Below, one piece after another: positions 1 to 33,940 of a DNA stretch of 33,940 bases. The stretch is taken from positions 1 to 33,940 of the forward strand of contig JAUSKC010000023.1 of assembly GCA_030647125.1 (NCBI GenBank). Direction: 5' to 3'. Source of the DNA: Nanobdellota archaeon (GTDB lineage Archaea > Nanobdellota > Nanobdellia > Pacearchaeales > GW2011-AR1). The notes below the pieces were generated by a model, which was not told the origin of the DNA, did no database searches, and was given only the letters and a program-made list of their open reading frames with translations. Position numbers and translations under genes: made by a program. Numbering within the stretch: position 1 is the first letter of the stretch; the number at the start of each line of letters is the position of its first letter.

Positions 1-92
1 CTTGCATAACTTCCAAATATTCCCGCCCTTGTAACATTAAATTCCTTAAGAACCGGAATTATTTTTGACTTCAAAACTTCTAATTTTTCCAT
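1..92 (-). CDS. MNT-type minimal nucleotidyltransferase domain protein, N-terminal part (runs off left edge of window)
   Basis: Reverse complement reads MEKLEVLKSKIIPVLKEFNVTRAGIFGSYA..., with the GxFGSYAR-type nucleotidyltransferase motif; not in the supplied ORF track because it is truncated. Confidence 0.75.
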   Translation of the reverse strand, partial: MEKLEVLKSKIIPVLKEFNVTRAGIFGSYA

Positions 93-150
93 AATTTACA
101 ATAAGCATTTTAATTTTTAAGCTTTTAGAACCAAAGATTTATAAATATTT

Positions 151-1359
151 TTATAATTTATCATCCGGCACCAACGCATAAAAACTATAACCATTCTTAA
201 CTCTGGTAGCAATTTCTTTTACATCTTTTAATTTGACATTCCTTATTTCCTTTTCAAAATTGTAAAACTTTCGCGCATCGCCGTCAATCTCATGATAAAG
301 CAAGTTAATCATTTGTGATTGAGAATCCTCCATTGAAATTAAATAATTCCCTATAATTTGTTCTTTTACTTTCATAACTTCATCCTCTTTCAACTCTTTT
401 GCAACTTTTTCAAACTCTTCCAAAATTAATTTTTTAACAAGTTCAACCTTTTCTGCAGTTGTTCCGACGTAAACAACACAAAAAGAAAAATTAACAGTTA
501 TACTTGCATCTCCTCTTACAGAATATGCCAAATTTCTTTTCTCGCGAATTTCATGGAATAATCTCGAAGACATTCCTCCAGCAATTAAAGTCATCAAAAC
601 TTGCGCTGCATAACTTTTTTTGTCATTAGCTAAAGGGGTATGAAAAGCCAAAACCAAATTTGCTTGATCAATTCCTTCTCGTTTTTCAATTTTAATTTCA
701 TTTTTCATTTTTATTTTATGCTCTTCCATCTTTCCTTTTTCTTTTCCAAAATTTTTCTCGGCAAATTTAATTAACTTATTAAAATCAGCATTGCCAACGA
801 CACATAATATTAAATTATTTGGTTTGTAAACTTGTTTAAATTTTTGTATAATTTCTTCTCTATTTATTAAATTCATGCTTTCTTTAGTTCCTATTAACGG
901 AATTCCAAACGGTCTTTCGTAAAGAAAACTGCTTATTTCGTCAAGAACGTGAATCTGCGGCGTGTCCCTCCTCATTTTAATTTCTTCAAAAATAACTTGC
1001 CTTTCCTTCTTAAGCTCATCCTCTTTAAATAAAGGATTTTTTATCATGTCTGACAAAACATCCAATGCGACATTAATATGCTTCGAAGGCATTTTGCACC
1101 AGTAAGCTGTAACTGTTTCATCTGTAAACCCATTTAACACTCCCCCATTAAGCTCAATTTCTTGTGCAATTTTTCGCGCATCCCTCGTGAGCGTTCCTTT
1201 GTAAAGCATGTGCTCAATAAAATGCGAAATTCCTTTTTCACTTTCTGCTTCATTTATCCCTCCATTGCGAACAGCAAATGCAACACTCACTACTGGAACA
1301 TTCCTTTTTTCAAGCAAAACAACCATTCCATTCTTCAAGACCTTTTTTTTAAAATTCAT
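151..1359 (-). CDS. M16 family zinc peptidase (insulinase/processing-peptidase-like)
   Basis: HFIEHMLYKGT gives the inverted zinc motif HxxEH; typical M16 length and C-terminal half. Confidence 0.9.
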   Translation of the reverse strand: MNFKKKVLKNGMVVLLEKRNVPVVSVAFAVRNGGINEAESEKGISHFIEHMLYKGTLTRDARKIAQEIELNGGVLNGFTDETVTAYWCKMPSKHINVALDVLSDMIKNPLFKEDELKKERQVIFEEIKMRRDTPQIHVLDEISSFLYERPFGIPLIGTKESMNLINREEIIQKFKQVYKPNNLILCVVGNADFNKLIKFAEKNFGKEKGKMEEHKIKMKNEIKIEKREGIDQANLVLAFHTPLANDKKSYAAQVLMTLIAGGMSSRLFHEIREKRNLAYSVRGDASITVNFSFCVVYVGTTAEKVELVKKLILEEFEKVAKELKEDEVMKVKEQIIGNYLISMEDSQSQMINLLYHEIDGDARKFYNFEKEIRNVKLKDVKEIATRVKNGYSFYALVPDDKL

Positions 1360-1730
1360 TACTTGACAAACTCCACATTTTTCATATTTTTAAATTCTTT
1401 ATCCCCCGTTAAAAACTTTATATTATTTTTAGATGCATAAATATATCCAATACAATCAGCATAAGATAAATCCTTTTTTTTGTTATTTTTTCTGAACATC
1501 ATCGCATTTTTAATTATAGAATCTGAAACCTTAACAACAGCTTCTCTGTACTTATTATAAATTTCTTCAGCACCAAATGAATTAAGGTTGTTTAGACAGT
1601 AATAATATATCTCCGATAAATTAAAGATAGTTATTGTTGCAATTTTATCTTTGTATTTTTCGTAAGATGGATTTTGATTTAAAATTTCTATTATTGCATA
1701 AGTATCAAAAAAATAGTTTATTTCTTCCAT
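1359..1730 (-). CDS. PIN-domain protein, probable VapC-type toxin
   Basis: N-terminal FFDTYAIIEIL, internal NLSEIYYY, C-terminal SYADCIGYIYA...FLTGDKEF pattern; overlaps upstream AbrB-like gene. Confidence 0.8.
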   Translation of the reverse strand: MEEINYFFDTYAIIEILNQNPSYEKYKDKIATITIFNLSEIYYYCLNNLNSFGAEEIYNKYREAVVKVSDSIIKNAMMFRKNNKKKDLSYADCIGYIYASKNNIKFLTGDKEFKNMKNVEFVK

Positions 1731-1972
1731 CTTTTCTCTCTTTCCACATCAGAAGGACTCAACCACCCTTTTCTTAATTCATCTTTTATTTCTTGCGCAG
1801 TTTTTTTAAATTTTCCTTTCCCAAACCCCCAAAGAACCCCTGCTTTAGGTCTTTGTTTAACTTCAATAGTTATTTCATCGTTCTCTTTTATTCCTCTTTC
1901 AGCTACAACAGGTTTAGGTAAAATAAAACCTATCGAGCTTCCCCACTTCTTTGCTTTAACATTAATTTCCAT
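1718..1972 (-). CDS. AbrB/SpoVT/MazE-like swapped-hairpin protein, probable VapB-type antitoxin
   Basis: VKAKKWGSSIGFILPKPVVAERGIKENDEITIEV; reading frame overlaps the PIN gene by 13 nt. Confidence 0.8.
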   Translation of the reverse strand: MEINVKAKKWGSSIGFILPKPVVAERGIKENDEITIEVKQRPKAGVLWGFGKGKFKKTAQEIKDELRKGWLSPSDVEREKRWKK

Positions 1973-2026
1973 AAATTAGTTATATTTTAGTTATATTTAA
2001 ATATTTCTATTATTTCCTTTTAAACA

Positions 2027-2064
2027 TCAGCTTTTTTCAATAATTAGATATCGTTCTCCGACAA
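2027..2064 (-). pseudogene. Relic of a second copy of the methyltransferase 3' end
   Basis: Minus strand encodes ...VGERYLIIEKS*, nearly the same as the intact gene's ...GGERYLIVEKS*, but preceded by an in-frame stop and no further homology. Confidence 0.6.
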
Positions 2065-2096
2065 AAATCATTTAGGATTTTTAGACCTGAAAGATA

Positions 2097-2981
2097 TCAA
2101 CTTTTTTCAACAATAAGATATCTTTCCCCACCAAGATTAAAGTCATCCTTAAATTGCCATCCCGACTCTTTAATAAAATCAATGAGCCAATTCCTATTGA
2201 CATAAAACTTTTTTCTCTTAAACCATGATTCAGTCGCAAATGAAATAACAACTCTATCAACAAGTAGTATAATTTCTTTCAAGAACGACTTTGTATAATC
2301 TCGCTCGACTTTTTCAAGGGCATCTACAACTTTAAGCATGAACACTACCCTAGGTTGCTTCATTTTCAAAATCAATTTCTTAACTTTATCAAGTTCAAAC
2401 AAACTAGCATGAACTGCTTCAGCCTCTTTTACTTTGTTAGAACTAAAATAATTATTCATCAAATCCACAAGTTGCCCAACCGCTTCAATTCCTAAATAAT
2501 TAACTTTTCTTTCAGAATTTTTATCACCTCTTTTTTTAATTTTGCTGCTGATTTCAATTTCCGATTTTTTATTCAAACTCGTCTGGGTGGAAGGTAGGGG
2601 GTTGGTGGGTGGGACATTAGTAAGATAACTATAACTAAATCCATTAACTCCCGCCCCCAAATCAATAATTGAAAACTTATCAGGAAGATTCTTCAGCAAA
2701 CGTGAATAAACCTCCTCATAAAAATTAAACCTTTCCCTAGTAGATAAGTGCTTCTTCAAGATATCATCGGCCTCTTTATCAGTCCACTTGAATAATTTCT
2801 TTCCAGAAAACCCCGAATAATTTACCCTTAAGAAATTCCTCACTTCTTTTATTATATCTTCTTCATCTTTATATTTTGAAGAAAATTTATCATAAATTTT
2901 TTCAACATCGCTTCTAACCAAACCAGAATAATTTGTTTTTTCCATTATTTTATCTATAATTTCATTTTTTTCCATAATCAC
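2097..2981 (-). CDS. FmrO/ArmA/Rmt-like 16S rRNA methyltransferase (SAM-dependent, class I)
   Basis: HLSTRERFNFYEEVY followed by FSIIDLGAGVNGFSYSYL (motif I), FMLKVVDALEKVERDY, VVISFATESWF, C-terminal GGERYLIVEKS; this order resembles the Arm/Rmt family as remembered. Confidence 0.7.
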   Translation of the reverse strand: MIMEKNEIIDKIMEKTNYSGLVRSDVEKIYDKFSSKYKDEEDIIKEVRNFLRVNYSGFSGKKLFKWTDKEADDILKKHLSTRERFNFYEEVYSRLLKNLPDKFSIIDLGAGVNGFSYSYLTNVPPTNPLPSTQTSLNKKSEIEISSKIKKRGDKNSERKVNYLGIEAVGQLVDLMNNYFSSNKVKEAEAVHASLFELDKVKKLILKMKQPRVVFMLKVVDALEKVERDYTKSFLKEIILLVDRVVISFATESWFKRKKFYVNRNWLIDFIKESGWQFKDDFNLGGERYLIVEKS

Positions 2982-3026
2982 AAAAAAGATAATTTATTTA
3001 AATAACTTCTTCTATGACTTATTAGT

Positions 3027-3035
3027 AAAGGAGGT
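3027..3035 (+). promoter_or_regulatory. Strong Shine-Dalgarno sequence for the 60-aa membrane protein
   Basis: AAAGGAGGT 4 nt before ATG at 3040. Confidence 0.7.
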
Positions 3036-3039
3036 TAAA

Positions 3040-3222
3040 ATGGCAAAACTAACAGCTTGGTTAGTAACTCTTATTGGAATAGCTTTACTGCTACCATTAG
3101 TTGGAGTAACACAACTAGGCACACCAACACAAGGAATACTTGCATGGGTAATTGCTTTATCAGCTATAGTGATAGGGCTAGGTAAACTTGTAAGAAATTA
3201 CTCAAACAAACGAAGACGATAA
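3040..3222 (+). CDS. Small two-TM membrane protein (60 aa)
   Basis: Two hydrophobic segments, strong SD, basic C-terminus NKRRR. Confidence 0.75.
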   Translation: MAKLTAWLVTLIGIALLLPLVGVTQLGTPTQGILAWVIALSAIVIGLGKLVRNYSNKRRR

Positions 3223-3250
3223 AACTAAATTTATTTTTTAATTTACAATT

Positions 3251-3781
3251 TTATCTGCTAACAAATTTGTTTCCTTTAATGAAAAATCTATAATTTCCAT
3301 CTAAATCTTTCACAACCCCAATTCTTTTTCCATTTTCAATTTCTACATTACCCTTATACTCTTCAATCCACAAATCTTTTAATAAAAAAATATCCTTCCC
3401 TGCAAATTCTTCTTTCTCAATTTTTAAGCATTCTGTTAAAAGTCCTGGACCAGAACAACGCCCTTCAAAATTCAATGGTTCAAGCGCACGAATCAAGACC
3501 GCCTGCGGTTCGCCTTCAATCCCTGTAACAAAATTAAGCATTTTATATTTATGAACATTCTTAATTAAAATAGTTCCTCCTTCACACCACATTGCTTCAT
3601 TGTCTTTTCTTTTACCAAAACGAGCCCAAGACGCAGGGTCTTCCGTCCCAAAATATGCTTCCGTCTCTACGATTTTCGCTCTTAAAACTTTTTTGTTAAT
3701 CTTCCTTACCAAAATCTTACCAAGCAATTCTTTTGCAACTAACTCTACAGGCCTTCTAAAAAATTCTTTTCGCAATTCCAT
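3251..3781 (-). CDS. mpg: DNA-3-methyladenine glycosylase, AAG/MPG family
   Basis: FFRRPVELVAKELLGKILVRK...IVETEAYFG.EDPASWA...VLIRALEPL...CSGPGLLTECLKI. Confidence 0.9.
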   Translation of the reverse strand: MELRKEFFRRPVELVAKELLGKILVRKINKKVLRAKIVETEAYFGTEDPASWARFGKRKDNEAMWCEGGTILIKNVHKYKMLNFVTGIEGEPQAVLIRALEPLNFEGRCSGPGLLTECLKIEKEEFAGKDIFLLKDLWIEEYKGNVEIENGKRIGVVKDLDGNYRFFIKGNKFVSR

Positions 3782-3823
3782 AGTATTTTTAAGTTCAATT
3801 GATTTTTATTAATTGCTATAAAA

Positions 3824-4744
3824 ATGACGCTTAACGCAACACCAGAATACAAAAAAGCGAACGAAAAATACCTCGCTGCTAAAACAGATGAAGAACGTCT
3901 CGTCTATTTAGATGAAATGATACGTCTTTGTCCAAAACATAAGTCATCAGAAAATATGCTTGCAAATCTCAAGACGCGTTACAGAAAACTGCAAGAAAAA
4001 ATATTAAAAGTGAAAAAAATGGCCAAGGCCTATTCAAAGGCAGGAATAAAAAAAGAAGAAATGCAATGTGTTATTATAGGATTCACAAATTCTGGAAAGT
4101 CCTCGCTGTTAAATGAACTAACTAATGTCAACACAAAAGCTGCAGAAAGTAGTTTTGCAAAATTTACAACAAAAAAACCAATTATTGGAATGATGCCATA
4201 CTCCGGAACTCAAGTGCAGATAATAGAAAATCCTGCGCCAGATTCCGAAGATTATGATAAAGGTCTGACAAACAGCGCAGACACAATTTTATTATTAATT
4301 AACTCTTTAGATGAGATAAATAAATTAAAATCTTACATCGAAAAAGCGTCAGGTAAAAAAATAATTATTTATAATAAATCCGACTTGCTCAACACGAATG
4401 AAAAAAGAAAACTAGAAGCCACATTGAAAAGCAAGAAATATAATTTTGTAATTATTTCGTCAAAAACCCATGAAGGCCTTAATGAACTAAAAGATAAAAT
4501 CTTCTCCTCATTTTCCAAAATCCGTGTCTTTACAAAGGAGCCGGGGAAATTACGCTCAGAAAAACCTATAATTCTACAGCAGGACTCAACTGTCTATAAC
4601 GTCGCTGAAAAAATCTTCCACGGCTTTTCTAAACAAGTTAAAGAGGCATTTGTAACTGGGCCATCAAGCAAATTCCCATATCAGAAAGTCGGCCTAAAAC
4701 ATAATTTAAAAGATCTTGATACTATTGAATTCAGAACAAAATAA
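3824..4744 (+). CDS. OBG/DRG-type GTPase with C-terminal TGS domain
   Basis: Walker A GFTNSGKSSLLNELT, NKSD, C-terminal TGS-like VYNVAEKIFHGFSKQVKEAFVTGPSSKFPYQKVGLKHNLKDLDTIEF. Confidence 0.9.
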   Translation: MTLNATPEYKKANEKYLAAKTDEERLVYLDEMIRLCPKHKSSENMLANLKTRYRKLQEKILKVKKMAKAYSKAGIKKEEMQCVIIGFTNSGKSSLLNELTNVNTKAAESSFAKFTTKKPIIGMMPYSGTQVQIIENPAPDSEDYDKGLTNSADTILLLINSLDEINKLKSYIEKASGKKIIIYNKSDLLNTNEKRKLEATLKSKKYNFVIISSKTHEGLNELKDKIFSSFSKIRVFTKEPGKLRSEKPIILQQDSTVYNVAEKIFHGFSKQVKEAFVTGPSSKFPYQKVGLKHNLKDLDTIEFRTK

Positions 4745-5056
4745 TCATATTGATTTATACCTCGGTTCTCTTATTATATTGCCCTTCTTATCTATAACTA
4801 AATGTACAATTTGGTCATTAAAAATACTAACTAAAACCCAATCACCATCACTATCTTCACTTATATCTATTTCAGAACTTCTATCCGATTTAAAGGCAAT
4901 CCATAACCCCTCATTGTGTTTGTCAGCATAATTCATAGCAAATTCTTTAGCATCATCTTCAGTTTGTAAGTTAATATTTGGTCTAGGCGCTTTGAAAATA
5001 AAAATTCCCCCAACTAAAAACAAAATAATTACAATCCCTATTAATCGATCATCCAT
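4745..5056 (-). CDS. Hypothetical membrane-anchored small protein
   Basis: N-terminal TM segment (IGIVIILFLVGGIFIF) followed by soluble domain. Confidence 0.6.
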   Translation of the reverse strand: MDDRLIGIVIILFLVGGIFIFKAPRPNINLQTEDDAKEFAMNYADKHNEGLWIAFKSDRSSEIDISEDSDGDWVLVSIFNDQIVHLVIDKKGNIIREPRYKSI

Positions 5057-5152
5057 AATAAATAAAAAAAGATATTATTTATAAAATATTCTATAACTTC
5101 AAATGAATTAGAACTGAAATAAATTTATAAAACACAATTTACTTTAAAATAT

Positions 5153-5644
5153 ATGAAAAAAGAGGAAGTAGAGAAAAATCAAGTCAAAGCACAGATACAT
5201 ACAAACATAAGTATAACCCTCATCTTTATCACATGTACAATTTTTGCGTTTGTGATAACAGTTAATAATGATATCTTAAAAGATGATTATGTATTGGCAT
5301 TGCAATTAACTTTAGCTTTACCATTTTTAATGTCTTCATCTTTAGCAAAATCAAAAATAGCAGAAGCAGCTAATTACATAAAAAGTTTAGATAATTTTGG
5401 TTATTTATGTTATATAATAGGTTACACTTTTTTTGTTAATACTATAGGTCTTTTACTGGCAACTTTTGTTTCTGTCAAAGTAAGTATGATTTTCTTTGGG
5501 GCAAATATTGTTATGGCCTTGCTTTATTCTGTAGTTATTACAACATATAACAAGAAGCAAGTATTTTCAAGGCTACTCAAAGATGGTTTGTTTATATTAT
5601 TAATAGTTCTAGGAGGCATACTGCCTGCTTTAGGATATTATTAA
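5153..5644 (+). CDS. Hypothetical multi-pass membrane protein
   Basis: Four or so hydrophobic helices; tail-to-tail with tyrS. Confidence 0.65.
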   Translation: MKKEEVEKNQVKAQIHTNISITLIFITCTIFAFVITVNNDILKDDYVLALQLTLALPFLMSSSLAKSKIAEAANYIKSLDNFGYLCYIIGYTFFVNTIGLLLATFVSVKVSMIFFGANIVMALLYSVVITTYNKKQVFSRLLKDGLFILLIVLGGILPALGYY

Positions 5645-6693
5645 TTATAGGCCTCTTTATGCAGTTTTTTCAACTTCTCATTGCTTTGAAAATTTCTCAA
5701 CAAGACATTTATTTCTTTGGCAAGGGAATTTTTCAAATCCAAAGGATGAAGCTTTTTGGAAACAAAATCCTTTTCAACATCATTGTAATTTTTATAAACT
5801 AAATCCCCTCCAAACTTTGCTGAACGTTCAACTACAAAACTTTCTTTTTTATCTTCTTTCAATACAAAAATCAAATATTTTAACAAAGCCATTAATCCAT
5901 TATTAGAATTTCCTGCAACACATTCAGCCCCGTTAATTTTTCGTTTTACACTTTCCTCATCGTTTAAAGTATCAATCTTTGTCTTCTCATCACTTGAGCT
6001 CATTTTTTCACCAACAAGCCCCCTTATCATAGGAGTCATTAATTCAATTCTTTCTTTATATCCTATTTTAGGCAGGTTTTCATGTGCATAAACCATTATT
6101 TTCCTTTGATCAACCCCTGCAAATTGTATATCAACTTTTAAGTATTCCTCGTCAAGCGCTTGCATCAGAGGGTAAATCAAACCCGAAAGTTTTGCGCTTT
6201 CACTATCCATATTTTTCACAACCTCAGATGCTGATTTCCTCGCGTCATGAATGCTAGTTAAAGTGCTCAGTTTTAACAAATCATTAAAATAATTTTTATT
6301 CAATTGAACTTCAGAACCTTTAACAAATTCCAATTTTTTAACATCAACATCAATTGTTTTCAAAATTGTTAATATGATTTCTTTGTAATATTCATATCTT
6401 TTATTTAAAATTTCCCAAGGAACTCCATCGAGAGCTGCATGTAAATCTGCTAAAAGAATTTTAACTTTTAAACCCGCCCGTAAAAAATCAGCAACTTTCA
6501 ACATCGGGAAAAAATAAGCAATAGACACACTTCCAGTTGGCATAGTCCCCCAATAAACACTAATCTGTTTTCCAGAACGCAATAATTTTTTAAGTTCATC
6601 TTCTCCAATTACTTCTTGCAAGTTTCGTGTAATCAATTCATATCGTTCTTCAATACTCATACTCTTAACCATAATAAAATTTAGAAAGCACAA
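5641..6693 (-). CDS. tyrS: Tyrosyl-tRNA synthetase (archaeal type)
   Basis: VYWGTMPTGSVSIAYFFPMLKVADFLRAG, LADLHAALD, KMSSSDEKTKID (KMSKS-like); actual start probably internal (MVKSMSIEERYEL or MSIEERYEL). Confidence 0.93.
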   Translation of the reverse strand: MCFLNFIMVKSMSIEERYELITRNLQEVIGEDELKKLLRSGKQISVYWGTMPTGSVSIAYFFPMLKVADFLRAGLKVKILLADLHAALDGVPWEILNKRYEYYKEIILTILKTIDVDVKKLEFVKGSEVQLNKNYFNDLLKLSTLTSIHDARKSASEVVKNMDSESAKLSGLIYPLMQALDEEYLKVDIQFAGVDQRKIMVYAHENLPKIGYKERIELMTPMIRGLVGEKMSSSDEKTKIDTLNDEESVKRKINGAECVAGNSNNGLMALLKYLIFVLKEDKKESFVVERSAKFGGDLVYKNYNDVEKDFVSKKLHPLDLKNSLAKEINVLLRNFQSNEKLKKLHKEAYN

Positions 6694-6713
6694 TTATTAA
6701 ATCTTATTATACA

Positions 6714-7922
6714 ATGTTACTCCAGATTACATTATTCTTTATTCTAGGAACAATTGCAGGGATATTAACAGGCCTCTCTCCAGGAATTCATATAAATATT
6801 GTTGGTGCAGCGCTTGTTTCTCTTTCCGCCGCGGTCTTTTCATCAATCCTTCCACTATATCTGGTTGTTTTTATCGTCGCTATGTCTATTACCCATAGCT
6901 TCGTTGATTTTATTCCTTCAATATTTCTAGGGGCGCCCAATGAAGATACTGCACTTTCAGTTTTGCCCGGTCATGAACTTCTGAATGAGGGAAAGGGTTA
7001 CGAGGCAGTCATGCTTTCAAACTATGGATGCCTAATTGCAATATTTCTTTTAATTTTCCTATCTATCCCCTTAAGTTTCATAATTCCCATCACATATCCT
7101 TATCTCACAAAAGCCATGGCATTTATTTTAATTATATTTTCCATAAATCTCATATTTATTGAAAAAAATAAATTCTCTGCGCTTTTAGTTTTTATATTGA
7201 CAGGAATTTTGGGCTTCATCATCCTAAATTTAAATGAAAGTTTATTGGCGCAACCACTTCTCCCATTATTATCAGGGCTTTTCGGAAGTTCCTCCTTACT
7301 TTTAAGCATAAAACAAAAAACAAAAATCCCTCAACAAGAAATAAATAATAAATTTAAAATTCCATTAAAAGCCCCTCTTCTTGGTTCAATTATAGCATCG
7401 CCGTTGTGTGGTTTTCTTCCTGGTTTGGGTTCCGGCCAGGCCGCAATTCTTGGGAATCAAATTGCAAAGACAGATAAGAGGGGCTTTATTGTATTGATAG
7501 GAATAACAAATACTTTAGTCATGGGGTTTTCATTTATTTCTTTATATTTAATTCAAAAAGCCCGTACCGGTTCAGCTGTTTCAATACAACAATTAATTGG
7601 AACAATTTCTTATAAAATGTTAATGCTAATATTAATTATCTGTTTATTTTCAGGGATAATTTCTTTTTTCATAACGAAATTTCTTGCAGAAATCTTCGCA
7701 GGAAAAATAGACAAAATAAATTATTCAATTCTTTCCATATTCGTCCTCATAATCATTTTTATTGTAGTATTTATCTTTTCAGGATTTTTTGGATTAATTA
7801 TTTTAATTTTGTCAACATTGACAGGAATTTATTGCATCTCTCTAGGAGTCAAACGAACAAATATGATGGGTTGCTTGCTAATTCCAACAATTTTATATTA
7901 TTTAGGGCAACAAATATTTTAA
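6714..7922 (+). CDS. TctA/DUF112-like integral membrane permease
   Basis: GILTGLSPGIHINIVGAALV, SITHSFVDFIPSIFLGAPNEDTALSVLPGHELLNEGKGYEAV and a second PLCGFLPGLGSGQAAILG repeat; many TM helices. Confidence 0.8.
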   Translation: MLLQITLFFILGTIAGILTGLSPGIHINIVGAALVSLSAAVFSSILPLYLVVFIVAMSITHSFVDFIPSIFLGAPNEDTALSVLPGHELLNEGKGYEAVMLSNYGCLIAIFLLIFLSIPLSFIIPITYPYLTKAMAFILIIFSINLIFIEKNKFSALLVFILTGILGFIILNLNESLLAQPLLPLLSGLFGSSSLLLSIKQKTKIPQQEINNKFKIPLKAPLLGSIIASPLCGFLPGLGSGQAAILGNQIAKTDKRGFIVLIGITNTLVMGFSFISLYLIQKARTGSAVSIQQLIGTISYKMLMLILIICLFSGIISFFITKFLAEIFAGKIDKINYSILSIFVLIIIFIVVFIFSGFFGLIILILSTLTGIYCISLGVKRTNMMGCLLIPTILYYLGQQIF

Positions 7923-7930
7923 ATTAAAAT

Positions 7931-8230
7931 CTAAATCGCTTCAACTTCCTCATCCAAATTAAGAATCAAATTATCACTTTCATCTAAAACTTGTGCAACT
8001 ACTTTTTTGTAATTCTTTTCTTTATCATAAAATTTAAGCGCCTTGCTGGCAGCTGCAACAACCAAAACCCCAAACAATTTATTTTTAGTCCTAATTGATT
8101 TCATAACTTCTGGAATTATTTCTTCATAATCATAATTTTTATGTTCAATTTTAAGGTCAAGCGCTTTTGTCGCAGACTGCGCAATAAGCAGTTTCATCTC
8201 ACTTTTCTCTCCAACAGAATAATTTACCAT
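7931..8230 (-). CDS. Hypothetical protein (99 aa)
   Basis: Intact ORF in expected gene spacing; no family recognised. Confidence 0.6.
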   Translation of the reverse strand: MVNYSVGEKSEMKLLIAQSATKALDLKIEHKNYDYEEIIPEVMKSIRTKNKLFGVLVVAAASKALKFYDKEKNYKKVVAQVLDESDNLILNLDEEVEAI

Positions 8231-8335
8231 AAAAAATGAATACTCATTCCTTTTTTAAAAATATATTACTACTTAAAGAAGTTAAATTCCAAAGCACGCG
8301 AGCCGTGTTCAACTTTTCTGCAGGCGAGCAAAACC

Positions 8336-9028
8336 TTACTCACTTTCTTTAGGAGCGCATACTCCGAAAGCATGACCGTCCCAGTTGTCGCCCCAGCTGC
8401 TACCAATAACATCCAACCTGCCGACGAAGTACCAATCCCAACCCCTGTTCAAAGCAGACGATCTTGTTTTTTCTTCGTCAACTGATTCAAAGCTAAAAAG
8501 ATGTGGATTAACTTTATATTTTGATGCTACTTCTGAAATTTTTTGAGCTCCTTCTTCACCATATCTTGCAACAATGTAAGGATTTTTTCCTAATTCTTTT
8601 GGTTTTTGAGTTCCTATTTTATATCCAAACGGAACGAATTTTACTAAAGGATCATTGCTTTGCAATCTCTTTACTAAAGATTGTTTGTCCATATTTAACC
8701 TTCCATTTATAATTTGAGGATTATTTTCTAAGATAACTCCATTATTTAATTCTTCATTCGATTTTGGAAGATAAAGATTTCCAATAAATTCCCAAAGAAA
8801 TGCGTCTTTTAAGAGGTTGATTATTTGCGATTCATATTCTCCTTTTTTATTTTGAAAAGCATCATAAACCAACGAAGCTGTTTCTGAAGAAATCGGTCTT
8901 CCTAGTGTGTCCTTATCAATTGCTTCTGCAACACTTCCGTAATTTCCTCTAAATGCAGGATACTGAAAAGTACGTTCTCCTTCTTGGTGTGGAACTATCA
9001 AACATGTTTTTCCTACTTGTATTTCCAT
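8336..9028 (-). CDS. Hypothetical protein (230 aa)
   Basis: Intact ORF; no family recognised. Confidence 0.65.
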   Translation of the reverse strand: MEIQVGKTCLIVPHQEGERTFQYPAFRGNYGSVAEAIDKDTLGRPISSETASLVYDAFQNKKGEYESQIINLLKDAFLWEFIGNLYLPKSNEELNNGVILENNPQIINGRLNMDKQSLVKRLQSNDPLVKFVPFGYKIGTQKPKELGKNPYIVARYGEEGAQKISEVASKYKVNPHLFSFESVDEEKTRSSALNRGWDWYFVGRLDVIGSSWGDNWDGHAFGVCAPKESE

Positions 9029-9134
9029 AATTTTACTAAGAAATTGTCTATTTATAAATTTTATTACATGTTACTATTATAGAATTAAAACCATTTCCCA
9101 AGCCCTTCCGATTACCTTTAGGTTATCACAAAAT

Positions 9135-12100
9135 TTAAAACCAATGTTTTAAATTTTCTTGCTTTTCCAGTTCTTTCCCAAAAATAGAATCAATCTGCCT
9201 TTTTACTAATTCAACACTTTGTTTTATATAAGGAGATAAGTTATATTTATCAATTAAATTCATTGCCGGGTCAAGATATTTTTTTATTCCCCCTTCATGA
9301 ATTGTAAAAATAATTTTCCCTTTACAAACCGGACAAACCCCACTTAAAGGAGGTCGCCTCATAATTTCATTGCAGTTAACACACCTGAAACCTTGCATAG
9401 AAAATTTCCTCAAATTACCTTTCAAATCCCTTATAAAATGCCTTTCAATTATCAATCGCGCAACATCTGAAGTGTCAACCGCTCTTATTTTTTCAACAAG
9501 CGCCATTTGATGCTCTACTTTTTCTTTCATAGTTCCCAAAAGTTTGTAAGATGAACAGTTCACTCCTTCGTTAAAATTGTTTGTATCGTGTGTAAAACCA
9601 ATTCCAATAAAAGGATTTTTTCCTTGCTTCAACAATTTCTTAACTATAATAATACTTTCAACTTCAGAACTATGTTTTCTTTGTTCTGCTTTTATATACA
9701 ATTCTAAAGGATAGCTATTTCCTGCTTCCATAACTAATTCTAAATCAAGAATTTGTTCATCAACTTCTCCCGCTTCTATACGCGCATTCAAAACTAATGG
9801 AGCGTCTTGTGTTCCTCCCCTATGGCTTGGCAAGAATTCTCTGGAAAAATTAATTAATACATCAGAAAGCAACATTATTGCAGCTTCATCACCATCACAA
9901 TCACGTCTCATTGCAGCATGCATGTAAGGAGATGCAACAAGACCTTGAACTCCTGAAAACCCAACAAATCTACATATAACTCCTGCGCAATTATGCGGTG
10001 CCATACAAACCCCTAATTTCCCGACGAGATCTTCTCTTTTTTTAACATTATAAATCGGCTCTACCCCATAAAACTTCACCAAAAGTTCATCAATAAAATT
10101 GCATGTCTTCAAAAAAACATCGTCGGCCTTTTCATCCGGACTTTCCAAACATGAAGGAAGCAAAATATCATGAGGAAATAATTCTAAAATTTGTTCTTCA
10201 TTTTTTAAAGGCATTCCATAAATATCTTCATTATATCCAATTTCACATAATTTAGCTACACTAACTCCAACTTCCTTTGGCTTAAAAGCAGTTAGGGGTA
10301 ATTCAGTAACATCATATCTTATCGTCCCGTCCTTATTAACTTGTAAACCATACTTAGCGCGCAGAATCCCTTTCATTAAATTTTCAGGAATTTTTTTATC
10401 CGAACTCAACCCCCTCACTCCTTTAATTAAAACAGGAATCTCAAGATTGTTTAATTTTAATTTATTAACAGCATCGTTAAAATAATGATTTATGTCCAAA
10501 TCCTTAATCATACTAAAATTTCCTTTTTCATCACCCATCTCTTTTTCCAAACTTATTGTATCAGAATTTCTATAATAATATTTTCTTACACATTTATTTC
10601 CGCATTTTTCACAAGTTAAATAAATCGTTTCCACCCCGCATTTTTCACAATAAAATAAAGGAAAACTTGATCTGACTTTTCCAACTTTGCACGCTTCATG
10701 AACACTTCTTAATCTTCCACCCTCATTTCCTACTGGGAATAAAACATTCGGGCTCCCAATCAACTTTCTCAGCTTTGCTTTTTCTGGTCTGCCCATTCTT
10801 GTTCCAATAAAATCTCCTGCCTTATCTTTTATAACAAATTCAGAAAGCTCATTCACTTTTTCCAAAACATTTTTTTCATCATTTATAAGAAATTTGTCAG
10901 CAATAAAATCATTAAGAAATAATTCGTCACTTTCAAGCAAACTTAAATCCAACCCGATATTTGTAAAGAACTTTTTGCTGCTAATTTTTGAAAGAACAAC
11001 ATTCTCGACGACAAAATCATGCTCTACTCCAAGCAACTCCAAAGCCCTCTTCCCGAAGTTATACTTTTCCCACTCGCTTTTTCTAAAAGGCAAAACTATT
11101 TTGCCATCCCTTATCTGGGAATTCTTTAACCAAACTATCAACTCATTAAATTGTTCTTTATTTATCTGGCTCCAATAAAAAATATTCTTAGGATAAAGGG
11201 GAATGCTATATTTCTTGCTTAAAGCAATCGACTCATAAAAATCAACATCCCAAAAATTTAAATTCCCTTCATAACCTTTACTTTTTAATTCTAAATTCCA
11301 CCATTCTTCAACATAGCCAGGATTTATCAAAGGAGAATTTCTATTTAATACATCTGAAAACGGGACGAGCAAGTCACCCAAATAAATAATTTCTTCAACA
11401 TCTGAATAAAGTTTAGTCGCCTCTTCTTTTGTTTTTAACTGCTTTACACTTCCATTAAATAATTTTACAATTGGTCCTTCAACACAATCACAAACTGAAA
11501 CCGCGCATCCCTTAGTTGGCTTTTCAATTTTTAATTGCGTTCCTGTTGCGATAAAATTATCTGTGATTGCCATAGTTGCAGGATGTAATGACGTAGCTGA
11601 AAAACCAGACATTCTTCCACGGCCATATCTAAATCTTAATGCCCCCGATCTTGATGGATGCCCAAAGATCGGGCGACCAGCAACCAGATCCTTAATGTAA
11701 GGTGGGATATTATCACTTGAACTTTTACCCTTCACCGATGTCAATTTCTCATGAAGTTCTATATATTCTTTCAAGAAATCAAATCCAGTTGCTTGAATTC
11801 CATTCTTCTTGACCCCATTATAAAGCCTCAAACCTTTTGCCGCTTTTTGTGCAAGACCTTCAGAGAAAACTAAACACATTCCTCCCCTAAGATTGTTTGT
11901 TTCAATTCTTTCCAAATTTTTATAATTAGAAACTTCAAATTTTTCAGTTGGTTCGCCGCAAATTTGTATTGGTAAATGCCTTGCTAAAAAATCAATTTCT
12001 TTTTCCAAAGGTAAATATTGCAAATTAGTAACCCTTTCATGATAATCATAATTTTCCGCGATATATCTTTTGATTTCATCTTCTGTAGGATCGTACTTTG

Positions 12101-12623
12101 CATACCCAAATAATTCTCTTAAATAATCTATTAACATTAAAACAATACATGATGCCGTCGTCCCCGAACTTCTTATAGGACCGGAAAAATATGCTTTCAA
12201 ATAATCTTTTCCGTCGCGTGTTTTTGCCAATTTAACTTCTGTAAAACCTTCTATTGGACTCGATACGACCCCCAAAGTTGTATAAGCAAAACCAATTCTT
12301 ATTCCAGCATCAATTGCTTGTAACAGCGACGCAAATTGACAGAATTTTTGCTTCGCAACCTCTTCAGCAATTTTAAAAGAAACAGTCGCGTCCAATTTAC
12401 CATAACTTTTTTCAAGTTCTAAAATTCTTTCAGTTATTCCCGAATTCATAACTTGTGGATATATTGTCGCAATAAGACCTACACACTTTTCAGCCATGCT
12501 TTTTGCTAAAGGAATTTCAACTTTATCAACAGGATCAAGCCCTTTAGAACGCGCGTCCTCAGCGACGCTGTAAACTTTCCTTACATCTTTTTCAAGATTT
12601 ATAAAATATTGTTCAATTTGCAT
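9135..12623 (-). CDS. polC: DNA polymerase II (PolD) large subunit DP2
   Basis: 1162 aa with DP2 signatures (MHAAMRRDCDGDEAAIMLL, GRPEKAKLRKL, zinc ribbon CEKCGVETIYLTCEKCGNKC); no intein evident. Confidence 0.97.
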   Translation of the reverse strand: MQIEQYFINLEKDVRKVYSVAEDARSKGLDPVDKVEIPLAKSMAEKCVGLIATIYPQVMNSGITERILELEKSYGKLDATVSFKIAEEVAKQKFCQFASLLQAIDAGIRIGFAYTTLGVVSSPIEGFTEVKLAKTRDGKDYLKAYFSGPIRSSGTTASCIVLMLIDYLRELFGYAKYDPTEDEIKRYIAENYDYHERVTNLQYLPLEKEIDFLARHLPIQICGEPTEKFEVSNYKNLERIETNNLRGGMCLVFSEGLAQKAAKGLRLYNGVKKNGIQATGFDFLKEYIELHEKLTSVKGKSSSDNIPPYIKDLVAGRPIFGHPSRSGALRFRYGRGRMSGFSATSLHPATMAITDNFIATGTQLKIEKPTKGCAVSVCDCVEGPIVKLFNGSVKQLKTKEEATKLYSDVEEIIYLGDLLVPFSDVLNRNSPLINPGYVEEWWNLELKSKGYEGNLNFWDVDFYESIALSKKYSIPLYPKNIFYWSQINKEQFNELIVWLKNSQIRDGKIVLPFRKSEWEKYNFGKRALELLGVEHDFVVENVVLSKISSKKFFTNIGLDLSLLESDELFLNDFIADKFLINDEKNVLEKVNELSEFVIKDKAGDFIGTRMGRPEKAKLRKLIGSPNVLFPVGNEGGRLRSVHEACKVGKVRSSFPLFYCEKCGVETIYLTCEKCGNKCVRKYYYRNSDTISLEKEMGDEKGNFSMIKDLDINHYFNDAVNKLKLNNLEIPVLIKGVRGLSSDKKIPENLMKGILRAKYGLQVNKDGTIRYDVTELPLTAFKPKEVGVSVAKLCEIGYNEDIYGMPLKNEEQILELFPHDILLPSCLESPDEKADDVFLKTCNFIDELLVKFYGVEPIYNVKKREDLVGKLGVCMAPHNCAGVICRFVGFSGVQGLVASPYMHAAMRRDCDGDEAAIMLLSDVLINFSREFLPSHRGGTQDAPLVLNARIEAGEVDEQILDLELVMEAGNSYPLELYIKAEQRKHSSEVESIIIVKKLLKQGKNPFIGIGFTHDTNNFNEGVNCSSYKLLGTMKEKVEHQMALVEKIRAVDTSDVARLIIERHFIRDLKGNLRKFSMQGFRCVNCNEIMRRPPLSGVCPVCKGKIIFTIHEGGIKKYLDPAMNLIDKYNLSPYIKQSVELVKRQIDSIFGKELEKQENLKHWF

Positions 12624-14213
12624 TTACTTTACCACCCAATTATCTTTAGAGTAATCCTCAAAATCTAAAATCTTGACCGCGCGTGTCTTCAAATTAAATA
12701 AAGGAACTTTGCAAAAATCCGGTTCATTTCCCATTTTTTCTTGAAAGGGGGTTTTGCTTTCCCAACATGAACCAGATATTACTAAAATATTATTATAATA
12801 AGAAACTGCACTCTTATGGGTATGTCCTGAAAAAAAAATATCTGGAATTTTTTGTATGATATGAAAATCATTTTCTGATGGGAAATATTGGGCTGAAGAG
12901 TGTGTCGGGGCCAAATGCCTTTGACTCAAAAGATAATGCATTATCTTGTCAGGTGTATGCGCGGCTTTTTCTTTCATTAATCTTGAAATATTATTTGCGT
13001 AAAAATGATAAGACATTCCATGATACATTAAAACATCAAACCCGGAAAAATCTTCACACACCCCGATATTAACATAAGAAGGATTTGTTGTCAAAATAAT
13101 ATTTTTCAAGTTGTATAAGGGCCAGGCATATTTCTCGTCGAGCAATGGTTGCGGCTCCATTAATCTTAAAGCATCATGGTTTCCAGGGGATATAATTATC
13201 TTAATATCTTTTCTTATCTTACTAAGAAGTTCCGCGACTTTCAAATACTGTTGTTCAACATCCGGCAAAACCAAATCTTTTTCTTGTCCTGGATACTCTC
13301 CAACACCTGCAATTAAATCCCCAATCAAGAATAAATATTTAATCTTCTCCACTTCAGGAGTGTTTGGAATCTTTCCATTCAAATAATCTATAAATTTTAA
13401 AAATTCACTTTCCAAAAACCTATTAGACCCGACATGCATATCTCCTGTAAAAACAGCATATTCTTCTTTTGGACTTTGTTTTCTTTTACTAATCATCGCG
13501 TCCGGAAAAATAATATCATTAACAAAAACGATCTCCTGATTTCCCGAGCATTTAATTCCAATAACAGAATCTAAAGCAACTTCTTCAGTTTTAGCAATAA
13601 GCTCTGGCTTGCTTGCATGAATTAATGCCTTAATCTTACCTGTTAAATCTTCAATTTCTAAAATAACATTTTTATTTTTTGTGTAGCTTTTGTTTGCAAC
13701 CAATCCAATTAAAGAAATTCCTTGCCGGTTTCCAGAAATTTTATTTATAGATACTAAGTTATTTAGTTCTGAATGTTCTTGTAAAATCTTCTTCATTTCC
13801 CCAAGTCTCCCCCTAAAATGTCTTACAAAATCACCTACTTCTAACTTTTTCAAAGGGATTGAAGGCATTGATAAAACCCTTACATCTTCAAAATTTTCTG
13901 TCTTAACTTCCCCAACAGATTTTTCAATAGAAACTTCTTTTGAAATTTCAATACTTAAACCTAATTTTATTTTAAAAGTCTCTAGGCCTTTCTGGCTTTC
14001 TTTCGGAAGGCCTATCATAAAATTTTCTAATTGATTCCTATTCTCATTAAATAAATTTTTAGTAATGACTTTTTTATGTGTTTGGTTCTTTATTTTTTCT
14101 ATAATAAGTTTAACCGATTCAACATCCTCTGTTTCACTAAATAAATTTAGGACTTCCTTGTCTAAAAGTAAGCCATTGCTGACACAAAATCTTAAAATTT
14201 CATTCGACACCAT
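12624..14213 (-). CDS. polB: DNA polymerase II (PolD) small subunit DP1 (calcineurin-like 3'-5' exonuclease)
   Basis: Phosphoesterase motifs GDMHVGS, GDLIAGVGEYPGQE, SPGNHDA, GHTHKSA; OB region upstream; abuts DP2. Confidence 0.96.
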   Translation of the reverse strand: MVSNEILRFCVSNGLLLDKEVLNLFSETEDVESVKLIIEKIKNQTHKKVITKNLFNENRNQLENFMIGLPKESQKGLETFKIKLGLSIEISKEVSIEKSVGEVKTENFEDVRVLSMPSIPLKKLEVGDFVRHFRGRLGEMKKILQEHSELNNLVSINKISGNRQGISLIGLVANKSYTKNKNVILEIEDLTGKIKALIHASKPELIAKTEEVALDSVIGIKCSGNQEIVFVNDIIFPDAMISKRKQSPKEEYAVFTGDMHVGSNRFLESEFLKFIDYLNGKIPNTPEVEKIKYLFLIGDLIAGVGEYPGQEKDLVLPDVEQQYLKVAELLSKIRKDIKIIISPGNHDALRLMEPQPLLDEKYAWPLYNLKNIILTTNPSYVNIGVCEDFSGFDVLMYHGMSYHFYANNISRLMKEKAAHTPDKIMHYLLSQRHLAPTHSSAQYFPSENDFHIIQKIPDIFFSGHTHKSAVSYYNNILVISGSCWESKTPFQEKMGNEPDFCKVPLFNLKTRAVKILDFEDYSKDNWVVK

Positions 14214-14244
14214 TTTGATAATTTGTGATTAACTAAATCACTAT

Positions 14245-15453
14245 TTAATTTAATGTTTCATTAATTATATGTTTGGCTTTTTCTATAATATTTTTTGATA
14301 TGGCAAGCCTAATTTCCCTCATTCTGCCGCCTCTTCCTTTAGAAATTACCCTAACATTAATTATTCCTAACATATCAAACTCTTGGATTATATCTGAAAC
14401 ACGTCTTTGAGTTAAAACCTCCACCTTATATCTTGGGCATAAATCTTGGTAATAATTATAAACATCCCCTGTAAAAATTAATTCATCATTCTTTTTTCTT
14501 TCATTTAAATCTATAATTGATTTTAAAACAATTTGAAATTGCTTTGGCTCTGTTTTAATAACATCTAAAATCTTATCTTTTTCAATTTTATTATTTGCCT
14601 CATCAATATGTTTAAGCATAACTTTACTTGAATTATCCCTCTCAGCAAGTTCGCCCGCTATCCTTAGTAAATCAAGCGCTCTTCGTGCATCTCCATGCTC
14701 TCTAGCAGCAAAGGCGGCACATTTAGCGATGACCCCATCCTCTAAAACCCCTTGATTAAAGGCAATTTCTGATCTTTTACTCAAAATATCTTGAAGTTGT
14801 AGCGCATTATATGGAGGAAAGACAATTTCTTCTTCACCTAAAGAACTTCTTACTCTCGGATCTATTTCATCTAAAAAAGTCAAATCATTACTTATTCCTA
14901 CAATACAAATCTGCGTCTTACTCAATTCTGAATTAAGCCTTGTTAAATTATATAAAAACCCATCAGAAATTTTTTTAACTGTTTGATCAATTTCATCTAA
15001 AATTAAAATTAAAATTTGTTTTTTAGAATCAATTATTTCAATAAACTTAGCATAAACTGACTCTGTAGGCAAACCCGTTGCAGGCACTTCCCCCCCAACT
15101 TTTTTAATTAATTCAGCCAAAATTCTATATTCTGTATCTGAAACCTTTCTCAACTTACAATTAAGATACTCAATTCTTAAATCAAAATCTAAAGTTTGAT
15201 TAAATCTTCTCAAAAGCTCTTCTTTGACAAATTGTATACTTAATGTCTTTCCAGTTCCAGTTTTTCCATAAAGAAATAAATTACTTGTCTTTTCTCCTTT
15301 CAAAACAGGAGCAAGAATAGAGGCAATCTGTTTAATCTGTTCGCTTCTATGAGGAATTGTTTCAGGATTATAATTCGACTGAAGTATTGATTTATTTTTA
15401 AAAACTCCTTTCTTCGCAATTGAATCAAAAATTTGATCTAAATCATTAACCAT
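14245..15453 (-). CDS. orc1/cdc6: Orc1/Cdc6 replication initiator, AAA+ ATPase with wHTH
   Basis: Walker A LYGKTGTGKTLS, Walker B ILDEID, sensor region, C-terminal winged helix; beside AT-rich origin-like intergenic region. Confidence 0.96.
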   Translation of the reverse strand: MVNDLDQIFDSIAKKGVFKNKSILQSNYNPETIPHRSEQIKQIASILAPVLKGEKTSNLFLYGKTGTGKTLSIQFVKEELLRRFNQTLDFDLRIEYLNCKLRKVSDTEYRILAELIKKVGGEVPATGLPTESVYAKFIEIIDSKKQILILILDEIDQTVKKISDGFLYNLTRLNSELSKTQICIVGISNDLTFLDEIDPRVRSSLGEEEIVFPPYNALQLQDILSKRSEIAFNQGVLEDGVIAKCAAFAAREHGDARRALDLLRIAGELAERDNSSKVMLKHIDEANNKIEKDKILDVIKTEPKQFQIVLKSIIDLNERKKNDELIFTGDVYNYYQDLCPRYKVEVLTQRRVSDIIQEFDMLGIINVRVISKGRGGRMREIRLAISKNIIEKAKHIINETLN

Positions 15454-15468
15454 AACATCACACCATTA

Positions 15469-15481
15469 TTTCCTTTGGAAA
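15469..15481. promoter_or_regulatory. ORB-like dyad 1 (TTTCCTTTGGAAA)
   Basis: Perfect 5-bp arms, 3-nt centre. Confidence 0.55.
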
Positions 15482-15565
15482 ATAAAAATTTAAACTAATC
15501 TACCTCGAAGAAAATTAAGATATTATATAAAAAATTATAACTACTAATAAAGAAGGACACCTTAA

Positions 15566-15578
15566 TTTCCCATGGAAA
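15566..15578. promoter_or_regulatory. ORB-like dyad 2 (TTTCCCATGGAAA)
   Basis: Perfect 5-bp arms, 3-nt centre. Confidence 0.6.
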
Positions 15579-15768
15579 GTAAAATAAAGAGTAAATAATA
15601 TAATTTTTTATTAATTTTTTTATTTATTTAATACTTCTACTTTTTAATTTATATTTTTAATTAATTATTAATATAATATAATAATTATATATAATATATA
15701 TACTATATAATATAAATTTTTATAAATAAAATAAAAACAAACAAAAACAAACAACTCTTTTTAAAACA

Positions 15769-15797
15769 TTTCCATACGAAATCATAGGGTGACACCC
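15769..15797. promoter_or_regulatory. ORB-like dyad 3 with adjacent GGGTGACACCC palindrome
   Basis: TTTCCATACGAAATCATAGGGTGACACCC: dyad with one mismatch followed by G-string element, as in archaeal ORBs. Confidence 0.65.
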
Positions 15798-15941
15798 CCT
15801 TTTATATTTAAATTACCAATCAAAATCTTAAAAAATTAGTTAATATTTTATTAGAATCATTAAAAAACCAAAAACAATATCACTCAAAAACTATGTTTTT
15901 TTCATAGAAAACTTTATAAATTTGCTTTTTATTTTTTCAAC

Positions 15942-16202
15942 ATGCAAAACGGTAAAAATCCATACTCAACTATTCTTAGTAAGATGATTGTTACTAAAGA
16001 AGGTAAAAGGTTGGGTTTTGTAAAAGACATTACTTTTGAAACAAAATCTGGAGAATTAATTAATATTGTTGTAAAGGACTCAACTCCTTATACAAGGAAC
16101 CTTAACCTTGAAAAGACAAAATCTGATGAATTTTTGATTCCTTATAGTGCTATTATAGCAATTGGTGATTTTGTTATAGTTTCTGAAGAAGATCTGATCT
16201 AA
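15942..16202 (+). CDS. PRC-barrel domain protein
   Basis: GKRLGFVKDITFETKSGELINIVVKDS...FLIPYSAIIAIGDFVIVSEE. Confidence 0.85.
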   Translation: MQNGKNPYSTILSKMIVTKEGKRLGFVKDITFETKSGELINIVVKDSTPYTRNLNLEKTKSDEFLIPYSAIIAIGDFVIVSEEDLI

Positions 16203-16247
16203 CTTTTTAATATAAATATTTAAAAATCTTAATCTCAAGATAATAAA

Positions 16248-16664
16248 ATGAAATTAGTGGGATTTAGTTTTAATAAAATAGTAGCTGAGAAGATTTCTAT
16301 GGAAAGACCTAAAAATTTAACAATAAACACTGGAATAGACATTTCTACAATTTCTAAGGCAGACACAGAGATTTCTATGGGTAAAGAGGAAATTTTACAT
16401 ATAACTTTCAATTATAAGATTGAATATAACCCCAAATATGCCCAAATTCAGTTTTCTGGAGAGGTCTTCCTAGGAGTTGACAAAAAAATTTCTTTAGAAA
16501 TTTTAAAACAGTGGAAAGAGAAAAACCTTTCTGAAGAGTTTAAAATATCCCTTTTTAATATTATCTTTCGTAAATCAAATATAAAAGCCCTAGATTTAGA
16601 AGACCAAATCGGCCTTCCACTTCATATTCCTTTACCGCGCCTTTCTGGTGAAAAGAAAGATTAA
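16248..16664 (+). CDS. Hypothetical protein; possibly SecB-like fold
   Basis: Strand-rich 138 aa with FNKI..EK.......INTGIDIS...LHITFNYKIEYNPKYAQIQFSGEVFL; SecB-like assignment is tentative. Confidence 0.5.
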   Translation: MKLVGFSFNKIVAEKISMERPKNLTINTGIDISTISKADTEISMGKEEILHITFNYKIEYNPKYAQIQFSGEVFLGVDKKISLEILKQWKEKNLSEEFKISLFNIIFRKSNIKALDLEDQIGLPLHIPLPRLSGEKKD

Positions 16665-16723
16665 GATTCTTAACTATTATTAAATTTACAAAGTTTTTTA
16701 TACCGAATAATTAATTTTAATCT

Positions 16724-16990
16724 ATGAGGATTTCAAAAGCAAAACAAGATAAGATCTCAGAGCAAATTCTTGCATTACTCTTTACCTCTAACTTAAGGCC
16801 TTTATTCACTTCACAAATCTCTCATGAAATCGCGCGTGATGAAGAGTTTGTTAAGAAAATTTTGTTTAACCTCAAAAAGAAAGGTTTGGTGAATGAAGTG
16901 ACTAAAAATCCTAAAGGGGTGTCTTATCTTAAACGTTCGCGCTGGCAACTTTCTGATTTAACTTATAGTGCTTATAAACAGCGCCAATAA
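16724..16990 (+). CDS. Small winged-HTH DNA-binding protein
   Basis: SQISHEIARDEEFVKKILFNLKKKGLVNEVTKNPKGVSYLKRSRWQLS. Confidence 0.75.
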   Translation: MRISKAKQDKISEQILALLFTSNLRPLFTSQISHEIARDEEFVKKILFNLKKKGLVNEVTKNPKGVSYLKRSRWQLSDLTYSAYKQRQ

Positions 16991-17039
16991 TCTCTTTTAC
17001 CCACTATAATATTTTTATACTCTTTATCTTACTAAATTT

Positions 17040-17849
17040 ATGGATCAATTAAAAGAGGCGTTCCAAAAAGTAAAATATGATATTGATTCTATAAAATTAG
17101 AACTTTCATTCTTACATAACTACCTTAAAGAAGATAGAGAGAAGATGATAGAAATTGTCGAATTAATGTCTAAACTAAATCAAAAAATCTCTTTGCTTAA
17201 TTTAAATATAAATAACATTAAAAGTAAAGTAGAAGACTATTCAATCCCCTCTTTATTTTCATTTCCAAACTTAATCCCTCAAAGTTCGTACAATCCTCAA
17301 GATAACAATTCAACACATACTCCCACACATAACCCCTCAAATAAGACAAATCCAACACATACTCCCACACATAATACCCTCTTTAACCCCTTAAACAACC
17401 AAAATTCACCTATTTCCATAGGAAATGAGGGGGTTCCAACAGACAGACAGACAGACCAACAGACAGACGTTTCGACAGATCTTTTGGTTAAAAATGTGCT
17501 TAAAAACACCCTAAACCCCATAAACGACGCAGCAAATATTCTAACCTCTTTAGATGCTTTAAAAAAAGAAATACGGCTTAAATTTAAACGCCTTACAGAA
17601 CAAGAAATAATCGTTTTCTCGACGATATATCAATTAGAAGATGAAATGGGTTATGCGGACTATAAATCTATTTCAGATAGGTTAAAACTTACTGAAAGCT
17701 CTATAAGAGACTATGTCGGGCGTTTAATAATTAAAGGAATTCCCGTCGATAAAAAGAAGTTAAACAATAAATCTATTCAATTGAATATTTCCCAAAATCT
17801 TAGAAAAATTGCCTCTTTGCCTACAATTCTCCAATTAAGGGATCTTTAA
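17040..17849 (+). CDS. Coiled coil - low-complexity linker - C-terminal HTH protein (paralogue A)
   Basis: N-terminal heptad-like helix, Thr/His/Pro/Asn linker, C-terminal LTEQEIIVFSTIYQLEDEMGYADYKSISDRLKLTESSIRDYVGRLIIKGI HTH. Confidence 0.8.
   Translation: MDQLKEAFQKVKYDIDSIKLELSFLHNYLKEDREKMIEIVELMSKLNQKISLLNLNINNIKSKVEDYSIPSLFSFPNLIPQSSYNPQDNNSTHTPTHNPSNKTNPTHTPTHNTLFNPLNNQNSPISIGNEGVPTDRQTDQQTDVSTDLLVKNVLKNTLNPINDAANILTSLDALKKEIRLKFKRLTEQEIIVFSTIYQLEDEMGYADYKSISDRLKLTESSIRDYVGRLIIKGIPVDKKKLNNKSIQLNISQNLRKIASLPTILQLRDL
17311..17374 (+). repeat. Exact 22-bp direct repeat CAACACATACTCCCACACATAA, two copies at 42-bp period (inside CDS)
   Basis: 17311-17332 and 17353-17374. Confidence 0.9.
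17413..17433. promoter_or_regulatory. ORB-like element inside CDS (TTTCCATAGGAAATGAGGGGG)
   Basis: Perfect TTTCC-N3-GGAAA dyad followed by G-string, closest match to ORB architecture in the window. Confidence 0.6.
17438..17470 (+). repeat. ACAG/ACAGACAGACAG microrepeat inside CDS (encodes TDRQTDQQTD)
   Basis: CAACAGACAGACAGACAGACCAACAGACAGACG. Confidence 0.85.
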
Positions 17850-18101
17850 TTTAGTTTTTCGTCTCACCGAATAAATATCTTTACTCTCCCTTTTTTATAA
17901 CTAATTCCTTTCAACACTTACATTTTATGCCTTTCTTTGTTTATTTTATTAAAAAACCTCTCTTTTTGAATAATTTTTTATGAAAATCTATCTTTTCTTT
18001 CAAAAAATCAAGGCCCAAATCTATCTTTATCTCACTTTTGGCCTTACCTCCCTCTTTTTTCTTATTTTTTCCATCCAACAAACTCTCACTTTCCATGTTT
18101 T

Positions 18102-18722
18102 CTACCCATTTTCCTCTGTTTTTTTGTCTTTTTTACCTTTATTAACTCTCACTTTCGACTTTTTGAGCATATTTTCCTTCATTTCTTCCCGAATAAACAC
18201 TCTTTTTTTGCCATTTTTCTCTACTTGTTCTTCTATTATGTCACTTTTTGATTTTATTGAATTTATTTGACCTCTTATTGTTGATCTCTCTTTTCCAAGC
18301 ATGGCTCCCAAATCATCATAGCTTAATTTCATGTCACTATTTAATAATATCCACAATATTGCTCTTTCAGTAACTGAAAATTGGTCTAAATTCGGTGTTT
18401 GAACACCTGTTTGAACACCTGTTTGAACAGCATAAACACCTGTTTGTTTGTTCAACACCTGTTTGGGTGTTTGAAATTTTTTAATTTGTCTCATTTCAGA
18501 AGTCATAGAAACAACATTTTTAATTCCTTCAATATCATTTTGTATCGTCGATAAAAGCTCTTTTATTTCTTCAATATCTCTTTCCCTCATATTATTCTCA
18601 GAATCAAGGTGTTTAATCCATCCACTTACAGCAGTTATATCTTTTTTAACAGATTCAAATCCAACCTTAGTGCCTTCTCTAAGATTCTCCACCTCTCTTT
18701 TTCCTGTAAACAACCAAAACAT
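18102..18722 (-). CDS. Coiled coil - QTGV repeat linker - C-terminal HTH protein (paralogue B)
   Basis: N-terminal helices, QTGVYAVQTGVQTGVQTP linker, FSVTERAILWILLNSDMKLSYDDLGAMLGKERSTIRGQINSIKSKSDIIEEQ HTH aligning with paralogue A. Confidence 0.8.
   Translation of the reverse strand: MFWLFTGKREVENLREGTKVGFESVKKDITAVSGWIKHLDSENNMRERDIEEIKELLSTIQNDIEGIKNVVSMTSEMRQIKKFQTPKQVLNKQTGVYAVQTGVQTGVQTPNLDQFSVTERAILWILLNSDMKLSYDDLGAMLGKERSTIRGQINSIKSKSDIIEEQVEKNGKKRVFIREEMKENMLKKSKVRVNKGKKDKKTEENG
18402..18465 (+). repeat. Four exact copies of AACACCTGTTTG inside paralogue B CDS
   Basis: 18402-18413, 18414-18425, 18435-18446, 18454-18465. Confidence 0.95.
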
Positions 18723-18832
18723 CTTAATATAATTACAAAAAATCTATTTAAAAATGTTTTGTTCCGTCGATATAACCTCGTCGCTGACACCTGTCTGACA
18801 TCTGTCGAAAGATGTGCTGGATGTGCTGGAAA

Positions 18833-18973
18833 AACACCTGTTTGTCAAAAAAAAGTTAGGCAAACAGCCTGTTTAAACACCTTTAAACACCCAAACACCC
18901 TTCCAAACACCTGTTTGCCTTAGAATTATTTCTTTAATCTTACCGTCGATAAATACATTCAAACACCTGTTTG
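18833..18973 (+). repeat. Three exact copies of AACACCTGTTTG plus degenerate half-sites upstream of paralogue B
   Basis: 18833-18844, 18906-18917, 18962-18973; also AAACACCTTT, AAACACCC x2, CAAACAGCCTGTTT between them. Confidence 0.95.
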
Positions 18974-19010
18974 CTTTAATAAATCTCTCAAAAAAGTTTA
19001 TTCCAACATA

Positions 19011-19029
19011 TACTTAGATGACCTAAGTA
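19011..19029. promoter_or_regulatory. Dyad TACTTAG-ATGAC-CTAAGTA
   Basis: 7-bp perfect arms, in intergenic region between divergent genes. Confidence 0.5.
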
Positions 19030-19092
19030 CACAACATCCCATTCAAACAAAAATCTACTAAAAAATCCCTACAAAATTTTATAAACTATTTT

Positions 19093-19110
19093 TTACTAAT
19101 CTTTTAGTAA
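19093..19110. promoter_or_regulatory. Dyad TTACTAA-TCTT-TTAGTAA just upstream of the 19128 CDS
   Basis: 7-bp perfect arms, operator-like position. Confidence 0.5.
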
Positions 19111-19127
19111 ATAACTTTTATTAAAAA

Positions 19128-19406
19128 ATGGGGAGAAAAATCTTGAATTTCTTTTATCTTGGAAGGCAATTTAAAAAAGAGTTTAAGAAACAATTACGGC
19201 TTCTTATTGTTGTTAGTTTTGCTTTTACAATGGCCTTCACCTGGCGTCAGACTACTTTCGACCTTTCACAATCTCTCGTCCAATTTTTCTTCCATATCCA
19301 AAATTCAGATACTTTAAGTGTGCTCTCTTCAATTCTAATAACCATAGCCAGTATATTTTTCATTCTTTTAACTTCTTACATCTTAAAAGATCATGACGAA
19401 TATTAG
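19128..19406 (+). CDS. Small membrane protein, DUF5654-like
   Basis: Two TM helices, FKKEFKKQLRLLIVVSFAFTMAFTWRQTTFD pattern. Confidence 0.65.
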   Translation: MGRKILNFFYLGRQFKKEFKKQLRLLIVVSFAFTMAFTWRQTTFDLSQSLVQFFFHIQNSDTLSVLSSILITIASIFFILLTSYILKDHDEY

Positions 19407-19460
19407 TCCCAAAAGGCAAATATTAGATAACTATATAAATCCCAATACCCTATAAAATAA

Positions 19461-19616
19461 ATGGTAAGTACAATTTTAACCATATCAGCAGTCTTAGCTA
19501 TTTTAATAGGAATTTTAGTGTTGGCTATACCAAAATTCTTGCGTTATGCTGTAGGATTATATCTTATTTTAATGGGAATCTTACAATTAGTAAATCTTTA
19601 TTACCCTATATATTAA
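19461..19616 (+). CDS. Small membrane protein, DUF3096-like (51 aa)
   Basis: MVSTILTISAVLAILIGILVLAIPKFLRYAVGLYLILMGILQLVNLYYPIY*; below the ORF track length cutoff. Confidence 0.7.
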   Translation: MVSTILTISAVLAILIGILVLAIPKFLRYAVGLYLILMGILQLVNLYYPIY

Positions 19617-19801
19617 TCTATTAATTAATAAAATATTTATCTTCTTATAAAATCCTTTAAATAATATTTAAACAACCTCTTGAACTAAGCTAACCTTTGT
19701 GCACAATCTCCCCAAAAACAAAAATAATAACTCAAATTTCCGACGAAAACATATATTATTTTATAGAAATCATTAAAAACTTTATTTACTCTAAATTTTT
19801 A

Positions 19802-20155
19802 ATGTCAAATATCTATGATGATTTGAATAATGCAATTAAGGGAAAATTTTATTTTTTAGGTAATGAATTAGTTAGGGCAACGATATTATTACCACAATCT
19901 AAATCTGTTGAGGTAATTTATGATAAAATTGATCAAAGAACTGGAGAAGTTATAGGTCATGATAGAATAGATCTAAAAGAAGCATATTTACTTGACAGGG
20001 TTCAAGATGTGAAGATTTTATCTCGATTAGAACAACAAGCCCAGAGTGCACAAAGCCAACCTAAGAGCACACAATCAGATCCTTTAGATTTGATTCTTCA
20101 AGAAGGAGAAGATGCAACACCCTCCCAAGTTGCAAAAGATCTTGGTTTATGTTGA
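19802..20155 (+). CDS. Hypothetical protein (about 117 aa; ORF track extends to 19697)
   Basis: Likely start MSNIYDDLNNAIKGKFYFLG; Q/S-rich linker QQAQSAQSQPKSTQSDP. Confidence 0.6.
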   Translation: MSNIYDDLNNAIKGKFYFLGNELVRATILLPQSKSVEVIYDKIDQRTGEVIGHDRIDLKEAYLLDRVQDVKILSRLEQQAQSAQSQPKSTQSDPLDLILQEGEDATPSQVAKDLGLC

Positions 20156-20178
20156 TTTTCCCTCAAAAACCCCTAAAC

Positions 20179-20228
20179 GTTCGTACTATCCTTATTGTAA
20201 GTAGTTAGTATTATGCCAAAGTACGAAC
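20179..20228. repeat. Inverted repeat GTTCGTAC / GTACGAAC in intergenic region
   Basis: 20179-20186 and 20221-20228; GTTCGTAC also at 17284-17291. Confidence 0.7.
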
Positions 20229-20275
20229 CTCTTTAAAATGTCTACATTTATTTTTATATTTATAATCTATAAGGG

Positions 20276-20758
20276 GTGGTGGTAAATATAATTATATGTA
20301 AAAATTGTGGAGAGAAAAAAGAGCACCAAGCTTTTGGAGTATGTTATAAATGTTATAAAAAACTTTATTGGAGGTCCAAAACAATTATTTGTAAGAGGTG
20401 TGGGAGAGAAATGCCCCTCCATGCCAAAGGGCTGTGTGATGGTTGTTATAATTCAGTATTCCACTTAGATAAAAACAAAGCTTGGAATAAAAAGAAACTA
20501 TATGGTTTGGATATGGACGTTTACAAAAAAATTACTTCCTCTTGTGTATTGTGTGAATTTAACAAAATAGTCGATTTACACCATCTTGATGAAAACAATA
20601 AAAATAATAACCTAAATAATTTAGTCGGTCTTTGCCCAAATCATCACAAAATGTTGCATGATTTTAGATATAGAAAAGAAATGCTGGAATTGTTAAAAGA
20701 AAAAGGATATAAAACTTCTGACAATAAAAATCATGAATATATTCACTTAACAACTTAG
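20276..20758 (+). CDS. HNH endonuclease-like protein with N-terminal zinc-knuckle repeats
   Basis: CKNCGEK..., CKRCGREM... zinc knuckles then CVLCEFNKIVDLHHLDENNKNNNLNNLVGLCPNHHKMLH. Confidence 0.85.
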   Translation: MVVNIIICKNCGEKKEHQAFGVCYKCYKKLYWRSKTIICKRCGREMPLHAKGLCDGCYNSVFHLDKNKAWNKKKLYGLDMDVYKKITSSCVLCEFNKIVDLHHLDENNKNNNLNNLVGLCPNHHKMLHDFRYRKEMLELLKEKGYKTSDNKNHEYIHLTT

Positions 20759-20806
20759 GTCTCCCTAAACTTTAAAAGTCCGCTTTTCTAAAATATTATA
20801 AAGAAA

Positions 20807-22414
20807 ATGAAAAACAATAAGCCTTTTTTCAAAAAGAAAAATTTTGAGCATAGAAAAGATTTCCCTGTACAAGCGCAGCCATTCTTAGTTAAGGATCTTT
20901 CTTTAGAAAGTGTTGGTAAGACTGCTTTGTTAAAAGGGCTTGTAGATGGAATTTCACAGACTGAAGGCCCAACTTTATTTTATTTAGATGATGGTACAGG
21001 AACTTTTACATTAAAGGGTTTTATTGGTCCTGGAAAAAGAGCTTATCCTGAAATTGAAGAAACTAATGCTGTCAAAGCAAAAGTTCAAATTAAAGAGTAT
21101 AATGGAACTTTAGAAGGGGAAATAATAAAATTAGAAAAACTTGAAGGTCAAGATGCTGAATTTGTTAAAAAACAAATTGAAGAAGTTCAGCGTCAAAGAG
21201 CAAAACCGATAAATACAGAATTTCTAATAAAAAGTAAAATCTTGGAAAAATTAAAATCACATTTTATAAAAGCCGCGACTGAAATTCGTTTAGCAATCAT
21301 ACAAAATAGGCCTATTATAGTGAGACATCACAACGATGCTGATGGTTATTCGTCCGGATTTGCATTGGAAAGAGGAATTTTACCTTTAATAGAAGAACAA
21401 CATAGCTCTTCAAAAGCGGCATGGGAATTTTTCGTTCGTTCTCCATGCGCTGCGCCTTTTTATGAAATAGATGATTCAATTAGAGATACTTCAACTTCTT
21501 TAAGGAACGCAGCTAAATTTTCAAATAAAATGCCTTTAGTAATAATTGCGGATAATGGTTCAACTGAACAAGATTTATTTGGGATTCAGCAAGGAAGAGT
21601 TCACGGAATGGATTTCATCGTCGTTGACCATCATCCTTACGAAGAGGATGTAATTTCAAAAGAAGTTAAGGCGCACATAAATCCATTTTTAATTGGTGAG
21701 TCAGGTTCAGAATTTTCTGCTGGAATGTTATGTACTGAATTAGCTCGTTTTATCTCACCTGTTTTAAATATTTCACAAATTCCAGCTATGGCAGGTTTAG
21801 CAGACAGAATAAATAATCCTGAAGCAATGGAACAATATCTAAAAATTGCGGAGAAAGAAGGTTATTCTAAAGAATTGTCTAAAAAAATTGCAACTGTAAT
21901 CGATTTTGTTTCTGCAAAATTGCGTTTTATGGAAGCGCGTGAATATATTGAAGTCTTATTCGGCGAACCAAGAGGAAAACAAAAGAAATTAGTTGATTTA
22001 ATGATTCCTTATATTAATGATTTAGAATCAAAAGGCCTTGAAATTGCAAAATCTGCAGCAAAGACTGAAAAGATTGGAGACAAAACTTTGCAAACTTTAA
22101 TGATAGAAGAGACCTATCCTGGTTTTGGTTTTTATCCTAAGCCAGGAAAGGCATTGGGAATGTTGCATGATTGGATTCAAACAGAAAAGAAATTAGACAA
22201 AGTTGTTTCTGCAGGAATAATGAGTTCTGCAATAACTTTGCGTGCAACCGATGGCGCGGAATTTTCAGTTCACGAATTCATGAATTTAATTGATAAAAAA
22301 ATCCCAAGCGCATTCGTCGAAGGTGGAGGACACAAAAACGCAGGCTCAATTACTTTCGTTCCAAACAAACGAAAAGATATTTTAGAATTATTAAGGGAAT
22401 ATCTGAAGAAATAA
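20807..22414 (+). CDS. DHH-family RecJ-like exonuclease with N-terminal OB-fold
   Basis: OB-like GLVDGISQTEGPTLFYLDDGTGTFTLKGFIG; RHHNDADGYSSG; IADNGSTEQD; VVDHHPYEED; C-terminal GGGHKNAGS (DHHA1). Confidence 0.88.
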   Translation: MKNNKPFFKKKNFEHRKDFPVQAQPFLVKDLSLESVGKTALLKGLVDGISQTEGPTLFYLDDGTGTFTLKGFIGPGKRAYPEIEETNAVKAKVQIKEYNGTLEGEIIKLEKLEGQDAEFVKKQIEEVQRQRAKPINTEFLIKSKILEKLKSHFIKAATEIRLAIIQNRPIIVRHHNDADGYSSGFALERGILPLIEEQHSSSKAAWEFFVRSPCAAPFYEIDDSIRDTSTSLRNAAKFSNKMPLVIIADNGSTEQDLFGIQQGRVHGMDFIVVDHHPYEEDVISKEVKAHINPFLIGESGSEFSAGMLCTELARFISPVLNISQIPAMAGLADRINNPEAMEQYLKIAEKEGYSKELSKKIATVIDFVSAKLRFMEAREYIEVLFGEPRGKQKKLVDLMIPYINDLESKGLEIAKSAAKTEKIGDKTLQTLMIEETYPGFGFYPKPGKALGMLHDWIQTEKKLDKVVSAGIMSSAITLRATDGAEFSVHEFMNLIDKKIPSAFVEGGGHKNAGSITFVPNKRKDILELLREYLKK

Positions 22415-22472
22415 TCGCATGGTATCCATTAAGAAAAGATATTAAAGAAAAATTTAATTAATTTTCTTAGAA

Positions 22473-22919
22473 TTATTCAACTTTCAAAAGCTTAACTTTA
22501 AAGATTAATTTTTTCCCAGCAAGGGGATGATTTAAATCAATTATGATTTTTTTGTCATCAACTTCAGTTATAACTGTGGGAATTTGCTGTCCATCAGGAG
22601 TTGACATAATAAGAGTCATTCCTTTTTCAGGTATTTGATCTTCAGGAAGCACCTTTCGTGGGATTTCTTTTATTAATTCTTTATTATAATCTCCATAACC
22701 ATCTTCTGGAAGAATTTTAAATTCTTTTTCTTGGTCTATTTTCATTCCTTCAACAGCCTTATCAAAACCTGGAATTACTTGGCCTTCTCCAATAACAAAA
22801 GTCAAAGGATGAGAGTGATCTCCATGCTTAGAACTATCAAATATCGTCCCGTCTTCAAATTTTCCTTCATAATCTAGCGTTACTGTGTCGCCTTTTTTAG
22901 CACTCATAATCTTGCACAA
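22473..22919 (-). CDS. FKBP-type peptidyl-prolyl isomerase (SlyD-like)
   Basis: GDTVTLDYEGKFEDGTIFDSS...HPLTFVIGEGQVIPGFDKAVEGMK...NHPLAGKKLIFKVKLLKV. Confidence 0.93.
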   Translation of the reverse strand: MCKIMSAKKGDTVTLDYEGKFEDGTIFDSSKHGDHSHPLTFVIGEGQVIPGFDKAVEGMKIDQEKEFKILPEDGYGDYNKELIKEIPRKVLPEDQIPEKGMTLIMSTPDGQQIPTVITEVDDKKIIIDLNHPLAGKKLIFKVKLLKVE

Positions 22920-22996
22920 TAAAAAAGCCCTTTTAAGTGTTTCTCTTAATTAATTTGAAACCAAAATTATATAAAACAGTTCGCACAATACTGATT

Positions 22997-23833
22997 ATGA
23001 CCCCACAACAATTCCTTGAAAAATTAAAAGTTGAACTAAAGATATCTAAGAATTCTGAATACACAATTAGAAATTACACTCGGGCGAATCAAAATTTATT
23101 AAATTTTACAAAGAAATCCCCTGAACAAATTAATGAGGATGATGTTAAACTTTATACAGCTGAAAATATTTCAAACCAATCAGCAATGACAATAATACTT
23201 TTTTTATCTGCAATAAAATATGCTTATCTAAATATTCTAAAATTAGATCCTACAATAGGAATTAAACGTCCCAAAAGAGAAAGGAAAATCCCATCTGTTT
23301 TAACAAAAGAAGAACTGAGATCTCTAATTAATGCTATTGACACGAGAAAATCCAAACTTATGGTGTCATTAACCTATGCATGTGGTTTCCGTGTATCTGA
23401 ATTGTTGAATCTAAAGATAAATGATTTGAAGTTTGAAGAGCAAACAGGATATGTTAGGCAAGGAAAAGGCAAAAAAGACAGGGTATTCAACATACCAAAT
23501 TTTCTAGTTGACGATTTAAAAAAACAAATTGAAATTCAAAAAGAATCAAATCAGGAATTTTTGTTTACAGGTCCAAAAGGGAAATTATCTTCTCGTAACA
23601 TTCAAAAAATTGTTTCTTCTGCCGCTTTTCGTGCCGGAATAGATAAAGATGTGCACCCCCATACATTAAGGCATTCATACGCCACTCATCTTTTAGAGAA
23701 TGGAACGGATATAAGATACATTCAAGAATTGCTTGGCCATGCCGATCTTAGCACCACCCAATTATATTCTCATGTTTCAACACAACAATTAAAAAAAATA
23801 AAATCTCCTATTGATTCACTAATGGAAAAATAA
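22997..23833 (+). CDS. xerA: XerC/D-like tyrosine recombinase (archaeal XerA type)
   Basis: GFRVSELL, HPHTLRHSYATHLLENG, LGHADLSTTQLYSHVS; ORF track start 22937 is probably upstream of the true start. Confidence 0.92.
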   Translation: MTPQQFLEKLKVELKISKNSEYTIRNYTRANQNLLNFTKKSPEQINEDDVKLYTAENISNQSAMTIILFLSAIKYAYLNILKLDPTIGIKRPKRERKIPSVLTKEELRSLINAIDTRKSKLMVSLTYACGFRVSELLNLKINDLKFEEQTGYVRQGKGKKDRVFNIPNFLVDDLKKQIEIQKESNQEFLFTGPKGKLSSRNIQKIVSSAAFRAGIDKDVHPHTLRHSYATHLLENGTDIRYIQELLGHADLSTTQLYSHVSTQQLKKIKSPIDSLMEK

Positions 23834-23835
23834 AT

Positions 23836-24381
23836 ATGGAAAAAACTAAATGTATAAAATGTAGTTATGAATCCGAAGACAACTTGTTAAAATTTGAAAC
23901 CCCTTTGTGTTCTATTTGTTATCGTTTTTCTCCAAATGTTGAAAATAAGTTTAAGGATTATGTTTCTGAAAAGGTAAATTCTAATGTTCTTGACTCTTTT
24001 AGAAAATATTCGGAAATTGGCCGGCCGCAATTAAAAGGAATGACTCTTCGTGCATCTCAAGGTTCTCAAATGTCTCGTCCTCCTTTTGGTTATAAATTTT
24101 CAGACGGAAAATTAATTCCTGCAGAGAACTTTCGTGAAGTTGAAGAACTATTTGAAGAATTTTTGACTACAAATATAAGTTTGCGTCAATTATCACAAAA
24201 ACATAATCTTTCTGTAAATGGTTTGAAAAAGATCCTTTCAAACTTTGCTTACATTGGGAAAGTAAAATTTAACAATCAAATTCATCAAGGGAATCATCAA
24301 GCGATAATTTCAACCACATTGTTTAATCACGTTCAGAACAAATTAGATAGGTTAAGAAAAGTGAATATTCAAGAAGAATAA
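23836..24381 (+). CDS. Orphan serine-recombinase 'Recombinase' domain protein with N-terminal zinc finger
   Basis: C-terminal RPPFGYKFSDGKLIPAENFREVEELFEEFLTTNISLRQLSQKHNLSVNGLKKILSNFAYIGKVKFNNQIHQGNHQAIISTTLFNHVQNKL; N-terminus CIKC...CSIC; no resolvase catalytic domain. Confidence 0.75.
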   Translation: MEKTKCIKCSYESEDNLLKFETPLCSICYRFSPNVENKFKDYVSEKVNSNVLDSFRKYSEIGRPQLKGMTLRASQGSQMSRPPFGYKFSDGKLIPAENFREVEELFEEFLTTNISLRQLSQKHNLSVNGLKKILSNFAYIGKVKFNNQIHQGNHQAIISTTLFNHVQNKLDRLRKVNIQEE

Positions 24382-24411
24382 TATTTATATAATTATAAAG
24401 GAAATAACTTT

Positions 24412-24789
24412 GTGACAAAGAGGTCGAGCAGTCATTACAAAGCATTAGAATATCTTGCAGAGCATCCTGAATATATTGGGATTGATCCTCGAGACGTCTC
24501 AACTGTTTCTGTTGAACAAGTCTTATTTCATAGAGGAAAATTTTATTGTAAAATTGATTTGGTATATGAATTAAATACTGGTAAAGCAGTCATAATAGAA
24601 TACAAATCTAATGGACACAAAGAGTTAATTGAAAAAGGGGAAAGCCAATTGGAAAGAGCAGTTGAATTTTATCAAAAAATAATGAAAATTCCTGCAGAAG
24701 GACGTTTAATTACTGGAGATAGTTACCCACAACTTAAAAGAGGACGGAAAAAACCTTTGAACTTTGAAACAAAATCTAAGAATAAATAA
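24412..24789 (+). CDS. Small PD-(D/E)XK nuclease-like protein
   Basis: KIDLVYELNTGKAVIIEYKSN matches D-x(n)-E-x-K; GTG start. Confidence 0.65.
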   Translation: MTKRSSSHYKALEYLAEHPEYIGIDPRDVSTVSVEQVLFHRGKFYCKIDLVYELNTGKAVIIEYKSNGHKELIEKGESQLERAVEFYQKIMKIPAEGRLITGDSYPQLKRGRKKPLNFETKSKNK

Positions 24790-25206
24790 TTATCTGTACG
24801 ACTTCTGTCTCTTTGCTCTTGCTTTTGAATCCCCTGGTTTTCTTGATTCTTTTCTTCTTACATCTGCAACAAGCAATGTTCTGTCATAATCAAAATAACT
24901 ATCTTCAAGTTCTGTGGATTTCGTAAACTTAACAATTGCTCTTGCTAAAGCCAATCGTGCAGCTTCAATCTGTCCTCGTGCTCCCCCACCCTCAGTTTTA
25001 ATTTCAACATCAAAATTAATTTTTCCGAGGATATTATGTGCAATTCTTAATGGTTCTTCAATTCTTAATTTATCAAAGAAATCAAGCGTCTTATAATTTC
25101 TGTTATTTATTGTAATTTGTCCGTTTCCTTCTTTTATTGTTGCTCTTGCTACTGCTCTCTTTCTTTTTCCTGAGACGATTATTTTTTTATCTTTATTTTC
25201 TACCAT
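24790..25206 (-). CDS. rps9: Ribosomal protein uS9
   Basis: GKRKRAVARATIKEG...GGGARGQIEAARLALARAIV...RRKESRKPGDSKARAKRQKSYR. Confidence 0.97.
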   Translation of the reverse strand: MVENKDKKIIVSGKRKRAVARATIKEGNGQITINNRNYKTLDFFDKLRIEEPLRIAHNILGKINFDVEIKTEGGGARGQIEAARLALARAIVKFTKSTELEDSYFDYDRTLLVADVRRKESRKPGDSKARAKRQKSYR

Positions 25207-25208
25207 AT

Positions 25209-25607
25209 TTATTGTGTAACATATTTAATTGTCACAAATTTTTTAGTTCTTTCTTTAGACATTTTAATTGATTCTTTTCCTTCAAATTCTTTTGGGACTC
25301 CAACATAACATCTTATTCTTTTGTACGCTTCACGACCCCTTCCTTCTTTATGTCCGGGAAGCATACCTCTTATAGTTCTTTTTATTAATAAGTCTGCTCT
25401 TCTTGAGACCTTTGGACCTACTTGTATAGTTCCAACCTTTCCCCTCTTTCTTTTATATGTTTCTTGAATGTCTTTTTTATTTCCAGTAATAATTATTCTT
25501 TCAGAATTCAAAACAATAATATCCTCTCCTCTAAGGACTTCTTTAGCAGCGAAGCTGGCTAATCTTCCCAAGACAGCATTTGTTCCGTCAATTATTTTTA
25601 TACTCAT
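25209..25607 (-). CDS. rpl13: Ribosomal protein uL13
   Basis: IDGTNAVLGRLASFAAKEVLRGE...IRGMLPGHKEGRGREAYKRIRCYVGVP. Confidence 0.96.
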   Translation of the reverse strand: MSIKIIDGTNAVLGRLASFAAKEVLRGEDIIVLNSERIIITGNKKDIQETYKRKRGKVGTIQVGPKVSRRADLLIKRTIRGMLPGHKEGRGREAYKRIRCYVGVPKEFEGKESIKMSKERTKKFVTIKYVTQ

Positions 25608-25972
25608 TTTAATATCCTAAGCCCTTTAGCGTCAGGATTCTTTTTAATTTCATCTTTAATCTTAATTGCTTCACAGCCCGAGTTTTTCAATTTTTCCCTT
25701 GCATTTTCTGAAAATCCAAATGCAATTATCTTTGCTTTTTTAGTTAAATTTCCTTGAGAAAGAACTTTGCCCAAAACAATTACCCCTTCCCCTTCTTTAA
25801 TTTCTTTATTAATTTGTTCAAGATTCAAACTTTTCCAGTTGTTTCTTGAACCAGCCAAAACCCCTGCAGCATACAACCAATTTTTGTGTTTTTTTGCATC
25901 ACGGATAGTTTCAACTAGTTCTTCACTTGTTTTTCTTCTTTCTTGTTTTGAAATTAATGTTTTACTTTTCAT
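25604..25972 (-). CDS. rpl18e: Ribosomal protein eL18
   Basis: GVIVLGKVLSQGNLTKKAKIIAFGFSENAREKLKNSGCEAI. Confidence 0.92.
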   Translation of the reverse strand: MKSKTLISKQERRKTSEELVETIRDAKKHKNWLYAAGVLAGSRNNWKSLNLEQINKEIKEGEGVIVLGKVLSQGNLTKKAKIIAFGFSENAREKLKNSGCEAIKIKDEIKKNPDAKGLRILK

Positions 25973-26061
25973 CTTAAAATGCGTACGCTACAGAACTATA
26001 AAGTCCCGCTCAACGCGCTAACTCGCAGGTATAAATTCGCTAATTTTAGAGTATTTAAAAC

Positions 26062-27060
26062 TTACTCTGTTTGAACAAGTCCTTTTTCTTCTATAACTTT
26101 TATTATCTTGTTCGCAAGTTTTTTTATGTCTTGTTTATCAACGGTAAAAGCGGACGCCTGTTTATGCCCCCCGCCACCAAATTCTTTAGAATAAATTGTT
26201 GTATCAAAACCTTTACTTCTGAAAGAGCCCTTAATTTCATTTTCCATTTCAGTTAGTGTAAAAATTAAATCAACTCCTTTTATGTCTTGCATACATACAA
26301 TTCCAAGGCGAACATCTGAATAATTTAATCCATGTTTATCATATTCATTTTTTGTTGCCCAGCTATAAGCGATTGTATATTTACCAACACTCTTTTTCTC
26401 CATATTTGTAAGTAAAATTCCATGAAGTTTTTTTATTTTCCAAGGGGTGCTGTTTATAACATTAACAAACTCTTTTTGGAAATTTATTTTGCCTTTTTTA
26501 ATTAAGAAAAACATTTTTTCAAATGAGTCGGCAGAATCTCCATACTCCCCAAAATTAGTATCTGTGCAAATACCTAACAAAATTCGCCTGCATAGTTCTT
26601 TATCAAATTCAACCCCAACTGTTTCAAAGATATTAAATAAGATAGAACAACAAGAAGGAAGGTTAGGAATTACATAATTAAACTTTCCATAATAATTATT
26701 TGTATCATGATGGTCTATATTAATTATCTTCCCTTTTACTCTTCCATTTTCTTGAAATTCATTAGAATAATCTTTTAAAGTTCCATGATCGAGAAAAACA
26801 ATAAAATCAAAATCATTTAAGTTAAAATCATTAATATCTTTGCCAAATTTTACTTCTTTTACAAAATTATAATCATTCAGGTTTTCACTTAATTTATCTT
26901 TGCTTATTAATTCAACTTTAATCCCTATTTTCTTTAAAGCATAACTCATTGCAACACAACTTCCAAGAGAATCTCCATCCGGCCTAGGATGTAATGGAAT
27001 TAAAACCTTTTTTGCTTTTTTTAATTCATTCCATATTTCTTCAATAGAGTTGTTTTTCAT
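26062..27060 (-). CDS. DHH/DHHA1 phosphoesterase (NrnA-like)
   Basis: PRPDGDSLGSCVAM, FLDHGT, NIDHHDTNNYYG, FGGGGHKQASAF; ORF track start (27111) runs into the tRNA, so ATG at 27060 is preferred. Confidence 0.9.
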   Translation of the reverse strand: MKNNSIEEIWNELKKAKKVLIPLHPRPDGDSLGSCVAMSYALKKIGIKVELISKDKLSENLNDYNFVKEVKFGKDINDFNLNDFDFIVFLDHGTLKDYSNEFQENGRVKGKIINIDHHDTNNYYGKFNYVIPNLPSCCSILFNIFETVGVEFDKELCRRILLGICTDTNFGEYGDSADSFEKMFFLIKKGKINFQKEFVNVINSTPWKIKKLHGILLTNMEKKSVGKYTIAYSWATKNEYDKHGLNYSDVRLGIVCMQDIKGVDLIFTLTEMENEIKGSFRSKGFDTTIYSKEFGGGGHKQASAFTVDKQDIKKLANKIIKVIEEKGLVQTE

Positions 27061-27071
27061 TATTTTAAGAG

Positions 27072-27154
27072 TGCGGACGATAGGATTCGAACCTATGTAA
27101 GCACTAAGCAACAGATCTTGAGTCTGTCCCGTTTGACCACTCCGGCACGCCCGC
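27072..27154 (-). tRNA. tRNA-Leu (CAA)
   Basis: Reverse complement GCGGGCGTGCCGGAGTGGTCAAACGGGACAGACTCAAGATCTGT...GGTTCGAATCCTATCGTCCGCA: 7-bp acceptor stem, anticodon stem ACAGA/TCTGT with CAA, long variable arm, TTCGAAT T-loop. Confidence 0.95.
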
Positions 27155-27207
27155 TTATGAATAAAAAAACTACCGAATAACGATATAAAAACCTTTAGAA
27201 TTAAATC

Positions 27208-27432
27208 TTAATCTTTATTTTTTTGGAATAAACTCCATATAAAGTAAATTATCAATGTTGTTAAAATCCAAACAATTATAGAATATAAATCAAAAATATT
27301 TGAGTACCAATATACTTGTGGACAAGAACCATTAATTAATTTACATATCTTTAGTTGAGGTAAAGAGATATCTGCTAAAAATCCTACAATAATAGAAACA
27401 ATTGTCTTCCACAAAGTAACCTTGAAATTCAT
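27208..27432 (-). CDS. Small two-TM membrane protein
   Basis: Two hydrophobic helices separated by a loop with two Cys (CKLINGSC). Confidence 0.6.
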   Translation of the reverse strand: MNFKVTLWKTIVSIIVGFLADISLPQLKICKLINGSCPQVYWYSNIFDLYSIIVWILTTLIIYFIWSLFQKNKD

Positions 27433-27490
27433 GATATATCAATATAATTTTTAGTTAAAAATCTATCGATGACTTCAATCTTATTAGAAA

Positions 27491-28225
27491 CTAAATCTTA
27501 TCAACAACTTTAGTGATCTCTTTCAAGTCCCTTTCCAGTGCTTCTATTGACTTTTTGAAGACATCTTTAACTTCAAGTTGCCCGAAACTTTCAACAGTAA
27601 TTATTAATTCATCTTTTCTTTTCACTTCTGCTTCTTTACTTCTTTCATAGACTAATCCTTCAATAACATCAACAATTTCTGTTTTTCCCAAATCATTTAA
27701 AATAATCTTATCCCCTTTTTCTTTTATTTCAATTTCAGGCAAAATCTTTTTGATTTCAGGCAAAAATTCTTTATCTAAAATAATTTCCGCAGCGTTTCTA
27801 TAAAACATTAATCCTGGAATAAATTTTGAGTGTTCGCTTCCTTTTCCTATTTTTGCTGTTGCAACAAATTCAAGTTCCTGCCCTTTATTTAATGCAGTTA
27901 TGGGGATTTTGCCAAAGACAACATCAGCTCCACCCTTTAATTCACCAGAATAAACCATTCCTTCTTTTTCTGTTGAAAGTTTTAGTTTGATTTCTGCTTT
28001 GTCTGTGAATGTTTTTTCCATTTTCAAAGGGATTAATCCAACTCTATGGGCAACTGTTTCATCATATAATGAAGAATCATTTTTGTGGATTTCGAGTGTA
28101 TCAACTGCAAATATTGGAATTTCAGAAATGTGCCTTCTTATCGCATTCGCTAAACTATCTTCAATTTCTGCTTTGAAAACAATTTGATTATCTTTCTTTT
28201 CTATTATCTCCATGTTATTACCCAA
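27491..28225 (-). CDS. rpoD: DNA-directed RNA polymerase subunit D
   Basis: SLANAIRRHISEIPIFAVDTLEIHKNDSSLYDETVAHRVGLIPL. Confidence 0.96.
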   Translation of the reverse strand: MGNNMEIIEKKDNQIVFKAEIEDSLANAIRRHISEIPIFAVDTLEIHKNDSSLYDETVAHRVGLIPLKMEKTFTDKAEIKLKLSTEKEGMVYSGELKGGADVVFGKIPITALNKGQELEFVATAKIGKGSEHSKFIPGLMFYRNAAEIILDKEFLPEIKKILPEIEIKEKGDKIILNDLGKTEIVDVIEGLVYERSKEAEVKRKDELIITVESFGQLEVKDVFKKSIEALERDLKEITKVVDKI

Positions 28226-28256
28226 AGTTGATACTTTTTAAATTCTTCTTCCTCTC

Positions 28257-28694
28257 TTACACTCTTCTTCCCCTTCGGCCACCTTTCTTTTTAGGTCCGC
28301 CACGAGGAACTCTTGTAATATCTAAAATGTTTGCAATTTTATATCCTTCTCTGATTAAACTTTTTACTAACGCATTCGCTCCCGGTCCGGGTGCAGGATT
28401 TCCTGTTTGCGCCCTTATTTTAACAAATAAGGTTCCAATTCCTAAATCTTTTATTGTTTCAGTAATTTTTTTAGCAATAAACATTGCAATTGTAGGATTT
28501 GCTTTCAAACGATTGTGTTTTGTGACCATTCCTCCAGAAACTTTTATAATTGTTTTTCCAGACATGTCAGTAACATGAACTAAAGTATTGTTAAAAGAAG
28601 TGTAAATATTTACAATTGCTTCGTTTGTTCTCTCTCTCTTTTTCTCTTGTGGTTCTTCAATTTCTAATTTTTGTTCCACAACTTCTTCTGTCAT
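28257..28694 (-). CDS. rps11: Ribosomal protein uS11
   Basis: ANIYTSFNNTLVHVTDMSGKTII...PGPGANALVKSLIREGYKI...PRGGPKKKGGRRGRRV. Confidence 0.97.
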   Translation of the reverse strand: MTEEVVEQKLEIEEPQEKKRERTNEAIVNIYTSFNNTLVHVTDMSGKTIIKVSGGMVTKHNRLKANPTIAMFIAKKITETIKDLGIGTLFVKIRAQTGNPAPGPGANALVKSLIREGYKIANILDITRVPRGGPKKKGGRRGRRV

Positions 28695-29188
28695 ATTTTT
28701 TCCTCCATTACTTCTGCTTCAACTTTAATAGGTTGTCTTTTAGACACATGTTTTATAATAATTTTATTTTCAAGTTCTACAGGAACAATATAAGATGGGA
28801 TGTTAATTGCTTTTCCACCAACAAGAATCTTTTTGTGAACAATTAATTGTCGTGCATGTTTTGGAGTGTTGGCTAATTTCTTTTTTACAACAATTGTTTG
28901 AAGGCGTCTTTCAAATAAGTCCTTCTTTTCTAAAGATAAAATATCTGCCAAGTTCTTAACATTAAACCCTATTTTTTGAAGACGTTTAGCCAACGCTTCT
29001 TGTTCTTCCACATCCGCCTTAATTAATCTTTTAGCTTGCGATCTTATATTACCTATTTTTGCTTCGGCCTTCCATATTTCTCTTTTATTTTTCAAACCAA
29101 ATTCTTTTCTTATTTTATTTTCTTCTTCGATTCTTTGCTTATCAAAAGGTCTCTTCGGTCTAGAATAATTTTTATGTTTTCTTTTCAT
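28691..29188 (-). CDS. rps4: Ribosomal protein uS4
   Basis: YSRPKRPFDKQRIEEE...RRLQTIVVKKKLANTPKHARQLIVHKKILVGGKAINIPSYIV. Confidence 0.96.
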   Translation of the reverse strand: MKRKHKNYSRPKRPFDKQRIEEENKIRKEFGLKNKREIWKAEAKIGNIRSQAKRLIKADVEEQEALAKRLQKIGFNVKNLADILSLEKKDLFERRLQTIVVKKKLANTPKHARQLIVHKKILVGGKAINIPSYIVPVELENKIIIKHVSKRQPIKVEAEVMEEKI

Positions 29189-29682
29189 TTAATGAACTCC
29201 TTCTTAACTGGCGCGCTTTTCTTTTTTATTCCTGAACCTTTGGCCCTGTTTCTTCTGAAGTTGCTTCTTGTTCTTTGACCTCTTAAAGGAAGTCCAGACG
29301 CATGTCTTAAGCCCCTGTAAGATCTTATTTTCTTAAGTCGTTTAATATCAAATTCTTTTCTTAATTCTAAATCAGTTCCGATAAGATGTTTGTCATCGCC
29401 ACTTTCAAAGTCTTTTCTTCTGTTTTTTAAGAAAATTGGAATCTCTGGATTTTTCCCAAATTTAGAGATTTTTTCAATTTCTTCATTAGTTAAACTTCCG
29501 ATTTTTTTTGTTTTATCTATTTTGAGAATAGTACAAATTGCATTTGACAAACTCCATGAGATGCCTTTAATCTTTGCTAAGCCCGCATAAACTTGCATAT
29601 TCCCCTCTATATCTTTAGAAAGAATTCTAACCATTCTTTCTTCTCTCATTTCAGGTTTTTGTTTTTGAATTTGTTCTACCAT
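29185..29682 (-). CDS. rps13: Ribosomal protein uS13
   Basis: RILSKDIEGNMQVYAGLAKIKGISWSLSNAIC...IRSYRGLRHASGLPLRGQRTRSNFRR. Confidence 0.96.
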   Translation of the reverse strand: MVEQIQKQKPEMREERMVRILSKDIEGNMQVYAGLAKIKGISWSLSNAICTILKIDKTKKIGSLTNEEIEKISKFGKNPEIPIFLKNRRKDFESGDDKHLIGTDLELRKEFDIKRLKKIRSYRGLRHASGLPLRGQRTRSNFRRNRAKGSGIKKKSAPVKKEFIK

Positions 29683-29768
29683 TATGAAAATTCTCTAAAA
29701 CATCTTTGATGTTTTCGTCCTCCAGTTTTGCCTGAATTTTTATTTGTGCTGAAATTTTTTTCTGTCAT
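29682..29768 (-). CDS. Candidate 28-aa basic microprotein encoded immediately upstream of uS13
   Basis: MTEKNFSTNKNSGKTGGRKHQRCFREFS*; stop overlaps the uS13 start (TAATG) and start is 1 nt after the stop of the upstream DUF655-like gene. Confidence 0.5.
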   Translation of the reverse strand: MTEKNFSTNKNSGKTGGRKHQRCFREFS

Positions 29769-29769
29769 T

Positions 29770-30312
29770 TTAATTTATGAAAAGATTGTATCTTTCAATA
29801 TTTGTAAGCTCTTGAATTATCCTTTTTTCAATCGCTCTTTCTGGATCTGGTAAGTTTGGAATTCTCCTTTTCATTTCCTCAAAATTTTCAAAAGGTTTTT
29901 CCTTTCTTTTTTCAAGGATCTCTTGCATATGTTTTTTCCCTATTCCAGGTAAAAGTTCAATTTGATGAACTCTTTTATTTATTGCCTCGGACTTATTGAA
30001 AAAATCAACAAATTCTTGTTCTCTTTCCTTGACTATTTTCTTTATAAATTCTTCTAATTGTTCTTTCGCTTGTTCTGTCAATTTTTCCCTGTGTAGTCGT
30101 CCAAGAATATAATAAATTTTATCTCGTTTACCTTCACCAATATAAACCCGTTCGCCGATAGCAAGTGTTTCCCCCCTTCGCGGAACTAATTCTAAAAGAG
30201 TTAGATTGTTTTCACCGATAGCTTGGGCTATAGGCATCATTTTTTTCTCCAATGGATATCCATTTGGTAAGTATTCCAATATTATTGCTTGTTCTTCTTT
30301 CTTCTTTTCCAT
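29770..30312 (-). CDS. DUF655-like protein with helix-hairpin-helix
   Basis: AIILEYLPNGYP...LGRLHREKLTEQAKEQLEEFIKKIV...IELLPGIGKKHMQEILEKRKEKPFENFEEMKRRI. Confidence 0.88.
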   Translation of the reverse strand: MEKKKEEQAIILEYLPNGYPLEKKMMPIAQAIGENNLTLLELVPRRGETLAIGERVYIGEGKRDKIYYILGRLHREKLTEQAKEQLEEFIKKIVKEREQEFVDFFNKSEAINKRVHQIELLPGIGKKHMQEILEKRKEKPFENFEEMKRRIPNLPDPERAIEKRIIQELTNIERYNLFIN

Positions 30313-30317
30313 TTTGC

Positions 30318-30611
30318 TTATTTGAATTGCTTAACAATTTCAAGTATTTTGTTTGTTTCATCCTCATCTAAATTTGAATCAATAAAGATCTTGTTTATTT
30401 CTTCTTCGTTTTCAGGAAGTATATCAATAATTTTCACGATATTCTCTTCTCTCATCTTTAAAATATCTAATTTTTCCAAATCATTTCTCATTGATGTAGC
30501 ATCTTTTTCACTTAAAACCTTAATTTTTTTTATAAACTCTGTTAAATCTGAATTTTTATCTACATATTTTATACTTTCAGCCATGCTTATAGGTTTTCTT
30601 TCTAGTATCAT
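30318..30611 (-). CDS. rpoF: DNA-directed RNA polymerase subunit F (Rpb4-like)
   Basis: LTEFIKKIKVLSEKDATSMRNDLEKLDILKMREENIVKIIDILPENEEEINKIF; located between eL21 and DUF655, as in other archaea. Confidence 0.85.
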   Translation of the reverse strand: MILERKPISMAESIKYVDKNSDLTEFIKKIKVLSEKDATSMRNDLEKLDILKMREENIVKIIDILPENEEEINKIFIDSNLDEDETNKILEIVKQFK

Positions 30612-30868
30612 TTTTCCACACTGATTTTTTTTAAGTGAATTGGTTCCATAATGAAACTTTTTTCTTTTGCCTGGTCTTTTATTTTTACAGTGTACGCTTT
30701 ACCTCTTTTTCCTGTAATCTTTCCAGTTCTTCCTTGAAGTCGCACAGGAAAATTAAAGCTTACAGATTTCTCTATTGTAACTGCTACATTCTCTCCTTCG
30801 TTAAACTTTTGAAAATATTTGCTCAAAGAGAGCTTTCCACGAGTTCTAACTGGCTTTTTTCTAGTCAT
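30608..30868 (-). CDS. rpl21e: Ribosomal protein eL21
   Basis: RTRGKLSLSKYFQKFNEGENVAV...FPVRLQGRTGKITGKRGKAYTVKI. Confidence 0.93.
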   Translation of the reverse strand: MTRKKPVRTRGKLSLSKYFQKFNEGENVAVTIEKSVSFNFPVRLQGRTGKITGKRGKAYTVKIKDQAKEKSFIMEPIHLKKISVEK

Positions 30869-30932
30869 ATTTAAGCGAGAAAAATTCTATTTAAAAAACT
30901 ATCCTTTTAGATTGTATTAAACTAATAAGAAC

Positions 30933-31118
30933 TTAAGCGTTGAGTAAATCACCCTTTTCACGGGCGTCTTCCATGCTCTTTTTTATTGCATTAAACATCT
31001 TTTGCCCCCAAACACCATGCCCGCAATTTTCACACACATCAAGGACGGTATCAGCAGGAATTGTAGTTTTACAATAGATACAATTTTTTGTCATGTCTTC
31101 CTCTTTTTCTGAAATCAA
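30933..31118 (-). CDS. Small zinc-ribbon protein
   Basis: CIYCKTTIPADTVLDVCENCGHGVWG; start may be the internal Met (about 31094). Confidence 0.7.
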   Translation of the reverse strand: MISEKEEDMTKNCIYCKTTIPADTVLDVCENCGHGVWGQKMFNAIKKSMEDAREKGDLLNA

Positions 31119-31184
31119 TAGTTTATTTTGTTTTTAAATATTGTTATGTGCTACAATAAATATTCTTTTTATAATTTTATTAAA

Positions 31185-32390
31185 TCATTCATACCTTAAT
31201 GCATCAACAACATTTGTCTTAGAGGCCTGTAATGCTGGAAGAGTGCCAGAAATTGCTCCAATTAAGAATCCAAACCCCAAACATGATAATATAAGCCAAA
31301 GTGGAAATGCTGCTTGAAATAAATTAGTTCCTAACGCCTGTGCTGCTATATATACAATTATCCAGCTTAATCCCATTCCTAATAAAACTCCAATAATTCC
31401 CCCCATTAATCCTAATAATCCTGCTTCAATTAAAAATATCAAAAGTACATCTGAGTTTTTTGCTCCAATTGCTTTCATAATTCCAATTTCTTTTGTTCTT
31501 TCTATCACAGAAGTATACATAGTATTAGCTATTCCTATCCCTCCAACGATTAAAGATATTGCAGCAATTCCAGCCAAGAATGCTGTTATAATATTTAAGA
31601 TTGTATTAAAACTTTCAAGCAAGTCCTCTGGTGTTGATATAGAAAAGTCCTGTGTTTTTTCTGTTTCTCCTTTTGATTTTCTTAGTTTTTCTTCAACTCT
31701 ATTTGCAACATCAAGAACATTTTGTCCTGGCTGCACTTGCACAATTATTTGATCAATTCTATTTGGAACATTAAATAAATCTCTGAAATCATCCAAAGGC
31801 ATAAGAATATTTTGATCGTCTTGCGGATTTCCTATTGGTTCCATTACTCCCTTAATTTTGAAATCTTTTCCATTAATCTCAAGAGTGTCCCTTGTCGTCA
31901 GATTTTGTTTGAATATCTTTGCTAATTCAAAATTGTTTCCCAAAACTATAACGTTAACATCACCACCTTTTAGGAAAGAGCCTTGTGTAAATTTAAATGA
32001 ACTTATTTCAGTATAGACATCTAAATGATCTAAAGGCATCCCTGCAATCATTAAATATTTTATTTGCCCTTTATATTTTACCTCACCAGTTCCCATTGTT
32101 ATATAAGAATAATCCTTAACCCCATTAACTTTTTTTATTGTATCTAAGTCATCTTCCGTTAGAATTACATTTTCAGTAACCCCGAGATTCAGCGTCTTTG
32201 GCATTATGAAAAATTTATCACTTCCTAAAACTTGGAACTGCTGTGCGACCGCTCCTTGCAGCCCAATTGAAATACTTATCAAAGTAAATATTGTTGCTAT
32301 TGAAATAAAAATCCCAAGCATTGTCAGCCAGCTTCTCAATCCTCTATGTTTTAAATTTCTCACACCCATAACAAAAAAATCCTGAAACAT
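31185..32390 (-). CDS. ABC transporter permease, MacB/FtsX-like
   Basis: [75 protein letters not shown]. Confidence 0.93.
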   Translation of the reverse strand: MFQDFFVMGVRNLKHRGLRSWLTMLGIFISIATIFTLISISIGLQGAVAQQFQVLGSDKFFIMPKTLNLGVTENVILTEDDLDTIKKVNGVKDYSYITMGTGEVKYKGQIKYLMIAGMPLDHLDVYTEISSFKFTQGSFLKGGDVNVIVLGNNFELAKIFKQNLTTRDTLEINGKDFKIKGVMEPIGNPQDDQNILMPLDDFRDLFNVPNRIDQIIVQVQPGQNVLDVANRVEEKLRKSKGETEKTQDFSISTPEDLLESFNTILNIITAFLAGIAAISLIVGGIGIANTMYTSVIERTKEIGIMKAIGAKNSDVLLIFLIEAGLLGLMGGIIGVLLGMGLSWIIVYIAAQALGTNLFQAAFPLWLILSCLGFGFLIGAISGTLPALQASKTNVVDALRYE

Positions 32391-32391
32391 A

Positions 32392-33648
32392 TTAACTCTT
32401 TATTGCATCAACAACATTTAATTTTGAAGCCCTGTAAGCAGGAAAAGTTCCTGCAGCAATGCCGACTAAAAGTGCAAATAAAATTGACGAAAAAAGAAGA
32501 GAATAAGAAATGCTAATTTCAATTATCTTTGTGCCGAAAAATCCATTAGCTGCACTTGCAGCTCCAAAAGCCAACCCAAGTCCTATTACCGCACCGATAA
32601 TCCCTCCAGCAAGCCCAAGCAAGCCTGCCTCAATTAAAAATATCAAAAGCACATCCGAGTTTCTCGCTCCTATTGCTTTCATAATTCCAATTTCTCTTCT
32701 CCTTTCCAGTACAGAAGTGTACATTGTATTTGTAATTCCAACAGCTCCAACAAAAAGAGAAATAGCCGCGATTCCAATTATTATTATATTTATTATATTA
32801 AGAATTGTATTAACTGAGCTTAATACTTGGGCGGGTGTTTCAACACTAAAGCTTTCTTCACCAAGTTTCTCATTCCTATCTTGCCTAATTCTATTTTCAA
32901 TAATTTGTGCAATTTGCTCAATTTCATCTTTGTCTTCAACTTGCAAGCCAATAACGTCCCACTCATCTTCAATTCCAAGAACTTCTTGAAGATCTTTTGT
33001 TGGGATTATTATTGCATTATTAACTTGAAAGGTCCCAGTCGGTTCTAGGACTCCAATAATCTCAAAATCTTTGCCTTCTATGGTAACTTTTGAACCTACC
33101 CTTAAATCCTTATCAAAACTTTTTGTCTTTGCTATATCAGAACCTAAAAGAATTTTATTTCTGTCGTTAGAAGTTAACAAACGTCCTTCTTGGGATTTTA
33201 TATTAAATGAATCATAAACAAAATCGGCCTTTTTACTTTCATCTGGAAGATCTACAACATAAAAAAAAGAAGATATTTTATTATACTCTATTTTTGCAAC
33301 TCTCACCAAACGCGGCACGACAATTTCAACTCCACTTACACCTTCAATAATTTTAACATCATGGTCATTTAATTTTTGTGCAACCGCACTTCCAGGAGGA
33401 CCGAAACCAGAACCCTTATTTTGCAATGTCAATTTGTCTACAGAAAGTGCATTAAATTGTCCTGTTATTGCGGTTCTCAATCCACTTCCCAAAGAAATTA
33501 AGGCAACAACTGCTGCAATCCCTATAAAAATCCCAAGCATTGTCAACCAACTTCTCAATCCTCTATGTTTCAAACTTTTCCATGACAAATTAAAATATTC
33601 TTTAATCATAATTATGAAAACATTTTTAGTTTTATATATTATTCTCAC
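32392..33648 (-). CDS. ABC transporter permease, MacB/FtsX-like (tandem paralogue)
   Basis: Same signatures: [68 protein letters not shown]. Confidence 0.93.
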
Positions 33649-33940
33649 TTATTGGAAACTTTTTTCCATTTGTTTTTTCCTATTCTTTTTTCAACCTTTT
33701 CAATTTTGCCGTCTTTTATAGAATAAATTGTTTTTGCATATTCTCGGGGAACTTCCGGATCATGAGTCACCATAATTATTGTCTTGCCTTCTTTGTTTAA
33801 TTTTCCTAAAAATTCAAGCACGATTTCTCCAGTTCTTGAATCAAGGTTTCCAGTCGGCTCATCTGCAAGAATTACTTCTGGGTCATTGGCCAAAGAGCGC
33901 GCAATAGCAACTCTTTGCTGTTGTCCTCCTGAAAGTTGAT
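33645..33940 (-). CDS. ABC transporter ATPase, C-terminal part (truncated by right window edge)
   Basis: [40 protein letters not shown]...ITHDPE-type H-loop (VTHDPEV). Confidence 0.93.

Follow-up and report, generated by a model that had tools for sequence, protein, structure and literature searches.

DNA sites in the codons of two neighbouring DNA-binding genes probably mark a conserved chromosome origin module in tiny archaea

The 12-bp repeat AACACCTGTTTG of a Nanobdellota archaeon, analysed in a stretch of 33,940 nucleotides (the window; contig JAUSKC010000023.1), is one drifted version of the palindrome AAACAG(C/G)TGTTT, and its copies are read here as putative palindromic binding sites for the product of gene B within a conserved chromosomal origin module with the order orc1 - A >< B. 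The module was recognised from selection at the DNA level, restriction of the array to a single locus, synteny, an origin recognition box (ORB) and the pairing of site motif with recognition helix, and it is probably an oriC in which an Orc1 site lies inside gene A and an array that would be bound by B lies in and upstream of gene B. The array and gene B comprise the following features.

18102 to 18722, minus strand: gene B, encoding a 206-aa protein of no curated family
18402 to 18413, plus strand: array copy 1, in the gene B linker, QTGV frame
18414 to 18425, plus strand: array copy 2, in gene B, QTGV frame
18435 to 18446, plus strand: array copy 3, in gene B, QTGV frame
18454 to 18465, plus strand: array copy 4, in gene B, KQVL frame
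18543 to 18553, no strand: second dyad motif TATCGTCGATA, inside gene B
18745 to 18754, minus strand: TATA-like box of gene B, TTTTTAAATA, found by eye between both array halves
18762 to 18772, no strand: degenerate copy of the second dyad, TTCCGTCGATA, directly upstream of the TATA-like box
18833 to 18844, plus strand: array copy 5, upstream of gene B, non-coding
18861 to 18905, no strand: degenerate palindrome CAAACAGCCTGTTT and AAACACC half-sites between exact copies (from sequence and half-site enrichment)
18906 to 18917, plus strand: array copy 6, upstream of gene B
18941 to 18951, no strand: second dyad motif TACCGTCGATA, upstream of gene B
18962 to 18973, plus strand: array copy 7, upstream of gene B

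The seven exact copies listed by the sequence-only reading were all recovered by motif search within positions 18402-18973 of the window, and they were the only exact ones in the 640-kb source genome (an assembly 88.6% complete), in which the reversed-control 12-mer had no match; a scattered repeat is thus ruled out. With up to two mismatches allowed, 13 matches were found against 3.2 +/- 1.8 expected, a number reached in 0 of 100 shuffles. The four intragenic copies, spaced by 12, 21 and 19 bp, all lie in the linker-coding part of gene B, and the three noncoding copies sit 111-251 bp upstream of its start codon. The earlier statement that all copies share one orientation holds for the two central bases only, the unit being an imperfect, near palindrome (CAAACA.CC.TGTTTG).

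Protein B consists of an N-terminal coiled coil (residues 3-76), a disordered linker (78-116) and a winged HTH (117-187), a layout kept in other families of the archaeal class. Of the family's 181 genomes, 147 had a homologue of gene B, and the named matches were mainly Candidatus Pacearchaeota / Nanoarchaeota assemblies. AF2 models of both A and B showed a long helix followed by a disordered linker and a winged HTH, and the sites in both genes fall in disordered-linker codons, the array peaking over predicted disorder. Neither protein was a member of a curated family in sequence-family scans, and a PDB fold search with B returned generic winged-HTH matches only, none with E below 0.001. The second dyad (consensus TTTATCGWCGATAAA; 103 instances in the 61 loci compared) is probably the site of another protein of the locus, perhaps A. 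It also occurs at 17617-17627 and 17741-17751 of the window, in gene A, and its copy inside gene B sits in coiled-coil codons.

The assignment to an origin rests on the neighbourhood of the array, whose features are given below.

9135 to 14213, minus strand: DNA polymerase D, DP2 (9135-12623) and DP1 (12624-14213), a replication neighbourhood
14245 to 15453, minus strand: orc1/cdc6 initiator gene (Cdc6_C 9.6e-28, Cdc6_lid 1.5e-26)
15454 to 15941, no strand: AT-rich intergenic region 5' of orc1, a candidate unwinding element from the GC profile
15469 to 15481, plus strand: mini-ORB TTTCCTTTGGAAA, 5' of orc1
15566 to 15578, plus strand: mini-ORB TTTCCCATGGAAA, 5' of orc1
17040 to 17849, plus strand: gene A, encoding a 269-aa paralogue of B, convergent with B
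17413 to 17432, plus strand: full ORB TTTCCATAGGAAATGAGGGG, in gene A linker codons
17440 to 17469, plus strand: CAGA tetranucleotide repeat (RQTDQQTD) beside the ORB, in gene A

That the repeat lies near an origin, as had been proposed earlier, is supported by orc1, the mini-ORBs and the single full ORB inside gene A. Sixty loci were fetched across the family, which with the window gave 61 Pacearchaeota-type loci; these come from mutually related metagenome assemblies, and the codon and pairing p-values ignore their shared descent. A and B were convergent neighbours in all 61, the order B >< A followed by orc1 was found in 59 of the 59 loci that reach as far as orc1, one of them being the window, and the median distance from B to orc1 was 3.8 kb. 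Protein A (coiled coil 3-66, disordered linker about 67-159, winged HTH) is paralogous to B over the winged HTH (hhalign 96.7%). Full ORBs were counted in three genomes, the window's, G032 (BPGA01000001) and G156 (JAQTST010000001), each of which had a single one; a strict pattern recovered the ORB from 81 of the 94 A genes, and it also occurs in the class outside the window's family. Its codons in A were TCC in 57/57 cases (6% background), GGG in 56/57 (24%) and CCA in 39/39 (29%), and the adjoining DRQT repeats used GAC in 58/59 (19%). The 4-bp repeat directly after the ORB is CAGA in the window's family and CACT, CACG or CAAT-like in others, all of the CANN type, with DNA-level codon bias seen in the window's family. 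The 1-kb profile window over the AT-rich region 5' of orc1 had 22.8% GC; in relatives, the 350 bp 5' of orc1 averaged 20.7% GC versus 31.3% for the loci, and mini-ORBs were present within 350 bp of orc1 in 25 of 59 loci. GC skew fits an origin at this locus loosely, with extrema (maxima) about 38-45 kb from the locus on the orc1 side in the near-complete chromosomes of G032 and G156 (7% of the contig) and at a distance of about 70 kb in another chromosome, read only in part; with an extremum displaced by about 40 kb, it was considered too imprecise as proof of an origin. A DHH-family protein, possibly of the RecJ/GAN nuclease type (20807-22414), and a tyrosine recombinase (22937-23833) are also encoded near the presumed origin. 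An ARAGORN call of tRNA-Glu at 16369-16470 was rejected, having no Rfam support.

A position so close to the presumed origin would also suit a parS-like centromere, with B as a partition protein that loads on it and moves the origin region together with a ParA/MinD-type ATPase. It is known that parS sites occur inside and near parB, and the palindromes similarly cluster at one origin-proximal locus, in and beside the gene of their presumed reader; additionally, ParA/MinD-type ATPases (AAA_31) were found in 10 of 10 genomes checked. However, AAA_31 also matches MinD and Mrp-type proteins, and in these ten genomes the AAA_31 genes lay on other contigs or far away, with no ParA gene at the locus. 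Unlike ParB, B showed only a generic winged HTH in Pfam and NCBIfam scans and AF2/Foldseek comparison, which revealed no ParB N-domain, CTPase, ribbon-helix-helix, SegB-type or ParB DNA-binding domain. Partition is a less probable alternative. An ORB in the partner paralogue speaks for replication, and this, along with the lack of a linked ParA gene, favours a role in initiation or its timing.

The density of half-sites (AAACASS), 0.64 per kb elsewhere, rose to 20 per kb upstream of B and to 31 per kb in the linker. Half-sites were dense upstream of B in 61/61 loci and in its disordered-linker codons in 56/61, and formed two narrow clusters, one from about -300 to -50 and the other from about +200 to +350 of B. 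In most loci the top over-represented 8-mers of B and its upstream 600 bp were versions of AACAGCTG, AAACAGGT, GGTGTTTA and TGTTTAAA, which were almost missing from the remainder of each locus, and ACAGCTGT was observed 76 times in upstream noncoding DNA versus 1.6 expected. On two long contigs from relatives, of 535 and 623 kb, the densest half-site windows contig-wide coincided with gene B. An exact palindrome scan of 20 genomes placed the majority of matches at the B locus, with few stray copies and no match in three genomes, two of them of genus g50. Two refutations proposed earlier fail: the 12-mer shows no genome-wide scatter, and relatives that keep gene B do not lack the motif. In the distant families f24, f39, f49 and f53 hardly any of the array lies outside gene B, which suggests that the upstream cluster is an addition made in the order to which the window belongs. 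Further words, ACCTAAGT, AGTGCACA and AAGTTCGCAC/GTACGAAC, are shared about 0.6-1.5 kb upstream of B in relatives (about 19000-20200 of the window), and given these the module may be larger.

The same arrangement could serve as an autoregulatory operator, B repressing its own promoter by looping between the upstream and intragenic clusters. In the window's order both clusters flank the TATA box and start codon, and the second dyad lies immediately upstream of the TATA-like box, matches to which peak at -50..0 of gene B in relatives. Nevertheless, most of the upstream sites lie off the TATA box, at a distance of 100-250 bp from the start codon, the four families named above carry an essentially intragenic array alone, and repression of B would leave the ORB in paralogue A unexplained; an operator function is accordingly rather improbable as the explanation of the array.

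The proposal that the encoded HTH protein reads the array gained indirect support from the joint switching of motif and recognition helix. Among all loci, B proteins with the helix STIRGQIN were accompanied by the same motif or its TGTCCAAACAGC form in 73 of 76 cases, and those with the helix VTVRRHIND by a different palindromic motif (GTTCATGAACG, GTTCATGAACGTT / GATTGAACG) in 13 of 13. No cross-over was seen, and both types occur inside families f49 and f53. Since motif type switches together with the recognition helix, B is likely the reader, and no other observation speaks more strongly for a possible binding of the array by B itself. A reading of the array by paralogue A, or by an A-B heterodimer, would agree with the winged HTH common to both proteins and with their constant adjacency, but is doubtful, as motif type tracks the helix of B, and in f49 the helix of A is similar throughout (ESGIRSYI, ESGVRSYI) although motif and B differ; in f53 A differs too, and the pairing there is not decisive between A and B. 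B-like genes with another C-terminal domain were mostly without an array. At loci L289-L295, B-like genes have an unrelated C-terminal domain and no array, with ORBs still found at L289 and L295. As some B-like genes of relatives lack the array, not all origins of the class can depend on it.

Selection on the DNA rather than on the peptide, suggested earlier from the change of reading frame, is strongly supported by the rare codons, the use of three frames and the noncoding copies in 60 relatives. In the window, three copies indeed read CAA ACA GGT GTT (QTGV) and the copy at 18454 reads AAA CAG GTG TTG (KQVL); the counterparts of the latter in relatives are KQLF/KQVF with invariant CAG and CTG/GTG, and the site overall is read as KQLF/KQVF, QTAV/QTGV or LNSV, which covers all three frames. 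In KQ(L/V)F copies, the Gln codon was CAG in 41/41 (39% background), the Leu codon CTG in 19/19 (3.6%) and the Val codon GTG in 22/22 (14%), and the Gly codon of QT(G/A)V copies was GGT in 51/53 (25%); these counts treat related genomes as independent, which makes the p-values too small, although synonymous sites across many genera should be well randomised. Coding and upstream copies agreed in their central dinucleotide (rho 0.56) and in GTT to GTC drift (rho 0.33), both values being without phylogenetic correction, and a concerted drift was set aside as only weak. A peptide-level origin of the repeat, in which tandem duplication of a VQTxVQTx linear motif, conserved within the window's family, would leave the DNA repeat as a by-product, is extremely improbable, and a peptide-only reading is ruled out by the codon and frame tests, by the same motif in non-coding DNA and by the persistence of a palindromic array in the VTVRRHIND type, which encodes the wholly different peptide QSFMNVQSFMNV and not VQTGVQTG.

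From these comparisons we infer that the 12-mers would be one lineage's form of a palindromic site for protein B, AAACAGSTGTTT, built of alternating AAACASS half-sites, in a bipartite array placed partly in the linker codons of B and partly just upstream of its promoter. With little constraint on their peptide, the linkers of A and B would have room for DNA sites, as gene O of phage lambda has for ori-lambda. Orc1 would bind the ORB in gene A and the mini-ORBs, and B dimers, held by the N-terminal coiled coil, would bind the palindromes cooperatively and could draw the intragenic cluster and the upstream one, which lie about 480 bp from each other, together in a single nucleoprotein structure, which may set or time the opening of the AT-rich region near orc1. 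Looping to the upstream half would not be general, because outside the window's order the array lies only inside B. A stronger but less likely version is that B may be a second, Orc1-independent origin-recognition protein with a dedicated replicator in its own linker codons, helix and array being inherited and switched as a unit across the class; this self-encoded initiator-replicator would stand beside Orc1/ORB, with the Orc1 box placed in the codons of paralogue A.

Lambda iterons fall in the hinge-coding part of gene O. At the lambda origin (ori-lambda), the inverted-repeat sites of the dimeric initiator O lie inside gene O, with an AT-rich element near (PMC5043065). The present locus similarly has multiple sites inside the gene of a presumed cognate DNA-binding protein, the cognacy being suggested by helix-motif pairing. 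Unlike lambda, it lies on the chromosome of a cellular archaeon with Orc1/Cdc6, its two paralogues each carry a different type of site (ORB in A, palindromes in B), the HTH of B is C-terminal and extra copies lie upstream; we know of no helicase-loader partner. Archaeal oriCs with Orc1/Cdc6 and ORBs have a common general structure (PMC4010727), and, as in Pyrococcus, Sulfolobus oriC1 and haloarchaeal oriC, orc1 lies here beside mini-ORBs in AT-rich DNA, with a G-run in the ORB, whereas the single full ORB inside a protein-coding gene and the second, palindromic array with its own presumed reader set the locus apart. Origin elements read by a non-Orc1 protein are found in Sulfolobus WhiP/oriC3 and UBP/ucm (PMC4010727; PMC12141716), to which the presumed non-Orc1 reader described here is comparable; UBP, however, a small beta-hairpin DNA binder, has sites by the hundred in the genome, in contrast to the single locus that carries them here. 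Sequence-family scans showed no homology of A or B to WhiP. No description of DPANN, Pacearchaeota or Woesearchaeota origins, or of such a locus, was found in the open-access literature searched.

Across a large class of tiny archaea, chromosome replication probably starts at a place marked by the DNA sites in the codons of A and B. The locus would define the chromosome origins of an archaeal class (Pacearchaeota- and Woesearchaeota-type genomes) and would name two conserved uncharacterised origin proteins, in whose neighbouring genes the same DNA seems to serve at once as the code for a flexible protein linker and as a docking array. It would also offer a natural series of joint changes in a recognition helix and the DNA sites encoded by the same gene, and origin firing in these tiny genomes would come within reach of a direct test that uses short DNA probes and a single purified domain.
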